Shown one piece after another: positions 1 to 64,000 of a stretch of 64,000 bases of DNA (the first letter of the stretch is position 1; each line of letters starts with the position of its first letter). The translations under genes and the position numbers were made by a program. The notes under the pieces are model-generated. The model ran no database searches, had not been told where the DNA came from, and worked only from the letters and a program-made list of their open reading frames with translations. This DNA comes from Syntrophobacterales bacterium (GTDB lineage: Bacteria; Desulfobacterota; Syntrophia; Syntrophales; UBA5619): the NCBI GenBank assembly GCA_019429105.1, contig JAHYJE010000004.1:1-64000 (forward strand). Direction: 5' to 3'.

Positions 1-1
1 T

Positions 2-481
2 TATATTGTGGACGGAATCGACATCTACGGCCTGCCCAACGAGAAACTGGCCGATTTCCGCAGGGAGTATATCGGGTTCGTCTTCCAGTCCTTTCAACTG
101 ATTCCCTATCTGACGGTTCTGGAGAACATGATGCTGCCGCTGACCATTGTCCGCGGTTCGAACGGCGGGCAGAAGGAGGCGGCTTCTCAGGTGCTGGACA
201 AGGTGGGGCTGGGGGCAAAGGGACGGCGCCTGCCGAATCAGCTCTCCGGGGGGGAGCAGGAACGGGTGGCGATCGCCCGGGCGCTGGTCAATCATCCGCC
301 GATCATCCTGGCCGACGAGCCGACGGGAAATCTCGATTCCGCGACCGGCGACGAGATCATGGCGCTCCTGGGCGACCTCAATGCCGAAGGCCAGACGATC
401 ATCATGGTGACGCACAATCCGGAGAATGCCGCCTCGGCCCGGGAAGTCATCCGGCTCAAGGACGGCCGGATTCAAGGCTGA
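2..481 (+). CDS. ABC transporter ATP-binding protein, LolD/MacB type (5' end missing)
   Basis: The open frame enters from the left edge, so the Walker A motif lies outside the window. Visible are the Q-loop (FQSFQL, about residue 27 of the visible part), the signature LSGGEQERVA (about 79), Walker B with D-loop ([11 protein letters not shown], about 100) and the switch His (VTHN, about 134). The NLD form and short linker fit the MacB/LolD family, which powers FtsX-like permeases that move lipoproteins, peptides or metals at the periplasmic face of the membrane. The partner permease is presumably upstream. The next two genes encode a secreted His/Met-rich protein and a polyferredoxin, so a role in metal or redox export is possible but is inference. 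Confidence 0.9.
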   Translation, partial: YIVDGIDIYGLPNEKLADFRREYIGFVFQSFQLIPYLTVLENMMLPLTIVRGSNGGQKEAASQVLDKVGLGAKGRRLPNQLSGGEQERVAIARALVNHPPIILADEPTGNLDSATGDEIMALLGDLNAEGQTIIMVTHNPENAASAREVIRLKDGRIQG

Positions 482-522
482 TCAAAAGGGGCGGCAAAGA
501 CACATGCTTTTTATACAGGTCG

Positions 523-673
523 AGCCAATTGCAAAACTCCGTGTCATGCCCGAATGCTTTTGTCGGGCATCCATGATTTCAAATAGTTAAAAACTGGATT
601 ATGAACATTAAACTTCGTTTTCCCGCCCAGAAGCGTCGCGGCAATGACAGTGTTGGGAGTTTTGCAATTGGCT
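523..673. mobile_element. MITE-like element, copy 1 (151 bp)
   Basis: The ends are inverted repeats: AGCCAATTGCAAAACTCC on the left and its complement on the right. The 7-bp sequence CAGGTCG lies directly outside both ends (516-522 and 674-680), as expected of a target-site duplication. There is no coding capacity for a transposase. The interior holds one inverted unit of the 21-bp repeat seen elsewhere (around 600-625). Copies 2 and 3 are at 5479-5629 and 53907-54080. Confidence 0.8.
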
Positions 674-744
674 CAGGTCGTTAAGATAAAGCGGGTAGCA
701 AGACGCGGCAGGTGGATTTTAAAAAACTTTGTAAAGGGAGAAAG

Positions 745-1452
745 ATGAAACTTAATCTGGGTGTAATTCGAGCGTTAATGCTCGGGCTTGCTTTGCCTTT
801 GTCCTTTGCAGGGCAGGTATGGGCGAGCGGCGGGGGGCATGTCAGCAGTCTTGAAGAGTCAGTCGATGGCTATAAAGTGGCATTGACTTTTAAGGCGGGG
901 CAGGCGCAGATCGGTCACAACCAGTTGACCGTACGGATTCATGATGCCCAGGGAAAGCCTGTGGACAATGCGAAAGTGACCATTGTTACCAGGAAATACA
1001 CCGGGACGAAGAAAGAGACCGCTGTTCATGGCGGCAGCGGTATGGATATGGACAAGGCGGACCATGCCGGCGAGGGCAGGAGCGCCCCAAAGGAGGCCTC
1101 TGTTCATGGCGGTGGCGGTATGGATATGGGCAAGGCTGACAAAGCCGACCACGCACCGAGTGAAGCAGCCTTGTCCGGTTCACTGGTTGCCGGGGCGCTT
1201 GCCGCCGGCCATGAAATCGGTGAATATGCCGGAGAGGCGGAAACCGCGGCGGCCGGTCAATGGATGATCGAGGTTATGTTTGCCGTTCCCGGGCAGGAAA
1301 AATCGGCGGCATTTATAGTGGACGTTAAAAGGGGCGGGCCAAACTGGCCGGTGTTATGGGGTTTTTTGATAGTTAATGCGGCGATCATCGTGATTGCCGC
1401 CATGACAAGAAAAAAATCTGGTTCGAGTTCCGTCCAGGAGGCAGCGTTATGA
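745..1452 (+). CDS. Secreted membrane-anchored protein with His/Met-rich repeats (YtkA/FixH-like)
   Basis: A 235-residue protein. The ATG at 745 follows AAAGGGAGAAAG and begins a clear signal peptide; an upstream in-frame GTG at 712 has no such site. After the signal peptide comes a beta-rich segment like YtkA/FixH domains. It is interrupted by two near copies of a His/Gly/Met/Asp stretch (HGGSGMDMDKADHA, then HGGGGMDMGKADKADHA, about residues 95-140). A single C-terminal membrane segment (about 205-225) ends in a basic tail. The repeats look like a metal-binding, possibly copper, loop; that is inference. The stop overlaps the next start (ATGA), so the two genes are probably translated together. 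Confidence 0.75.
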   Translation: MKLNLGVIRALMLGLALPLSFAGQVWASGGGHVSSLEESVDGYKVALTFKAGQAQIGHNQLTVRIHDAQGKPVDNAKVTIVTRKYTGTKKETAVHGGSGMDMDKADHAGEGRSAPKEASVHGGGGMDMGKADKADHAPSEAALSGSLVAGALAAGHEIGEYAGEAETAAAGQWMIEVMFAVPGQEKSAAFIVDVKRGGPNWPVLWGFLIVNAAIIVIAAMTRKKSGSSSVQEAAL

Positions 1453-2825
1453 AGAGTTTACAGAAACAACAAGCGGCATCGTCCGCACCGAGATACAATC
1501 TGCTCAAGAATCGGTTAATCGGCGGATTCATCAAAAGCAAATGGTATCCCGGTATCATCAAGTGGCCAACGGCTGTATCCTTCGTTCTGATCATGTATGT
1601 ACTGTTGTTCGGCCCGTCCATTGCCCACAACAATCTGGGCACTGCCCTGACCTGGGTATTGTGGTGGCCGCTCATTCCGATTATCTTTGTGCTGATGGGG
1701 CGCTTCTGGTGCGCCATCTGTCCCTTCGGTGCGCTCAACGACCTGGTGCAGAAGTTTGTGGGCCACCAGCGGCCCGTCCCCAAATTCTTGAAGAAATACG
1801 GCATCTGGCTCATCGATGCGATCTTCATTCTCATTACCTGGGGCGACCATGTGTTCGGGATGGTAAGCTCTCCCTGGGTATCCGGGATCGTGATGCTGAT
1901 GATCACGACCGCGGTTGTGGCGTCAGGCGCCCTGTGGGAACGCCGGACTTTTTGCCGTCACCTGTGTTTCCTGGGAGGACTATCCGGGAACTACTCGCAG
2001 ACCGGTATGCTGGCCCTGCGGAGCACTCCCGAAAAATGCGCCCAATGCAAAGACCCGGTTTGCTACAAGGGAACGAGGAATGTTCCGGGATGCCGCATGT
2101 TCGAGTACCCCCGGGTCATGGACAGCAGCGCCAATTGCAATTTGTGCGGGGATTGCGTGAAGTCCTGCCCGCATGATTCCCTCACGCTGACGGGACGTCT
2201 GCCTTCCGAGGAATTGTGGTCTGTCCATAAACCCAAACTGGCGGCGGCTTTCCTCGCTGTCGTGATTATGGGCATTGTCTTTTTGCAGAACATCACCATG
2301 CTGGAGATGTGGCAGGGGATTTTGAGCTGGCTGGAAAACCTGCTCCATACGAAAAACTATTTCGTGACCTTTACCGTCACTTTCCTGGTGATCCTGCCGA
2401 TACCCATTTATTTGCTGACCCTTGCCAGTTTTGTCGCCAAAAAAATCAATGGCGATACCCTGGCGCAGAATTTCACGAAGTTCGGCTATGCGATTATCGC
2501 TCTTGACGTTGCCGGGCACATTGCCCATAATCTGTTCCATCTGCTGGCGGAGGGAAAGTCCGTTTATATTACCGCCCTGATGTTTGCAGGACGGGAGGCG
2601 CATGGCATTGACCCGGCTCTGGTGAGCGGCCCGACCATCCAGCTTCTCCAGTATGGCCTGGTGATCCTGGGGGTGATCGGTTCCCTGTACACGGCCTACC
2701 GGATCAGCCGGAGCAATTACCCTGATAAAATCTGGGGCAGTCTGGCGCCCTATGCGATCCTGATCGCGGTGTTGGGAGTCATCAATCTGGTGCTGTTCAG
2801 CCTGCCGATGTCGATGCGTATGTAA
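1449..2825 (+). CDS. NapH/NosR-like membrane polyferredoxin
   Basis: A 458-residue integral membrane protein. Several N-terminal membrane segments carry the CxxCP motif (C88, C91) and a CRHLC motif (C169, C173). Two 4Fe-4S sets follow: C197, C200, C205, C215 and C230, C233, C236, C240, the second in classic CxxCxxCxxxCP form. Four or five further membrane helices make up the C-terminal half. Family members (NapH, NosR, CcoG, FtrD-like) pass electrons from the quinone pool or cytoplasm to periplasmic redox or metal proteins. Translation is coupled to the His/Met-rich protein by ATGA, with GGAGG at 1437-1441. Together with the upstream ABC ATPase this resembles electron-dependent metal handling loci. 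The exact partner is unknown. Confidence 0.85.
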   Translation: MKSLQKQQAASSAPRYNLLKNRLIGGFIKSKWYPGIIKWPTAVSFVLIMYVLLFGPSIAHNNLGTALTWVLWWPLIPIIFVLMGRFWCAICPFGALNDLVQKFVGHQRPVPKFLKKYGIWLIDAIFILITWGDHVFGMVSSPWVSGIVMLMITTAVVASGALWERRTFCRHLCFLGGLSGNYSQTGMLALRSTPEKCAQCKDPVCYKGTRNVPGCRMFEYPRVMDSSANCNLCGDCVKSCPHDSLTLTGRLPSEELWSVHKPKLAAAFLAVVIMGIVFLQNITMLEMWQGILSWLENLLHTKNYFVTFTVTFLVILPIPIYLLTLASFVAKKINGDTLAQNFTKFGYAIIALDVAGHIAHNLFHLLAEGKSVYITALMFAGREAHGIDPALVSGPTIQLLQYGLVILGVIGSLYTAYRISRSNYPDKIWGSLAPYAILIAVLGVINLVLFSLPMSMRM

Positions 2826-3020
2826 CAAGCGATTTACAACCAAGCCCGGAGGGCATGATGCACTGTTAGAGTCCACTGTAATATTGGGTCGGCGTGGATC
2901 ATGTCCTGCGGCTTTTTATCGCGGGAGTCTTGACCATCAAAAATCCGGGATTGGCGTGATCCAGACCTTCCATCTGGCGTTTTCCTCGCGAGACATTGCT
3001 GTAGTATCCGTAATATCTCA

Positions 3021-3098
3021 CCATTTGCTCGCCCCGGTTCGGGGAAGAGCACCCTCCTCAATATCCTGGGGGGGCTCAGCCATCCCAGCGCGGGGATG
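3021..3098 (+). pseudogene. ABC ATPase Walker A remnant
   Basis: The 305-bp gap after the polyferredoxin holds no intact gene. One frame reads ARPGSGKSTLLNILGGLSHP followed by SAGM, the Walker A region of a LolD/MacB-type ATPase. There is no start, no matching sequence before it, and the family resemblance ends after about 26 codons. It could be a leftover of a duplication of the ATPase gene cut by the left edge of the window, whose own Walker A is out of view. Confidence 0.6.
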
Positions 3099-3130
3099 GG
3101 AAATAAACAGGGGCGCATCTCTGCATTAAT

Positions 3131-3529
3131 TCATTGCTTCACTATCGTCCAAAACTCTCTTGGGGTTACCATTTGAGTGTTCTGATACTTGACCAAACAT
3201 AATAAATCCTGATCTCCGGTGATTATGTAATCTGCCAATGAACGGTGAGCAAGCCCCAATACATGAATATCGTTCTCATCTCTACACAATGATTCATCCA
3301 GGTCATCCGTTTCGGAAATGAGACAATTTTCTCTCAAATAGGATACTATTAAATTGCCTTGTGGTAAGGGGAGTTTGATTTTTCTCTCCAAATTCATTGA
3401 TACTTCTGCTAAAATCGCTTCACTCAAGATCACATCAAACCGATCAAGGCACAGCTCAAAAACTGCACTGCAAAGTCCACGACTTGCAAAAGCAGCAATG
3501 ATCACATTGGTATCAAGAATTATCTTCAT
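3131..3529 (-). CDS. vapC: PIN-domain toxin of a VapBC-like pair
   Basis: A 132-residue PIN-domain protein, the usual length for a VapC-type endoribonuclease. The acidic residues that bind the catalytic metal are visible: Asp6 in LDTN, Glu in SEAILAEV, Asp in CRDENDIHVL and Asp in IITGDQD. In the family these toxins cut tRNA or rRNA when the antitoxin is lost. The start overlaps the antitoxin stop by 4 bp, so the two genes form one operon. It could alternatively be a PIN nuclease of the toxin-antitoxin-associated PIN family with an unknown target. Confidence 0.85.
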   Translation of the reverse strand: MKIILDTNVIIAAFASRGLCSAVFELCLDRFDVILSEAILAEVSMNLERKIKLPLPQGNLIVSYLRENCLISETDDLDESLCRDENDIHVLGLAHRSLADYIITGDQDLLCLVKYQNTQMVTPREFWTIVKQ

Positions 3530-3744
3530 GAAATCATAGTGAATATATCTTCATCGGACAATATGCCTTGCGCCTCGGCAAATGGCAGCACCCTGTTTCT
3601 TAATCTTCGAAAGCGGTAAATAGCCAAATATCGTTTTAAGGATTCGCGCACGATATCACTCACCGGTTTATTCTCGTTTCTGCTTAATTCTTGCAATCCT
3701 TCTCTTAGATCATCGGGTATGCGTATAGTAAGAGTTTGATTCAT
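3526..3744 (-). CDS. vapB: Ribbon-helix-helix antitoxin
   Basis: A 72-residue protein. The N-terminus (TLTIRIPDDLREGLQELS) is a typical ribbon-helix-helix fold: a beta strand that contacts DNA followed by two helices. The C-terminal half, rich in Arg and aromatic residues, should bind and neutralise the PIN toxin. The ATG follows GGAGGTGATAT. It lies directly behind a promoter carrying a 7-bp inverted repeat, which fits autoregulation by the toxin-antitoxin complex. Confidence 0.85.
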   Translation of the reverse strand: MNQTLTIRIPDDLREGLQELSRNENKPVSDIVRESLKRYLAIYRFRRLRNRVLPFAEAQGILSDEDIFTMIS

Positions 3745-3759
3745 ATATCACCTCCATTT

Positions 3760-3795
3760 GTGTTACAACGTAACACGCTCAGACATCATTGTCAA
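3760..3795 (-). promoter_or_regulatory. vapBC promoter with palindromic operator
   Basis: Reading the minus strand, TTGACA (3790-3795) and TACGTT (3767-3772) are 17 bp apart. The -10 lies inside GTGTTAC-AAC-GTAACAC (3760-3776), a perfect 7-bp inverted repeat. A repressor bound there would block RNA polymerase, the usual arrangement for ribbon-helix-helix antitoxins. Confidence 0.65.
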
Positions 3796-3866
3796 CAAGC
3801 TTAACTTTAACAAATTCCTCAGGGCATATCCCCCGCGAGACCTTTGAATAATGCCCCTGCTTTGTC

Positions 3867-3886
3867 ATTCCCGCGGAGGCGGGAAT
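3867..3886. repeat. REP-like hairpin
   Basis: ATTCCCGC-GGAG-GCGGGAAT is a perfect 8-bp inverted repeat in a non-coding stretch, of the GTCATTCCCGC...GCGGGAAT kind that is common as a dispersed repeat in bacteria. A related GTCATTCCCGC string occurs inside the mobile element at 53907. Confidence 0.55.
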
Positions 3887-3919
3887 CCGGAACATCTCGA
3901 AATGACTTGATACTGTCTG

Positions 3920-3961
3920 TCGACGTTATGACGATTTGGCTGATTTCATGAGAAATTCAAG
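3920..3961. repeat. Dispersed repeat of about 42 bp, copy A
   Basis: This stretch starts TCGACGTTATGACGATTTGG and ends GAGAAATTCAA. It matches 11021-11062 over its whole length with a few mismatches and one gap. Both copies are intergenic. No function is apparent. Confidence 0.5.
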
Positions 3962-4063
3962 CTCTCTCCGCATCGGCCCTTAACATCTCCAGTATCGGTC
4001 CGAGGTCAATGGACGGAAATAAATAGGTTTCTGTCCCTCGTATAAACAATGTGATTCGCCGTT

Positions 4064-4636
4064 TTATGGCCTCTGGATCAGATTCCGGAAAAAACGGACA
4101 ACTTCAGGGGTAAACCAGTCCCTCGGACCGATAACGATTTCTTCAATCAACCCCTCTTTATTAACGATAAAGCTTTCCGGAACGCCGGTCGTTCCATAGA
4201 GATTTTTTATCCTCCCCTCGGGGTCCAGAAGGGCCGGGAAACTCAGTTTGTATTCTTTCATGAACGGGGCGACAGCCGCAGCCCCTGCTGTGTCAATGCT
4301 GACCGCGAGGATTTCAAAGTCTTTACCCTTCAACTCCTGATGAAGCTTTTCCATCGAGGGCATCTCTTCCCGGCAAGGGGGGCACCATGTGGCCCAGATA
4401 TTGACGAAGACCACTTTACCCTTGAAATCGGCCAGGCTGATATTCTTGCCGTCCAGTCCCGGAAAGGTAAAATTCGGTGCGGGCATTCCCACCTTGACCC
4501 TTGGCTTATGAGACGTAAAGAATGAATCTTTCCCCTGAAAGAGAATAAAGACCGCTGCTGCAATAATAATGAAAACAAAAAAGATGATATGTTTAAAGCG
4601 ATATCCATCATCTGCACGTACCCTTTTTTCTTCCAT
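4064..4636 (-). CDS. TlpA/ResA-like membrane-anchored thioredoxin
   Basis: A 190-residue protein. The chosen ATG follows GGTGG with good spacing; another in-frame ATG lies 12 bases upstream. One N-terminal membrane segment (about residues 16-33) is followed by a thioredoxin domain with active site WCPPC (C85, C88) and the conserved cis-Pro region TGVPESF. TlpA/ResA proteins face the periplasm and reduce disulfides, mainly of apocytochromes c. The CcdA gene lies directly upstream with 26 bp between, so CcdA should supply the electrons. The pair suggests cytochrome c maturation or reduction of another periplasmic thiol. Confidence 0.9.
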   Translation of the reverse strand: MEEKRVRADDGYRFKHIIFFVFIIIAAAVFILFQGKDSFFTSHKPRVKVGMPAPNFTFPGLDGKNISLADFKGKVVFVNIWATWCPPCREEMPSMEKLHQELKGKDFEILAVSIDTAGAAAVAPFMKEYKLSFPALLDPEGRIKNLYGTTGVPESFIVNKEGLIEEIVIGPRDWFTPEVVRFFRNLIQRP

Positions 4637-4662
4637 GTTATCCACCATTGACAAAAAGATCA

Positions 4663-5385
4663 CTAAAGGCCGAAATCGATCCAGAAGAACTGTCCATAGT
4701 TCGAGATCCACTGGAAAACATTAAAAAGCAACATCAAACCGACGATGACCAGGACAACGCCCATCCCTACCTCAACATAATGCGCCATTTTTCCGTACCG
4801 GCGGATTATCCCGGACAACCACCCGATGCTCAGGGCGGCGATCAAAAAGGGAATAGCCAAACCGAGGGAATAGGAGATAAGCAGTTTGGTCCCCAGGGCA
4901 ACGGAACTGCCTTTGACAGCGAGTGTCAGGATCGAGCCCAGAACCGGACCAATGCAGGGCGACCATCCGGCGGAGAAAAAGATTCCCATCAGGAAAGAAG
5001 TTATGTATCCCCGCTTGCGGTCCGGATTGCCCTGGATGCGTACATCGTACTCCAGAAAGGCGATGCGGAAAACACCGGTCATGTGCAGTCCGAAAAGGAT
5101 AACCACGATCCCGCCGATACGCGCCACCCAGTTGCGCAGGTCGTAGAGCAGGCTGCCAAAGGCGGAGGCCGCGACACCAAGCAGCACAAACACGACGCTG
5201 AAGCCAAGCACAAAGGCCAGACCGTGCGTAAAGGTCGTGAAACGATTTCCGGACCTGTTTTCACCCCCCGCGGCCCGGCCGCCCAGGTAGCCGATATACG
5301 CTGGAACCAGCGAGAAAAGGCAGGGGGAAAGAAAAGAGGCCAGCCCGGCCAGAAATGCCAATCCAATTGAAATGTTAAAACCCAT
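4663..5385 (-). CDS. ccdA: CcdA/DsbD-type transmembrane thiol reductant carrier
   Basis: A 240-residue, six-helix membrane protein of normal CcdA length. The two membrane cysteines that relay reductant from cytoplasmic thioredoxin lie in FLSPCLF (C22) and GWSPCIGP (C144). The start chosen (MGFNISIG) gives the standard CcdA N-terminus; the frame stays open for 35 more codons upstream without family resemblance. It is followed by the TlpA-like protein, the usual partner. Its upstream region carries a MITE-like element, so the promoter may lie close to the gene. Confidence 0.92.
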   Translation of the reverse strand: MGFNISIGLAFLAGLASFLSPCLFSLVPAYIGYLGGRAAGGENRSGNRFTTFTHGLAFVLGFSVVFVLLGVAASAFGSLLYDLRNWVARIGGIVVILFGLHMTGVFRIAFLEYDVRIQGNPDRKRGYITSFLMGIFFSAGWSPCIGPVLGSILTLAVKGSSVALGTKLLISYSLGLAIPFLIAALSIGWLSGIIRRYGKMAHYVEVGMGVVLVIVGLMLLFNVFQWISNYGQFFWIDFGL

Positions 5386-5478
5386 AGTTACGCTTACCTG
5401 AGTGATAGTGAAATTTAATATCCAGACCGAAGCTAACACATATCCACAAGAGAGGCCATAGTATTTTATTGTCCGCTG

Positions 5479-5629
5479 AGGTAATTGCAAAACTCCGTGT
5501 CATGCCCGAATGCTTTTATCGGGCATCCATGATTTCAAATAGTTAAAAAATGGATTATGAACATTAAACTTCGTTTTCCCGCCCAGAAGCGTTGCGGGAA
5601 TGACAGCGTTGGGAGTTTTGCAATTGGCT
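5479..5629. mobile_element. MITE-like element, copy 2 (151 bp)
   Basis: It is the same length as copy 1 and nearly identical throughout, with only a few substitutions. The terminal inverted repeats read AATTGCAAAACTCC and GGAGTTTTGCAATTGGCT; the outermost left bases have drifted (AGGT instead of AGCC). No target duplication is visible. It lies between ccdA and the fumarase genes. Confidence 0.78.
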
Positions 5630-5781
5630 CCACTATATTGCGTATTGGCGGATTAGAGAATCAGCAATTTTTTCACTGAGAAAAAAATGTCCTCAGCGAT
5701 CAGTTGCCGGAGCAAATGCCCAAGGGGAATAAACTTGTCGCCGGCCTACTGAAAAAGCAGATATTCCTGCCCATAAATTTG

Positions 5782-5810
5782 TTGCATACCTTATGAAAAT
5801 GTTGTTATAC
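5782..5810 (+). promoter_or_regulatory. Possible promoter of the fumarase operon
   Basis: TTGCAT (5782-5787) and TTATAC (5805-5810) are 17 bp apart in the long AT-rich leader before the fumarase genes. No other clear sigma-70 pair was found nearer the start. Confidence 0.35.
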
Positions 5811-5948
5811 AGGACACAACGCAACAAAAAAAACTCAACAGACATCTTGGATGATGCAGAGAAGACAGGCTCCTTCGAAATGACATTATGACATAACAGC
5901 AGGCGTATTTGAGGCCATGTATTGAGGTTCAATGAACAGGAGAAGACC

Positions 5949-6788
5949 ATGAGAGAGATCAATATCAGTGAGATAGTTGCAACGGTGAAAGCTTTACTGA
6001 TAGAGGCGAATTACCATTTGGGGCAGGATATTGTGGCCGCTTTTGAGCGGGGTATTGCCGGCGATGAATCGCCCGTCGCCAGGGAAGTGCTTAAGGAACT
6101 CAAAGAAAACGCCAGGATTGCCGCAGAAGGCGAATATCCGCTCTGCCAGGATACGGGGCTCGCCGTCCTGTTCGTCGATATCGGTCAGGATGTTCACGTT
6201 GTCGGCGGGAACATCAAAGACGCCTTCAACGAAGGCGTGCGGCAGGCCTACAAGGACGGGTATTTACGCAAATCGTCCTGCGATCCCTTTACCAGAAAAA
6301 ATACGGGGGACAACACCCCGGCCATCATCCACTACGACATCGTCCCCGGAGAAAAGATCAAAATCATGGCCGTCCCGAAGGGCGGCGGGGCGGAGAACAT
6401 GAGCCGCGTCCAGATGCTGGCCCCCTCGGCGGGCGTTGAAGGGATAAAGGATTACATCGTCAACCGGATCAGGGAAGCCGGTTCCAATCCCTGTCCGCCC
6501 ATAATTGTCGGTGTAGGAATCGGCGGAACGTTCGAAAGAACGGCTATTCTGGCCAAGAAGGCATTGCTGCGCAAACTGGGCGAGCGCAATCCCGATCCCG
6601 GGATCGCCGCGCTTGAGCGGGAGGTGCTGGAGCTGATCAACAAGCTCGGGACAGGACCGATGGGTTATGGCGGCACGACCACGGCGCTCGAGGTTTTCTT
6701 CGAGGTTGAACCCTGTCATATAGCCAGCCTCCCCTTGGCGGTGAATGTTCAGTGTCATCAAAACAGGCATAAGGAAGCAACTATCTAA
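5949..6788 (+). CDS. Fumarate hydratase class I, alpha subunit
   Basis: A 279-residue protein. The ATG follows CAGGAGAAGACC; the frame also opens earlier from a TTG without a ribosome site. It catalyses reversible hydration of fumarate to malate using a 4Fe-4S cluster. The probable ligand cysteines sit in LCQDTGLA, NPCPPII and EPCHIASLPL. SSCDPFTRKNTGDNTPA and VPKGGGAENMS are family hallmarks. This is the N-terminal half of the one-chain FumA enzyme encoded as a separate subunit, as in many anaerobes. The beta subunit starts 12 bp downstream. A tartrate dehydratase (TtdAB) is the alternative, but length and motifs fit fumarase better. Confidence 0.93.
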   Translation: MREINISEIVATVKALLIEANYHLGQDIVAAFERGIAGDESPVAREVLKELKENARIAAEGEYPLCQDTGLAVLFVDIGQDVHVVGGNIKDAFNEGVRQAYKDGYLRKSSCDPFTRKNTGDNTPAIIHYDIVPGEKIKIMAVPKGGGAENMSRVQMLAPSAGVEGIKDYIVNRIREAGSNPCPPIIVGVGIGGTFERTAILAKKALLRKLGERNPDPGIAALEREVLELINKLGTGPMGYGGTTTALEVFFEVEPCHIASLPLAVNVQCHQNRHKEATI

Positions 6789-6800
6789 GGGAGGAAGAGC

Positions 6801-7358
6801 ATGGCAAACGAAATTCGGCTGAAAACACCCCTGACCGATGCAGATACTGATAAATTGAAAATAGGCGACAAGGTTCTTATTTCCGGCATTATCTACACGG
6901 GACGGGATGCTGCCCACAAGCGGATGATCGAGCTTGTCAATGCGGGCCAGGAATTGCCTATCGACGTCAAGGGCCAGATAATCTACTACGTCGGTCCGAC
7001 CCCGGCCCGGCCGGGGAACCCTATCGGTTCGGCGGGACCGACGACAAGTTATCGGATGGACGCCTACGCCCCCAAAATGATGGAATTGGGCCTGAAAGGG
7101 ATGATCGGCAAGGGGAACCGCGCCCCGGCGGTCGTAGAGGCGATGCGAAAATACAAGGCCGTTTACTTCGGCGCCACGGGCGGCGCCGCTGCCGTCCTGG
7201 CCAGGAGTATCAAGAAGGCGGAGGTTGTTGCCTATGAGGAGCTGGGACCGGAGGCGATCCGTCGTCTGGAGGTGATAGATTTTCCGGCAGTTGTCATCAA
7301 CGACGTCCGGGGGAACGATCTTTATGTAGAAGGCGCCGGGAAATATCGAAAAGCTTGA
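6801..7358 (+). CDS. Fumarate hydratase class I, beta subunit
   Basis: A 185-residue protein equal to the C-terminal domain of FumA (swivelling beta/beta/alpha domain). Recognisable stretches are LISGIIYTGRDAAHKRM, YVGPTPARPG, GPTTSYRMD and GKGN near the active site, then VYFGATGGAAA. It completes the hydratase with the subunit encoded 12 bp upstream. In a syntroph this step belongs to the methylmalonyl-CoA or citric acid cycle routes. The ribosome site GGGAGGAAG precedes the ATG. Confidence 0.93.
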   Translation: MANEIRLKTPLTDADTDKLKIGDKVLISGIIYTGRDAAHKRMIELVNAGQELPIDVKGQIIYYVGPTPARPGNPIGSAGPTTSYRMDAYAPKMMELGLKGMIGKGNRAPAVVEAMRKYKAVYFGATGGAAAVLARSIKKAEVVAYEELGPEAIRRLEVIDFPAVVINDVRGNDLYVEGAGKYRKA

Positions 7359-7759
7359 CGAGCGGCCTGCTTAAAAAAAGCTTGACATCCTCTATAAAAT
7401 CTGGTCGAAGGGCACATAAGAAATTCATAATCTCAGATAAATTTTCTGCAACAGCGTAAATCGTGATTTTGCTTGGTTTGTTGTTTGGCGAACTCGGAAG
7501 AAGGCCGTGATTTCCCGGTTTGCAATTCTATGCGAAGCGCTCTTTATTGAGAATGCCGACAGTAAAATGCCATTTCACAAGCAGCGGGCGCCTTTAATTC
7601 CCGTATTTTTCTCATTGCGGGATACGCAGCGCCGCTGGAGAATTGCCGATTATTCAGTAATTATGAGATTGCTTTGCTTGTATTCGCAATAATAAATTAG
7701 AGGTTTCACAAGGTTGCACGATGGCAGTTTACATAATGAGCTTAAATCGGAGGAGGTAA
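7359..7759. other. Intergenic region without recognised features
   Basis: A 401-bp AT-rich gap between fumarase and the TAXI binding protein. No gene, repeat or convincing promoter pair was seen. A 61-codon frame at 7507-7692 has a GTG start, no ribosome site and no family resemblance. Confidence 0.6.
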
Positions 7760-8806
7760 ATGATGAAGACAGCAAGATCAAGGTACACGTTTTTGGTAAG
7801 TATGGCGATTATTGCCGTATTCTTCGCCGTTGCGACGATCAGTCCGGCCAACGCGGCGGAGCGCAAGTCCATCCGCTGGGCCACATCCAGCACGGGTTCT
7901 TACGGCTACAAGGTCGCGGCGCAGATGATCAAGGTGCTGGAGGACGCGCTCGGCGGCGAATACACGGTCACCGTCAACCCGTATCCTTCCACGACCGCCG
8001 CCATGAAGGCGACGATGGACGGCAACGCGGAAATCGGCTATACGGCCGACGTCGGGATGACCCAGGTTTATGACGGCACGGGCAGCTTCAAAGACTACAA
8101 ACCCGCCAAATCGCAGATGGTGCATGCCTGGTATGCCTATCAGATGGAGTCGTTCATGGCCGTTTACGCCCCGAAGGCAGGCGCTTACAAGTCATGGGGA
8201 GATTTCAGCGGCAAACCGGTTTTCTTTACCCCCGCCGGCTTTATGAACTGGTTGAATTTCCAGCGTATTTTCAAGGCGCTTGGGTATCAGTTCAAACACC
8301 TCCAGATCGGTGAGGCGGCCCAGGGCGACTCCCTGCAGAGCGGCACTATTGCAGGCGCCGTAGCCTACACAACGGCCGGAAAATCGCTTGCGTCCTACTG
8401 GCGTGAGACAGAGCTGCGCACCGACCTCAAGATAATCAATCCCTCTCCCGATGAGGTGAAAAAACTGACAGCGGCCGGTCTCGCCCCGGTGGAGGTAGAT
8501 CCCAAACAGGCATTCAGCAAGGACGTCGGCGTGAAGACCATTCTGGGCGTGCCGATTCTGTTCGCTTACAACGTTCGCGCCGATATGCCCGAGGATGTCG
8601 TCTATAAGATGCTGAACAAGTTCTACGCCGAGCGTGAAAATCTTGCCAAGGGTGATGCCGGGTTCGGGCCGATGGCGCGCGACTTTGTCGGCATGCAGGT
8701 CAAAGGCATCAACGCCAACCCGACCATCCCGGTGCACGCGGGAATGGCGAAGTTCCTGAAAGAAAAGAAGGCATGGGACAACAAGTGGAAGATTGCCGGA
8801 AAGTAA
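7760..8806 (+). CDS. TAXI-family TRAP transporter substrate-binding protein
   Basis: A 348-residue periplasmic protein. The ATG follows the strong ribosome site GGAGGAGG. A signal peptide of about 31 residues ends at ANA-A. The mature protein starts with the TAXI hallmark IRWATSSTGSYGY and continues with TAAMKATMDGNAEIGYT. TAXI proteins deliver organic acids such as glutamate or alpha-ketoglutarate, often with unknown ligand, to fused TRAP permeases. The fused permease follows after 135 bp that contain a strong hairpin. The ligand cannot be read from the sequence. Confidence 0.92.
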   Translation: MMKTARSRYTFLVSMAIIAVFFAVATISPANAAERKSIRWATSSTGSYGYKVAAQMIKVLEDALGGEYTVTVNPYPSTTAAMKATMDGNAEIGYTADVGMTQVYDGTGSFKDYKPAKSQMVHAWYAYQMESFMAVYAPKAGAYKSWGDFSGKPVFFTPAGFMNWLNFQRIFKALGYQFKHLQIGEAAQGDSLQSGTIAGAVAYTTAGKSLASYWRETELRTDLKIINPSPDEVKKLTAAGLAPVEVDPKQAFSKDVGVKTILGVPILFAYNVRADMPEDVVYKMLNKFYAERENLAKGDAGFGPMARDFVGMQVKGINANPTIPVHAGMAKFLKEKKAWDNKWKIAGK

Positions 8807-8824
8807 TCCTTCGCACTGATTGCG

Positions 8825-8869
8825 TCTGGACGGGACAAAGCGCTGCAATGGCGGCTGTTCCCGTCCAGA
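8825..8869 (+). promoter_or_regulatory. mRNA hairpin between TRAP binding protein and permease
   Basis: TCTGGACGGGA and TCCCGTCCAGA form a perfect 11-bp inverted repeat with a 23-base loop. No T-run follows, so it is more likely a 3' stabiliser or partial attenuator that raises binding protein over permease than a full terminator. A similar hairpin lies between dctP and dctQ at 59814-59843. Confidence 0.55.
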
Positions 8870-8941
8870 TTCCCGCATTTATAGATGCCGCCGATGGCAG
8901 GCGTATTTTTAAAATGATTCAGGCAAATCAGGGGGGAAACA

Positions 8942-10912
8942 ATGCAGGGTAAACGGATTTCTAACAAATTCAATATTCAGAATCTGATCTTCCTTTTATC
9001 GCTTGTCATGTTCGCCTGGCTTTGCTGGTATTTCTATACCGGCTTCGGCGGTCCTATGGAACTGGTGGCTAATCTCGTGCCGGTCGCCCTGGCGGTGAGA
9101 ATTCTGCATTTACACAAGAACGGCTTCATGTACAAACGCCTTCCGGAACTTGCCAACAACATCATCGTCATAATCTATCTGGCCATTTGCGTCTATGCCT
9201 TCTACCATTTTCACATGGAATACGAGGCCATCTCGATCTGGCGGCAAGGTTCCTACACCCGGGAGGACTTCGTCATGGGTCTTCTGGTTTTTGGTCTGGT
9301 CATGGAACTGTCGCGGATAACAAACAGTGAGCTGTTCTGGATGAATGTGGTGCTGCTCATCTATACTCTCTGGGGATATCTGAGCCCGATAGATTTTTTC
9401 TGGCACCCGGGCGCTTCCTTCTACCGGGTGATTACCTCGAGCACAGTGGAGCTCTCTACCGGCATCTACGGGCAATACGCGCAGATTGCGCTGACGACGA
9501 TTGCGGCGTTTTTACTGCTGGCGGCGGCGGCGAGCGGCTTTAATGCCCAGGAGGCGATGGTCAGTTTTATGCGCCGAATCGCCGGCAAGTCGCGGCACAC
9601 GATTCCCCAGACGGCGGTGCTTGCTTCGACGGCGGTTGGCATGATCAGCGGCAGCGGCGCGGCCAATGCCACGGTAGTCGGCGCCTTCACGATCCCGCTG
9701 ATGAAGCGCTACGGCGTTCCGGGGGTGTTCGCCGCGGCGGTGGAAACGGCGTCGTCGATGGGAGGGCTGATAATGCCGCCCGTGATGGCGGTGGCCGGTT
9801 TCGTGATGGCGGAATTCCTCGGCGTCTCTTACTGGAGCGTGGTGATTCGCGGCTTTTCCCTCGCCTTTATTTACTACTCCACGCTCTCTTTATCCGTATA
9901 TTTAATGAGCATAAGCAAGATGCCCGGCTCGCCGATCGAGGGAGCAACCATGCCGATCTATGAGCAGCTCAAGACGGCGGTTTTCTTCATCGGGATCATC
10001 TATTTGACAATCATTATGGGTGTGTTCAACTTCGGCGAGCAGTTGGCCGGTCTCTATGCCGGCTCGTTGATGTTAATCCTCCTCCTCCTTCTTTTTTATT
10101 ATTTCAAGTATGTGAAAAAGGATCCGGCGACGGACAGGGATGCACTTTTCAAGAACATCCGCAAAATGATTGAGACGCACGCCGAGATGACCTCCTATCT
10201 GCTCCTGCTGCTGGCCACCCTCGGCATCATGATCGGCTTGTTCACGGTGACCGGGTTTATCAACCGTATGGGGGGGATGCTCCTGCGCGTCGGTGAATGG
10301 AACATCATCGCCCTGGTATTGATGGCCTGGATCTTCGGCTGGCTCGTCGGCACCGGCCTGCCGCCGACGGCGACCTATATCCTCCTTGCGGTTATCATTG
10401 TTGACCCGTTGCGCAAACTCGGCGTCGATCCCTGGATCGCCCATTTCTTCGCCTTTTTGATCGCCGTCTGGGGCGAGTTGTCGCCGCCGACTTCGCTTAC
10501 CGCTGCCGTCTCGGCGCGCATTGCCGATGCCTCCTTCATGAATACCATGTGGCAGGCTCTGAAGATGTGCCTGCCGATTACCATCATGACCTTTGCCATT
10601 TTCATCCGCACTAAAATTGTTGTCAGTCCGGGCTGGGGTCAGATCAGCGACACGCTGCTTGTGGCGGTGGGCTGTTGCGGAATATCCTTTGCCATTTTCG
10701 GACAGTTCGTCAGCGGCCGGGTTGCGAACATTGCACTATGCACGGCGCTGGCTGTCATTTCTATAGTGATAATGTTCCATCCGAACGGCTTCGTTGCCTT
10801 GCTGGCGGCCGCCATTGTGCTGCCGGCAACGATATATGGCGTTGTGCGTCACCGGAAGATCGCCCCGGCTAAGGAGACGCCGCCGTCGGCCGCCGCTCCG
10901 AGTTGGAGTTAA
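8942..10912 (+). CDS. TRAP transporter fused permease (DctQ-DctM fusion, TAXI type)
   Basis: A 656-residue membrane protein, the usual size for fused 4TM/12TM TRAP permeases. The N-terminal 180 residues hold the DctQ-like helices. The rest is the DctM-like transport domain with ASTAVGMISGSGAANATVVGAFTIP and ETASSMGGLIMPPVMA, typical of the family, and the second-half signature GTGLPPTATYI. Na+-coupled uptake of an organic acid across the inner membrane is expected. RBS GGGGGGAAAC precedes the ATG. It works with the TAXI binding protein upstream. Confidence 0.92.
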   Translation: MQGKRISNKFNIQNLIFLLSLVMFAWLCWYFYTGFGGPMELVANLVPVALAVRILHLHKNGFMYKRLPELANNIIVIIYLAICVYAFYHFHMEYEAISIWRQGSYTREDFVMGLLVFGLVMELSRITNSELFWMNVVLLIYTLWGYLSPIDFFWHPGASFYRVITSSTVELSTGIYGQYAQIALTTIAAFLLLAAAASGFNAQEAMVSFMRRIAGKSRHTIPQTAVLASTAVGMISGSGAANATVVGAFTIPLMKRYGVPGVFAAAVETASSMGGLIMPPVMAVAGFVMAEFLGVSYWSVVIRGFSLAFIYYSTLSLSVYLMSISKMPGSPIEGATMPIYEQLKTAVFFIGIIYLTIIMGVFNFGEQLAGLYAGSLMLILLLLLFYYFKYVKKDPATDRDALFKNIRKMIETHAEMTSYLLLLLATLGIMIGLFTVTGFINRMGGMLLRVGEWNIIALVLMAWIFGWLVGTGLPPTATYILLAVIIVDPLRKLGVDPWIAHFFAFLIAVWGELSPPTSLTAAVSARIADASFMNTMWQALKMCLPITIMTFAIFIRTKIVVSPGWGQISDTLLVAVGCCGISFAIFGQFVSGRVANIALCTALAVISIVIMFHPNGFVALLAAAIVLPATIYGVVRHRKIAPAKETPPSAAAPSWS

Positions 10913-10986
10913 AAACCGCAAGACGCGCAGTCCATATTTGTCGCCGCTGGTTCTTTTTACGGTTCTAAGTTGTTTGTAGGGTCTTT

Positions 10987-11011
10987 GGGGACAGATTTTA
11001 AATCTGCCCCC
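10987..11011. repeat. Palindromic GGGGACAG-type repeat
   Basis: GGGGACAGATTTTAAATCTG followed by CCCC is a near-perfect palindrome (core CAGATTT-T-AAATCTG) in the gap after the TRAP permease. The GGGGACAG start is shared with the inverted repeat at 39315-39369. It lies 10 bp from the 42-bp repeat copy B. Confidence 0.5.
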
Positions 11012-11020
11012 AAATAATGT

Positions 11021-11062
11021 TCGACGGTGTGACGATTTGCTGAGTTTCGCGAGAAATTCAAA
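11021..11062. repeat. Dispersed repeat of about 42 bp, copy B
   Basis: It starts TCGACGGTGTGACGATTTGC and ends GAGAAATTCAAAA, matching copy A at 3920-3961 along its length. Both copies sit beside a small palindrome. Confidence 0.5.
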
Positions 11063-11107
11063 AGGCTCAATACAGGGAATTGCTCAAAGGCTCTGATTTT
11101 CCTCCGC

Positions 11108-11557
11108 TCAAAGAAGCGGGGTGGTTCCGCTTTGGCCCTCGAGTTTCAATATTCTCTGTCTTAGTTCCTCCGGCACGGAGACCTTCCTGTTTTCCTGATA
11201 ATTGAAGGTCACGATCAGCCCCTCGCCCTCGGCGGCCATTTTCTGATGGCTTACGCTAAAAACGCCGTAGCCCATCATAAAACTGTGTTCTCCGATGTTT
11301 GTAACTTTGGCGCCGATCAGAACATCGTCCGGATATGTGATCTGCACCTTGAATTTGCAGGAGAGGGAGGCGAGAATCGGGCCGATACCCGTCCTGGCCA
11401 TTGCCTCGATCATGTCCAGCTTGTAAAAATAGGCAATCCGGGCGCTTTCGAAATACCTTAAATAGATGATGTTGTTGACATGCTGGAAGGCATCCATCTC
11501 CCCCCAGGCCACAGGCGTTTTTATCACTACCGGATAACCATTCAACAGGCTTCTCAT
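11108..11557 (-). CDS. Acyl-CoA thioesterase, hot-dog fold (YbgC/4HBT family)
   Basis: A 149-residue protein. The N-terminus carries the hallmark of the 4-hydroxybenzoyl-CoA thioesterase/YbgC group: WGEMDAFQHVNNIIYLRYFE, where the Asp-containing DxxxHVNN loop is catalytic. Such enzymes hydrolyse short or medium acyl-CoA thioesters and may release CoA from dead-end intermediates. RBS GGAGGTCGAA precedes the ATG. It lies 65 bp downstream of the efflux operon and may be read with it; no functional link is obvious. Confidence 0.9.
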   Translation of the reverse strand: MRSLLNGYPVVIKTPVAWGEMDAFQHVNNIIYLRYFESARIAYFYKLDMIEAMARTGIGPILASLSCKFKVQITYPDDVLIGAKVTNIGEHSFMMGYGVFSVSHQKMAAEGEGLIVTFNYQENRKVSVPEELRQRILKLEGQSGTTPLL

Positions 11558-11622
11558 TTCGACCTCCGTTGTAATATCTGTTTGCGGCGCTCATACCACA
11601 TATTTTTTATTACCGGCAATTT

Positions 11623-12846
11623 TCAGGAGCGGATGATATCAACCGGGTTGATCTGGATCGCCTTGACCGAGGGGTAGATCCCCGCGAGGATCCCGGAGAG
11701 GGCCGAGGCGGCGAAGGAGAGAATAAGTCCCGGCACGGAGATGGTTGCCGGATAGCCCAGAATCCTGGCGATGGCAAGGCTGGCCAGGATTCCCGCGAGA
11801 ATCCCGATCAGGCCTCCGGTCACGGAAATGAAGGAGGATTCGAGCAGGAATTGCAGAATGATATCGTGCCGGCGCGCTCCTACCGCCCGGCGGATCCCGA
11901 TCTCTATCCGCCGTTCGTTCACGATCAGAATCATGATCGACAGAATCCCGAGGGCGCCGATCAGAAAGGATGCCGCCGCCGCGGTTCTGCCCAGGATCGT
12001 GATCATGCCCATCGCGTCATTTTTCAGGGCGTTGACGTCCTTCAAATCGACAACGGTGAAATCGTCTTTAAATCCTTCCTTTATCCTGTGCCGCATCCGC
12101 AAAAGTGCAGCGATGTCCGCCTGCAGGGTCGCGATGGCGTTGCCGCTTGCCGCCTGAATATAGAGAGAATTGACATAATCCTGGTTGGTAAAGGTGCGCA
12201 AGAAGGTCTTGAGCGGGATGAATATCTGGTTATCCTGGTCATTTCCCGCGATATCGGAGCCCTTGGCAATCGTAATGCCGATGACCAGGCAGGGAACCCG
12301 CCAGATCAGGATGGTTTTTCCCACCGGGTTTTCCTTGCCGAAAAGTTTTTCGGCGGTGGCCGGACCGAGCACGGCGACCTTCCGCTGGTTTTTGTCATCG
12401 TCGTCGGTTATCGAGTTTCCCTCGGCAATCTCAAAATTGCGGACTTCCAGAAAATTGGGGGTAACGCCGTTGACGGCGATGGCTTTCAATACCGAGTTTC
12501 TGTAGCGGATGGGGAAGGCCTTCATCCCTGCCGGCGCAACCTGGGTTGCCGCGGGCAGCGAGTCCAAAATGGCCGTGCCGTCTTCCCGTGTCAGGGTGGT
12601 GGAGCGGCTCGTCAGGGAAGTCCGCGGGCCGTGCTGATGGAACTGGCCGCTGAAGACAATGACAAGATTTTTGCCGAGATTGTCGATTTCCTGTGCCGTT
12701 TTTAATGAGAGAGAGTCGGAAAGGTTGCCCACGATAACCAGGGACAGCGTCCCGAAAAACACCCCGAGCACGGCGAGCGCCGTCCGGAGCCGGTAGTTGC
12801 CGAGGGCGCCGAGGGCGATTTTCAAATTGAGGATGATTCTCTTCAT
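11623..12846 (-). CDS. MacB-like ABC transporter permease 2
   Basis: A 407-residue protein. The start chosen (MKRIILNLKIALGALGNYRLR) gives the normal N-terminal cytoplasmic helix, and the stop of the preceding permease gene lies 2 bp upstream. An N-terminal membrane helix is followed by a large periplasmic MacB core domain (about 50-270) and a C-terminal FtsX domain with three helices, including the conserved RRIEIGIRRAVGA elbow. It is the last gene of the tolC-macA-ATPase-permease-permease operon. Two different permeases suggest a heterodimeric MacB instead of the usual homodimer. Confidence 0.88.
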   Translation of the reverse strand: MKRIILNLKIALGALGNYRLRTALAVLGVFFGTLSLVIVGNLSDSLSLKTAQEIDNLGKNLVIVFSGQFHQHGPRTSLTSRSTTLTREDGTAILDSLPAATQVAPAGMKAFPIRYRNSVLKAIAVNGVTPNFLEVRNFEIAEGNSITDDDDKNQRKVAVLGPATAEKLFGKENPVGKTILIWRVPCLVIGITIAKGSDIAGNDQDNQIFIPLKTFLRTFTNQDYVNSLYIQAASGNAIATLQADIAALLRMRHRIKEGFKDDFTVVDLKDVNALKNDAMGMITILGRTAAAASFLIGALGILSIMILIVNERRIEIGIRRAVGARRHDIILQFLLESSFISVTGGLIGILAGILASLAIARILGYPATISVPGLILSFAASALSGILAGIYPSVKAIQINPVDIIRS

Positions 12847-12848
12847 GT

Positions 12849-14063
12849 TCAGCCCCGGATCGCTTCGATGGGTTTCAGGTTGGCCGCGCGGGAGGCCGGC
12901 TGGAGGCCAAAGGCAATGCCGACAATCCACGAGAGGATAAGCCCGATCACGAAGGCCTTCCAGGAAAAATAGATCGGGAAATCGGCCAGTTTCTGGAGCA
13001 GTTTGGCACCGGCAAAGCCCAAAAGAAAGCCGCAGGCGCCGCCCGCCGTGGTTAGAAGCAGGGCCTCGCCGAGAAACTGGTACAGGATGTCCCGTTTTTT
13101 TGCACCGACCGAACGGCGGATGCCGATCTCCCCGGTGCGCTCCCGGACGGACAGATGGAAGAGGTTGGCCAGGACAAAGCCGGCGACGACAAGCGAGATG
13201 ATGCCGACGATGCCGACAAAGACGATCAGCGAGCCGGTCAGGGCGACGAGAAATTTTATGATGTCCTTGGAAGAGAATATCTGAAAGTCGTCCACTTCCC
13301 GCGCGGGAATGCGATGCCGCATCCGCAGGAATTCCTTGAGTTCCTCCATGCGCAGATCGATGTTTTCAACATCCTCGAAACGCACCCGCAGCACCGAGAC
13401 GTATTTTGCCTCGTTCTGCAGCTTTTTCATGACGGTTGTAATCGGCATCACCACCCGATTGTCGAGGTTGCCGCCTCCCATCGAGGCCCCCCTTTCCAAA
13501 AGGACGCCGACCACCTGAACGGGAATCGTTCTTACCTGGATAAACTTGCCGACAGGGTTTTCCTCGCCGAAAAGCTCATGCATGGTTTCGCTGCCGATCA
13601 AGGCAACGTTTGCGGAACGTTTGAGGTCTTCTTCGGTGAAATCCGATCCCTCCACGACCGGCCAGCTCCAGGCGACGCTGTAATCGCTTGTTGAGCCGAC
13701 AACCTGGGAGGCGTAGCGGTTTCCCAGGTAGGAGACGGTTACATTGCGGAGGCTGCTCATCGGGACAACGAGGTAGGCGGTGCCGAACGAGGCGCGGATC
13801 GCATCTGCGTCCGCAATCGTCAGAGTCTTTACACGCCGGGTAATCGCCCGCGACTCCTCCGAGCCGCCGACAATCAAAACGGCGTCGGGGCCGAAGACAT
13901 CCACAATATCGTAGGCTTTTTGAAAGGCGCCCTCGGTTGTGGCGACGATGATCGTGATTGCCGAAATGCCGATGGCGATGCTGAGAATGCAGAAAAAACT
14001 CCGCAGTTTCAGGGCAATGACCGCTGCAAGCGACTGGGAGAGGATGTTGATGATTCTACTCAT
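12849..14063 (-). CDS. MacB-like ABC transporter permease 1
   Basis: A 404-residue protein from the ATG at 14063, which overlaps the end of the ATPase gene by 8 bp; an in-frame GTG at 14075 is possible, and neither has a strong ribosome site. It has the same layout as permease 2: N-terminal helix, periplasmic MacB core domain, FtsX domain with ERTGEIGIRRSVGAKK. Here the nucleotide-binding domain is a separate protein, unlike E. coli MacB where it is fused. The complex should drive substrate from the periplasm through MacA and TolC. Confidence 0.87.
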   Translation of the reverse strand: MSRIINILSQSLAAVIALKLRSFFCILSIAIGISAITIIVATTEGAFQKAYDIVDVFGPDAVLIVGGSEESRAITRRVKTLTIADADAIRASFGTAYLVVPMSSLRNVTVSYLGNRYASQVVGSTSDYSVAWSWPVVEGSDFTEEDLKRSANVALIGSETMHELFGEENPVGKFIQVRTIPVQVVGVLLERGASMGGGNLDNRVVMPITTVMKKLQNEAKYVSVLRVRFEDVENIDLRMEELKEFLRMRHRIPAREVDDFQIFSSKDIIKFLVALTGSLIVFVGIVGIISLVVAGFVLANLFHLSVRERTGEIGIRRSVGAKKRDILYQFLGEALLLTTAGGACGFLLGFAGAKLLQKLADFPIYFSWKAFVIGLILSWIVGIAFGLQPASRAANLKPIEAIRG

Positions 14064-14733
14064 CGATGATGACACCGTCTTTTATCCGGATGATCCGCTG
14101 GGCGCAGGCGGCAATTGCCGCGTCGTGGGTCACGAGGATTACGGTTTTGCCTTTTTTGTTCATTTCGGCAAGCAGGTTCATGATTTCCGCGGCGGTTTTG
14201 CTGTCCAATTGACCGGTCGGCTCGTCGGCAAGGATCATCTCCGGGTCGTTCATCAAGGCCCGACAGATGGCTGTCCGCTGCTGTTCCCCTCCGGAGAGCC
14301 GGTTCGGACGAAAGTTCATCCGCTTTTCGAGGCCGACCAGGTGGAGAAGTTCAACGGCGTGCTTCTCAATGTGTCCCCCCCCTTTTTCCCGGTATAGCGT
14401 CGGCAGCAGGACATTTTCCAGAACCGTCGCATAGGGGAGAAGATAGAAACTCTGAAAAACAAAGCCGATATGGGTGTTGCGAAGTTCGGAAAGGGCATCG
14501 TCCTGCAGTCCCAGCACCTCCTGCCCGGCTAACAGATAGCGTCCGGAGGTGGGTACGTCGAGGCAGCCGATCAGGTTCATCAGCGTGGATTTTCCCGAGC
14601 CCGACGTGCCCATGATGGCGATGAATTCCCCTTTGTCAACCGCCAGGTCGATTCCCTTCAGCACCTCGACGGATATGTTTTCGCCGAGGCTGAAGGTCTT
14701 TGTAACATTTTCCATCAGGCATAGTGCGGTCAT
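14056..14733 (-). CDS. MacB-type ABC transporter ATPase
   Basis: A 225-residue ATPase with a complete motif set: Walker [10 protein letters not shown] (about residue 42), Q-loop FQSFYLLPY, signature [10 protein letters not shown], Walker [12 protein letters not shown] and switch VTHD. It energises the two FtsX-type permeases encoded just downstream. Its start overlaps the stop of the MacA-like gene by 4 bp, showing tight coupling in the efflux operon. LolD is the alternative family name, but the MacA and TolC neighbours favour MacB. Confidence 0.92.
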
Positions 14734-15953
14734 GGACGACTTCCACTGGCGTTTTTGACAGTGCCGTTCCTGGGCGCGATCGGCAGGACGAGTTTTGTCG
14801 CAAGCTCGGTTCCCTCGGCAACCCCGGCGAGAACCTCGGTGCGCTCTTCACCGCGGATGCCGAGCTTCAACTGCACCTTTTGGACGGAGTGGGAACCTTT
14901 CTGTGCTTTATATGCTATCTGACGTCCTTTTTCGAATTTGATCGCGGCGTTCGGAACCGTCAGCACGTCTGACTTTTCGTTCAGGACGATCTTCACATGG
15001 GTTGTCATTTCCGGACGGAGGAAGGCCGCGTCGGCGGGGGAGACCTTCACCGTTGCGAGGTAATAAACGATGTTGTCCTTGACGACCGGCTGGGGGTTGA
15101 TCCGCTCGATGGAGCTTTTGAAGGTGCGGTCGGGGAAGGTATCGACGGTGTATTCGACTACCTGCCCATTTTTTGCCCGGCCGACATCGGTTTCGTCAAT
15201 ATAAGTCCACATTTCGAGTCGCGTCGGATCGAGAACCGTAACGAGGTTGGCCACCTGAAGCCCGGCGACGATCGTTTCGCCCTCCTGCCCGGTGACATCG
15301 GCGACGATCCCGGAAAGCGGCGAATAGATGCGCGTATAGGAAAGCCGGATCTCCTGCTGTTCGATCTGGGCCGTTATTTCCTTGATCGTGGAATTGGCGA
15401 TCTGCTCTTGCGTGACGAACTCCTCTTTGAGTCGCTGCAAAACCGCCTCCGCCGCCAGGGATTGATTCTGCGCCCGGTCCAGCGCGTCTTTTGTAGTGTA
15501 TTCCCTTTTGAGCAGTTCCTGCTGGCGCTCGTAGGCAATGCGGGCGTAGCTCCAATTCGCTTCCGCCTCCTTTATTTTCTGCGGGTAGGTAAGTTTGGTC
15601 TGCGCCAGGGTGCTCTGGGCGGCGCGCAGGGCGGCCTTCTGCTGTTCGATCGCCTTCAGGGTTTCCCGGTCGTCTATTTTGGCGATAAACTGTCCGGCCT
15701 TGACCCGGTCTCCCACCTTGACGAGCATTTTATCCAGTCTGCCTGTCGCCCGGGCGCCGATTTTGACCACTGCCCCCACCTGGGATTTGATGATCCCGGT
15801 TTCGACCAGCACGCCTCGGATATTGCCCTTTTCCACCCGTCCTGTCTCGAGAACCTGGGTCTGCGGTTCGGGGTACAGCTTTTTGTATCCGGCAAATCCT
15901 CCCGCGCTCAGTATTGCAATCAGAACAACTGCCCACAACAATTTTTTCTTCAC
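14730..15953 (-). CDS. macA: MacA-like periplasmic adaptor (HlyD family)
   Basis: A 407-residue adaptor. An N-terminal membrane anchor or signal (about 1-22) is followed by a split lipoyl domain (GIIKSQVGAVVKIGARATGR and the matching half near residue 215), a long coiled-coil hairpin (about 100-200, with many Ala, Gln and Leu) and beta-barrel and membrane-proximal domains. It should bridge the MacB-type permeases and the TolC-like channel across the periplasm. It lies 43 bp downstream of the TolC-like gene and overlaps the ATPase gene by 4 bp. Confidence 0.92.
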   Translation of the reverse strand: MKKKLLWAVVLIAILSAGGFAGYKKLYPEPQTQVLETGRVEKGNIRGVLVETGIIKSQVGAVVKIGARATGRLDKMLVKVGDRVKAGQFIAKIDDRETLKAIEQQKAALRAAQSTLAQTKLTYPQKIKEAEANWSYARIAYERQQELLKREYTTKDALDRAQNQSLAAEAVLQRLKEEFVTQEQIANSTIKEITAQIEQQEIRLSYTRIYSPLSGIVADVTGQEGETIVAGLQVANLVTVLDPTRLEMWTYIDETDVGRAKNGQVVEYTVDTFPDRTFKSSIERINPQPVVKDNIVYYLATVKVSPADAAFLRPEMTTHVKIVLNEKSDVLTVPNAAIKFEKGRQIAYKAQKGSHSVQKVQLKLGIRGEERTEVLAGVAEGTELATKLVLPIAPRNGTVKNASGSRP

Positions 15954-15996
15954 GTTATTTCCTCGTAAGACACAGATTTCTTTTGCGTTTGTCTAA

Positions 15997-17271
15997 TCAG
16001 AGCTGTTTTCCCGATATTTTTTCCAGAAGGGCTGTGGCCAAAGCGACATTCAACTCTGCGGCAATCAGTTGTTCCCGCGCGCCGGCCAGGAGGCTTTCCG
16101 CCTGGACCAGCGACAGAATGTCCCCCACGCCGACCTTGTATTCGCCAAAGGCCTGTTCGTAGTTCTGGGTTGCCTGCTGAAGTTGAGCGCCGGCAACCTT
16201 ATTGTTGCGCATCGCCGTCGCGAGATCCTCCCACCCCTTGCGGCAATCGAGCAGGAGTTGCCTTTTGAGCTCCTTGATGTTTTCGTCGGAAATCGCAATC
16301 TCGATTCCCGCAGCTTTCCTCCGGTAGAATTTGCCCAGTTCGAAGATATTCCAGGATGCTGTCAACCCGATGTTTTTGTCTTCCACCATCCTTGTTCCCG
16401 ACGTGCCCGCATCCCCCCGGCTGTACGAGAGGTTGGCGGACAGGGTTGGATAAAAATCGGCCCCGGACAGGGAAAGGTTGCTTTGGGCCGTTTTCAGGGC
16501 GATTTCCGCCTGGCGTATTTCCGGCCGCTGAAGCGTGGCGTCGGCGAGGGGGTTGAACTCCGGGGGGGCGCTGTCGAACGAAAACGTACCTTCCGGAAGA
16601 TCGGTCAAGCTATTGTTTTCGTATGCATTATGAACATCAAGCTCCGTTTTGCCGATCAGGGAAGAGAGTTCGGAAACGGCCTTGTTGAGGTTTCCTTCTG
16701 CCTGAACGACGTTGAAACGGGCCTGTTCGAGACGGACGGAGGCCTGCAGCGCCTCGGAGAGCCGCGCGACGCCGAGCTTGCGCCTCCCTTCGGCGATGTC
16801 GTAATCCGTCTGGGCGTTCTTTAGTTGTATCCGGCGCTGTTCAAGGATATTTTTATCGGCCAGCGCCGTGTAAAAGACGACCTTGACCCGATAGTCGAGT
16901 TCGAGCAGATTTTTCCGCAGCTCTTCCTTTTGCGTTTCGAGATTGAACCCCGCTATATCCCGCACCGGACGGCGCCGGGGATTGAAGAGGCCGTAAGAAA
17001 GCGTCGCGCCGTAGCCCTTTGTGCTGTAATCGTCGCTGCTTCTATAGTACCGATCCGCCTGTGCGGATGCATCCAGGCTGGGAAGGTAGGAACCAAGTGT
17101 CGCTTGATACGAAGCGTCAGCCGCCTCCACCTTTTTTTTCACCGCCTGATAGGAGGGGAGGTTTTCCCGCGCCTTTGCCAAGGCATCCTGCAGCGTCAAC
17201 GCCGCGGCCGAGCCCCCGAAGGCCAACATTATCCCCAAGATAAAACCGATAAGCGCCGCTTTTCCAAACAT
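15997..17271 (-). CDS. TolC-family outer membrane efflux channel
   Basis: A 424-residue protein with a signal peptide (about 1-25) and two repeats of the outer membrane efflux domain, each a long helical hairpin. It is first gene of the five-gene minus-strand efflux operon and should form the trimeric exit duct. Around residues 205-212 the chain reads GKTELDVHN. The DNA there resembles the 21-bp repeat found in the mobile elements and in the last gene of the window (see 16626-16653). This region is a normal loop of the family, so the resemblance may be chance. Confidence 0.9.
   Translation of the reverse strand: MFGKAALIGFILGIMLAFGGSAAALTLQDALAKARENLPSYQAVKKKVEAADASYQATLGSYLPSLDASAQADRYYRSSDDYSTKGYGATLSYGLFNPRRRPVRDIAGFNLETQKEELRKNLLELDYRVKVVFYTALADKNILEQRRIQLKNAQTDYDIAEGRRKLGVARLSEALQASVRLEQARFNVVQAEGNLNKAVSELSSLIGKTELDVHNAYENNSLTDLPEGTFSFDSAPPEFNPLADATLQRPEIRQAEIALKTAQSNLSLSGADFYPTLSANLSYSRGDAGTSGTRMVEDKNIGLTASWNIFELGKFYRRKAAGIEIAISDENIKELKRQLLLDCRKGWEDLATAMRNNKVAGAQLQQATQNYEQAFGEYKVGVGDILSLVQAESLLAGAREQLIAAELNVALATALLEKISGKQL
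16626..16653. repeat. Possible 21-bp repeat unit inside the TolC-like gene
   Basis: The minus strand reads GGCAAAACGGAGCTTGATGT then TCATAATG. By hand it matches the mobile-element unit at 53958-53985 in about 23 of 30 positions. It encodes KTELDVHN. It is one copy only, so chance or convergence is not excluded. Confidence 0.35.
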
Positions 17272-17396
17272 TATCCGCTCTCCATAAAAAAGACCGCCCC
17301 CGTTGCCTGTCTTCGACTATAGACAAAACGGCGAGGCGCGGAATATACCGTAAAGAACGATTAGACGCAAAACAAATGTTTGCAGGCGGCGAGGGT

Positions 17397-18617
17397 TCAT
17401 ATCCCGCGATAGGCGCGGCTGGAAAGACCGAAGATGATGACCGCAAAGGCCAGTAAAATCCCGCCCGTCCCTACCGCTGCCTGAACTCCGAAGGCGTCGG
17501 TCAAAAGGCTCATGAGCATGTTTCCCAGAGGCAGGGCGGAAAAGGTCAGCATGTAAACGCTCATGACGCGGCCGTGATATTGCCTTTCTGAGCGGCCCAT
17601 GATGAGGGTGGCGTTCAGGGAAAGATAGCCTGAGGAGGCGATGCCGATGACAAAGAGCATTGGCAGCGCCAGGTAAAAAGAACCGCTGAAGGCAAAAATC
17701 GCCAGCGTTGTCCCCAGGAGAGCCCCGAGGGCAAGCTGAACCATGCCGGGCCGCTTGAGACTGACTGAAGAGGCGATGGCAAGCGACCCGGCGATGGCGC
17801 CGGCGCCGTTTGCCATCATCAGCATCCCCAGGCCCCTGGGGCCCACGGCGAAGATATTTTTTGCAAATACCGGCATCAGGGCCTGGAAGGGCATGCCGAG
17901 GATGATCGGGGCAATGCTCAATACAAGCAGCGCCAGCAGAACCGCGTTTCCCCGGATATAGGAAATTCCCTGAACGAAAGATTGCCACCCCTTTGCGCCA
18001 GTTTCTTTCCTTTGGGCGCGGTCGGGGATTCTAAGAATGCCGGGGATTACCAAAACATACATGGCGGCCATCAGCAGATAGACACCGCCCGCGTTTATCC
18101 AACTGATGCCGATCAGCCACCCGGCAAGCGGCGGGCCGATAACCCGGCAGGCATTGAACCCGGCGCTGTTTAAGGCAATCGCGTTCAGCAAATATTTAGG
18201 GCTGACGAGTTCAGCTATAAAGGACTGGCGGGCCGGCATTTGAAAGGAGAAGGCGGTTCCCTGAAGCAAGGAGATGGCTGCCATCTGCCATATTCCGAGG
18301 GCGCTTGATATCACTAAAACGGCCATGAGCAGGGCGGCGGCGGTGGTAACTCCCTGGGAGGCCAATAAAATCATCCGCTTGGAATACCGGTCGGCGATTA
18401 CGCCAGCCGGCAGGGAGAAACAGAGCATGGGAATGCCGAATCCGAGTGATATCAGGCCGATTGACGCTGCCTTGCCGGTCAGCTCGAAGGCAAGATAGCC
18501 ATTGGTAAAGAAATTCATCTGAATCGCCAGAATGCCCGGCAGCATCCCTGCCCAAAGGACGCGGAAATCACGTTCCTGGAGCGACGGAAAGGTTTTTAAC
18601 CAGGGACGACTCGTCAT
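17397..18617 (-). CDS. MFS exporter, EntS/DHA3-like
   Basis: A 406-residue protein with about 12 membrane helices. The motif-A equivalent after helix 2 reads GVIADRYSKRM, and a proline/glycine-rich GPPLAGWLIG lies in helix 5. The group includes enterobactin exporters and macrolide efflux pumps. It follows ilvD by 24 bp on the same strand and may be its last operon partner. Substrate unknown; nothing nearby makes a siderophore. Confidence 0.85.
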   Translation of the reverse strand: MTSRPWLKTFPSLQERDFRVLWAGMLPGILAIQMNFFTNGYLAFELTGKAASIGLISLGFGIPMLCFSLPAGVIADRYSKRMILLASQGVTTAAALLMAVLVISSALGIWQMAAISLLQGTAFSFQMPARQSFIAELVSPKYLLNAIALNSAGFNACRVIGPPLAGWLIGISWINAGGVYLLMAAMYVLVIPGILRIPDRAQRKETGAKGWQSFVQGISYIRGNAVLLALLVLSIAPIILGMPFQALMPVFAKNIFAVGPRGLGMLMMANGAGAIAGSLAIASSVSLKRPGMVQLALGALLGTTLAIFAFSGSFYLALPMLFVIGIASSGYLSLNATLIMGRSERQYHGRVMSVYMLTFSALPLGNMLMSLLTDAFGVQAAVGTGGILLAFAVIIFGLSSRAYRGI

Positions 18618-18641
18618 TTTGCATCCAATAATTCTAACTAA

Positions 18642-20300
18642 TTAGCACAGCACCGCGCCCCGGTTGCCGGAGGTGACGACCCGGCGATACCGGTTCAAAA
18701 AGGGGCTGTCCACCGGCTGTTCGTAGGGTTTCCAGGCGGCGCGGCGGCGCTCCAGCTCCTTTTCATCCACAAGGAGATCAAGCTTTTTCGCGGGGATATC
18801 AATGGCAATCATATCCCCTTCCTGCACCAGCGCGATCGGGCCGCCCGCGGCCGCCTCCGGCGATACATGGCCGATGGAGGCGCCCCGGCTGGCGCCGCTG
18901 AAGCGCCCGTCGGTGATCAGGGCGACGGTTTTGTCCATCCCCATCCCGGCCAGGGCGGAGGTGGGGGTAAGCATTTCGCGCATCCCCGGCCCGCCTTTTG
19001 GCCCCTCGTAGCGGATCACCAGTACGTCTCCGTCCTTGATGGTTTTTTCGCGGATGGCCTGATAGGCGGCCTCCTCGCTTTCAAACACCCGGGCCGGCCC
19101 GGTATGGACGAGCATCTCGTCGGCCACGGCCGACTGCTTGACAATGCCGCCCAGGGGGGCGAGCGTTCCCCTGAGCACTGCGAGTCCGCCTTTGGCATGG
19201 TACGGAGCGGCCAGCGGGCGGATCACGTTTTCATCCCTGACGCGGACTCCGCGCAGGTTTTCCCCGACGGTTTTCCCGGTGGCGGTGATGAGCTCCTGCC
19301 GCAGCAGGCCTCCTTCTGCCAGACGGGCCATGACGGCCTGGACGCCGCCGGCGCGGTAAAGGTCCTGGATATGGTGACTGCCGCCGGGGCTCATGTTGCA
19401 CAGATGGGGAACCCGCTCCGCGATCGTGTTGAAAAGTTCGATCGGCAGCTCGATCCCCGCCGCATGGGCGATTGCAGGCAAATGGAGGGCGGTGTTGGTG
19501 GAGCCCCCCAGGGCGAGATCGACGGCGATGGCGTTTTCGAACGCCTCTTTTGTCAGGATGTCGCGGGGGCGGATATTCCTTTCTATGAGTTCCATGATCT
19601 TGCGCCCCGCTTCCTTGGCCAGGCGGTCCCGTTCGGAATAGACGGCGGGGATGGTTCCGTTTCCCGGCAGACCGAGGCCAATCGCCTCCATCATGCAGTT
19701 CATCGTGTTGGCGGTGAACATCCCCGCGCAAGAGCCGCAGCCGGGACAGGCGGAGTTTTCTATCTCCCCCAGTTCGGCATCGGTCAGGTTGCCGGCAAGG
19801 TGCTTGCCCACGGCCTCAAAAACAGTGGCAAGGTCGATCTCTTTTCCGTTATGCAGCCCCGCCAGCATCGGCCCGCCGCTGACCACGATCGAGGGGACGT
19901 TCAACTCCGCCGCCGCCATCGCCATGCCGGGAATGATCTTGTCGCAGTTGGTGACCATAACCAGGGCGTCCAGGGCGTGCCCCTGCGTCATGATTTCGAT
20001 CGAGTCCATGACGATCTCCCGGCTGGGGAGCGAAAACTTCATGCCGATATGGTTCATCGCGATCCCGTCGCAGACGCCGATGACGGGGAACTCGATGGGC
20101 AGCCCCCCCGCGGCATAAATCCCGATCTTTACCGCCTCGGCGATGCGCTTCAGGTGCACATGTCCCGGAATTATCGCGTTATAAGCGTTCACCACCCCGA
20201 TCCAGGGACGGTCAATCTCCCAGTCCGTATAGCCCGATGCCTTCATCAGCGAACGGTGCGGCGCCCGTTCAATGCCCTTTTTGGCTTTGTCGCTTCTCAT
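18642..20300 (-). CDS. ilvD: Dihydroxy-acid dehydratase
   Basis: A 552-residue protein of standard IlvD length. The ATG at 20300 follows GAGGGGTTTAGC; the frame stays open upstream through the neighbouring gene. It dehydrates 2,3-dihydroxy-isovalerate and its homologue to the 2-oxo acids in valine and isoleucine synthesis, using an Fe-S cluster. Cluster cysteines are seen in VTNCDK and [17 protein letters not shown], and [10 protein letters not shown] is the C-terminal active-site signature. Its place behind a B12 mutase and accessory genes is unusual for biosynthesis and may just reflect operon shuffling; sugar-acid dehydratases are a less likely alternative. Confidence 0.93.
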
Positions 20301-20310
20301 GCTAAACCCC

Positions 20311-21054
20311 TCAATCTTCTTCGTTAATTCGGTATGTTCCTGTTTGCCGGAGGCGGGAGCAGACAACGTATCTGCGTCCCTCGTTAAGACTTTCGAAAGC
20401 CTCCTTCGCCCTGGCGGCGGTGTTGTTTTTTTCGGAGAGATGCGCCAGCAGCACCAGAGAAAGGTGGGTTCCGTAGCGGCTGATAAAATCACTCGCATCG
20501 TCGTTGCTTAGATGGCCGCGGTCGGAGGCAATCCTGACCTTCAGATGTGCGGGGTAGGGGCCGTGAAAAAGCATCTCCTCGTCGTAATTGGATTCCAGAA
20601 CGACAACCTTCAGCTTGCCCATTGCCTCTTTCATCCCTCCGGTGACGCGTCCCGTATCGGTGAAGATTCCCAGGCCGCCTACGACAAAACCGAACGAGGC
20701 AACGTCATGGGATGTTTCCACCGGGGTTATCTCCATTCCGTTGATTCGAAAACATCCTTGAAAGTGATGAATTTCCACTTTTCCGAGCCGCTCCCGGCAG
20801 GAATTATAGACCTCTTGGTCGGCATAGACGGGGATATCCAGATTTCGGGCGAGGGGACCTATCCCCTGATAATGATCCGAGTGGGCGTGGGAAAGGACTA
20901 TGCCGTTTACCTGCCGGATATCCTTGCCGAGCGCGGCCAGCCTTTGGGCTGTCTCATGGAGGCCTATGCCGGCATCGATCAGCACCGAGGCGCCGCTTTC
21001 TTCCAGAAGATAGCAATTTCCGTTACTTCCCGAGGCGATTACCGATAATTCCAT
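20311..21054 (-). CDS. Metallo-beta-lactamase-fold hydrolase (YycJ/WalJ-like)
   Basis: A 247-residue protein. The N-terminus [12 protein letters not shown] and the zinc motif LSHAHSDH with further His and Asp ligands (ETSHD, DTGR) fit the YycJ group, which includes exonuclease-like and phosphodiesterase-like members. The start shares one base with the stop of the adenosyltransferase gene (TAATG), so they are co-translated. A role in cofactor or nucleic acid metabolism is possible; function is not established by context. Confidence 0.85.
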
Positions 21055-21617
21055 TAGTATTCTATTCCTACCCGGTCTTTGACGCCGGCGTTATAATGGT
21101 GTTTGATTTCCCGCATTTCGCTTACCGTGTCGGCGAGGGCGATGATTTCCGGCGGGGCGTAGCGGCCGGTCAGAACGAGATCGAGCGCGGCCGGTTTGTT
21201 CTTGAGCAAGGCTGTGACCTCTTGCAGAGAGACAAGTTTGAAGTCAAGCGCTACATTGATTTCGTCGAGGATGACCATGTCGTATTTTTCCGCAGCGACC
21301 GTCTCCCGGGCGAGCTCAAAGCCCTTTTGGGCGAGCTCGATGTCAAGGGGGGCGGGGTTGTCGCGCATGACAAAACTGTCCAGGCCGGAAAGATATACGG
21401 TCACATCGGGAAAGAGGCGCTCAGCGGCTATGTATTCACCGTATTTGCGCCCCTTCATGAACTGGATGATGCAGACTTTCAGCCCCTGGCCCACGGCCCG
21501 CAGCGCCTGACCGAACGCGGCGGTCGTTTTTCCCTTGCCGTTTCCGGTATATACCTGAATGATCCCCCGGCGGTATTTTGCAATTGCCGCTTGTCTCGGG
21601 TCGGCCGCTGTTTCCAC
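21054..21617 (-). CDS. btuR: Cob(I)alamin adenosyltransferase, CobA/BtuR type
   Basis: A 187-residue protein of normal length. P-loop GNGKGKTT at residues 25-32, then FGQALRAVGQGLKVCIIQFMKG and VILDEINVAL, all typical of CobA/CobO/BtuR. It transfers the 5'-deoxyadenosyl group of ATP to cob(I)alamin to make coenzyme B12. It lies 32 bp behind meaB in the mutase operon, which supplies its obvious client. No corrin ring synthesis genes are in view, so cobamide may be scavenged or made elsewhere. Confidence 0.94.
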   Translation of the reverse strand: METAADPRQAAIAKYRRGIIQVYTGNGKGKTTAAFGQALRAVGQGLKVCIIQFMKGRKYGEYIAAERLFPDVTVYLSGLDSFVMRDNPAPLDIELAQKGFELARETVAAEKYDMVILDEINVALDFKLVSLQEVTALLKNKPAALDLVLTGRYAPPEIIALADTVSEMREIKHHYNAGVKDRVGIEY

Positions 21618-21649
21618 GCGGGATGCTCCTTTTCAGTTGAAAACGCAGT

Positions 21650-22627
21650 TTATTTAAGATACCGCAGCGCCGCCTCTTCGGCGATCGAGTAGGGGTCGGA
21701 TTCCCTCTTCAGAAGACGCTCCACGATCAGGTTCATCTCCCCGCTTTTCGTCAGCTCCCGGAGAATCGGCGTCAGGATCGCGTCGCGGAGCGCTTCGCCG
21801 ATTTCCACCATCGCCTTGCGCTTCATCCGGTCGCCCAGGAGACCGGTTTCTTCGAGACGCCGATAGTGATCGGCGATCGCGCCTGTCAGCTCCTCGATGC
21901 TGGGCGTGAAGGACTGCGGCTCAAAGCAGCTCCCGATCTTGACGACCGGGGGCCGCCAGCCGCCGGGAAAGGCGGGGGCCATGTTCAGCATCGAACCCAG
22001 CTCGTTGGCCAGTTGGTTGGCGCCGTCCCGATCTGCCTTGTTGATCACGAAGATGTCGGCGATTTCCATGATTCCCGCCTTGATCGCCTGTATTTCATCC
22101 CCCATGCCGGGGACGAGGACGACGATAACCGTATGGGAGTGGTTGATTATCTCCACCTCCTGCTGGCCGGTCCCGACGGTTTCGATCAGGATAAGATCCT
22201 TGCCCATCACGTCGAGCACATGCACCGCGTCGCCCACCGCCTTCGAAAGCCCGCCCAGGGCGCCGCGCGTGGCGAGGCTCCGGACAAAAACGCCCGGATC
22301 CTCCGCATGGCGCTGCATCCGGATGCGGTCGCCGAGGATTGCGCCGCCGGTGAAGGGGGAGGTCGGATCAACGGCCAGGACGCCGACCGTTTTCCCCATT
22401 TTCCGGAACGAGGTGATCATCGCGTCAACGAGGGTGCTCTTCCCGGCGCCGGGGGAACCGGTTATCCCGATGACATGGGCCCGGCCGGTGTCGAGGAATA
22501 TCCGTTTCAGCGCCGTTCTCGCCTCGGGAAGTTCGTCTTCAATATTTCTGATCAGGCGGGACGCGGTGCGAACGTCGCCGGCCTTGATTTTTTTAAGCTG
22601 TTCCGCTTCTTCGATGTTTTTTGTCAT
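21650..22627 (-). CDS. meaB: MeaB-type GTPase chaperone of the B12 mutase
   Basis: A 325-residue G3E-family GTPase. P-loop GSPGAGKST at 57-65, base-recognition motif NKAD, and ETVGTGQQEVEI in the switch region. MeaB proteins gate delivery of adenosylcobalamin to acyl-CoA mutases and remove damaged cofactor. It follows the small B12 subunit gene by 46 bp and precedes the adenosyltransferase, giving a complete cofactor loading set for the mutase encoded at the head of the operon. Confidence 0.95.
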   Translation of the reverse strand: MTKNIEEAEQLKKIKAGDVRTASRLIRNIEDELPEARTALKRIFLDTGRAHVIGITGSPGAGKSTLVDAMITSFRKMGKTVGVLAVDPTSPFTGGAILGDRIRMQRHAEDPGVFVRSLATRGALGGLSKAVGDAVHVLDVMGKDLILIETVGTGQQEVEIINHSHTVIVVLVPGMGDEIQAIKAGIMEIADIFVINKADRDGANQLANELGSMLNMAPAFPGGWRPPVVKIGSCFEPQSFTPSIEELTGAIADHYRRLEETGLLGDRMKRKAMVEIGEALRDAILTPILRELTKSGEMNLIVERLLKRESDPYSIAEEAALRYLK

Positions 22628-22673
22628 TGCTGTTCTGCTCCGGGATTAGCCTTGCGGCTGTTTGCCGATACTG

Positions 22674-23078
22674 CTATTCCCTCGGTTTAAGGTTATTTTT
22701 TATCCAGTCAAGAATCGAATCAAGGGTGGCGCCCGGGGTGAAGATCGCCTTGATGCCGGCGTCATAGAGCTTCTGAAAATCCTGATCGGGGATGATGCCG
22801 CCGCCGATCACGGTGATGTCCTCCGCTCCCTTTTCCTTCAGCAGCTCAACTACGCGGGGGAAGAGGTAGCCGTGGGCACCGGACAGACAGCTCAGGCCGA
22901 CGAGGTCAACATCCTCCTGAACCGCCGCCGCTGCGATCTGTTCCGGTGTCTGGTGGCAGCCCGTATAGATTACCTCGTAGCCGGCGTCCCGAAAGGCGCG
23001 GGCGAGAATCCTCGCCCCCCGGTCATGGCCGTCGAGGCCGGGTTTGGCAACCATAATGCGTATTCTTCTTTCTGCCAT
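22674..23078 (-). CDS. icmB: B12-binding small subunit of acyl-CoA mutase
   Basis: A 134-residue Rossmann-like cobalamin domain. The lower-ligand motif DxHxxG is DGHDRG with His18, followed by GLSCLSGAH and the VIGGGIIP loop, as in the C-terminal domain of methylmalonyl-CoA mutase. A free-standing small subunit is typical of isobutyryl-, 2-hydroxyisobutyryl- and archaeal methylmalonyl-CoA mutases. The large subunit gene lies 27 bp upstream. The symbol follows the isobutyryl-type reading of the large subunit and is a prediction. Confidence 0.9.
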
Positions 23079-23105
23079 ATTGTCTCCTCAAAAATGGGGT
23101 GATAC

Positions 23106-24794
23106 TCAAAATAGGCCGGGGTCGCGGTATTCGCCGAATGCCTCGCGGTAAACATCGCATATCTCCTGAAGCGTAGCCATATCCTTGACGGCCTTAATGC
23201 AGTAGGGCATGACGTTTTTCCCGGTTGTGCAGGCATTTTTCAGATCGTTCAGATCGGTGCTGACGGCCCGCGAGTCGCGTCTCCGCTTGATGTCGGCCAG
23301 GCGCTTGAGCTGTTCTTGCTCAACCTTTTCGTCGATCTGTAGGATCGGGATGGGCTGCTCTTCGGAGGTAACATACTTGTTCACGCCGACCATGACCTTT
23401 TCGTTATGGTCGATCTGCTTCTGGAAACGATAAGCGGCGTCGGCGATCTCCAACTGCGGGAATCCCTTGTCAATGGCCGCGATCATGCCGCCCATCTCGT
23501 CAATCTTGGTTATGTATTTCCATGCCTCTTCCTCCATCTTGTTGGTCAGCGACTCGATGAAGTAGGAGCCGGCGAGCGGGTCGATTGTGTTGGCGACGCC
23601 GGTTTCCTCGGCGATAATCTGCTGGGTGCGCAGCGCGATTTGAACGGAGTGTTCGGAGGGGAGGGCCAGCACCTCGTCGAGGGAATTGGTGTGCAGCGAC
23701 TGCGTTCCGCCCAGCACCCCGGCCAGGGCTTCGATCGCCGTGCGGACGACGTTGTTGTACGGCTGTTGGGCGGTGAGCGAACACCCCGCCGTCTGCGTGT
23801 GGAAGCGCAGCCACCAGGAGCGCGGGTTTTTGGCGTGGAAACGTTCCTTCATTACATGGGCCCAGATTCTTCTCGCTGCCCGCATCTTGCAGATCTCCTC
23901 GAAAAAATCGATGTGCGAGTTGAAGAAAAAGGAGAGGCGGGGGGCAAATGAATCAACATCCATACCCTTGCGGCGAATGGCGTCTTCGACGTACTCGATG
24001 CCGTCGCGGAGCGTAAAGGCCAGTTCCTGGACGGCGGTGGAGCCCGCTTCCCGGATGTGGTAGCCGCTGATGCTGATCGTGTTCCACTTCGGGACGTATT
24101 TCGTGCCGAATTCCACTGTGTCGCTGATGATCCGGACCGAGGGTTCCGGAGGGCACATGAAGGTCTTCTGGGCGATAAATTCCTTGAGCATGTCGTTCTG
24201 AATCGTTCCCCCGATTTTGGAGAGCGGTACCCCTTTTTTGTCTGCGGCGGCGCAGTACATCGCCCAAAGCACCGAGGCGGGGGGGTTGATGGTCATCGAG
24301 GTGGTCACCTTGTCTAACGGGATTTTGTCCACCAGAGTCAGAAAGTCGTCGAGGGTGTCTATCGCCACGCCGCACCGGCCGCACTCGCCGCGGGCGTTAG
24401 GGGAATCAGTGTCGTAGCCCATCAGCGTCGGGAAGTCAAAGGCCGTGCTGAGCCCCGTCTGACCTTCGCGAAGCAGCATGTGCCAGCGGGCGTTGGTGTC
24501 GGCGGCGCTGCCCATTCCGGAGAACATACGGAAAGTCCAGTAGCGTCCCCGGTAGCCGGTCGGCTGGTTGCCGCGCAGGTAGGGAAATTCCCCCGGCGCG
24601 CCGATGTCGCGGGCGAAGTCGGCATCCTTGATGTCTTCCGGCGTATAGAGTTGCTTGATTTCCAGATCGGAGACGGTTGACCAGCGCGATTTCTGATCGG
24701 GGCTCTGCACGACGCTGTGCGCTACTTCGTCTTCCCATTTTTTGGTCAATTCCTGCGATTTATTGACCGTATCGTCTGAAAAATATGACCCCAT
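23106..24794 (-). CDS. icmA: B12-dependent acyl-CoA mutase large subunit, isobutyryl-CoA mutase-like
   Basis: A 562-residue TIM-barrel substrate subunit. The ATG at 24794 has GGGAGGTG with good spacing; the GTG at 24803 overlaps that site. Aligned by hand to Propionibacterium methylmalonyl-CoA mutase with a constant offset of 2, conserved residues are Thr87, Arg89, Gln199 and His246. The two residues that set substrate choice differ: Tyr89 becomes Phe91 (TFRMF) and Arg207 becomes Gln209 (EFIAQ). Phe/Gln is the pair known from isobutyryl-CoA mutase; hydroxyisobutyryl-CoA mutase has Ile/Gln. The likely reaction is isobutyryl-CoA to n-butyryl-CoA, feeding beta-oxidation. Automated annotation would call it methylmalonyl-CoA mutase. 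It heads the operon with the B12 subunit, MeaB and BtuR. Confidence 0.88.
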   Translation of the reverse strand: MGSYFSDDTVNKSQELTKKWEDEVAHSVVQSPDQKSRWSTVSDLEIKQLYTPEDIKDADFARDIGAPGEFPYLRGNQPTGYRGRYWTFRMFSGMGSAADTNARWHMLLREGQTGLSTAFDFPTLMGYDTDSPNARGECGRCGVAIDTLDDFLTLVDKIPLDKVTTSMTINPPASVLWAMYCAAADKKGVPLSKIGGTIQNDMLKEFIAQKTFMCPPEPSVRIISDTVEFGTKYVPKWNTISISGYHIREAGSTAVQELAFTLRDGIEYVEDAIRRKGMDVDSFAPRLSFFFNSHIDFFEEICKMRAARRIWAHVMKERFHAKNPRSWWLRFHTQTAGCSLTAQQPYNNVVRTAIEALAGVLGGTQSLHTNSLDEVLALPSEHSVQIALRTQQIIAEETGVANTIDPLAGSYFIESLTNKMEEEAWKYITKIDEMGGMIAAIDKGFPQLEIADAAYRFQKQIDHNEKVMVGVNKYVTSEEQPIPILQIDEKVEQEQLKRLADIKRRRDSRAVSTDLNDLKNACTTGKNVMPYCIKAVKDMATLQEICDVYREAFGEYRDPGLF

Positions 24795-24932
24795 TCCCCA
24801 CACCTCCCGGTTTCCGGATATATTATGAAGATTATGCGTGTCGCACGCGAAGCCGGATTTTCATAACTATCGGCCTGCTTTGGTTATGTTTCGCGCAATA
24901 ATTACGGAACATTTTAAAAATTCAACCGGTGC

Positions 24933-24962
24933 TTTCTATCCCCAAAAGCTTTTTTCTGTCAA
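24933..24962 (-). promoter_or_regulatory. Candidate promoter of the mutase operon
   Basis: On the minus strand TTGACA (24957-24962) and TAGAAA (24933-24938) are 18 bp apart, about 140 bp before the mutase start. The rest of the 315-bp gap between the divergent mutase and adenine deaminase genes is AT-rich without other recognised sites. Confidence 0.4.
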
Positions 24963-25109
24963 GAGATTATGTGCCGTTTGCCGCAAGCCGGTTTTTAGAA
25001 TTGAGCAGTCACGCTCAGGATGTCTATTTTACTTGAAATTCAAAGCGACAGCGATTAAAAGAGACAGGCTTGAGGAAAAAATACAAAAATAGTGCAGGGA
25101 GGTATTTTC

Positions 25110-26900
25110 GTGAGCGCAGCGGGGGAAGTGGCTGTAATGCAAAACAGCGAGGCCAAAGAAGTGATGCAGACGGCGCTGGGACGTCAGACGGCCGATCTCG
25201 TGGTTGTCAACGCCAGGGTGGCGAATGTCTATACAGGCGAAATTCTTGATGATTATTCCGTGGCAGTGAAAGGCAAGTGGATTGCTTATGTCGGGCGGGA
25301 GCCTCGGGAAAACATCGGCGCGAAAACCGTTGTTATTGACGCGGCGGGTATGACCGTCATCCCCGGTTTCATCGAGAGTCATACCCATTTGGTGCAGATT
25401 TATGGCAGTGCGGAGTTTTTACGCTATGCAATAAAGGGGGGGACAACCACGATCATCACCGAAACGATGGAAGTTTTTCCCATCGGCGGGTGCGAGGCCG
25501 TGGTGGATTTTCTGGAATCGTTTCGCGACCAGCCGGTGAAGGTCTATGGGACAATGCCGGCGATGGGTTCCATCAGCAGCGCCGCCAGCGGAATATCGGT
25601 TGAGGACATCCAGAAGCTGCTGCTCAGGGACGATATTCTTGGTTTGGGAGAGACCTACTGGCAGTTGCTGCTGCAGAACCCCGATCAGTTCCTCCTTATC
25701 TTTGCAGAGACCCTGCGGCGGGGGAAGACGCTGGAAGGTCATTCCGCCGGGGCCGGCGGTCGGAAACTGATGGCCTACGCGGCGGCCGGGATTTCCTCCT
25801 GCCACGAGCCGATAACGGCCGAAGAGGTGCAAGAAAGGCTGAGATTGGGGATTTACGTGATGGTCAGGGAGGGAAGCATCCGGCGCGAGCTGGAAACCGT
25901 CGCGCGGATAAAGGAGATGAATGTTGATCTGCGCAGGTTGATTCTTGTGACCGACAGCGTTGAGCCCAACGATCTGATAGAGAAGGGCTATATGGAATAT
26001 GTAGTTCAGAAGGCGATCGATGTCGGGTTTAAGCCGATGGATGCCCTGCGGATGGCGACGCTGAATGCAGCCGAACATTTTTCTCTCGATCAAATTCTGG
26101 GAGGAATAGCGCCCGGCAAGTACGCCGACATGGCGATTATCCCTGATATGCAAACCATCAGACCCGAGTATGTAATTGCCAATGGCAAGATAGTGGCGAG
26201 GCAAGGCGAGGTTCTTGTTGCTCCCCGCGAGCACGTTTACGCGGAGGCGAGTCGCCACAGCGTTCATCTGCCCGCCGAGTTCCAGCCGGATGATTTTTCC
26301 ATCCGGGCAGAGGAGGCCGCTGCCAGTGTGAATGTCCGGGTGATGGATCTGATAACGGAGCTGGTAACGAAGGAACTAAAGATGGATATGCTCGTTAGCG
26401 ACGGCCTGATCCAGGCCGATCCGGGGCGCGATATTATAAAGGTTGCCGCCATTGACCGGGCCTGTAACCCCGGCCGTAACGTAGCGAACGTCAAGCGCCT
26501 TTTTGTCGGTCTTATTCGTGGCCTTAAGATGCGGGCCGGCGCCTTCGCGACATCAACGGCGTGGGATACAGCGGACATCGTTGTCGTCGGCGCCGGCGAT
26601 GCCGATATGGCGCTTGCCGTAAACAGGATACGCGCGCTGCAGGGAGGAATGGCCGTTTGTAAAGACGGGGAAGTCCTCGCCGAATTTGCCCTTCCCCTCT
26701 GGGGCCTGGTTTCCGATCAACCGATGGAGATCCTTGCCAAAAAGCTCGCTGAGATAGACGCCGCCGTCTCAAGCCTTGGCGTTCGTCTTGCCAAACCGTT
26801 CTTGACGCTGGGCACCCTGACCACGGCTTCAATTCCCTACCTCCGCATCTGCGAAGAGGGGCTGGTAAATCTCCGGGAAGGGAAAACGGTGGGGTTATAA
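25110..26900 (+). CDS. ade: Adenine deaminase
   Basis: A 596-residue protein from the GTG at 25110, which follows AGGGAGG; a GTG 18 bp earlier precedes that site. It belongs to the amidohydrolase superfamily and converts adenine to hypoxanthine and ammonia for purine salvage. Metal ligands are seen in GFIESHTHLV, GHSAG and SSCHEP, and a C-terminal domain about 200 residues long (with DRACNPGRNVANVK and AFATSTAWDTADIVVVG) marks the Ade family rather than other amidohydrolases. It is divergent from the mutase operon. Confidence 0.9.
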   Translation: MSAAGEVAVMQNSEAKEVMQTALGRQTADLVVVNARVANVYTGEILDDYSVAVKGKWIAYVGREPRENIGAKTVVIDAAGMTVIPGFIESHTHLVQIYGSAEFLRYAIKGGTTTIITETMEVFPIGGCEAVVDFLESFRDQPVKVYGTMPAMGSISSAASGISVEDIQKLLLRDDILGLGETYWQLLLQNPDQFLLIFAETLRRGKTLEGHSAGAGGRKLMAYAAAGISSCHEPITAEEVQERLRLGIYVMVREGSIRRELETVARIKEMNVDLRRLILVTDSVEPNDLIEKGYMEYVVQKAIDVGFKPMDALRMATLNAAEHFSLDQILGGIAPGKYADMAIIPDMQTIRPEYVIANGKIVARQGEVLVAPREHVYAEASRHSVHLPAEFQPDDFSIRAEEAAASVNVRVMDLITELVTKELKMDMLVSDGLIQADPGRDIIKVAAIDRACNPGRNVANVKRLFVGLIRGLKMRAGAFATSTAWDTADIVVVGAGDADMALAVNRIRALQGGMAVCKDGEVLAEFALPLWGLVSDQPMEILAKKLAEIDAAVSSLGVRLAKPFLTLGTLTTASIPYLRICEEGLVNLREGKTVGL

Positions 26901-26908
26901 TTCCTGGA

Positions 26909-27157
26909 TTACCTTAATTCAACTGTATAGTTTTTATAGGCGGCAAGCAGCGCTATTCTGTATGCCCTTTCAGCGCCTGCGACGATGTAGTTTCTTTTCT
27001 TCACCATTTCCAACAGTTTTTCAGCAACTTCTTCTTCATCCAGCGCGAGGTTCCTTACATCCAGAAAGGCCTGTTCAAGGCCGATCAAACCCACCAGTTC
27101 GCTGCCCACGATGAGAGTGATTATTTTAGGCGCTCCCGGGGCACAACAGTTGCCCAT
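26909..27157 (-). CDS. Small conserved-looking protein with N-terminal CC motif
   Basis: An 82-residue protein starting MGNCCAPGAP, then a hydrophobic stretch (KIITLIVGSELVGLIGL) and a helical, charged C-terminal half. The start has GGGAG 10 bases upstream. The family is not recognised. The adjacent cysteines and nearby C_GCAxxG_C_C gene hint at a redox or metal role, but nothing proves it. It converges with adenine deaminase, with stops 8 bp apart. Confidence 0.6.
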   Translation of the reverse strand: MGNCCAPGAPKIITLIVGSELVGLIGLEQAFLDVRNLALDEEEVAEKLLEMVKKRNYIVAGAERAYRIALLAAYKNYTVELR

Positions 27158-27476
27158 CCTCTTTTTCTCCCTTCAGCTTCTATTATAAAAAACAAGGTAT
27201 TAGATGGACGTCAGCCATCATTAACCGGGCAGCCGTGGTTTATAGCACAAATTTTACAAAAATCCACAGCAAAGGGCCTGTCCACAAATAACCTTCCTTG
27301 AAAATATACGATAATCGCCAATTACGCATTGACAGCCACAGCCGGATGAGCAATGATAGCTTGTAATCCATGCGTCTTACGATTAAGTTTTACACATAAT
27401 GACCGTTTGAGGGAAGTAATGGCTTTGCGACCGGCGGCGGTTGGCATTTCGAAAAATGATGAATTGGGGGTGACAG
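27158..27476. other. Intergenic region without recognised features
   Basis: A 319-bp gap between two divergent small-protein genes. It presumably holds two promoters, but no convincing -35/-10 pair or repeat was found. Confidence 0.55.
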
Positions 27477-27965
27477 GTGACCAATGAAGAGATGAGGGAT
27501 AAGGCCGTCGAGCTGATGATGGTGAAGCGTTTTCATTGCAGTCAGGCGGTGCTGGCGGCCGGGCAGCAGAAGCTCAACAGGAAAGACGACGAGGTGATCA
27601 GGGCGATGGGGGCCTTCGGCGGGGGGCTCGGCGGAAACGGAGAGGTTTGCGGCGCCGTTGCCGGAGCGCTGGCGGTGATCGGGCTGAGGTTCAGCCGCGC
27701 TTCGGAGGATGAGCGGGAGAACCCGCAGATGTGGTCCTACGCCCAGGAGGTTCTGGAGCGGTTCCGGCGGGAAATCGCCAAAGACTGCGGGAGCATCCTT
27801 TGCCGGGAAATCGCCGGGGTGGACTGGAAGGACCGGGAACAGGTCAGGGCTTTTTATAAGGGCGAACGGGTGCACGAATGCGGACGAATCGTGGGTGATA
27901 TGGCCATACTGGTTTTTGAACTTCTGGAACGTGCGGACAAGCAGGAGCTGAGGATCGTCCGATGA
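27477..27965 (+). CDS. C_GCAxxG_C_C family redox protein
   Basis: A 162-residue protein from a GTG start. It shows the family pattern: FHCSQAVL (about Cys17), GGGLGGNGEVCGAVAGALAVIG, KDCGSILCREI and HECGRIV. The family is common in anaerobes, is often annotated as a putative redox-active protein and has Cys positioned to bind a cluster or form disulfides. Function unknown. The next intact gene downstream is the SpoIID protein, with a broken radical-SAM gene between. Confidence 0.88.
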   Translation: MTNEEMRDKAVELMMVKRFHCSQAVLAAGQQKLNRKDDEVIRAMGAFGGGLGGNGEVCGAVAGALAVIGLRFSRASEDERENPQMWSYAQEVLERFRREIAKDCGSILCREIAGVDWKDREQVRAFYKGERVHECGRIVGDMAILVFELLERADKQELRIVR

Positions 27966-27996
27966 AATTCTTTGCATTGAGGGAAAAAGGCCGACG

Positions 27997-28327
27997 ATGG
28001 AAATTCTGCTGATAAATTCGTATCTCTTCTCCAGAGAAGGCAACATCTGGACCAGCATCCAGGGCGCCCTTCCCCGGGACCAGAATGTTTGCCTGGGCAA
28101 AGGAAAACGGCTACCTGAAATCAGAGGACTGGTCCAAGTATGATTTTTCCAACATGGTAATGGAGTTGCCCACGATCAGTCGGGAGAAAATAGCCGACTA
28201 TTACAGAAAAGTATTCAGGATGTTTTACTGGCGGCCTTCTTATCTGCTCAAAAGGCTCCTGATGCTCCGGAGTTTTAACGACATTAAAATGGCGTTCAAG
28301 GCTTTCATTGTGATCTTTAAGCACTGA
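27997..28327 (+). pseudogene. B12-binding radical SAM protein, internally deleted
   Basis: The first frame begins MEILLINSYLFSREGNIWTS, the usual start of B12-binding radical SAM proteins. About 25 codons later the reading shifts to another frame that continues PFPGTRMFAWAKENGYLK and ends ...FKAFIVIFKH, the C-terminal region of the same family. The whole middle, including the CxxxCxxC cluster loop, is missing. So it is a remnant of about 330 bp of a gene that is normally about 1.4 kb. Confidence 0.75.
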
Positions 28328-28340
28328 TTGGGAGAAAAGG

Positions 28341-29666
28341 ATGGAAGAACCAAGAATAAAGGTGGGGATCTGCGATCGCTATCCGGAAATAAGGGGAAGG
28401 CTGAACGGTTTTTATCGCCCGAACGGGATAGCCTTGAGCGGTGAGTTTGTCGTCCGTCCGCAGGGAAACGCCGCCGTTTTTTGCGATGAACATGGCCGGG
28501 AAATCATCAAGGCGCCCGAGCTGAGACTGTTCGCAGAAAAAAATGCCACCTTTACGATAAACGGGGTAACGATCGGCGTCGGTTTCCATTGGGAGCAGCA
28601 GGAAAAACAGACCTTCCCCGGGGATCTGACCTTTCTGGCCTCTGAAGACGGCAAGATAACGGCGATAAACGAGCTTCCCGTCGAGACCTATCTGCAAAGC
28701 GTCGTTTCGTCGGAGATGAGCGGCGACGCCCCGCCGGAATTTCTCCATGCCCACGCCATCGCGTCCCGAAGCTGGCTTGTCGCGATGCTCCAGCGCAAGG
28801 AAAAGGCTGAAAAAATTGGCGGTTGCGAAAATTACGGTGCCAATGGCGAAAAAGAGGTGATCCGCTGGTATGAACGGGAGGATCATGATTTTTTCGATGT
28901 CTGTGCGGATGATCACTGTCAGCGCTATCAGGGAACCGGCAACCGGGTAGAAGGCAACGCGGCCGCGGCGGTCCGGGCGACGCGAGGGGTATTTCTGATT
29001 TATGAAGGTCAGATCTGCGATGCCCGGTATCACAAGGCGTGCGGCGGGATGACGGAAGACTATCGGACCTGCTGGGCGCCCAGGGATGTTCCCTACCTCT
29101 CCCATGTTTGCGATTCGGCAAGGCCATTTCCCCCGCTGCGCACTAAGCAGGAGGCGGCAGACTGGATTCTGTCCACGCCTGATTCCTGGTGCAATGTGAA
29201 GGATGAAAGGCTGTTGAAAAATATCCTGCCCGCTTATGACAGAAAAACAGCCGATTTTTTCCGCTGGCGAGTCGAATACAAAAGGGAGGAACTGGAAGAG
29301 ATAATCCGCCGGAAAGCGGGCCTTGATTTCGGCGTTCTGCAGAGCCTCGTTCCTCTGCAAAGGGGACCCTCCGGCAGGATCAGCTCCCTGCGCCTCGAAG
29401 GGACAAAGGCCAAAGCGGTCGTCGGCAAGGAGCTGGAAATCCGCCGCTGGCTTTCTCCCAGCCATCTCTACAGCAGCGCCTTTATCGTCGAAACAAAAAA
29501 CGGGTTTTCCGGCACGCCCTCCGGCTTTATTCTCCACGGGGCAGGTTGGGGGCACGGAGTCGGCCTCTGCCAGATCGGCGCCGCGGCGATGGCCTCCCGG
29601 GGATTAACTGCCGAGGAGATACTCCGCCACTATTTCCGGGGTGCGGCATTGGTGAAGCGTTATTGA
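28341..29666 (+). CDS. SpoIID/LytB-domain protein (peptidoglycan lytic transglycosylase)
   Basis: A 441-residue protein without an obvious signal peptide. The SpoIID core is visible as LPVETYLQSVVSSEMSGDAP, then HAHAIASRSWL, RATRGVFLIYEGQICDARYHKACGG and, near the end, HGAGWGHGVGLCQIGAAAMA. In Bacillus SpoIID the Glu of the SEM motif is the catalytic acid that cleaves denuded glycan strands. Here it is probably used in cell-wall turnover or septation rather than sporulation. A loop of about 60 residues rich in acidic and aromatic residues sits between the motifs. RBS GGGAGAAAAGG. Confidence 0.88.
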   Translation: MEEPRIKVGICDRYPEIRGRLNGFYRPNGIALSGEFVVRPQGNAAVFCDEHGREIIKAPELRLFAEKNATFTINGVTIGVGFHWEQQEKQTFPGDLTFLASEDGKITAINELPVETYLQSVVSSEMSGDAPPEFLHAHAIASRSWLVAMLQRKEKAEKIGGCENYGANGEKEVIRWYEREDHDFFDVCADDHCQRYQGTGNRVEGNAAAAVRATRGVFLIYEGQICDARYHKACGGMTEDYRTCWAPRDVPYLSHVCDSARPFPPLRTKQEAADWILSTPDSWCNVKDERLLKNILPAYDRKTADFFRWRVEYKREELEEIIRRKAGLDFGVLQSLVPLQRGPSGRISSLRLEGTKAKAVVGKELEIRRWLSPSHLYSSAFIVETKNGFSGTPSGFILHGAGWGHGVGLCQIGAAAMASRGLTAEEILRHYFRGAALVKRY

Positions 29667-29699
29667 AAAAGTTAATTTCAGTTTGCTGTCAAAATCCGC

Positions 29700-29728
29700 T
29701 TGACAGATAAATTTTATATTCATATACC
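29700..29728 (+). promoter_or_regulatory. Promoter of the histidine kinase operon
   Basis: TTGACA (29700-29705) and TATACC (29723-29728) are 17 bp apart, 67 bp before the kinase start, in an AT-rich gap. Confidence 0.55.
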
Positions 29729-29794
29729 CACCCTGCAAGAAACAACTCCTCATCCAATAATTACAGAAGCGCATTAATTGAGAATGGAAGCGCA

Positions 29795-31324
29795 ATGGGC
29801 TTTGATCTATCAGAGTTTATCGAATGCAACCGCTCGCCAATCATTGAGGAATGGGCGGACAGACTGCATGCTGAGGTGGGCGAGCAATACTCCCGGAGAC
29901 CCCATAAGGAATTGGTGGGTACGGTAACCGGGGCCTTCGATGCCAATACCCATGTTCTGCTTCATAACGACTTCAGCCATATAAACCGATTCATAAATAA
30001 AATCACCCGTATGCGCCTGGAAGCCGGTTTCCTGCTTTCCGATGTGCAAAAGGCCTTTGAGCTGTACCGGACGATCATGGTTCCCCTTTTGGCAAACGCG
30101 GCCGATGTTGGAGATTTTCATAGCGCAATATCCAAAATCAACCAATGTTTGGCCTATACCATTCACCGCTTCAGCGATCTTTTTCAGAATATGCATGAAA
30201 AAGAGATTATGGAGTATGCCCAGCGGCTCGAGGGGGAGGTGAAAGACCGGACCGCGGAGCTGAAGGAATCGGAATTAAAATACAAGACGCTGGTTGAGGA
30301 AATCAATGACGGATATTTTGTCATTCAGAAGGAGGCGATTGTTTTTGCCAACAAGGCATTCTGCCAGATGCACGGATACAAACAGGAAGAGGTTATCGGG
30401 CAGAAGTTTTATCTGTTCATAGCCCCGGAGAATCAACAGAAGGTCATCGAAATCTATGCGGATAGTCTAAGCAAGAGGCGCTCTCATCCCATCTTTGAAT
30501 ACAAACGGCTTACCAAGGATGGTCACCGGTTTCCTACAGAAATCATGGCCAAGGTCATCCGCTATGAAAATCAGCTCTCCAATATCGGCATCTGCCGGGA
30601 CATTACCAAAAGGGTGGAGATGGAGCAGCGAATTCGGGAGGCGGAAAGGATGGCCTACATCGGCCAGATCACCACTTCGCTATCTCACGAGATCAGGAAT
30701 CCCCTTTCCGCTGTTAAGATGAATATTCAAATACTCAACAAAAATCCCCAGTTGCGCGGCAATGACCAACGGCGCGTGGAGATATCCATCAAGGAGGTGC
30801 TCAGACTGGAGCGGATATTGACGGAACTGCTGGATTTTGCCAAGCCATTGCAGTTCGAATTCAGACCCTGTTGGGTTAATCAGATTCTCTTTGCCTGCGA
30901 AGAACTGCTCGATGTGAAATTTAAGGAAAAAGAACTCTCCCCATTCTTTTGCCTTGCCCCGGAAATATCGGAAATAATGGCGGATAAGGAAAAACTGGAA
31001 CAGGCGTTTATTAACTTGCTGCTCAATACTATCGAGGCCTGTCGGGAAAGAGGGGAGATCTTGGTAACAAGCAGGAGCGGTCTATCTGACGGCAAGCCCA
31101 CAGTCGAGGTGATTGTGGAAGATGATGGCCCGGGAATACCCAGGAAGCATATGGAGGATATCTTTAAGCCTTTTTTTACCACAAGGAGCAATGGCACCGG
31201 TCTGGGTCTGGCCAATGTGAAACGGATTGTCGAGGCCCACGGAGGGTGGATCAAGGCGCAAAACCGCGACCCCTCCGGCGCCTCTTTTCATATATATTTG
31301 CCAAGCGGGGGAGGGCATGCCTAA
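29795..31324 (+). CDS. PAS-domain sensor histidine kinase
   Basis: A 509-residue soluble kinase. Residues 1-150 form a helical domain resembling RsbRD-type N-terminal domains. A PAS domain follows (about 160-275), then HisKA with phospho-acceptor His298 in SLSHEIRNPL, and the ATPase domain with N-box FINLLLNTIEA, DDGPGIP and GTGLGLAN. No membrane segments are seen, so the signal is probably cytoplasmic. Its stop overlaps the response regulator start. With that regulator and the -24/-12 promoter downstream it should control the LIV operon. Confidence 0.92.
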   Translation: MGFDLSEFIECNRSPIIEEWADRLHAEVGEQYSRRPHKELVGTVTGAFDANTHVLLHNDFSHINRFINKITRMRLEAGFLLSDVQKAFELYRTIMVPLLANAADVGDFHSAISKINQCLAYTIHRFSDLFQNMHEKEIMEYAQRLEGEVKDRTAELKESELKYKTLVEEINDGYFVIQKEAIVFANKAFCQMHGYKQEEVIGQKFYLFIAPENQQKVIEIYADSLSKRRSHPIFEYKRLTKDGHRFPTEIMAKVIRYENQLSNIGICRDITKRVEMEQRIREAERMAYIGQITTSLSHEIRNPLSAVKMNIQILNKNPQLRGNDQRRVEISIKEVLRLERILTELLDFAKPLQFEFRPCWVNQILFACEELLDVKFKEKELSPFFCLAPEISEIMADKEKLEQAFINLLLNTIEACRERGEILVTSRSGLSDGKPTVEVIVEDDGPGIPRKHMEDIFKPFFTTRSNGTGLGLANVKRIVEAHGGWIKAQNRDPSGASFHIYLPSGGGHA

Positions 31325-32687
31325 GATACTGGTAGTAGATGACGAATGTTCAATCAGGGAAACCCTGACCATGTTCCTGACTGAAAAAGGCCATGAACTC
31401 AGCGCGGCCTCTTCAGGCCAGGAGGGGATCGCCCTTTTTGAAAGCTTCAATCCGGAGGTGATCATCCTGGATATTCGTCTCCCCGACCAGAATGGCCTGG
31501 AGGTGCTAAGCCAGATGCGAAGCCGCAACAATCTAGCCAAGGTGCTGATGATCACCGCCTTTCAGGACATGGATACGACCATCCAGGCCATGAAAAGAGG
31601 GGCTTATGATTACATACACAAACCCCTCGATGCCGATGAGATAGAAAAAGCCGTCAATGGCGCCCTCCACACCCTCCGGTTGGAAAGGGAAGCCTCGCTT
31701 TCCAGGGAAAAATGGCAGCCAATGAACAGAGACGCCATTATCGGGAAAAGCAAGGAAATGCGGGATATATTCAAGATGATAGGTATGCTTTGCCAGAATC
31801 GGGCCTCGGTGCTGATTGAGGGCGAGACAGGCACAGGCAAGGAATTGATCGCCCGCATGATTCATCAAAACAGGGATTGCGCCGACGAACCGTTCATCAC
31901 TCTGGACTGCTCGGCGGTTGTCGAAACATTGCTGGAGAGTGAACTTTTCGGCCATGAGAAGGGCGCCTATACCGGCGCCGAGTACACAAAAAAAGGGAAG
32001 ATCGAACTGGCCGGCGGCGGCACCCTCTTTTTGGATGAGGTCGGAGAACTGCCTTTAGCCCTGCAGGGGAAGCTCCTGGGTTTTCTGCAGCGCCACGAAT
32101 ACATGCGGGTGGGCGGGGAAAAGATCTTGCAGTCGCACTGTCGCATCATTGCGGCTACTAATCGCAATCTTGCGGCGTTTGTGCAGCAGGGCAAGTTCAG
32201 GGAAGACCTGTACTTTCGGCTGAATGTTGTGTCGATTCGCGTTCCTCCGCTGAAGGAGAGAATATCCGACATCCCCCATCTGGCGAGACACTTTCTGCGA
32301 AAAATAAATATGGAACTGGGCACCGATGTATGCAGATTGCATCCCGGCGTACTGAAATGTTTGAGCCTCCATCCCTGGAAAGGAAATGTCCGGGAGTTGG
32401 AGAATGTGCTTGTGGAAGCTGTGGTAAAAGCCCGAGGCAAGGTAATTCTTGCAGAAGATATTGAAAAGATTTTGAAGAAGAACAGCCCTCTTTCCCCGCA
32501 GAATCTATCGGATTATTCGCTGCCCGTTATGGAACGAGAGCAGATTCAGAAAGCCTTGTCGCATGTAAGCGGGAATCGGACAGAAGCTGCCCGCCTGTTG
32601 GGGATTTCCCTCCCTACCTTGCGCAGCAAGATCTGTAAATACAACCTTATTGTCTCCAGCAGGGCGAGCGCCTTGTTGATCAAGTGA
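31317..32687 (+). CDS. Sigma-54-dependent response regulator, NtrC family
   Basis: A 456-residue protein from the ATG at 31317, inside the last codons of the kinase gene. Receiver domain with phospho-acceptor Asp52, AAA+ domain with Walker A GETGTGKE (169-176), sigma-54 contact loop GAYTGA (216-221, Tyr for Phe, a common variant) and Walker B GGGTLFLDE (233-241). A Fis-type helix-turn-helix lies at the C-terminus (RTEAARLLGISLPTLRSKI). It hydrolyses ATP to open sigma-54 promoters. A near-perfect -24/-12 site lies 144 bp downstream of its stop, with a dyad at the distance expected for an enhancer. Confidence 0.94.
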   Translation: MPKILVVDDECSIRETLTMFLTEKGHELSAASSGQEGIALFESFNPEVIILDIRLPDQNGLEVLSQMRSRNNLAKVLMITAFQDMDTTIQAMKRGAYDYIHKPLDADEIEKAVNGALHTLRLEREASLSREKWQPMNRDAIIGKSKEMRDIFKMIGMLCQNRASVLIEGETGTGKELIARMIHQNRDCADEPFITLDCSAVVETLLESELFGHEKGAYTGAEYTKKGKIELAGGGTLFLDEVGELPLALQGKLLGFLQRHEYMRVGGEKILQSHCRIIAATNRNLAAFVQQGKFREDLYFRLNVVSIRVPPLKERISDIPHLARHFLRKINMELGTDVCRLHPGVLKCLSLHPWKGNVRELENVLVEAVVKARGKVILAEDIEKILKKNSPLSPQNLSDYSLPVMEREQIQKALSHVSGNRTEAARLLGISLPTLRSKICKYNLIVSSRASALLIK

Positions 32688-32719
32688 GGTGAAAGAATCT
32701 TTCTATCAATGAAAGTTTT

Positions 32720-32770
32720 TTTCAGTGCGGCCACGCCCGTTTTTTATGCCGGCTTTTTGCCGCGCTGAAA
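32720..32770 (+). promoter_or_regulatory. Dyad symmetry, candidate enhancer for the response regulator
   Basis: TTTCAGTGCGGC (32720-32731) and GCCGCGCTGAAA (32759-32770) are inverted repeats matching in 11 of 12 positions. The centre lies about 100-115 bp upstream of the start expected from the -24/-12 promoter, the usual place for NtrC-type binding sites. A second small palindrome (GAAAGA-A-TCTTTC) lies just upstream. Confidence 0.5.
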
Positions 32771-32830
32771 TACCTTGCATGGTTTCGAATTGTTATAGGG
32801 AAATTTATTCTAAAAAACCGTTTTTTATTT

Positions 32831-32847
32831 TTGGCACACAGGTTGCT
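32831..32847 (+). promoter_or_regulatory. Sigma-54 (-24/-12) promoter
   Basis: TTGGCACACAGGTTGCT matches the RpoN consensus TGGCAC-N5-TTGCW with the invariant GG and GC 10 bases apart. It lies 127 bp before the LIV binding-protein gene and directly behind a sigma-54 response regulator. Confidence 0.82.
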
Positions 32848-32973
32848 TTATTTTGGGGATTCAAACCTTTCCAAGAATATTGAACCAGACAGAGAATCTG
32901 GAGGCGGACTCTTTGCGCGGTAGTTTCTTAAGACGCAAGGCGGAGGATAGACAAACCGAAAAGGAGGGTGGTC

Positions 32974-34230
32974 ATGAAGAATAAATTGTTGTATTTGTTA
33001 GCGGTTGTATCTCTTGTATTATGTATGCCGTTTACATCTTTTGCCCAGGGAAAGCCCATTGTCATAGGCGCGCCGCTGGCGACCGCCTTTTTGTATGGCT
33101 GGGATGCGGAACGGGGGATCAAGCTCGCCGTTGATGAAATCAATGCCGCCGGCGGCGTGAATGTTGCGGGGCAGAAAAGACCTTTCAAGGTAGAGGTGAT
33201 TGACACCAGGGATCTGGAACCGAGCGTTCCGGTCGCGGATGCCCTCCTGGCAATGGAGAAACTGATCCTTGACAAGAAGGCGGATTTCATTGTCGGCGGG
33301 CCTGTGCGCTCCGAGGCTGCCCTTGCGGCCATGCCGCTGCTCAGCAAGCACAAGAAGGTGAGCATTCTTACGACCGGAGTCCTTACGCCTGCGTACGGGA
33401 AAGCGGTGGCGGAAAATTACGACAAGTACAAGTACTGTTTCCGCAATACGAGCCATGTGCCGGTCATGATGGGTGACTTTATGGCCATCTTGAACGATCT
33501 TCAACAGAAACACGGGTTCAATAAAGCCTATATCATGGTGCAGGATGTCGCGCACGCCAGAGCGGGCGGGGCATTCATGCAGAAAGCCCTTGCCGGAAAA
33601 AACTGGGAAGTCGAGATGAAGATCTATCCTACAGGAACCACCGACTATTCCGTGGGACTCATCGACTCCGGCAAGAAGGGCACCCAGGTTCTTTTTCTCT
33701 GGATGGATATGCCGGAAAGCGCCGCGCTGCTGCAACAATGGAGCAATATGAAGCTGAAATCACTGCCGATGGGGTTCATGAACGCCGCGGAACAGCCGGG
33801 TTTTTGGAAGGCCACCGGCGGCAAGGGCGAATTCATGATTGTTAACCTCGTCAATGGCGGCAACGCCCCGTCCAATATTACCCCCTGGACCATGAAATTT
33901 GTCAATGCCTACACGAAAAAATGGGGCCTGGAGCCGGAGGGTTATGGGACATCCTCGAGCTACATGGCCGTTTACCAGTTAAAAGACGCCATCGAAAAGG
34001 CCAAAACCACCGACTCGGATGCTGTTGTTACTGCCCTGGAAAATCAGGACCTGATGGGGGTTTACGGGAGAATGAGATTTGACAAGAAAACCCATCAGAT
34101 AATCCCCTCCTGGGATCCCAAGGAGGGAGCTGTTACCGGCATTATTCAGTGGCAGGCCGGAAAGCGCGTGCAGATTTTCCCGCCCAAGGCGGCCGAGGGG
34201 AAAATCATGTTTCCGCCCTGGATGAAATAA
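32974..34230 (+). CDS. LIV-type ABC transporter substrate-binding protein
   Basis: A 418-residue periplasmic protein. The ATG at 32974 follows AAGGAGGG; a GTG two codons upstream is less likely. Signal peptide of about 26 residues ends at SFA-Q. The mature chain starts KPIVIGAPLATAFLYGWDAERG, like LivK and aromatic or amide binding proteins. It is first of six genes in a sigma-54-driven operon ending in an acyl-CoA synthetase. In related bacteria such operons take up aromatic or alicyclic carboxylates, so the ligand may be a carboxylic acid rather than an amino acid; this is inference. Confidence 0.9.
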   Translation: MKNKLLYLLAVVSLVLCMPFTSFAQGKPIVIGAPLATAFLYGWDAERGIKLAVDEINAAGGVNVAGQKRPFKVEVIDTRDLEPSVPVADALLAMEKLILDKKADFIVGGPVRSEAALAAMPLLSKHKKVSILTTGVLTPAYGKAVAENYDKYKYCFRNTSHVPVMMGDFMAILNDLQQKHGFNKAYIMVQDVAHARAGGAFMQKALAGKNWEVEMKIYPTGTTDYSVGLIDSGKKGTQVLFLWMDMPESAALLQQWSNMKLKSLPMGFMNAAEQPGFWKATGGKGEFMIVNLVNGGNAPSNITPWTMKFVNAYTKKWGLEPEGYGTSSSYMAVYQLKDAIEKAKTTDSDAVVTALENQDLMGVYGRMRFDKKTHQIIPSWDPKEGAVTGIIQWQAGKRVQIFPPKAAEGKIMFPPWMK

Positions 34231-34251
34231 CTGAAGAGAATAGAGGCTGAC

Positions 34252-35121
34252 GTGGAAATAATTGTTTATGGAGTTATAAACAGTGTGATTCTCTCCTTGA
34301 CGGCTCTGGGGTTTACCCTGGTGTACAGCATTGCCAGGATGCCCAATTTTGCGCACGGAGCCCTCTACGTCACAACGGGGTATCTGGCCTGGCTCTTTAT
34401 GAACAAGTTTGGGTCGCTCCCTTATCCGGTGGCGATTGTGCTTGCCATCGGCATTACTGCCGCGATCGGGGCCTTTATGTATAGGTTTATCCTGATCCGG
34501 ATACGGGGAATGGAGATATCCGAGATTATCGCCACGTATGCGATCGGTCTGGCAATTCTGGAAGGACTGAGGTGGGGAGGGTTGAGAGGAATGACTTTCA
34601 CCCTTCCCCCTTTTATCGCCGGGTCCATGAATATTTTCGGGGTGAGCGTCGATTACCAGCGACTGCTGATTGTTGCGGTGGGCATTATTGTCTTCGCTGC
34701 CCTCTATCTTTTTACACATTTCAACAGGGTGGGGCTGGCCTTGCGGGGGATAGCCCAGGACGAAAGGGCCGCCATGATGCTCGGCATTGATTCGGATATG
34801 ACGGCAATTATCTCGCTGGCGTTGGGGTCGGGCCTGGCCGGTCTTGCGGCAATAATGCTTCTGCCTCTGGGAAACATAATCGTGGAGGTCGGCTACAGTG
34901 TCCTGATTTTTGCCATTGCCGTGAGCGTAATCGGAGGATTGGGAAGCTGGGGCGGGACAATTCTCGCGTCCTTCATCATCGGTTTTGCGCAAATCCTTAC
35001 GGAAGCCTTTCTCTCGTCGCAATACCAGATGGTAGTCGCCCTGCTGGCGATTATTATCACTTTGCTCATAAAGCCATCCGGGATATTCGGCAAGCAGAAA
35101 GAGCTCGAAGAAAGGGTCTAA
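34252..35121 (+). CDS. livH: LIV-type ABC permease, LivH family
   Basis: A 289-residue permease with eight or so helices from a GTG start. SLTALGFTLVYSIARMPNFAHGALY is the LivH N-terminal pattern (normally GLTLVYGVLRLINFAHGE). The cytoplasmic loop GLALRGIAQDERAAMMLGID is the EAA-like ATPase contact. It pairs with the LivM-type permease 3 bp downstream. RBS is weak (GAGGCTGAC). Confidence 0.93.
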   Translation: MEIIVYGVINSVILSLTALGFTLVYSIARMPNFAHGALYVTTGYLAWLFMNKFGSLPYPVAIVLAIGITAAIGAFMYRFILIRIRGMEISEIIATYAIGLAILEGLRWGGLRGMTFTLPPFIAGSMNIFGVSVDYQRLLIVAVGIIVFAALYLFTHFNRVGLALRGIAQDERAAMMLGIDSDMTAIISLALGSGLAGLAAIMLLPLGNIIVEVGYSVLIFAIAVSVIGGLGSWGGTILASFIIGFAQILTEAFLSSQYQMVVALLAIIITLLIKPSGIFGKQKELEERV

Positions 35122-35124
35122 GTT

Positions 35125-36135
35125 ATGGAGATGATGCGGAAGGAAAGGATTGACAGGGGCGTCCGGGTGAGAACCGCGGGGCTCTATGCGATCTCAACGT
35201 GGCGGGAAATGCTCTACTTGATAGGGCCTCCGCTTTTTTTAATAGTCGGGATGATAATCCTTCCCATCGTCCTTGAGTTTGCCCCCTACTGGAAAAGGGT
35301 CATCAATATTGTGTGCGTTTATGCGCTGCTTGCCCTTGCTTTTGATTTCCTTGCCAATTTTGTGGGTCTGGTGTGTCTGGGAGGCGCTTTTTTTGTGGGT
35401 ATCGGCGGTTACCTCTCCGCCATCTTCAATGTTTACTTTCATTTCCCGGTTTATCTTTCCATCCCGCTTGCGACAATCGGCGGGGCTGCCCTTTCCACGC
35501 TGCTGCTGATGCCGGCCCTGCCGCTGCGCGGGGTTTACTTTGCAATTGTTACGCTGATGTATCCGCTGCTCGCGACCAGGGTGATCGAGGCATTGAACAT
35601 CTTTGGCGGGACGAACGGCATCATCGGTCTCGACAGCCTTCCCAATGCATATGTTGAGCACTACCTGATCATCATCGCCACGCTGATCTTCCTCTACGGA
35701 CTGAGGCGCTTTGTCAATCAGGACATGGGCCTCGTCATCAGGGGGGTCAAGGATAACGATCAGGCGGTGCGGGCCTCGGGCATCAGCGTTACCCGGATGA
35801 AGGCCTTTGCCGTATTCGTGTCCTCCTTCATGGGATGCTTTGCCGGGGCATACATCGCACACATGTATTCCTGGGCAGGCACTTCCCTTTTTGCCCTCGA
35901 CTTTTCGATTATCCCGATTGCTTCGGTGGTGATCGGCGGCGGCGGCACCCTGCTGGGCGCAGTTGTCGGCAGCTTCATTCTGGTGCCGGTATCAGAATTA
36001 CTGCGTAATTTCGGTACATTCAGGATAGTCATATACTGTGTAATCCTCACCGGATTCATCGTCTTCAAGAGTGAGGGAATAATGGTTTATGTCATGAGAA
36101 AATACCACCAGTTTGAAAGGTGGGTAAAGGTATGA
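35125..36135 (+). CDS. livM: LIV-type ABC permease, LivM family
   Basis: A 336-residue permease. LivM features are LAFDFLANFVGLVCLGGAFF, the loop MGLVIRGVKDNDQAVRASGI that contacts the ATPase, and DFSIIPIASVVIGGGGTLLGAVVGSF. It carries a basic N-terminal extension of about 30 residues before the first helix. Its stop overlaps the LivG start (ATGA). Confidence 0.93.
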   Translation: MEMMRKERIDRGVRVRTAGLYAISTWREMLYLIGPPLFLIVGMIILPIVLEFAPYWKRVINIVCVYALLALAFDFLANFVGLVCLGGAFFVGIGGYLSAIFNVYFHFPVYLSIPLATIGGAALSTLLLMPALPLRGVYFAIVTLMYPLLATRVIEALNIFGGTNGIIGLDSLPNAYVEHYLIIIATLIFLYGLRRFVNQDMGLVIRGVKDNDQAVRASGISVTRMKAFAVFVSSFMGCFAGAYIAHMYSWAGTSLFALDFSIIPIASVVIGGGGTLLGAVVGSFILVPVSELLRNFGTFRIVIYCVILTGFIVFKSEGIMVYVMRKYHQFERWVKV

Positions 36136-36899
36136 GCGACGAAATAATCCTTTCTGTTCAGGGCATAAGCAAGAACTTCGGCGGTCTCAAGGCGCTCGTG
36201 GATGTGGGCTTTGAGATTAAACGGGGTGAGGTTTACGGCATTATCGGGCCGAACGGTTCGGGAAAAACCACACTGATTAACTGCATCACCGGTTTTATCA
36301 AGCCTGATGCCGGGCGGGTATTGTTCAAAGGAAAAAATATTACCAAGTGGGCGCCCCACAAGATCGCCCACATCGGCATCAGCCGGACGTTTCAGATCAT
36401 GCGACCCTATTACAGCCTCCCGGCCTACAAGAACCTGATCATTCCCCTCTGGTCGCCGCGCGCCAAGACCGTGGGCGGATGGCGGGGCGGGGGAAAACAC
36501 GGAGATCGGGATACGGTGGCGATCGATATCCTCGAAGAGATCGGTTTCGAGCGGGATTCGCGGGTTCCTTACAAAATCGCCTCCACGCTGCCAACCGGAT
36601 ATCAAAAGCGGCTGGAGTTGGCGCGGTGCATTGCGATGCGGCCGGAGATCATTTTCTGCGACGAGGTGTTTTCCGGATTGAGCATGAGCGAAATCGCCGG
36701 CATGCTCCCCTTGATCGAAAAGATGAAGGAAGAGGGGATTACCCTGATCATGGTTGAGCACCGGCTCCGGGAGTTGTTCCGGGTGGCCGACCGGGTCATG
36801 GCCCTGAACTTCGGGGAAAAGATTGCGGAAGGTGAATCGGGCGTTGTTATCGAAAACAAGAAGGTCAAAGAAGCCTATCTTGGCAAAGAAGAGGTATAG
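36132..36899 (+). CDS. livG: LIV-type ABC ATPase, LivG family with altered signature
   Basis: A 255-residue ATPase. Walker A GPNGSGKTT is normal, and Q-loop, Walker B (IIFCDEVFSGL) and switch VEHR are present. The ABC signature is LPTGYQKRLELARCIA instead of LSYGQQRRLEIARALA: the invariant Ser is Thr and the Gln follows Tyr. The D-loop SGLS is also unlike AGLN. The C-terminal DVANKG-like ending of LivG is replaced. One of the two ATP sites of the LivGF pair may thus be weakened, as in many asymmetric ABC transporters. The start overlaps LivM by 4 bp; the GTG at 36120 is an alternative. Confidence 0.9.
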   Translation: MSDEIILSVQGISKNFGGLKALVDVGFEIKRGEVYGIIGPNGSGKTTLINCITGFIKPDAGRVLFKGKNITKWAPHKIAHIGISRTFQIMRPYYSLPAYKNLIIPLWSPRAKTVGGWRGGGKHGDRDTVAIDILEEIGFERDSRVPYKIASTLPTGYQKRLELARCIAMRPEIIFCDEVFSGLSMSEIAGMLPLIEKMKEEGITLIMVEHRLRELFRVADRVMALNFGEKIAEGESGVVIENKKVKEAYLGKEEV

Positions 36900-36905
36900 C
36901 GGACT

Positions 36906-37652
36906 ATGCTTGAAGCAAGCGGGATGATGATTTTTTATGAAAACATGATTGCCCTTAATAACGTCAGCATTGACGCCCCGGACGGCAAAATCATCGGCAT
37001 CTTCGGCTCGAACAGCGCCGGCAAAAGCGCGCTGATGTATTTTCTCTCCGGGATCATTCTCGACATCAAGAAAAAAGAGGAGATGCGAGGGGGAGAGCGC
37101 ATCTCGGTCTATGGGAAATTAACCCTGAACGGGGAGGATGTCTCTCATCTCAAACCGCATCTGCGGGCCAAAAAGGGGATAGTCCTGTGCCCGGAGAGAA
37201 GGAGAATATTCCCCGAGAGTTCCGTCCTGGAAAATCTGAAGATCGGCGCGTATCTTTCAAAAAAGCAGGATACGAAAGACAATCTTGAATATGTGCTGAA
37301 TCTTTTTCCCCGTCTCAAGGATCATCTCAACAGGCAGGGGGGGTTTTTAAGCGGCGGGGAGCAGCAGATGCTGGCCATCGGCAGGGCTCTCATGGCAAAT
37401 CCCACCGTCCTGCTTTTGGATGAACCACTGCTGGGTTTGAGTCCGGCTTATATGGATATCGTCATCAGCGGGACGAAGGCGATCCGCGATACAAAGGGCA
37501 TTACCATTATCATTACCGAGCAATACGCCCGTCCGGTTATTCCCATCATCGACAATGGGTACATTCTCGAGAACGGCTCCAGTGTGCTGCAAGGCACAGG
37601 CGCGGAACTCCTCGATAATCCGGACGTAAAATCAGCCTATTTTGGTGTTTGA
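36906..37652 (+). CDS. livF: LIV-type ABC ATPase, LivF family
   Basis: A 248-residue ATPase. Walker A is GSNSAGKSA, signature LSGGEQQMLAIGRAL, Walker B VLLLDEPLLGLSP and switch region ITEQ, all LivF-like. An insertion of about 15 charged residues after the first helix (LDIKKKEEMRGGERIS) is not usual. It forms the ATPase pair with the LivG-like protein 6 bp upstream. Confidence 0.92.
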   Translation: MLEASGMMIFYENMIALNNVSIDAPDGKIIGIFGSNSAGKSALMYFLSGIILDIKKKEEMRGGERISVYGKLTLNGEDVSHLKPHLRAKKGIVLCPERRRIFPESSVLENLKIGAYLSKKQDTKDNLEYVLNLFPRLKDHLNRQGGFLSGGEQQMLAIGRALMANPTVLLLDEPLLGLSPAYMDIVISGTKAIRDTKGITIIITEQYARPVIPIIDNGYILENGSSVLQGTGAELLDNPDVKSAYFGV

Positions 37653-37663
37653 GGGGAAAATCC

Positions 37664-39316
37664 ATGGATAATTTTGCAAGCCAGTTAGCCTTCTCGCGTT
37701 TTTACGAAATCTGCCGGAAGCATCCTGGCAACACTGCCCTTATCTACCTGGGAAAACGATTTTCTTACAGTTTGTTGGAGAGAATGGTCGATCAATTTGC
37801 CAGGGGTCTTTCTGCCCTCGGGGTCAAAAAGGGCGATAAGGTGATGCTCTATATATCAAATTGTCCCCAGTGGATAATCGCCAACTACGCCATAAACAAG
37901 ATCGGGGCGATCACCGTTCCCGTTTCCCCCATTTATACCGCCTTCGAAATCAAATACATGATGCTCGATGCGGGGATAGAATCCGTCATCTGCTTAGATA
38001 CCAACTTCGGATATGTGAAAGATGTAATGGAAGGGGCCGGGCTGAAGCGCGTCATCGTTACGAACCTGGTCGATCTGGTTCCCTGGTGGAAGAAGATGGT
38101 AGGCCATCTGTTAGACAAGATTCCGATGGGCGCCGTGGAAAAAGGGGAAAAGATTTATTTTTTTAACGACATCATGAAGAAGGACTGGCCCCCGCCGCCG
38201 GAGGTTGCCATCGATCCGATGCAAGACCTTTCTTATATCATGTACACAGGCGGCACGACGGGATTTCCGAAGGGCGTTCTGGGGAACCACAGCGGCGAGG
38301 TTTCGTACATAAATGACATTATGGAGGATGTCGCCAGCGGTTTCATCGAGGAGGGAACAGATGTGGTGCTCATGGTAAACCCCCTCTTTCATATCATGGC
38401 CAAGGGGTTTGCCATGGCCTTTGGCCTGAATTTCGGCAATACGGTTGTGCTGATGCCGCTCCCCGAGGTCGATGCGATCCTGTCCGCCATAGAGCATTAC
38501 AAGGTGCGCTGCATGCTGGGGGTGCCCGCCCTCTACCGCATGATCCTGGAAAATGACAGGATTGATCAATACGATTTAAGTTCCTTGAGGTACTGCTACT
38601 GCGGCGGGGATGTCCTGCCCCAGGAAGTCTTTCGGACCTGGCAGGAAAAATACGGCATCCCCCTCTACCAGGTGTACGGTTCAACCGAGATAGGACATGT
38701 AAGCTACAGCCCCCTGGACAAACAGCCGTCGCCCACGACCATCGGCAAGACGCTGAAGACCAGGAAATCGATCGTTGTCGATCGGACGACGCTCTCTCCT
38801 CTGCCGGTGGGCGAACTTGGTGAATTGCTTGTTACGTCGTTATACCCGATAAAGGAATATTTGAACAAGCCGGAAGAGACAAAGTACTCCTACATCGAGA
38901 TAGACGGAGAAATCTACTATCGAACGGGCGATTATGTGAAAAGAACCGAGTCCGGGGAACTGGAGTTCATTGAAAGAACCGCGGACATCATCAAATATAA
39001 GGCTTACCGGGTTTCGGCCTCGGAGATCGAAGCGGCGCTTCAGGACCATCCGACCGTGATGGGGGCCTGCGTGGTCGGAGTGCCCGATCCGAAGGTGGGC
39101 GAACGGATCAAGGCGATCGTGGTTTTGAAGGAAGACGCCAAGGGAATAGGCAGCTCCGAACTTCTCAGGTGGTGCCACGAAAGGCTTGCCCCCTACAAGA
39201 TTCCGCAATACATTGAGTTTCGGGATATGCTCCCCAAATCCAAGGTCGGCAAGCTGCTCCGGCGGGAAATCCGGGATGAAGAAAAGCGCAAACTCGAGAA
39301 GGAGAAAAAGCAGTAA
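37664..39316 (+). CDS. AMP-forming acyl-CoA synthetase
   Basis: A 550-residue ligase from the ATG at 37664 behind GAGGGG. ANL superfamily motifs: P-loop YTGGTTGFPKGV (Gly replaces the usual Ser), VYGSTEIGHVSY, YYRTGDYVKR, the hinge KYKAYRVSASEIE and the C-terminal catalytic Lys in LPKSKVGKLLRRE. It activates a carboxylic acid to its CoA thioester at the cost of ATP to AMP. As last gene of the sigma-54-controlled LIV operon it probably traps the imported acid. Whether the acid is aromatic, alicyclic or fatty cannot be told. Confidence 0.9.
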   Translation: MDNFASQLAFSRFYEICRKHPGNTALIYLGKRFSYSLLERMVDQFARGLSALGVKKGDKVMLYISNCPQWIIANYAINKIGAITVPVSPIYTAFEIKYMMLDAGIESVICLDTNFGYVKDVMEGAGLKRVIVTNLVDLVPWWKKMVGHLLDKIPMGAVEKGEKIYFFNDIMKKDWPPPPEVAIDPMQDLSYIMYTGGTTGFPKGVLGNHSGEVSYINDIMEDVASGFIEEGTDVVLMVNPLFHIMAKGFAMAFGLNFGNTVVLMPLPEVDAILSAIEHYKVRCMLGVPALYRMILENDRIDQYDLSSLRYCYCGGDVLPQEVFRTWQEKYGIPLYQVYGSTEIGHVSYSPLDKQPSPTTIGKTLKTRKSIVVDRTTLSPLPVGELGELLVTSLYPIKEYLNKPEETKYSYIEIDGEIYYRTGDYVKRTESGELEFIERTADIIKYKAYRVSASEIEAALQDHPTVMGACVVGVPDPKVGERIKAIVVLKEDAKGIGSSELLRWCHERLAPYKIPQYIEFRDMLPKSKVGKLLRREIRDEEKRKLEKEKKQ

Positions 39317-39369
39317 AAAAGGGGACAGGCTGGTTTTTGAAAAATGAAAACCAGCCTGTCCCCTTTTTT
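39315..39369. terminator. Bidirectional terminator, 23-bp perfect inverted repeat
   Basis: Arms 39315-39337 and 39347-39369 are exact complements: A6, then GGGGACAGGCTGG, then T4, and the reverse. With A-runs and T-runs at both ends it can stop transcription from the LIV operon and from metK, whose stop is 2 bp away. The left arm overlaps the ligase stop codon. GGGGACAG also begins the palindrome at 10987, so it may be a domesticated repeat. Confidence 0.85.
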
Positions 39370-39370
39370 G

Positions 39371-40552
39371 TTATTTCCCGCGCGCTTCCTTCTGCAGTTT
39401 CTTGACCATGTCGGTTTTCTCCCACGGATAGTTATCCATGAAGAGCGTCTTCGGAATCCGGCGGTAGGTTTCGCTGTTGAGAAGATCAAACCGCCCGATC
39501 ATCCCGGCCGGGGTGAGGTCAAAGAGCTTGTCCACCATTTCCTCAAGCCTTCTGTCGCCTGTTTTGGCCGTCCCGAAGCTGTCGATGTAAACGGAAAAAG
39601 GCTGGGCGACGCCGATGGCGTAGGAGAGCTGCACGGAGCATTTTGTGGCCAACCCCGCGGCGACGATGTTTTTGGCGACATGCCGGGCGCCGAAGGCGGC
39701 CGAGCAATCCACCTTTTCCGGAGTTTTATTGACAACCGCGCCCCCTCCGAGCTGGGCGCCCGGATACCCGCCATAGGCCTGCACCACAAGCTTGCGGCCG
39801 GTTATTCCGGAGTCTGCCGCGCTGCATGAGTTTATCGCCTGCCATTCCCCGGTAGGATTGAACATGAATTCGGTGTTTTTATCCACATATCCTCCCATGG
39901 CAGCAAAGGCGATCTTCCGGGCCTTTTTTTCCACCAGTTCTCTTTTGCCTTTCACAAAGCGATAGTCAATGGCATTCGACATGAGCACCTTGGCCAGACG
40001 CAGGGGTTTGCACGTTTTGTCGTCATATTCTACCGAGACCTGCCCCTTGCCGTCCGGGGCAAAGATGGGATCGCCGCAGTCTTCGAAGGCCCTCATCATT
40101 TTGGTGGCAAGGACATAAGGCAGCGGGAGCAGCTCCGGCGTTTCGTCACAGGCAAATCCGTACATGATTCCCTGATCGCCCGCCCCGATCTCCCTGTATT
40201 TTCCGGAATCGGCGCGGGTGCCCATGTTGATGTCCGGGGACTGGGGGATAATGGCGTTCAGAACGCCAATGGAGCTGCCGTTCAGGCCGACGGCGATATC
40301 GTTGTATCCGATGCTGAGAACGGTTTCCCGAACGATCTTGTCAAGGTCGATCCAGGCCCTGGTGCTGACCTCCCCGCCGACGACGCAAAGCCCCTTGCCG
40401 AGGAAGACCTCGATGCCGCAGTGGGGCATATTGTTGATGTCCATCCCGAATTCTTTTTCCTGCTCAAGGATGGTGGCGATGACGTGCGCGGCGATCGTAT
40501 CCGCAACGATATCCGGATGTCCAATCTTGATGCTTTCCGATGTTATCTGCAT
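39371..40552 (-). CDS. metK: S-adenosylmethionine synthetase, divergent form
   Basis: A 393-residue protein of MetK length with recognisable blocks: GHPD near residue 11, GEVSTRAW, QSPDIN, GAGDQGIMYGFACDETPE, GKGQVSVEYDD, FNPTGEW, SGITGRK and HVAKNIVAAGLATKCSVQLSYAIGVAQPFS. It makes S-adenosylmethionine from methionine and ATP. Against the E. coli enzyme the active-site Lys after GHPD is replaced by Ile (GHPDI), and the Arg in KVDRSAAY is Cys (KVDCSAAF); the other lysines (GRK, NKTP, EKVD, GKGQV) are kept. It may be a real but distant MetK or a paralogue. A candidate SAM riboswitch and terminator precede it. Confidence 0.85.
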   Translation of the reverse strand: MQITSESIKIGHPDIVADTIAAHVIATILEQEKEFGMDINNMPHCGIEVFLGKGLCVVGGEVSTRAWIDLDKIVRETVLSIGYNDIAVGLNGSSIGVLNAIIPQSPDINMGTRADSGKYREIGAGDQGIMYGFACDETPELLPLPYVLATKMMRAFEDCGDPIFAPDGKGQVSVEYDDKTCKPLRLAKVLMSNAIDYRFVKGKRELVEKKARKIAFAAMGGYVDKNTEFMFNPTGEWQAINSCSAADSGITGRKLVVQAYGGYPGAQLGGGAVVNKTPEKVDCSAAFGARHVAKNIVAAGLATKCSVQLSYAIGVAQPFSVYIDSFGTAKTGDRRLEEMVDKLFDLTPAGMIGRFDLLNSETYRRIPKTLFMDNYPWEKTDMVKKLQKEARGK

Positions 40553-40582
40553 TTTGTCTCCTTTTTTAAGTTTAGTTTTCCC

Positions 40583-40612
40583 AAAACGAAAAAACCCGCG
40601 CCAGAGCGCGGG
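40583..40612 (-). terminator. Intrinsic terminator in the metK leader
   Basis: On the minus strand CCCGCGC-TCTG-GCGCGGG is followed by TTTTTTCGTTTT, some 40 bp before the metK start. The 5' arm (CCCGC) is also complementary to GCGGG in the 5' strand of the riboswitch P1 helix, giving a plausible antiterminator when P1 is not formed. Confidence 0.75.
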
Positions 40613-40621
40613 TTATAATTC

Positions 40622-40673
40622 ACATGCACTTTAGCACATTTATATAGCGGAGCAATTGACGTAAATTCCCGCT
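40622..40673 (-). promoter_or_regulatory. Candidate SAM-II-like riboswitch upstream of metK
   Basis: Read on the minus strand: P1 is AGCGG (40669-40673) with CCGCT (40646-40650). Its 18-base loop GAATTTACGTCAATTGCT resembles the GAUUU...UUGC loop of SAM-II RNAs. The 3' tail ATATAAATGT-GCTAAA (40645-40630) resembles the conserved UAAAUG...GCUAAA strand. Order and spacing match the known 52-base pseudoknot. The second pseudoknot helix could only be drawn with wobble pairs, so it is a candidate. It sits between a promoter and a terminator, and the gene makes SAM, which fits SAM-repressed feedback. Confidence 0.5.
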
Positions 40674-40683
40674 TCCGGCGCGG

Positions 40684-40712
40684 TGAATACGTCACGAAAA
40701 ATAAAAAGTCAA
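40684..40712 (-). promoter_or_regulatory. metK promoter
   Basis: On the minus strand TTGACT (40707-40712) and TATTCA (40684-40689) are 17 bp apart. Transcription would begin about 40677, directly before the P1 helix of the candidate riboswitch. Confidence 0.55.
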
Positions 40713-40751
40713 GGAAAATATCAGTGACGTTCAAAAAAAGAAAATTTTTGC

Positions 40752-40779
40752 TTGACTTTCCACACCCGGGACATACAAT
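40752..40779 (+). promoter_or_regulatory. Promoter of the Tat-exported TRAP binding protein
   Basis: TTGACT (40752-40757) and TACAAT (40774-40779) are 16 bp apart, 78 bp before the start. It lies back to back with the metK promoter. Confidence 0.55.
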
Positions 40780-40857
40780 ATGGACATTCTTTTGCTGTGG
40801 CAAGTGAGCCACGGCATAACAAAGCGACCATCAAACATAAATTGGGGAGGAGCAGAA

Positions 40858-41982
40858 ATGGAGCAAGAAAAGAAGATTGTTCAGGGAAGACGTTCGTTTT
40901 TAAAGAAAGCCGGGGCGGGAATCGCCGCAGGGGCAGGAATCGCCGCAGGGATTGGGGTTGGGGCGCCGTTTGCCCATGCGCAGACGACAATCCGCTGGCG
41001 CCTTGCGTCGAGTTTCCCGAAGGCGCTGGATGCCCTCTTTCGACCGGCTGAGGAGTTTGCCAAGATAGTCGGCGAGATGTCCGGCGGGAAGTTTACGATA
41101 ACCGCCCATCAGGCCGGGGAGCTGCTTCCCGCCTTTGGCGTTGTTGACGGCGTGCAGAACGGGACGGTGGAATGTTGCCACACCGCTCCCTACTATTTTT
41201 TCGGCAAGGATGAAACATTTGCCATGGGCACCGCGATTCCCTTTGGCCTGAACTCCCGCCAGATGACCGCCTGGATGTTTGAGGGCAACGGCCTGAAGCT
41301 GATGCGGGAATTTTACAAAAGCTACAACATCATCAACTTCCCGATGGGCAACACCGGGGCGCAGATGGGCGGATGGTACCGTAAGGAAGTAAAATCGCTA
41401 AAGGATTTGAAGGGTTTGAAGATGAGAACGGCAGGCATTGCCGGCACCGTTATGCAGCGGCTGGGCATGGTGACCGTGAGCATGCCCGGAGGCGAGATTT
41501 ACACATCCCTGGAAAAGGGCACTATCGACGCTGTCGAGTTTGTCGGGCCCTATGACGACCTGAAACTCGGTTTTTACAAGGTGGCGCCCAATTATTACTA
41601 TCCCGGCTGGTGGGAAGGCGGGGCGGCGACGGATTTGTACGTCAATGCGAAGGCGTTTGAGGCGCTTCCGGCGGAGTACAAGGCGATAATCGAAGCGGCC
41701 GCAGCACGTTCGCATGTGATAATGCAGGCCATATACGATGTAAAGAATCCGGAGGCCCTGAAAAAACTGGTGGCCGGCGGCGCCAAGCTGCACCGTTTCT
41801 CGAAAGATATCATGGATGCCGCGTTCAAGGAGTCGATGGCCCTCTACAGCGAGCTTTCCGCCAAGAACCCCCGCTGGAAGAAGGTTTACGATGATTACAG
41901 CCAGTTCCGATCGGACTCGAACATGTGGTTCCGGTTCGCCGAAGCCGGGTTCGACGATTTCATGCATACCCAGAAACTGTAG
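40858..41982 (+). CDS. dctP: TRAP transporter substrate-binding protein (DctP family), Tat-exported
   Basis: A 374-residue protein. The ATG at 40858 follows GGGGAGGAG; an earlier in-frame ATG at 40780 overlaps the promoter. The N-terminus has a twin-arginine signal (GRRSFLKKAGAG) with a Gly/Ala-rich core ending at AHA-Q, so it is probably exported folded. The mature chain (RWRLASSFPKALDALFRPAEEFAKIV, shown in part) is of the DctP family for organic or alpha-keto acids. The permease genes 42196-44590 are on the other strand, converging with this gene. Confidence 0.9.
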   Translation: MEQEKKIVQGRRSFLKKAGAGIAAGAGIAAGIGVGAPFAHAQTTIRWRLASSFPKALDALFRPAEEFAKIVGEMSGGKFTITAHQAGELLPAFGVVDGVQNGTVECCHTAPYYFFGKDETFAMGTAIPFGLNSRQMTAWMFEGNGLKLMREFYKSYNIINFPMGNTGAQMGGWYRKEVKSLKDLKGLKMRTAGIAGTVMQRLGMVTVSMPGGEIYTSLEKGTIDAVEFVGPYDDLKLGFYKVAPNYYYPGWWEGGAATDLYVNAKAFEALPAEYKAIIEAAAARSHVIMQAIYDVKNPEALKKLVAGGAKLHRFSKDIMDAAFKESMALYSELSAKNPRWKKVYDDYSQFRSDSNMWFRFAEAGFDDFMHTQKL

Positions 41983-42012
41983 CGGAAAGCTACTGTTTTC
42001 TGGTGAACAATA

Positions 42013-42057
42013 AAAACCCCGCCATTCCGCAAACGAAGCTTGGAACGGCGGGGTTTT
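42013..42057. terminator. Bidirectional terminator between dctP and dctM
   Basis: AAAACCCCGCC (42013-42023) and GGCGGGGTTTT (42047-42057) are exact complements; inside them TTCC and GGAA also pair. It has A- and T-runs on both sides, so it serves dctP and probably dctM, whose stop is about 140 bp away. Confidence 0.8.
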
Positions 42058-42195
42058 CAATTTTCTGTCGGTTTCCCAGTTGAATTCAAGGTTCTCAAAT
42101 ATTCCAGAAAAGAGGCGTTTCCTGACCTGTCGCTGAAGGGACTATATCAGGCCTGTTTTTCAAAAAAACGCCAGGAGTGTCGGAGGACGAGGATA

Positions 42196-44004
42196 TTATT
42201 TCTTCACCTTGTCCTTTTCCAGTGCGCGCAGGACCGCCGCCATGGGATCATCCTCTTCCTTCTGCCCGCCGGCGCCGCTCTCCGGCGCCATGGATGTTCC
42301 CGGGCCTTCTGCCTGTTCCGGCGAAGGGAACTCCAGGGTTGCTGCGCCTTGCTCCTGCCCGTATTCCCCCTGCTCGGCTTCGAGCTTTATGGTGTCGAGA
42401 TTGATCGCCTTATTCGTGTCGAGTCTTCCGGTTACGAGCTGGGGGAAGGAGATCACCAAGATCACCATAATCACCTGCAGGGCGATGAATAAAACGGAGC
42501 CCTTGTAAATCTGGGGCGTTGTCATGGCCTTAACCGTCTTGCCCGTTATCCGGTCGAGATAGTCCTCGCGCGGGGCGACGCTGCGGAGATAGAAAAGGGC
42601 AAAGCCGAAGGGAGGCGACAGAAAGGATGTCTGCAGGTTCATCCCGATCAGGATGCCGAACCATACCAGGTTGATGTCCAGTTTGGTGGCTACCCCGACC
42701 AGAAGCGGGATGACGATGAACGCGATCTCGAAAAAATCGATGAAACAGCCCAGGATAAAGACCAGGATGTTCACTGCGATCAGAAAACTCAGCCTGCCGC
42801 CCGGAAGTTGGGCAAAGATATTTTCAACCCAGAGATGGCCGTCCGCCGCGTTGAAGGTAAAACTGAACACCGTGGCCCCGATCAGGATAAACATGACAAA
42901 ACAGGAAAGAATCGTCGTGTTTTCCAGCGCCTGTTTGAAAAGCGTAAAATCGAGCTTCCGGCGGGAAAAGGCCATGATCATGGCGCCGGAGGCGCCCATG
43001 GCCCCCCCCTCGGTCGGCGTGGCGACGCCGATGAAGATGGTGCCGAGAACCAGGAAGATCAGCACCAAAGGGGGAAGCAGCACAAAAACGACGCGTTCCG
43101 AAAGTTTGGACAGCAGATGCAGATGCAGCGCTTTATTGGCGATTGCTATTATAAAAGCCACCGCGGCGGCTACTGTCACGGAAAGGGTGATTATTTCGTC
43201 GGAAGGCGCCTTGTCTGTGCGGTCGATAAGCGGATTGATTAGGGCATCGTGAAAGTGGCTCCAGACAAACGCCGCGGAAATCGCGATGCCGAAGACAACC
43301 AGCAGGGATATGTAACCGCTGGCGCCGTTTTCTTCCCGGTAGATGCGCGCCTCCTTGGGCAGGGCCGGCACCCACTTCGGGCGGACGATGGCAAGCACAA
43401 TGATGAAAAGCATGAACAGGCCCACCAGCAGCAACCCTGGGACCATTGCGCCGGCGTACATATCGCCGACGGAACATCCCAGTTGGTCAGCCATGACGAT
43501 CAAGACCAGGGAGGGAGGAATGATCTGCGCCAGCGTGCCGGAAGCGGTGATCACTCCGGCGGTAACGCTGTTGTTGTAGCCATAGCGAAGCATAATCGGC
43601 AGCGAGATCAGGCCCATCGAGATGACGGCTGCCGCCATGACGCCGGTGGTCGCAGCCAGCAGGGCGCCGACGAAGATCGTCGCCAAAGCGAGGCCGCCCC
43701 GCAGCGGGCCGAACAACTGGCCGATCGTTTCCAGCAGATCCTCGGCCATGCCGCTCCTCTCGAGGATCAGCCCCATAAAGGTGAAAAAGGGAATCGCCAG
43801 CATGGTTTCATTCTGGACGATTCCGAAGATTCGGAGCGGCAGCGCCTGGAACAGGGAATTATGAAATAGCCCGGCCTGTATCCCGATGAACCCGAAGGCA
43901 AGGCCGGTGGCCGCGAGGCTGAAGGCGACGGGAAAACCGGTCAGCAGAAAGCAAAAAAGGCCGACGAACAGCAGCGGAACAAAATTATTGGCGATGAATT
44001 CCAT
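42196..44004 (-). CDS. dctM: TRAP transporter large permease (DctM) with long C-terminal tail
   Basis: A 602-residue protein, well above the usual 425-440 for DctM. The membrane domain shows LERSGMAEDLL, TGVMAAAVISMGLISLPIML and GVATPTEGGAMGASGA, all DctM-like. An insertion with extra helices and a charged segment (about 220-300) and a tail of about 75 residues rich in Glu, Gln, Pro and Gly (residues 525-602) account for the extra length. The large form is found in TRAP systems with Tat-exported binding proteins (inference). The small subunit DctQ is encoded just upstream with 1 bp between. Confidence 0.9.
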   Translation of the reverse strand: MEFIANNFVPLLFVGLFCFLLTGFPVAFSLAATGLAFGFIGIQAGLFHNSLFQALPLRIFGIVQNETMLAIPFFTFMGLILERSGMAEDLLETIGQLFGPLRGGLALATIFVGALLAATTGVMAAAVISMGLISLPIMLRYGYNNSVTAGVITASGTLAQIIPPSLVLIVMADQLGCSVGDMYAGAMVPGLLLVGLFMLFIIVLAIVRPKWVPALPKEARIYREENGASGYISLLVVFGIAISAAFVWSHFHDALINPLIDRTDKAPSDEIITLSVTVAAAVAFIIAIANKALHLHLLSKLSERVVFVLLPPLVLIFLVLGTIFIGVATPTEGGAMGASGAMIMAFSRRKLDFTLFKQALENTTILSCFVMFILIGATVFSFTFNAADGHLWVENIFAQLPGGRLSFLIAVNILVFILGCFIDFFEIAFIVIPLLVGVATKLDINLVWFGILIGMNLQTSFLSPPFGFALFYLRSVAPREDYLDRITGKTVKAMTTPQIYKGSVLFIALQVIMVILVISFPQLVTGRLDTNKAINLDTIKLEAEQGEYGQEQGAATLEFPSPEQAEGPGTSMAPESGAGGQKEEDDPMAAVLRALEKDKVKK

Positions 44005-44005
44005 C

Positions 44006-44590
44006 TCAGCATACCTCCGATCGACTGGGATCAGAGTGTGTTTCAGCGCAATCCTCGTTTTCGATCTTATGGGAGAGCGGATCAGGAATCATCCCTTTCA
44101 AAAAAGCGATCCGTTTTACCAGCTCTGAAAAGCTCTGTAACAGCAGCAGGGTCAGGCCGACCGGCAACAGCAGATAAACCGGCCAGCGAATAAGCCCTCC
44201 GGCGTTGGAAGACATTTCTCCACTTTCCCAGGCGTTGACAAACAGGGGCCAGGAAATACTGATTAACAGAAAGCAAAGGGGCGCAAGAAAAATGATGATG
44301 CCGAGGATGTCAATAACTGAGCGGGCCCGCGGTGAGAGATGCGACGAAATAAAGTCGATCCGCACGTGAGCATTTTTGAGGAAGGCGTAGCCGGCGCCCA
44401 GCAGGAACACCGCTCCGTAAAGATACCATTGCATTTCCGTGAAGGCGTTGGAGCCTATGCGGAACAACTTGCGCGCCAGGGCGTTGCCGGTGCTTAAAAG
44501 CACCGAAGCCAGAATAAACCAGATAATAACCTGACCGATTCGCCTGCTCAAGCCATCGATGAGCCCGGATATTTTGAGAAGCACCGTCAT
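44006..44590 (-). CDS. dctQ: TRAP transporter small permease (DctQ)
   Basis: A 194-residue protein with four membrane helices, including GNALARKLFRIGSNAFTEMQWYLY and NAHVRIDFISSHLSPRAR, the typical DctQ pattern with the HVRID core. Its C-terminus extends about 35 residues past the last helix, ending in a charged Cys-containing tail. It forms the membrane complex with the large DctM downstream. The binding protein is likely the Tat-exported one at 40858. Confidence 0.9.
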   Translation of the reverse strand: MTVLLKISGLIDGLSRRIGQVIIWFILASVLLSTGNALARKLFRIGSNAFTEMQWYLYGAVFLLGAGYAFLKNAHVRIDFISSHLSPRARSVIDILGIIIFLAPLCFLLISISWPLFVNAWESGEMSSNAGGLIRWPVYLLLPVGLTLLLLQSFSELVKRIAFLKGMIPDPLSHKIENEDCAETHSDPSRSEVC

Positions 44591-44849
44591 ATTTTCACCT
44601 CGTGGGCCGCTTTATAAGAAATGCTAATCCCTTGCTGCACATCCGAGTATGCCGTTATTATTCACGTATATTGAGCATTTAGACTGCCTTCTGGCTAACT
44701 TAAGCTATCTCTCGGCAGAACCGTTTCCCGCCAGACGGTATAATATGGATAAGATTTTATTTATTGGAATATTATCCGCTGGAGGTACTGCGGCTCTATA
44801 GAAAAAAATTTTCTGCCTGTCAATAGCTAATGGTGATTTTTCATAGATG

Positions 44850-44879
44850 TTGACGGCGCGGTGGTAACATAGTATGTTA
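44850..44879 (+). promoter_or_regulatory. Promoter with 15-bp palindrome before flavodoxin/superoxide reductase
   Basis: TTGACG (44850-44855) and TATGTT (44873-44878) are 17 bp apart. TAACATA-G-TATGTTA (44865-44879) is a perfect inverted repeat covering the -10, so a bound regulator would repress. Its size resembles Fur/PerR or Rrf2-type operators, but it matches no consensus exactly. The rest of the 320-bp gap is AT-rich with no other clear site. Confidence 0.6.
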
Positions 44880-44910
44880 AAAAAAATTTAAATCATACGG
44901 AGGTGAAAAA

Positions 44911-45357
44911 ATGAAAAAGGTTTTGATTGTGTATTACAGCAGAACAGGCAAGACCGAACAGATGGCCGAGCATATTGCCGAGGGGGTTAGAATTTCCGGA
45001 AGCGAAGCCGAGCTCAAAAAGGTTTCCGAAATCAAAAATGAAAAAGATTTAGCCGGATATGATGCCTATATCCTCGGTTGCCCGACTTACCATCGGACGA
45101 TGCCCAATAATTTCGAAACATTTTTGTTTCTTGCCCAGAAGGCGGGGCTGCAGGGGAAAGTTGGCGGCGCCTTCGGTTCCTACACCCACAGCGGCGATGC
45201 CCCGAAGATGATTTTCGACACGATGGAGTTTGTTTACAAGATGAAGGTTACGAATCTTGGTTCCTTCAATATGCTGGAACATATCGTGGGGACGCAGGAG
45301 GGACTCAAATCCTGCCATGACTATGGCAAGGCAATCGGGGAGCAGCTCGCGGGCTGA
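44911..45357 (+). CDS. Flavodoxin-family protein
   Basis: A 148-residue protein. The FMN phosphate loop is YYSRTGKTEQMA (residues 8-19), and LGCPTYHRTMPNNFE and GSYTHSGDAPK form the isoalloxazine-contacting loops. It carries one or two electrons at low potential. It shares a promoter region with desulfoferrodoxin 33 bp downstream, so it may serve as reductant for superoxide reduction. RBS CGGAGGTG. Confidence 0.92.
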   Translation: MKKVLIVYYSRTGKTEQMAEHIAEGVRISGSEAELKKVSEIKNEKDLAGYDAYILGCPTYHRTMPNNFETFLFLAQKAGLQGKVGGAFGSYTHSGDAPKMIFDTMEFVYKMKVTNLGSFNMLEHIVGTQEGLKSCHDYGKAIGEQLAG

Positions 45358-45390
45358 TCCTTCCAAACCTTTATAGAAAGGAGAAATGCA

Positions 45391-45765
45391 ATGGCAAAAC
45401 AGCTTGAGGTTTACAAGTGTAAGATTTGTGGAAACATTGTTGAGGTGCTGCACGGCGCCGCCGGCGTCTTGATCTGCTGCGGTCAGCCGATGGAGCTGCA
45501 GACGGAAAACACCGCCGATTCCACGAAGGAAAAACATGTTCCGCTGATTGAGAAGATCGACGGGGGGTACAAGGTAACCGTGGGTTCGACGCTCCATCCG
45601 ATGGAGGAGAAGCACTATATCCAGTGGATCGAGCTGATTGCCGACGGTAAGGCCTATCGGCAGTTTTTAAAGCCCGGAGACGCGCCCACCGCGGTTTTCA
45701 ATCTTTCCGCGGCAGCCGTGACGGCGCGGGAGTACTGCAATATTCATGGGCTGTGGAAGTCCTGA
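45391..45765 (+). CDS. dfx: Desulfoferrodoxin (superoxide reductase)
   Basis: A 124-residue two-iron protein. The desulforedoxin centre has C10, C13, C29 and C30. The catalytic Fe(His)4Cys site has H49, H69, H75, H119 and C116, the same numbering as the Desulfovibrio enzyme; the Glu and Lys near the site are also there (MEEKHY). It reduces superoxide to peroxide without making oxygen, a hallmark of strict anaerobes. It is co-transcribed with the flavodoxin and followed by a terminator at 45849. Confidence 0.96.
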
Positions 45766-45848
45766 AGCGGACAGCGGCAGCAATTCGGCTGTTAGTCAAC
45801 CCGCGAACCGTTAATTGGGTGGTCGTTTCATAGTAACTGTCTCAAATC

Positions 45849-45895
45849 CGGGGAGAGGGTGGTGCAATAAAAAACGCCCTTCCCCCGTTTTTCAT
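45849..45895 (+). terminator. Terminator after desulfoferrodoxin
   Basis: CGGGGAGAGGG and CCCTTCCCCCG can pair with one bulge and are followed by TTTTT. Confidence 0.6.
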
Positions 45896-45929
45896 GAAAT
45901 AATAAGTGGCGTTCATGCCTTGCGCCTAT

Positions 45930-46018
45930 CCGGGTAAAGAGATTAAGATCATCCCCTTTTCGTCAGGGGATGTCGCCCGGAAGGTTAGCTTGGGACGCTA
46001 ATAAGCGGGTGCTTTTTT
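45930..46018 (+). ncRNA. Candidate structured RNA of unknown class
   Basis: Nested helices CCGGG/CCCGG (45930-45934, 45976-45980) and ATCCCC/GGGGAT (45951-45956, 45966-45971), then TTAGC/GCTAA (45985-45989, 45997-46001) and AAGC-GGGT-GCTT followed by a T-run (46003-46018). It lies in the gap between convergent genes, about 30 bp after the desulfoferrodoxin terminator. No known riboswitch or small RNA was recognised; it may be only a second terminator with flanking structure. Confidence 0.3.
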
Positions 46019-46038
46019 GTCAAGGAAATTCTGGACTC

Positions 46039-46980
46039 TTATCCGGAAGTCATTATTTTTTTCGGATGAGCCAAAACACTGTTCCCTCCTGATTTTTTTG
46101 CTGCGTAGAGCAGTATATCAACTTTATGAATTAATTCAAGCGGGTCTGTTTCGTCTGTGCGCTGAATCGCCCCCATGCTCAAGGTAACGCGAAATTTTCC
46201 TGCATTTTCCTCCTTGAAATCAAAGGGCCAGCGTTCGTTGAAGGAACTGCGTATCTTCTGAGCCACTGTCAAGGCCTGTTCACAGTTCGTTTCCGGCAGC
46301 AGGACAAAAAACTCGTCTCCACCATACCGGAAGGAAAGATCAGCCTGTCTCGTAGTTGCATGGAGGATATCCCCAACCAGGCGCAGGACGTTGTCCCCTT
46401 CAAGATGACCAAAATTGTCGTTGCATTGTTTGAAGTTGTCGAGGTCAAAGCCGATAACGCTCAAATCACGCTTGTGGCGTATGGCCCTTGACAACTCAAA
46501 GGACAAGGATGCGTAAAAATGGCGCTGATTGTAAAGGCCGGTCAGCCCGTCGGTAATGGAAAGGGTTCTCAACTTTTCTTCGAGTTTTCTCTTGCTGGTC
46601 AGATCGTGAAAAAAACCGACGCTGCCCACTTCCTTGCCGTTCTCAACAAGCAGGGCAGCGGAAAGCCTGATCGGTATGTGTTTTCCTGCGCTGTTGAGTA
46701 TTTCGGTTTCATATCCAATCAGGCGGTTTTTTCCCCCGAACTTTTTCGAGTAAATGGCCGTTTTTACCGCCTTGGCAATTTTGATATCCCCGTATAATCC
46801 GGTTATATGCAGTTTGCCGAGGACGTCTTCAACGGCATGGCTGGTCATGGACGCGGCTGCCGGGTTGAAGATGATGACGATTCCTTTGTTGTTGACGCCG
46901 ATAATGGCATCGGGGCAGGCATCGACCAGTTGGAGAAGAAGGATTTCCGAGGATTCATAAAGCGAGTGAGCGATTTTCAT
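46039..46980 (-). CDS. PAS-GGDEF diguanylate cyclase
   Basis: A 313-residue protein from the ATG at 46980, behind AGGAG; the frame is open further upstream without domain match. A PAS domain (about 12-130) is followed by a GGDEF domain with the exact active-site GGDEF at 220-224 and the product-inhibition site RQAD (RxxD) at 211-214, five residues before it. It makes cyclic di-GMP from two GTP. No membrane segment is seen. No c-di-GMP target is nearby. Confidence 0.92.
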   Translation of the reverse strand: MKIAHSLYESSEILLLQLVDACPDAIIGVNNKGIVIIFNPAAASMTSHAVEDVLGKLHITGLYGDIKIAKAVKTAIYSKKFGGKNRLIGYETEILNSAGKHIPIRLSAALLVENGKEVGSVGFFHDLTSKRKLEEKLRTLSITDGLTGLYNQRHFYASLSFELSRAIRHKRDLSVIGFDLDNFKQCNDNFGHLEGDNVLRLVGDILHATTRQADLSFRYGGDEFFVLLPETNCEQALTVAQKIRSSFNERWPFDFKEENAGKFRVTLSMGAIQRTDETDPLELIHKVDILLYAAKKSGGNSVLAHPKKIMTSG

Positions 46981-47142
46981 TATTTTTTTCTCCTTGGCCA
47001 ATGCTTTTGTTATTGTTGGATTTATGCTCTCATGCAGCATCCTGCAACGGCAAAAACACCGCCGCCCGCTTGCCGCGTAAAGCCCAAAAAAAGTCAATGA
47101 TTTATTCAGATTGTGTGGCTATAGTAAAAAAGCTTTCGTGTG

Positions 47143-50100
47143 TCAAGGCGTTATCGCATGGAGTTCCACCCGGCCTTGGGGCGTGTCGTTTTTTTCGGGA
47201 GGCTTGAAGATGTCGTCTTTCTTCTGAAAGATGCGTTCAGCCGGAATCTTGCCCTGCTGGATCAAAAAGCGCATCACGGCCTCTGCCCGTTCACGCGCCA
47301 AATTTTCCAATTCATCTTTTTCGACTTTGGTATTGGCGAGGATCAGCTTGACCATTTCCGCATCCGGCAACTTGATCTCCTGGCCAAGGGCATTGCGCGG
47401 TTTGGGGAACTTTTCCTTTGCATAAACCGCCCTCAGGTAGAGCGAGTACTCCTCCGGGGAAAGCGGCGGCGCCTCTGCGCCTTCTGTCGCCGTGTTCTGC
47501 CTGTCCCGGGCCAGTGCCAGGATATTTTCCCGCTTTATCTTGCGTTTGAGCAGCTCGTTCCGATAGCCTTCGACGTCCTTCTCCTGATCCACGTATGCCG
47601 AAAGCGACATTTTGAGCCCCGGGCGTTCGCCAAGTCCTTTGGCCAGCGATGCGAGCTTCTGCTCCCCTGCCGGTTGCAGGAAGGGGGATCCGGGCGAGAA
47701 TACGACCACGCTGAGATCGCTGCCCCCGCCGAAGAGGGAGGAGAGCAGCGAGAAGGGGGCGGTAACGGCCTTCACAAGCAGATTTTTGATGACCTGGAAG
47801 ACGATGCCCCAGATATTGAATTGGGGATCATCGATCTGTCCCATGACCGGGACATCCAGGTGGATCTCTCCGTGCCGGTCCTTCAGAAGGGCTATCCCGA
47901 GCTTGACGGGCAGTCTCGTGGCCTTGTCGCTTTTTACCGGGTCGCCAAAGGTGAACTGATCGACCATAATTTTGTTTTCGGAGAGAAGTTTTTTGTTCTC
48001 GATATGGTACTTAAGGTCGAGAAAGAGCTTTCCCTGTTTGAGGATATATCCCAGATAGGTTTCGGCGTAGAGACTCATCGGCGAAAGGTCGATGTCCGTG
48101 AACGAGAGCTTGAGGTCAACGAAGAGATCCTCCCGCAGGGGGTTTATTTTGCCGGTGATCTTCATCGGGGAGCGGTTTTCCAGATTGCCGCGCAGGTCAA
48201 CGTCGGCCAAAAGCGAGGCCTCGGACGAAAGGCCGCTGATCCGCCCGCCCAGGTTGTAAAAGGTCGTTTCGAAATCGTTGGAGAGGTGCTTGTCGGTAAA
48301 CGCAATGGTGCCGTCCAGGATCGTGACATTGCCGATGCGGACGGCCGGCGGCGCCTTGGGGCCGGCTTCGGCGGGGGAAGCGGGCGCAGTCGAAGGAGAG
48401 GCCTTCCGAGTTTCAGTTGCCGTTGCGGGGTTTGGACCTGGTTTATCCGCTCCCTCCGCTTTTTCCTCTTTCCGGGTCAGGTTCTGCAAATTGAGGGTTC
48501 CGTCTTTGCGGATGATGATGCGCGAATAGACCTCATTGAGGGAAACCTCGCCGATTTCCAGACGAAGGGGCTTGATGTCCCCGGAGATCCCGTCGAGTTG
48601 CAACCGCTTCCACTTCAGCAAATCTTCCTCTTCGACGGCATCGACCATGTGAAAGGAGCCGAGACTGGCTTTTCCCTTGAAGCTCCCCGTCGCCGCCCCG
48701 TCTTTTAGTGCGATGTCCAGATTCAGGGCCGCATCCAGCAGGCCGCCTATGATCAGGAAGTTCAGGTTCCCGGGGTAATAGGCCTCGAAATCGCGAAGCG
48801 GCAGGCGGCCGATCCGCAGATCTCCGCGGTAGCTAAAGGGAGACGGGGTGAGCGCGCCTCCTGCCTGGATGGGTGTTTCCTTCCCGAAGAGCGAAGCAAA
48901 ACGGAATTGGGCTGGCTTCGGCGTGGGGCCGCTCAGGTCTGATAGAGAAAGCGTTGTTTTGGCGAGCGTGAAACGAGGTTTTTTCAGCTTGGTCTTGTCG
49001 GTAACGGCGATATTGAAGTGGTCGAGTTCGATGCGTTTTATTTGATATTCGAGGGGTTTTGCTGCTGTCTGTTTTGGCGGAGCTGCCGGTCTTGCAGTCG
49101 CCGTGACAGTCGTTCCTGCCGGCTGGTTCTGCGCCTGCGAAGACAGCAGCGATTGGGGGGAGAGCTGCCCGTCGGCCTCGAGGGAGAGGGAGACATTTCC
49201 CCGGGAGAGCCTAAGCTGGTCGATCGCCAGACGGTTGGTCTTCTGGCTGAAACTTGCGCCAGTCACAGCCAGATGCGCCATGTCTATCCCTTCGCCCTTT
49301 CCGTATCTTGCGGAGAAATCCTTGACGGTGAGACTGCCCTTTTCGGCTGTCAGCCCGTTTTTGCCGCTAAAGGCGACCTCGCCGGACAGGTCAACCACCC
49401 CTTTAAGCGGCGCCGTCAGATAACTGGCCAGATAGGGCCACCCTTTTTGCAGTGGGAGTCCGGTCAACTGGACGGAGGCCTTCGCTGCCGGCTCGACGAT
49501 GGTGAAACTTCCCTGGGAGGCTAGACGAATTTCCCGGTCCACCCGCAGCGAGAGGTCGTACTGGCCGATTTGTTCAGGGCGATTGCCAATGTTTTTCAGG
49601 GCCAGTGCGAGCTCTTCCACGGAGGCCTTGAATCCGCCCCGGGGAAGCTCGTCACGGAAATGGATACGGCCATTTTGGAGCGCCAGTGAAGCGATGAAAA
49701 AGGAGGGCGATTGAGCCTTGCCGTCGCTGCCCGTGACCGTCCGCGTTGGAACAACTAAAGGCGCCTTGGCGGAAACGGGCGGCGGCGGGACCCGGTCTTT
49801 TAGCGATTGTTTCCCTGCCGACACGGTTGCCGATTTTTCCGGCTCGGGGTTGAGCAGACGGGCGAACATCCATTCACCCCGCCGGTCGCGGCTTACGAAC
49901 AGCTCCATTCCGGCAAGCGTGATCGCCTCGACGTCAAACCGACCGGCAAAGGGCTCAAGACGGGACGATTTGACCTCCAGCGAGGGGAGTTTGAGCAGCG
50001 GCGGCCCATTTTTCAGGTTAAGATCAAGGGCGTCAAGGCGGGCGAGGCCTTTGACGCTGAGTTCCGGTTTGCGGTCGGCGGCTTGCCGGTAAAGGATATC

Positions 50101-50853
50101 CGCAGCGATGGTAAGTTTGCCCGAGGCCAGTTCGATCGGCGGCGCCTGGGGGACATAGGCCAGAAGCTCCGGCAGGCTGAACTGCTGAAGGTCGATGTGG
50201 ACGGAACTTTCCAGGTTCTTGCTGAAGGGTTTGACCTTGGCGGTGACGACAAGGGGTGCGCCGTTGACGAGAGCGGAGATGCGCGGGACAGCCTCCCTGT
50301 CCGCCTCAGCCGGAATGCTGCTGAGCCAGGGGAGGGCAATCTCCAGGTTGTTGATGCTGTGCTTCCTACCGCCCGCGACGATGCGGTCATCCAGAACCAG
50401 TGATCCGCCCGTCAGTTGGAAGCGATTCAGAACGAAGGGAAAAACTCCGGCTGATTTCGGTTTTTCCTCTTTTTTCTGGCGCTCAATGATTTCCGAAAAA
50501 TTGAAGCTGTTAGCGCCTGTACGAATGATCCGGAGCGATGGGGATTCAATAAATACCTCGGAAAGCACCAGGGCGCGCCGGTAAATGGAGGTCGGGCTGA
50601 TCGAGATGCGAAGGGCGCCGATGGAGAGGAAGGGGCCGCCGCCCTTTTCTTCAACGGCAAAACCTCGTACAGCGGCAGCGAGGGTCAAGGGGTTCAGGGA
50701 GACCTTTTCTATCCGCACGTTGCGTCCGGTCGCCTCCCGCAGGAGCTCGACGGCCTTGTTCTTGATTAAAACCGGCAGGGCGGCGGCCATGAAGATTAGC
50801 AAAGCGGCCAAGGCCCCGATGGCGACCAGCGTTATTTTCTTCCACTTGGTCAT
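47143..50853 (-). CDS. DUF748/AsmA-like envelope protein
   Basis: A 1236-residue protein from the ATG at 50853 behind GTGGAG; GTG and ATG codons 12 and 6 bp upstream are alternatives. One N-terminal membrane helix (about 8-32) precedes a very long beta-rich periplasmic region like AsmA/TamB/DUF748 proteins, with repeated blocks such as LDLKYHIENKKLLSENKIMVDQFTFG. The last 130 residues, with a charged helical segment and AEAVMRFLIQQGKIP, resemble OmpA-type peptidoglycan-binding ends. A role in lipid or outer-membrane protein handling is likely from the family. Confidence 0.82.
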   Translation of the reverse strand: MTKWKKITLVAIGALAALLIFMAAALPVLIKNKAVELLREATGRNVRIEKVSLNPLTLAAAVRGFAVEEKGGGPFLSIGALRISISPTSIYRRALVLSEVFIESPSLRIIRTGANSFNFSEIIERQKKEEKPKSAGVFPFVLNRFQLTGGSLVLDDRIVAGGRKHSINNLEIALPWLSSIPAEADREAVPRISALVNGAPLVVTAKVKPFSKNLESSVHIDLQQFSLPELLAYVPQAPPIELASGKLTIAADILYRQAADRKPELSVKGLARLDALDLNLKNGPPLLKLPSLEVKSSRLEPFAGRFDVEAITLAGMELFVSRDRRGEWMFARLLNPEPEKSATVSAGKQSLKDRVPPPPVSAKAPLVVPTRTVTGSDGKAQSPSFFIASLALQNGRIHFRDELPRGGFKASVEELALALKNIGNRPEQIGQYDLSLRVDREIRLASQGSFTIVEPAAKASVQLTGLPLQKGWPYLASYLTAPLKGVVDLSGEVAFSGKNGLTAEKGSLTVKDFSARYGKGEGIDMAHLAVTGASFSQKTNRLAIDQLRLSRGNVSLSLEADGQLSPQSLLSSQAQNQPAGTTVTATARPAAPPKQTAAKPLEYQIKRIELDHFNIAVTDKTKLKKPRFTLAKTTLSLSDLSGPTPKPAQFRFASLFGKETPIQAGGALTPSPFSYRGDLRIGRLPLRDFEAYYPGNLNFLIIGGLLDAALNLDIALKDGAATGSFKGKASLGSFHMVDAVEEEDLLKWKRLQLDGISGDIKPLRLEIGEVSLNEVYSRIIIRKDGTLNLQNLTRKEEKAEGADKPGPNPATATETRKASPSTAPASPAEAGPKAPPAVRIGNVTILDGTIAFTDKHLSNDFETTFYNLGGRISGLSSEASLLADVDLRGNLENRSPMKITGKINPLREDLFVDLKLSFTDIDLSPMSLYAETYLGYILKQGKLFLDLKYHIENKKLLSENKIMVDQFTFGDPVKSDKATRLPVKLGIALLKDRHGEIHLDVPVMGQIDDPQFNIWGIVFQVIKNLLVKAVTAPFSLLSSLFGGGSDLSVVVFSPGSPFLQPAGEQKLASLAKGLGERPGLKMSLSAYVDQEKDVEGYRNELLKRKIKRENILALARDRQNTATEGAEAPPLSPEEYSLYLRAVYAKEKFPKPRNALGQEIKLPDAEMVKLILANTKVEKDELENLARERAEAVMRFLIQQGKIPAERIFQKKDDIFKPPEKNDTPQGRVELHAITP

Positions 50854-50931
50854 GCGCATCTCCACTTTCTCCGCAAACGGCCAGCTTTTCAGGCCGCCCC
50901 TTTCTCCGGGGGTGAAGGGGGCGTTACGTTT

Positions 50932-51702
50932 CTACCTGGCAAAAACCTTCTTCAAGAGATCGGTGGTTCGGGCAACGGGATTGGTTCGTATTTTGGTTTC
51001 TTCCTCGGCGATCATCTGAAACAGGCCATTCAGCGCCTTGTTGGTCACATAGTGGTCGAGATCGACGGAGTCCGGTTTCACGAGGGAGAGTGCCGGGAGC
51101 CGGCCGAGCATTGCCTGATAGGCGCGGGTTGCCCCCACCTGATTCATGCTTGCCGCGATGGCCGGTTTGAAAGCTTCGTAAAGCTGGGCGGTCGTTTTGG
51201 ATTGAAAGTAATCGGTGGCCGCCCTGTTATTGCCGGCCAGAATCTTTCGGGCATCCTCGATGCTCATTTCCCGAATCGCCGCGGCGAAAGGGGATGCCGC
51301 GTTGGGGGCAGCCTGCTCGGCGGCGCGGTTCATGCTTTGAATGAACTCGTCCACCTGCCTCTGATAGCCGAGCTTACTCAGGAGTTCCGCTGTCCGCTGT
51401 ATCTTGTCGGGCAGGAGAATCTTGATGGCATCGTTTCCCATATATCCGTTGAGTTGAGAAACAAGGCCGACGGCATTTTTCGTACCCAGGGAGAGGGCTT
51501 CCTTGAGTCCGGAGGCAATCGTTGAATCGTCGAGTCCTCGGGCCGCTGCGGAACCCTGCGGCAGATCGATGATTCCCTGCAGTTTGGGCAATCCCTTGTT
51601 GAGCGCATCACCGAGAAAATCCGCATGCAGGGGAAGGGGAAATACTTGAGAAAAAAATAACAAGAGCAGGAGGATAACGGTGACAAATAGCCGGTCTTTC
51701 AT
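50932..51702 (-). CDS. DUF4197 secreted protein
   Basis: A 256-residue protein from the ATG at 51702 behind AAAGGAG. Signal peptide of about 27 residues ends at LHA-D. The mature, mostly helical chain matches the DUF4197 pattern: IASGLKEALSLGTKNAV, ILLPDKIQ, the MNRAAEQAAPNAASPFAAAI block and TNKALNGLFQMIAEEE. Function is unknown. It lies 79 bp upstream of the DUF748 gene on the same strand, so both may act in the envelope. Confidence 0.85.
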   Translation of the reverse strand: MKDRLFVTVILLLLLFFSQVFPLPLHADFLGDALNKGLPKLQGIIDLPQGSAAARGLDDSTIASGLKEALSLGTKNAVGLVSQLNGYMGNDAIKILLPDKIQRTAELLSKLGYQRQVDEFIQSMNRAAEQAAPNAASPFAAAIREMSIEDARKILAGNNRAATDYFQSKTTAQLYEAFKPAIAASMNQVGATRAYQAMLGRLPALSLVKPDSVDLDHYVTNKALNGLFQMIAEEETKIRTNPVARTTDLLKKVFAR

Positions 51703-51906
51703 AGCGACTCCTTTGAGTTGTTGGAACCAAGGCAGAAAAAAGCCTCTGTCAAAATTACTTGAAGGCATCATATTCATAATGACTCAAAAAATCAAGCGGT
51801 ATGTGGCGAGGGAAGGCCAATTTATTCGGCAGACAAGTGCCAGTTCGAGCCCTTTTCATTGCGGTCCCGCATAAATTATGACAGGATGCGCTGCCGTGGA
51901 GGAGGT

Positions 51907-53904
51907 ATGGAGAGCTTTAAGCTTGTCAGCGAATTCAAGCCGCAGGGGGATCAGCCGCAGGCAATTGCGGGACTGGTTGCCGGTTTGGAGAGGGGCGCCC
52001 CGCACCAGGTTCTGCTCGGAGTCACCGGTTCCGGGAAGACGTTCACGATGGCCAATGTGATCGCCGCTGTTAATCGCCCCGCCCTGGTTATCGCCCATAA
52101 CAAGACCCTGGCCGCCCAGCTCTACGGCGAGTTCAAGTCGCTCTTCCCGGAAAACGCCGTCGGCTATTTCGTCAGTTATTACGATTACTACCAGCCGGAG
52201 GCCTACATCCCCAGCACGGACACCTACATCGAGAAGGACTCGGCGATCAACGACGAGATCGACAAGCTTCGGCATGCGGCGACGCACATTCTGCTGGAGC
52301 GGCGGGATGTCATTATTGTCGCCAGCGTCTCGTGCATCTACGGCATCGGGTCCCCCGAGGCGTACCAGGGGATGCTTTTAATGATCGCAGAGGGGATGGA
52401 GATCGTGCGGGACGAGCTGTTGGCCAGGCTTGTCGAGATCCAGTATGAACGCAACGATATCGACTTCCACCGGGGAACCTTCCGGGTCCGGGGAGACAGC
52501 GTCGAGATTTTTCCGCCATACGAGGAGGACAAGGCGATCCGCGTCGAGTTTTTCGGCGACACGGTTGAGACGCTGGCGCTCGTCGATCCGTTGCGGGGCA
52601 AAAAACTGGAAAGATTGCGCAGGATTGCCGTTTATCCCGGCAGCCATTATGTGACAACGAAGGATAACCTGAAGCGGGCGATAGTGGCGATTCGTGAGGA
52701 GCTGGGGGTGCGTCTTCCGGAATTGAAGACGCAGGAAAAATTTCTCGAGGCGCAGCGCATCGAGCAGCGCACCTCCTTCGATATTGAAATGATGGAGGAG
52801 ATGGGCTACTGCTCCGGCATCGAAAACTACTCCCGCCATCTGACGGGACGCAAACCCGGCCAGCCCCCGCCGACCCTGATGGAGTACCTGCCGCAAGACG
52901 CGCTCATTTTTATCGACGAAAGCCACGCGACGCTGCCGCAACTTGTCGGGATGTACCGGGGCGACCGGGCGAGGAAGGAAACGCTGGTCAATTACGGGTT
53001 TCGCCTGCCCTCTGCTCTTGACAACCGGCCGCTGCGCTTCGAGGAATTCGAGACCTTCGCCAACCAGCGGATTTACGTTTCGGCAACGCCGGCCGTATAT
53101 GAACTCGATAAGTCAGAGGGGCGAGTTGTCGAGCAGATTATCCGGCCGACCGGTCTCATGGACCCGGAGATCATCATCCGGCCGGTCACAGGACAGGTGG
53201 ACGATCTGCTTGCCGAGATCCGTACTCGCGCTGAACGGGGGGAAAGGGTGCTGGTCACGACGCTGACCAAGCGGATGGCGGAGAATCTGACGTCATATTA
53301 CGAGGGGCTCGGCGTGCGGGTGAAGTACCTCCACTCCGACATCCACACGCTGGAGCGGGTGGAGATCATCCGGGATCTGCGGACCGGCGAATTCGACTGC
53401 CTGGTCGGGGTGAACCTGCTCAGAGAGGGGTTAGACATCCCGGAGGTTTCGCTGGTGGCGATTCTCGATGCGGACAAGGAGGGGTTCCTCCGGTCGGAGC
53501 GTTCGCTGATGCAGACAAGTGGACGGGCGGCCCGGAACGTCGCCGGCGTGGTGATCATGTATGCCGAGGTGATAACCAATTCGATCCGCAAATGTCTTGA
53601 CGAAACGAAGCGACGGCGGATTATCCAGGAAAGATTCAACCGGGAACACGGGATTACCCCGGAAAGCATCAAGACGGACATCCGTCGCATTCTTGGTTCC
53701 GTTTACGAGTCGGATTATGTTACGGTGGAGACCGTTTCGGAAGAGGCGGCGGCCTATGGGTCGGAAAAGGAGATTTCCGTTGTGATTCGCAAGCTGAAGG
53801 AGGAGATGAAAGCTGCGGCAAAAGAGCTGGAATTCGAGAAGGCGGCGGCTCTGCGCGACCAGATTCGCGACTTGACGAAGCTGATGCTGGAAATCGTAGA
53901 TTAA
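51907..53904 (+). CDS. uvrB: UvrABC system protein B
   Basis: A 665-residue protein from [10 protein letters not shown], behind GGAGGAGGT. Superfamily 2 helicase motifs: Walker [11 protein letters not shown], the beta-hairpin region [12 protein letters not shown] that clamps damaged [11 protein letters not shown], and the late motifs [17 protein letters not shown] and [11 protein letters not shown]-terminal UVR motif ([14 protein letters not shown]) binds UvrC. Complete and of standard length. A MITE-like element begins two bases after its stop codon. Confidence 0.97.
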
Positions 53905-53906
53905 TG

Positions 53907-54080
53907 AGGCAATTGCAAAACTCCCCATTCTTGTCATTCCCGCAACGATTCTGAGCGGGAAAACGAAGTTTAATGTTCATAATCTGGTTCTAACTGCTTG
54001 AAAAAAACCATATTCCCGATAGAGACATTATGGACATTAAGCTGCGCTTTCGGGAATGACAAATGGTTTTGCAATTGGCT
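53907..54080. mobile_element. MITE-like element, copy 3 (174 bp)
   Basis: Left end AGGCAATTGCAAAACTCC, right end TTTTGCAATTGGCT. The interior differs from copies 1 and 2: it carries the 21-bp unit twice, once forward (53958-53985) and once inverted (54023-54050), around a GTCATTCCCGC string. TAATG occurs at both ends (53902-53906 and 54082-54086) and may be a target duplication, though one base is out of register. It starts two bases after the uvrB stop. Confidence 0.7.
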
Positions 54081-54142
54081 CTAATGTTCACAAATCGCAG
54101 ATTAATGGTCATAAATCGCAGATTAATGTTCACAGGCAGGCG
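54080..54142 (+). repeat. Short array of 21-bp repeats (non-coding)
   Basis: Three units of 21 bp: TCTAATGTTCACAAATCGCAG, written here as TCTAATGTTCAC + AAATCGCAG, then ATTAATGGTCAT + AAATCGCAG, then a decayed third unit ATTAATGTTCAC + AGGCAGGCG. It directly abuts mobile-element copy 3. The same unit and period encode the N-terminus of the regulator at 62796. Confidence 0.7.
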
Positions 54143-54224
54143 GCGAGGTATGGCCGGAATAATTGTTGACGCCCCGCTTTTCGCGGTTGAAGGGCGGTGA
54201 GCTTTAAGGGACAGGATTGGGAAA

Positions 54225-54851
54225 ATGGACGAAATTGCCGATAAAAAAGAGCTGCGCAAAAGGATTCTTAAAATCAGAAACGCACTGCCGCCCGAGGAAA
54301 GGGCGGTTAAGAGTGCGATTATAACAAGCAGGCTGACGGAGATGCAAGATTTTCGCCAGGCTGCCACCATCATGGTTTTTCTGAACTTTGGCAGCGAGGT
54401 TCAGACCGATGATCTGATCTCCTGGGGGTGGGAAAAGGGGAAAAGGATTGTTGCACCGCTCTGCTGCCCGGAAACCAGAGAGATGGCGCCTTGTGTCATA
54501 AATGATTTCAGCGACCTCGAAACAGGTCATTACGGAATCCGGGAGCCAAAAGCGGCCTGCTCGCTTGTCGTGCCGCCCGAGGAGATCGACGTGGTTCTCA
54601 TTCCCGCGGTGGCCTTCGATCGACAGGGCCGGAGGGTCGGTTATGGCGGCGGCTACTATGACCGTTTTTTGCCCAAGGTTCCCCGCGCCGCAAGGATCGG
54701 CATGGTTTTTTCCTGCCAGATCGTTCCTGCGGTCAATGCCGATGCTTATGACATCCCCGCGCAGAAAATAGTGACGGAAAAAGGCGTTATCGTTTCCGTA
54801 CTGGATGTTTCGCAACAACCGGAGGCAGAAGGGCGGGGAGCTCTCGATTGA
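54225..54851 (+). CDS. 5-formyltetrahydrofolate cyclo-ligase
   Basis: A 208-residue protein of normal MTHFS/YgfA length. Family motifs are KKELRKRILKIRNALPPEER at the N-terminus, the ATP/phosphate loop GYGGGYYDRFLPK and VVLIPAVAFDRQGRRVGYGGG. It converts 5-formyl-THF to 5,10-methenyl-THF with ATP, returning the storage folate to the one-carbon pool. No operon partner. In E. coli this gene follows 6S RNA, but none was recognised here. Confidence 0.93.
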   Translation: MDEIADKKELRKRILKIRNALPPEERAVKSAIITSRLTEMQDFRQAATIMVFLNFGSEVQTDDLISWGWEKGKRIVAPLCCPETREMAPCVINDFSDLETGHYGIREPKAACSLVVPPEEIDVVLIPAVAFDRQGRRVGYGGGYYDRFLPKVPRAARIGMVFSCQIVPAVNADAYDIPAQKIVTEKGVIVSVLDVSQQPEAEGRGALD

Positions 54852-54872
54852 CTGTTCAGACGTAAATATTCC

Positions 54873-54901
54873 TTGACAAGCATAAACTGCCGCCATAAAC
54901 T
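54873..54901 (+). promoter_or_regulatory. Promoter of the nfnAB operon
   Basis: TTGACA (54873-54878) and TAAACT (54896-54901) are exactly 17 bp apart, giving a leader of about 250 bases before nfnA. Confidence 0.6.
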
Positions 54902-54904
54902 CCC

Positions 54905-55156
54905 GCCGCGAAGGAGGTGAGGACATTGTGGGTGGAAGCAGGGTAGAGAAGGCTGAAAAAGTAACTTCAGGGAGCTATGGGCCTGCCTGCACGAAATAGC
55001 TCACGGTCGGGAAATGCGTCGGAAATTTCAGGGAAATGGGACTTGGTTTTGAGCAAGAATGCACCTGCGGTGAAGCGAAGCGTTTTGTGCAGTGCGCTGT
55101 CAGAAGGTTGATGTGGCCGCCGCGGGAATCCAGAAAAACTGAGGAGGGAAGAACGC
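54905..55156 (+). other. Long structured leader of nfnAB
   Basis: After the promoter a leader of about 250 bp carries inverted repeats CTGAA/TTCAG (54953-54957, 54966-54970) and GAGCTAT/ATAGCTC (54972-54978, 54996-55002). A 23-codon frame begins with GTG at 54928 behind GGAGGTGAGG and ends before the second hairpin arm. No known riboswitch class was recognised. It may be an attenuator or just a decayed region. Confidence 0.35.
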
Positions 55157-55996
55157 TTGTATAAGATTTTACACATTGAGCAACTGGTGCCCAGCATCCA
55201 TCTTTTTAAGGTTGAGGCGCCGGAAGTAGCGAAAAAGGCGCAAGCCGGACAATTTGTAGTCGTCCGGCTTGATGAAACGGGCGAGCGGATTCCACTCACT
55301 TTTGCTGACTGGGACGCTAAAGAGGGTACGGTTACCATCATCTTTATGGAAGTTGGCACCACTACCCATCGCCTGGCAAGAATGAAGGCCGGCGATTATA
55401 TTGCCGATTTTGTTGGTCCTCTGGGCGTGCCCACTCATGTCGAGAAATTCGGTACAGTGCTCTGCGTGGCGGGCGGGGTAGGCGTGGCGCCGGTTGTGCC
55501 GATTGCCCGCGCCTTGAAGCAGTCCGGCAATAAAGTAATCACGATCATGGGCGCCCGGAGCAAGAACCTGCTTTTTTGGGAAGACAGGCTAAGGGATGCC
55601 AGCGACAAAATGATAGTGACTACCGATGACGGGTCCTATGGCCGCAAGGCTCTGGTGACGGAACCGCTGAAGGAACTTCTGGAAGGCGCCGAGAAGATTG
55701 ACCGGATAATCGCCATTGGCCCCAGCATCATGATGAAGTTTTGCGCGGCGACGAGCAAACCTTTCGGCGTTAAAACTATTGTCAGCCTGAATCCGATAAT
55801 GGTTGACGGCACCGGCATGTGCGGCTGTTGTCGGGTGGCAGTGGGCGGCGTTACCAAATTTGCCTGTGTGGAAGGTCCCGATTTTGACGGGCACCAGGTG
55901 GATTGGAATTTGCTGGCGGCGCGCCAGCGCACTTACACGGCAGAGGAGAAACAGTCTCTGGAGCAGTGGCGCTGTCAGTGCGGCGAACAGAAATAA
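55157..55996 (+). CDS. nfnA: NfnA-like FAD/[2Fe-2S] subunit of ferredoxin:NADP oxidoreductase
   Basis: A 279-residue protein from a TTG start (MYKILHIEQL) behind GGAGGG with 8-base spacing; no ATG fits. It resembles the sulfide dehydrogenase/dihydroorotate dehydrogenase electron-transfer subunit family: FAD domain (ERIPLTFADWD), NAD domain (GGVGVAPVVPIA), and a C-terminal [2Fe-2S] site (TGMCGCCRVAVGG...FACVEGP). With NfnB it forms an electron-bifurcating enzyme linking NADH, NADPH and reduced ferredoxin in the cytoplasm of anaerobes. SudB is the alternative name. Confidence 0.9.
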   Translation: MYKILHIEQLVPSIHLFKVEAPEVAKKAQAGQFVVVRLDETGERIPLTFADWDAKEGTVTIIFMEVGTTTHRLARMKAGDYIADFVGPLGVPTHVEKFGTVLCVAGGVGVAPVVPIARALKQSGNKVITIMGARSKNLLFWEDRLRDASDKMIVTTDDGSYGRKALVTEPLKELLEGAEKIDRIIAIGPSIMMKFCAATSKPFGVKTIVSLNPIMVDGTGMCGCCRVAVGGVTKFACVEGPDFDGHQVDWNLLAARQRTYTAEEKQSLEQWRCQCGEQK

Positions 55997-56021
55997 GCTG
56001 AGAGGAGATAGAGGGAGCATT

Positions 56022-57419
56022 ATGGCCAAACTGAATTTGAATCGGATGGAAATGCCCCGGCAGGATGCAATCGAGCGGGGTAAAAATTTCAACGAAGTTG
56101 CCCTAGGATATACCAAAGAGATGGCAAAAGAGGAAGCTGGCCGCTGCATTCAGTGCGCCAAGCGCCCCTGTATGGAGGGATGTCCCGTTATGGTCGATAT
56201 CCCCGAGTTTATCAAGGCTGTTACCGAGGACAACATGCCGGAGGCGGTCCGGGCGCTTAAAGGCAAAAATGCCCTGCCCGGAATCTGCGGTCGGGTATGT
56301 CCCCAGGAGGTGCAGTGTGAAGCAGTATGCACCCTGGGGAAAAAGGGAGCGCCTGTCGCCATCGGGCGGCTGGAACGATATGTGGCCGACTGGGAGAGGG
56401 AGAATATCGCGCCGGCTGAGCGCAAGGTAGAACTGGCGACGGCTACCGGCAAGAAAGTGGCCGTGGTCGGATCCGGCCCGGCCAGTCTCACGGCGGCGGC
56501 AGATTTAACCAAAATTGGGCATGAGGTCGTAATCTTGGAAGCCCTGCATGTCGCGGGCGGCGTGCTGATGTATGGCATTCCCGAGTTCAGGCTGCCCAAG
56601 GCAATAGTTCAGGGTGAGGTTGACTATGTGAAATCACTGGGGGTTGAGATCAAGCTAAACTCCATTGTCGGCAAACTCAACACGGTTGATGAGCTCTTGC
56701 AAAATGGCTATTCCGCTGTTTTTCTGGGCACCGGCGCAGGACTGCCGATATTTCTGAATTGTCCCGGCGAGAACCTGAACGGCATCTATTCGGCTAACGA
56801 ATTTCTGACCAGGGTTAACCTCATGAAGGCGTACCGGTTCCCCGAGTATGATACCCCGGTGAGAATCGGGAAACGGGTTGCCGTTATTGGCGGCGGCAAC
56901 GTGGCAATGGACAGCGCCCGTTGCGCCCTGAGGCTCGGCGCCGAGAAGGTCTATGTTATCTACCGGCGTTCCGAGGTGGAGCTGCCGGCGCGGCATGAAG
57001 AGGTGGAAAATGCCCAGGAAGAGGGCATTGATTTCCGTTTTCTCACCAACCCCAAGCAGTTTATCGGCGATGAAAGCAACAACCTGGCGGCGATGGAGTG
57101 CTATCAGATGGAGCTCGGCGAGCCGGACGCAAGCGGCAGACGGCGTCCGATGGTTAAGGAAGGAAGCGAGTTCAAGATTGACGTTGACGTGGCGATAGTG
57201 GCCCTGGGCACCACCCCCAACCCGCTGATCGCACAGACCACGGCTGGACTGGAGACGACCAAGCACGGCACTGTCGTGGCGGATGAGTCCACAGGCAAGA
57301 CGGTGAAGGCGGGAGTCTGGGCGGGCGGCGACGTGGTTACCGGCGCCGCCACGGTCATCAGTGCCATGGGCGCCGGCAAACGGGCGGCGGCGGACATAGA
57401 CAAGTTTTTGCGCGGTTGA
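56022..57419 (+). CDS. nfnB: NfnB-like flavoprotein (NADPH/glutamate synthase small subunit type)
   Basis: A 465-residue protein from the ATG at 56022; the frame is open back into nfnA. The N-terminal Cys-rich domain (RCIQCAKRPCMEGCPV, GICGRVCPQEVQCEAVC) binds two 4Fe-4S clusters. The FAD fold (VVGSGPASLTAA) and the NADPH fold (VIGGGNVAMDSAR) follow. It accounts for the NADPH and ferredoxin half-reactions in NfnAB. GltD-like or SudA-like names also occur, but no GltB large subunit is present. It is followed by a strong terminator. Confidence 0.92.
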   Translation: MAKLNLNRMEMPRQDAIERGKNFNEVALGYTKEMAKEEAGRCIQCAKRPCMEGCPVMVDIPEFIKAVTEDNMPEAVRALKGKNALPGICGRVCPQEVQCEAVCTLGKKGAPVAIGRLERYVADWERENIAPAERKVELATATGKKVAVVGSGPASLTAAADLTKIGHEVVILEALHVAGGVLMYGIPEFRLPKAIVQGEVDYVKSLGVEIKLNSIVGKLNTVDELLQNGYSAVFLGTGAGLPIFLNCPGENLNGIYSANEFLTRVNLMKAYRFPEYDTPVRIGKRVAVIGGGNVAMDSARCALRLGAEKVYVIYRRSEVELPARHEEVENAQEEGIDFRFLTNPKQFIGDESNNLAAMECYQMELGEPDASGRRRPMVKEGSEFKIDVDVAIVALGTTPNPLIAQTTAGLETTKHGTVVADESTGKTVKAGVWAGGDVVTGAATVISAMGAGKRAAADIDKFLRG

Positions 57420-57453
57420 TCTCGCGCTGATTGCTGGAATTACTATGGGAATT

Positions 57454-57488
57454 AAAGAGCCTCGCTCCGAAAGGGAGTGGGGCTCTTT
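57454..57488 (+). terminator. Terminator of nfnAB
   Basis: AAAGAGCC (57454-57461) and GGCTCTTT (57481-57488) are complementary, with inner CTCC/GGAG pairs; the T-run is short. Confidence 0.75.
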
Positions 57489-57646
57489 AAATAAGGATGA
57501 ATATTCCCCGAGCTACCCAGAGCAGTTGACTGATGCAGACGTTCGCGGACTTGAAGTAACGATCCTCCGGAATCAACACATCCTTCTTCCGGATCACCGG
57601 TTCCCGCAGGTCACTTTCCCCTTCATGATCATCCCTTTGAAATCGG

Positions 57647-57901
57647 CTAAATTTCTCCCAAGCTAATGTCGGTTTCTCCCTTCGGCAGTGGAATGATATA
57701 AACCGGCTTGCGTATCCGGCGGAGAACCTTTTCGGAAACGTTTCCGAGGAAAGCATGGCCGATCGCTCCTTTACCGTGCGACCCCATGATGATTGTGTCG
57801 CAGTCGAGTTCATCCGACATGTTCAGAATTTCCGTTGCGGGATCGCCCTGGACGACATGGATTCCGAAAGAACCGCTTGTATCTTTGGAATCATATTCTC
57901 T
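57647..57901 (-). pseudogene. Universal stress protein, C-terminal fragment
   Basis: The frame encodes 84 residues without a start: VVQGDPATEILNMSDELDCD, then TIIMGSHGKGAIGHAFLGNV, then SEKVLRRIRKPVYIIPLPKG. This is the C-terminal half of a UspA protein, with ATP-loop GSHGKGAIG. An in-frame TAA lies directly before it and the N-terminal half is missing. It lies 15 bp behind dctM; full-length usp genes often follow TRAP genes (general knowledge), so the lost part was probably here. Confidence 0.75.
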
Positions 57902-57915
57902 TTACTCCTTTTATC

Positions 57916-59238
57916 TCAACCGGCAAGTGTTGCTGCCCGCGGGGCCCACATCAGAATGTCGGGAAAAATGGCAAACAGGGTCACTGCCACGAGTATCAGC
58001 AGGATAAACGGCACGACGCCCTGATAAATATGATTCAGTGTTATCTCAGGCGGCGCAACCCCCTTAAGATAGAAAATCGTATAGGCAAAGGGAGGCGTCA
58101 AAAACGATGTCTGCAGCACGACGATATTCATCAAAGCAAACCAGACAGGATCAAAGCCGAGCTTGACTGCGATGGGCGAAAAGAGCGGCACGGCAATCAT
58201 CACGATGCCGATCCAGTCCAGAAAACATCCCATAATAACGATAATGACCCACATCGCGATCAGAATGCCCCATTTGCCGAAGGGCAGCGCCAGAACCATC
58301 TCCTCAACGATATCGCCGCAGCCCAGCCGCATGAAGACGCTCGTAAAAAACGAGGCCCCGATCACGACCAGGTAAACCATGGCGGATGATTTCGCGGTGG
58401 CGAGCGCTGCGTCTTTAATAACCTTCCAGCTCAACGCTTTGTAAGCGGCGGCCATAATGACCGCCGCAAAGGCTCCAAACGCGGCTGCTTCCGTCGGCGC
58501 GGCCACCCCAAAAAAGATCGTGCCTAAAACCGCCAGAATGAGTATACACACGGGCGCTACCGAAGTGGCGAGCATCTGCAGCTTTTTCGGTAACGACACC
58601 CGGAGGTCTTCATGGATGGCCGGTCCCATTTCGGGCTTAATAAAACAGACAATACCGATGTAAAGAAGATACAAAGCCGACAGAATCACGCCCGGTAGAA
58701 AACAGCCGATCAACAAAGCGCCGACGGAAACATTCGCGGTGGGCGCATAGACCAGGATCAGGATACTTGGCGGAATCAAGATGCCCAGGGCACCGCCCGC
58801 GCAGACGGAGCCGCAGGCCAACGGTTTGTTGTATTTATATTTCATCATCGCCGGCATCGCCATTATGCCCATCGTGGTTACGGTTGCCCCGACAACTCCT
58901 GTCGCTGCGGCAAAGATCGTGGAAGCAGCAACTGTTGACATTGCGAGCCCGCCCCTCAATCCTCCCAGCATAACATACATGGCATCAAAGAGCCTTGTCG
59001 CGATTCCCGATTTTTCGATGACGATTCCCATATAAATAAACAGAGGAACGGCAATCAGCGTATTGTCGGAAAGGGCGACATGAATTCGCATCATAAAAAC
59101 ATTGCTGATCTGGGGCCCCACAAAAATAATGCCGAAAATCGTCGCGACGCCGGCCAGTGAAAAACCGATCGGGAATCCCATCAGGATCACTCCGATCAAA
59201 AGGGCTAACATCAGAACAGTGATCATTTCTAAACTCAT
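57916..59238 (-). CDS. dctM: TRAP transporter large permease (DctM)
   Basis: A 440-residue protein of standard DctM length. Family signatures: GVVGATVTTMGIMAMPAMMK, LACGSVCAGGALGILIPPSI, VAAPTEAAAFGAFAAVI. Last intact gene of a third TRAP set (dctP-dctQ-dctM on the minus strand). The start overlaps the dctQ stop by 4 bp. The ligand is unknown; neighbours suggest an alcohol-derived acid or hydroxy acid. Confidence 0.93.
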   Translation of the reverse strand: MSLEMITVLMLALLIGVILMGFPIGFSLAGVATIFGIIFVGPQISNVFMMRIHVALSDNTLIAVPLFIYMGIVIEKSGIATRLFDAMYVMLGGLRGGLAMSTVAASTIFAAATGVVGATVTTMGIMAMPAMMKYKYNKPLACGSVCAGGALGILIPPSILILVYAPTANVSVGALLIGCFLPGVILSALYLLYIGIVCFIKPEMGPAIHEDLRVSLPKKLQMLATSVAPVCILILAVLGTIFFGVAAPTEAAAFGAFAAVIMAAAYKALSWKVIKDAALATAKSSAMVYLVVIGASFFTSVFMRLGCGDIVEEMVLALPFGKWGILIAMWVIIVIMGCFLDWIGIVMIAVPLFSPIAVKLGFDPVWFALMNIVVLQTSFLTPPFAYTIFYLKGVAPPEITLNHIYQGVVPFILLILVAVTLFAIFPDILMWAPRAATLAG

Positions 59239-59756
59239 GAGACTTTCAGCTCCTTTCCCTTAATCAGCCGGTAAATCTCCTTGATGAAGACATTGACCCC
59301 CTGGAAAACCAACAGGAGAGTGCCGATGAGTATCCAGGTCTTGTAAGGATGGATCGGGGGAAAATAGCCGATAGAGGATCTTTCCAGAATCCTCCAGGAT
59401 TCTATGACATTCGGCACCATTGCCCAGACAATCATGACCCAGCACAAAAAGAACAGCGTCAGCATAAAAAATACATTCAAGAAAGCCTGCACCTTGACCG
59501 GGAACTTTACCAGAATCATGTCCACGCTGACATGTCCGCCCGTCTGCCAGGTATAGGCCATGGCGAAGATCAAGGCGATACTGCAGAGAAAATATGTCGC
59601 ATCGCTGCTCCATACAGTCGGAGAGTTGAATGCATAGCGCGCAAAGACTTCATAGACGAGCGAGAGAATCAACAAAATAAGGCAATACGATGCAAGCTTG
59701 GCGATTTTCTCATTGATGACATCGACAATCTTTATGAATCCAATAACGGTTTTCAT
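59235..59756 (-). CDS. dctQ: TRAP transporter small permease (DctQ)
   Basis: A 173-residue four-helix membrane protein from the ATG at 59756 behind GGAGTG; the frame stays open upstream for 13 more codons. It has the DctQ pattern EVFARYAFNSPTVWSSDATY and GGHVSVDMILVKFP. It is coupled to dctM by a 4-bp overlap. A hairpin lies between it and the binding-protein gene. Confidence 0.9.
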   Translation of the reverse strand: MKTVIGFIKIVDVINEKIAKLASYCLILLILSLVYEVFARYAFNSPTVWSSDATYFLCSIALIFAMAYTWQTGGHVSVDMILVKFPVKVQAFLNVFFMLTLFFLCWVMIVWAMVPNVIESWRILERSSIGYFPPIHPYKTWILIGTLLLVFQGVNVFIKEIYRLIKGKELKVS

Positions 59757-59813
59757 AATGACACTCCAAATTTCTCGTTCCTCAAAATAGGACATTGGCC
59801 TTTTTGGCCACGC

Positions 59814-59843
59814 GCCCGGCCGGAAGCAAAGCTCCGACCGGGC
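59814..59843 (-). promoter_or_regulatory. mRNA hairpin between dctP and dctQ
   Basis: On the minus strand GCCCGGTCGGAGC-TTT-GCTTCCGGCCGGGC forms a strong stem with one mismatch and one bulge. It has no T-run behind it. Like the hairpin at 8825, it sits between a binding-protein gene and its permease, where stabilisers or partial terminators set the ratio of proteins. Confidence 0.55.
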
Positions 59844-59871
59844 AACGCAAGAGGATAGGCATAAAGGAACT

Positions 59872-60936
59872 TTACTTCCGAACAGGCACCATGAAATGCT
59901 CGTATTCCGAAAAGTCCTTCCACATTTTATTTACGGAAGCCCATGTTTTGGTGGTATGGGGTCTGTTGATCTTCTTCACCTCGTCATCAATAAATTTCCA
60001 GGCTTTTTTCCGGAACTCTCTCTGGTCGGCGTCCTCAACACGGGTCAAGGTCAAGCCTTTGCTTTTGTAGAATGCCAGCGTTTCTACACCCTTGGTGATA
60101 TCTTCGGACCACTTCTGGATCGTCATGGCCATCGCGGCCGACTGAATGATGGCTTTGTATTCAGGGGACAACGCATTATATTTTGTTTTATTGAAACCCA
60201 GCTCAAAATAGCAGGTCGGCTGATGCATGCCGGGGCCGGCGACATATTTGGTTACTTCATGAAAACCCTGCTGTTTGTTCACGATCGGGGTGGAAAATTC
60301 CAGGGCATCCAGAATGCCCTTTTGCAGCGAGGGATACAGATCTACACCGGGCACCATCATGACGGAAACACCCATTGATTTAAGAATTTCCGCCCACCAG
60401 CCCGGGGTTCTGTATTTCAGGCCTTTAAAATCTTTGACATTCTTCAGGGGCTTGTTGGACATAGCCAACAATTCCGGGTGAGTTAAGCCGCCGGGAATGA
60501 CGATGACGTTCATGCCCATTTCATCATACATTTCCTGGAGGAGTTCCTTGCCCCCGCCGGAATACATCCAGGTTACGTACATGGTCGGTTCCAGATGCAT
60601 GGGAATGGATGCAAAGAAATTTGCCGACGGATGCTTGCCCTGCCAATAACCGGTCCAGCTGTGCCAGCCATCCAGGGTGCCTTTGGAGGTCGCCTCCATA
60701 TTCTCCATGGCTCCGACGACAGCTCCTGCGGGCAGCACTTTGATAACAAAATTGCCGCCGCTCATGTCACTGACACGTTTGGCAAAATCTTCCGCCATTT
60801 CATGAAGCAGCCACCCTTTGGCCCAGGTTGTCTGCATGGTCCAGCGCACTTTCTCCGCCGCTTGCGCGTAACCCCCAAAAATCAAGGAACCCATCAACAT
60901 CAAGACAAAAATAAAACCGAATATTCTGCTTTTCAT
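59872..60936 (-). CDS. dctP: TRAP transporter substrate-binding protein (DctP family)
   Basis: A 354-residue periplasmic protein with signal peptide (about 1-26, AQA-A) behind GGAGGAGG. The start of the mature chain (VRWTMQTTWAKGWLLHEMAE, of the alpha-keto-acid/mannitol-type DctP group) and GLKYRTPGWWAEILKSMGVS fit TRAP binding proteins. It is first gene of the dctPQM set. The 230-bp gap upstream holds no recognised gene; the promoter was not identified. Confidence 0.92.
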   Translation of the reverse strand: MKSRIFGFIFVLMLMGSLIFGGYAQAAEKVRWTMQTTWAKGWLLHEMAEDFAKRVSDMSGGNFVIKVLPAGAVVGAMENMEATSKGTLDGWHSWTGYWQGKHPSANFFASIPMHLEPTMYVTWMYSGGGKELLQEMYDEMGMNVIVIPGGLTHPELLAMSNKPLKNVKDFKGLKYRTPGWWAEILKSMGVSVMMVPGVDLYPSLQKGILDALEFSTPIVNKQQGFHEVTKYVAGPGMHQPTCYFELGFNKTKYNALSPEYKAIIQSAAMAMTIQKWSEDITKGVETLAFYKSKGLTLTRVEDADQREFRKKAWKFIDDEVKKINRPHTTKTWASVNKMWKDFSEYEHFMVPVRK

Positions 60937-61166
60937 CTCTTTCTCCTCCTCCTTTTTTTAGTCGTTCAGTTACGGTTTTCTTCTTCAAGTCTCCCGGCTC
61001 CGCCATGGAATTCTAACAGCACGATTACTGCTCCGAAATCTGCCGGCGAAAACTCCGATAAACTTCCTCGTACGTATCTTTTCTCCTGTAAAATACGGTT
61101 CTCCTTGTTTTTCAGCAACGCCGTTTGGCGGCTGCCGATTCATTTCGTTTCAAGATTCGGGCAGGA

Positions 61167-61456
61167 TCAGCAGCTTTGGAGCGTCTTGTAATAGAGGGAG
61201 ACTATCTCCCCGGGCGTGGCTATGCGCGGGTTGTTGCCGGGGCTGCCGCTGGCGATGACGTCCTTTGCCATATCTATCGGGCTGCCCCCAGAGAGTCTGT
61301 TACCGGCTTTACCGCGCCTGTCTGCAGCAGGATTTCGTCGGTGACGAGCAGCGCCTTTTTCGCCCCCAGACGGGCAGCCTCGGGCCCGGCCTGTGCGGCG
61401 GCGCCATTGCCGAAATGGACTGTGGACGGCATTTGAAAGATTCTGGAATCACTCAT
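61167..61456 (-). pseudogene. Iron-containing alcohol dehydrogenase, internally deleted
   Basis: The gene begins at the ATG 61456 behind GGAGGTG with MSDSRIFQMPSTVHFG and a normal N-terminal domain (ARLGAKKALLVTDE). About residue 57 the frame shifts into GGSPIDMAKDVIASGSPGNN then PRIATPGEIVSLYYKTL, which is the extreme C-terminus. The metal-binding middle is lost, leaving 290 bp of a gene of about 1.15 kb. The break lies at a GGSPID stretch, which also occurs in the lost N-terminal domain of the family, so recombination is possible. Confidence 0.75.
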
Positions 61457-61611
61457 GTCACACCTCCGAATGATCGTGATGACCAATTTCTTGAAAGAGG
61501 GGTCTTGTTGGCTGCTGGAGTTTTGAAAACCGTTCGCACTTGGCTGCGAACGGCTCTTGTGCAAAAAATTTCCCCGGAAAACGCAACCCCAAAATTACAG
61601 CATATCGCCGT

Positions 61612-62457
61612 TCAGTAGGTCAGCACCATCCCGCCGTCAAAGAGCAGATCGCCGCCGTTGAGATAAGACGCAAAGCGGGAAAAGCCAAGAATGAAAAGGT
61701 TCCCGACCTCCGCGGGCGACATCATCTCTTTTACTCGCGATTTTCCCATCATGACATCACGCACTACCTCCTCAGCGGTGATGTGCCTTTGTTCGGCCTG
61801 CGCCTGGATCTGGTTCAGGGCGAGTTGCGTCTTTACATAACCGGTGCTGACCGTGAAGGCGCGGATTTTGCCCTCGCCCTCCGCGGCGATGGATTGCGCC
61901 AGCGCCCGCAGTCCGAATTTCGTGATGTTGTAAACCGGTTTATTAAGAGTGCAGATGTGGCCATGCACGGAACTCATGTTGCCGATGACGCCCTTTCCGC
62001 CCGGATTGTTGTGGAAATAAGGAGTGACCAGCTTGGAGAGATAGAAAGGGGCACGCAGCATGATCGCCAGCATCAGATCGTATTTGGCCATCGGGAAATT
62101 TTCGATGGAGTCGATATGCTGGATGCCGGCGATATTGGCGAGGTACCGGATATTGCCGAGCTTTGCCGCTTCCTGGACGGCTCGGTCCATATCGCCGTCA
62201 CTGGTCAGATCCGTCCTGATGAAGATCATCTGGCCGCCGAGCTGGCGGGCGAGCGACTGGGTCTTCTGTCCGGCCGCCTCATCGACATCGAGGCCGACGG
62301 TGATAAGGTTGTTCACCGAGGCGGCGACGGCCGTCGCCCTGCCGATCCCGCTGCCGGCACCGGTTACGATGCAGACGTTCTGCAGACTGAAGTTGCCGTC
62401 GTCAATTTTTAGAACATCTTCCTTCCGTATTTCCGGTTCGGTAATGTAAGCATCCAT
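61612..62457 (-). CDS. Short-chain dehydrogenase/reductase
   Basis: A 281-residue classical SDR with an N-terminal extension of about 25 residues. NAD(P) motif TGAGSGIG, NNAG-equivalent LANIAGIQH, catalytic Ser in NMSSVHGHI and Tyr/Lys in YNITK. The chain most resembles 3-hydroxybutyrate dehydrogenase-like members, but substrate is uncertain. It precedes the broken alcohol dehydrogenase and the TRAP set on the same strand and is divergent from the sigma-54 activator at 62796. Confidence 0.87.
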   Translation of the reverse strand: MDAYITEPEIRKEDVLKIDDGNFSLQNVCIVTGAGSGIGRATAVAASVNNLITVGLDVDEAAGQKTQSLARQLGGQMIFIRTDLTSDGDMDRAVQEAAKLGNIRYLANIAGIQHIDSIENFPMAKYDLMLAIMLRAPFYLSKLVTPYFHNNPGGKGVIGNMSSVHGHICTLNKPVYNITKFGLRALAQSIAAEGEGKIRAFTVSTGYVKTQLALNQIQAQAEQRHITAEEVVRDVMMGKSRVKEMMSPAEVGNLFILGFSRFASYLNGGDLLFDGGMVLTY

Positions 62458-62688
62458 GACATGATCTCCTAATGATCTTAGAAATATATATAAGCCGACA
62501 CTTTTGGGGGTCGTCTTCCTGGTGGAACTGCTTTTTTAAAGTCCTTAGAATAATCGGCAGCAGATTGTTGCCGTCTATAGAAAAGCAAGATGCATGCCAG
62601 CGGTGCGAAGCGGCGCCTTCATAATATATGCTTATTATCTTGGTAAGTTACAAATAAACAAAAGTTTCATTTTTTTGCTTGTTTCCAT

Positions 62689-62732
62689 TTGGCTACATGG
62701 TGTAGTATCAATACCGTAGTTGATTGGCTACA
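62689..62732. promoter_or_regulatory. Direct repeat in the SDR/activator divergent gap
   Basis: TTGGCTACA occurs at 62689-62697 and 62724-62732, 35 bp apart on the same strand, in the 338-bp gap between divergent genes. They may be regulator sites. No -24/-12 promoter was found in the gap. Confidence 0.35.
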
Positions 62733-62795
62733 GCTTCCCGCAGACTTAACAACAAAAGCGTCTCTGCAATTTTGGAAAAATGAAAGGTTCTTGCC

Positions 62796-64000
62796 ATGAA
62801 AGCGAAGCTTAATGTCCACAAAGCGGAGCTTGATGTCCACAAAGCAAAGCTTAATGTTCACAAAGCGCAGCTTGATGTCCACAAAGCGGAGCTTGATGAT
62901 TCCAGCAAAGCTGTCTCGTCAAGGCAAAACGGCCGCACCCCGCTGGAGCAAATCAGGTTTCTGGAGCTGATAATGGACAATATTCACAACGGCGTCGTTG
63001 TTACGGATGCCGAGGGCTACATTATCTACTTCAATAGTCCCTACGGCAGGTTTCTGGGCGTTGATCCGGCCGCCCAGATCGGCCGACACATAACCGAGGT
63101 TATCGAGAATACCCGGATGCATATCGTGGCCAAAACGGGGATAGCGGAGATAAACGAGCCCCATTCTATCAATGGACAAACAATGGTGGTTCAGCGCATC
63201 CCGATCAAACAGGATGGCAAGGTTGTCGCGACCTTTGGGCAGGTCATGTTCAAACATGCAAGCGATGTCGGCAAACTCGCCAGAGAACTGGATTTCCTCC
63301 AGTCAAAATTGAAACTTTATGAAGAAGAATTGCTCAGTCTGAGGGCGGAGCGCTACACCTTTGACAGCATTCTCGGCACTAACCCGGTTATCGCCGGGCT
63401 GAAAAAAGAGGCGCTGCGGGCGGCAGAGACAAGTTTCCCGGTCCTGATCAGCGGGGAGTCGGGTACCGGGAAAGAGATGTTCTCGCAGGCGATTCACAAT
63501 GCAAGTCCCCGCAGACTTCATCCGTTTATTCGAATAAATTGCGCCTCGATCCCCCGGGAATTGTTCGAGTCTGAACTCTTCGGATACGAAAAAGGGGCCT
63601 TCACCGGCGCCAGCGCCTCGGGGAAGCACGGCAAGTTCGAGTTGGCTGGCAAAGGAACAGTTTTTCTTGACGAAATCGGCGATCTGCCCCTGGAAATGCA
63701 GCCGAAAATCCTGCGGGTGCTGGAGGAAAAGGAATTGGAGCGCATTGGCGGGACAACTCCGATAAAACTTGATTTTCGTCTCATCGCTGCCAGCAACCAG
63801 CCTCTGGAGGAAATGGTAGCCGCCGGGAGATTTCGCAAAGACCTCTATTACCGTCTGAACGTCATTCGTCTGAATATCCCGCCGCTCCGGGAACGCAGGG
63901 AAGACATTATCGCAATCGCCGAAGACGTTCTCGAACGGATGGCCGAAGAGCTTCCCTTCCGGGAGACAAAGATCCATCCGGATGCGGCGGCGATATTCCT
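62796..64000 (+). CDS. Sigma-54-dependent activator with PAS domain and N-terminal heptad repeat (3' end missing)
   Basis: Open from the ATG at 62796 (AAAGG upstream) to the end of the window, 401 codons. Residues 2-36 are five copies of a heptad KAxLxVH (KAKLNVH, KAELDVH, KAKLNVH, KAQLDVH, KAELDDS). A PAS domain (about 50-150) and a short coiled coil (SKLKLYEEELLSLRAE) follow, then the AAA+ domain: Walker A GESGTGKE (220-227), exact GAFTGA loop (267-272) and Walker B GTVFLDEIGD. The C-terminal helix-turn-helix lies outside the window. It is divergent from the SDR gene and probably controls it together with the TRAP set. Confidence 0.92.
   Translation, partial: MKAKLNVHKAELDVHKAKLNVHKAQLDVHKAELDDSSKAVSSRQNGRTPLEQIRFLELIMDNIHNGVVVTDAEGYIIYFNSPYGRFLGVDPAAQIGRHITEVIENTRMHIVAKTGIAEINEPHSINGQTMVVQRIPIKQDGKVVATFGQVMFKHASDVGKLARELDFLQSKLKLYEEELLSLRAERYTFDSILGTNPVIAGLKKEALRAAETSFPVLISGESGTGKEMFSQAIHNASPRRLHPFIRINCASIPRELFESELFGYEKGAFTGASASGKHGKFELAGKGTVFLDEIGDLPLEMQPKILRVLEEKELERIGGTTPIKLDFRLIAASNQPLEEMVAAGRFRKDLYYRLNVIRLNIPPLRERREDIIAIAEDVLERMAEELPFRETKIHPDAAAIF
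62799..62897 (+). repeat. 21-bp tandem repeat encoding the regulator N-terminus
   Basis: Four full units and one decayed unit of 21 bp: AAAGCGAAGCTTAATGTCCAC, given as AAAGCGAAGCTT + AATGTCCAC, with scattered substitutions. It matches the unit in the mobile elements and in the array at 54080-54142. Each unit is a whole number of codons (7), so it stays in frame. Confidence 0.85.

Follow-up and report, generated by a model that had tools for sequence, protein, structure and literature searches.

A divergent SAM-II-like element with an intrinsic terminator upstream of metK in Syntrophales

The metK locus and its leader

The window, by which we mean the whole 64,000-nucleotide stretch of DNA analysed, carries on its minus strand a metK gene (39371-40552) encoding an S-adenosylmethionine synthetase of 393 amino acids with the Pfam N, M and C domains. 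This is the only metK match in the genome (G000), which belongs to the order of Syntrophus and Smithella; the nearest named contigs bearing this metK come from Syntrophus/Syntrophales MAGs. The element described here is situated between metK and a divergent ORF (40780-41982, plus strand) which, judged by eye, may be a TRAP-type transporter gene. It lies 37 nt upstream of metK, whose ATG is at 40552, with a Shine-Dalgarno sequence AGGAG at 40558-40562.

The features of the leader are all on the minus strand. A -35 box TTGACT (40707-40712), represented in homologous leaders by TTGAC or TTGAT at about equal distance, is followed after a 17-nt spacer by a probable weak -10 box, TATTCA (40684-40689), which matches three of six consensus positions and was not called by the promoter and terminator scan of the window; the transcript is expected to start near 40677. 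Next come the P1 5' strand AGCGG (40669-40673), the L1 third strand GAAUUUA (40662-40668), whose UUU is the SAM-pocket strand (pocket positions: PMC11508383), AAUUGC (40652-40657, with TTGC itself at 40655-40652), aligned as the 5' strand of the pseudoknot helix P2b, and the P1 3' strand CCGCU (40646-40650). Both P1 strands are placed by covariation and by alignment to a held-out model (see below). The A-rich L3, AUAUAAAUGU (40636-40645), has the role of an A-minor strand in SAM-II (PMC12434664), and GCUAAAGUGC (40626-40635) may act either as the P2b 3' strand, forming part of the SAM pocket, or as the antiterminator 5' strand; ATAAAT and GCTAAA are found at 40643-40638 and 40635-40630. The tail between the P1 hairpin and the terminator is AUAUAAAUGUGCUAAAGUGC. 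An intrinsic terminator (40589-40614), called by the scan tool, consists of a 9-bp stem with a TCTG loop, AACCCGCGC-TCTG-GCGCGGGTT (40614-40593), and a T run; the end of its 5' arm, its loop and the start of its 3' arm make up the antiterminator partner GCGCUCUGGC (40600-40609). The leader RNA folds better than shuffled sequences (z -2.5).

The initial annotation had described a promoter, P1, the SAM-II strings in order and a built-in terminator. We found all the named strings on the minus strand at 40589-40712, the -10 box being weak, and the terminator stands as described.

A DNA palindrome, TGACGTA/TACGTCA (40694-40688/40663-40657, minus strand), spans the -10 box and L1. We rejected it as an extension of P1, because relatives lack it and because the half further upstream overlaps the -10 box and is therefore probably outside the transcript. 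The palindrome may have arisen by chance, or it may be an operator.

Distribution and class assignment

A model of the element (R1) was used to scan 155 genomes of the class, and the element was found in 84 of these, mostly upstream of metK. To avoid circularity, a further model (R2) was built from other families of the order, with no sequence from the window's own family. R2 scores the site at 54.9 bits (E = 9.9e-11 across the whole 3.1-Mb genome, 2.1e-12 across the window alone), and the next-best site in the genome reaches only 12.8 bits. In homologous metK leaders the element recurs with hardly a letter changed, amid flanking sequences that differ. These results come from metagenome-assembled genomes whose sequences are related to one another. 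Outside the class, a sample of the phylum searched with strict filters, which lose weak matches, yielded matches in just two genomes of one other family. Both (L166 in G328 and L167 in G521) carry a pair of consecutive SAM-II-like units, whose P1 stems are GCGCC/GGCGC and GTCGC/GCGAC; some 500-700 nt downstream of these, the first ORF of appreciable size starts MSFPFSYNEPLF and has a cysteine motif, and looks like a radical-SAM protein.

The core of the element runs P1 - [U/C/G][G/A]AUUUA - (A/C)UUGC - P1' - UAAAU - GCUAAA, in the order and with the letters of SAM-II. P1 is paired in 98.7% of cases and three of its five pairs show double changes, a result that none of 500 shuffles equalled; the compensatory changes come mostly from the second copies of tandem leaders (GGCGG/CCGCC, GGTGG/CCACC and AACGG/CCGTT). 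P2b, in which UUGC pairs with GC(U)AA and UUU is the third strand, is 99.6% paired, and the window has all of its letters. This is consistent with the SAM-II pseudoknot, although helix P2b is so nearly invariant that proof by covariation is precluded. A helix P2a 3' of the core is plausible at 2-3 bp in many copies, with one mismatch in the window, but its covariation is not significant (permutation fraction 0.17). The A-rich L3 after P1 is conserved. In SAM-II the pocket is formed by two U of L1, the A-U-U before GC, and U, A and A of GCUAAA (PMC11508383); all of these positions are present in the window copy, and the strings UUU, AUU and U-A-A-A of GCUAAA are kept and nearly invariant among relatives. 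The two nucleotides directly after P1 are a point of difference: most relatives have UGAUUUA in L1, whereas the window has GAAUUUA, and this change of UG to GA (40668-40667) is found in the window's family at a position that is conserved in other SAM-II copies. GAGUUA and CUUGC occur as near-pocket variants in relatives.

The Rfam models do not recognise this copy. A scan of the window at gathering thresholds reported nothing, and the search with the SAM-II and SAM-V models that had been proposed as a check gave no match there; with E up to 10, no SAM family matched near the site, RF00521 included. In the class, the 36-bit cut-off of RF00521 is reached in two of the 155 genomes and the 44-bit cut-off of RF01726 in none, the window copy falling below it. 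Sub-threshold matches to other families in the window and the loci (Leu_leader, anti-hemB) are mostly driven by the terminator, and sub-threshold RF00521 matches at G077:C76 and G065:C6 look like chance matches; both sets were discarded. The copies L083 (G054) and L145 (G082) pass RF00521 with 41.6 and 43.6 bits. For several of the second copies in tandem leaders, RF00521 or RF01726 gives 23-30 bits (30 bits with RF01726 for that of L123). These bridging and second copies are thus intermediates that link the metK leaders to classical SAM-II.

The element also lies upstream of methionine and SAM genes together with a terminator, a context typical of SAM-II. On structure and context the window copy can be assigned with confidence to SAM-II, but since it fails both Rfam cut-offs we place it in a divergent branch outside RF00521. 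In this form the earlier suggestion of a SAM-II-like aptamer is supported, by the conserved leaders, the covariation in P1 and the bridging copies. A lack of any covariance-model hit, together with a lack of conserved covariation in homologous metK leaders, had been named as the outcome that would count against it; there is indeed no Rfam match for the window, but the homologous leaders are conserved and their P1 covaries.

Proposed termination control and its alternatives

Of 90 distinct leaders, 84 are predicted to combine P1 with an antiterminator in the minimum-free-energy fold of nascent RNA cut just after the terminator loop, with fold energies that leave pseudoknots and ligand out of account. 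In the antiterminator, GCUAAAGNNC pairs with a stretch that runs from the last bases of the terminator 5' arm through the loop into the start of the 3' arm. The pairing in relatives takes forms such as GCUAAAGCAC with GUGCUUUGGC, GCUAAAGUGC with GCGCUUUGGC, and AAAGGC with GCCUUU; that of the window, GCUAAAGUGC with GCGCUCUGGC, has one A-C mismatch and only -11.4 kcal/mol as a duplex estimate. Leaders pair better with their own partner strand (-11.8 kcal/mol) than with permuted ones (-9.7, sd 0.45; 0 of 5000 permutations as good, among 21 leaders with distinct strands, whose shared ancestry inflates the significance). Within the main type alone the permutation fraction is 0.002, a figure again inflated by kinship, and for a neighbouring control stretch it is 0.42. 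In tandem second copies the complement (e.g. CUGUUUAGC for GCUAAACAG) is found within the terminator loop, immediately beside the 3' arm, and by its geometry this helix should be exclusive with the terminator stem.

We consider it probable (roughly 0.8) that the element is an OFF riboswitch acting on transcription and built on a SAM-II-type pseudoknot aptamer, in which binding of SAM captures a strand from the antiterminator and so leads to termination. In kinetic terms, P1 (AGCGG/CCGCU) would fold first and persist. At high SAM, the ligand would bring the UUU strand of L1 and P2b (UUGC with GCUAAA) together in the SAM-II triple helix; with the GCUAAAG strand captured in this way, the terminator would fold and shut off transcription of metK. 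At low SAM, GCUAAAGUGC would pair with GCGCUCUGGC in the terminator 5' arm and loop, the terminator would be blocked and metK would be made. We infer this direction of control from the fact that the antiterminator strand is also the SAM-binding strand, so that binding should release the terminator. Published probing of SAM-II, in which P1 and L3 are preorganised and P2 is stabilised by SAM (as reported in PMC12434664), fits such a switch. SAM would be the ligand because the controlled gene encodes SAM synthetase, because of the other metK contexts, and because SAM-I occupies the corresponding position at one sister metK (see below).

The initial annotation had likewise placed an OFF switch upstream of metK, and to that extent it is supported. 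Its mechanism was another one, in which, without SAM, GCGGG of the P1 5' strand pairs with CCCGC of the terminator. The window and its family have this pairing without a mismatch, it is also used when the window leader is folded with 9 nt upstream of P1, and a P1-based alternative is the best truncated fold in four of the 90 leaders, including L004 and L154. However, most relatives have the weaker GCGGU/CCCGU, and across leaders the fit between P1 5' strand and terminator is not species-specific (0.42-0.59 of permutations as good). It would also require P1 to be opened, whereas SAM-II probing found P1 preorganised (PMC12434664) and P1 is intact in the predicted antiterminated state of the 84 leaders; we regard this mechanism as quite improbable. 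A shift in ligand choice, towards SAH or a lack of discrimination between SAM and SAH, is suggested by the near-pocket changes (GA for UG at 40668-40667; GAGUUA and CUUGC in relatives), but the pocket uridines adjoining the sulfonium are kept, the context is SAM synthesis, and the sister metK is under SAM-I, which makes such a shift improbable.

Two further readings find even less room. If the SAM-II strings were coincidental, the site could be an ordinary promoter with a constitutive attenuator or a protein operator; the silence of the Rfam scans and a weak promoter-like reading of the core by eye (TTGCTC..TAAAGT) would suit this, but the held-out model gives E of about 1e-10, and conservation of the element extends over the whole order, to tandem copies and to positions upstream of different genes, so that coincidence is very improbable. 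Translational control of the SAM-V kind, with a hidden Shine-Dalgarno sequence, is the least probable: the core fold is common to SAM-V (PMC6061858), but the Shine-Dalgarno sequence (40562-40558) is more than 60 nt past the core and beyond the terminator, with no evident pairing to the aptamer, and the Rfam scans gave no SAM-V family match.

Gene contexts, tandem copies and known SAM-II riboswitches

A second type of metK, about 40% identical to the window's MetK, is also preceded by the element, and both types are found behind the riboswitch in different families (L122, L124, L125, L127, L129 and others against L001). It seems that the switch either stayed while the metK enzyme changed or moved along with it. 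In L140 the element lies upstream of an mtnA-like gene followed by metK. In six leaders (L118, L119, L120, L121, L123 and L131) it lies upstream of a family of small proteins (~110-200 aa, 'VVxRIxTxExxYPGG'), the single member scanned having no Pfam match; this gene is probably under SAM control. At L123 (61-2006) a CRISPR-like array with sub-threshold RF01322-type repeats is found downstream of the tandem element.

SAM-I (RF00162) has no match in the window's genome and was found in only two of the 155 genomes of the class. In one of these (G027; L170, G027:C21, 325-420), a canonical SAM-I with its own terminator lies directly upstream of a metK that shares 72% identity with that of the window, at the position held elsewhere by SAM-II-like elements. 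Riboswitch class is here exchanged at orthologous metK genes within one order.

Tandem leaders were observed at nine loci (L014, L117, L118, L119, L120, L123, L126, L131 and L139). The first unit is of the window's type and the second is nearer to classical SAM-II, with a terminator on each. Triple SAM-II-like arrays lie upstream of metK regions in L145 (238-490, minus strand; G082:C37) and L146 (347-603; G127:C3), where two directly abutting aptamers have one common terminator and a third aptamer has its own. Tandem SAM-II riboswitches are known from 44 examples (PMC9481103), which the two-unit leaders with a terminator each resemble; L145 and L146, in contrast, place two aptamers upstream of one terminator, and in that review SAM-II is absent from dual-aptamer, one-platform arrangements, which are given for other ligands only.

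Most descriptions of SAM-II present it as an alphaproteobacterial riboswitch of methionine biosynthesis genes, and its transcriptional mechanism is less studied than the translational one. The class (SAM_alpha, RF00521) was defined by Corbino in 2005 upstream of methionine genes, often with terminators (PMC1273637), and Barrick and Breaker noted in 2007 that SAM-II, unusually, mostly has terminators, the mechanism not being established (PMC2258182). The present element resembles RF00521 in P1, in L1 with UUU, in the UUGC/GCUAAA pseudoknot, in the A-rich L3, in the promoter just upstream of P1, in the terminator and in the met/SAM genes. It differs in its shorter L1 and L3, P1 of AGCGG/CCGCU, GAAUUU in the window's family, sub-threshold score, and control of metK in Desulfobacterota. 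RF01726, SAM-II with long loops (PMC2864571), has the same core and is known from Bacteroidetes and marine metagenomes, but its cut-off is not reached here; SAM-V (PMC6061858) shares the pseudoknot and SAM pocket but is translational and has no terminator. In a 2014 survey of Proteobacteria, SAM_alpha was confined to Rhizobiales and Rhodobacterales, where it lay mainly upstream of metY; for the deltaproteobacterial groups that it covered, Desulfovibrionales and Desulfuromonadales, SahR was listed and no riboswitch (PMC4239095). We found no description of SAM-II upstream of metK in this order in the open-access literature searched. The earlier remark that this lineage is unusual for SAM-II is supported.

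The Syntrophales copies could tentatively be seen as a separate expansion of SAM-II that took over metK and spread to unrelated genes, with two-aptamer arrays in some genomes and perhaps, given the changed bases beside the third strand, an altered affinity or SAM/SAH choice in the window's branch, but we think this rather unlikely as a whole. If it is true, arrays with two aptamers per terminator would give steeper or cooperative control by SAM.

That Rfam misses a subfamily spread over an environmentally important syntroph order shows that maps of riboswitch distribution are incomplete. The proposed switch would give these bacteria a feedback mechanism for metK, and a terminator able to pair with the ligand-binding strand provides a clear model, open to experiment, of how SAM-II could act on transcription.
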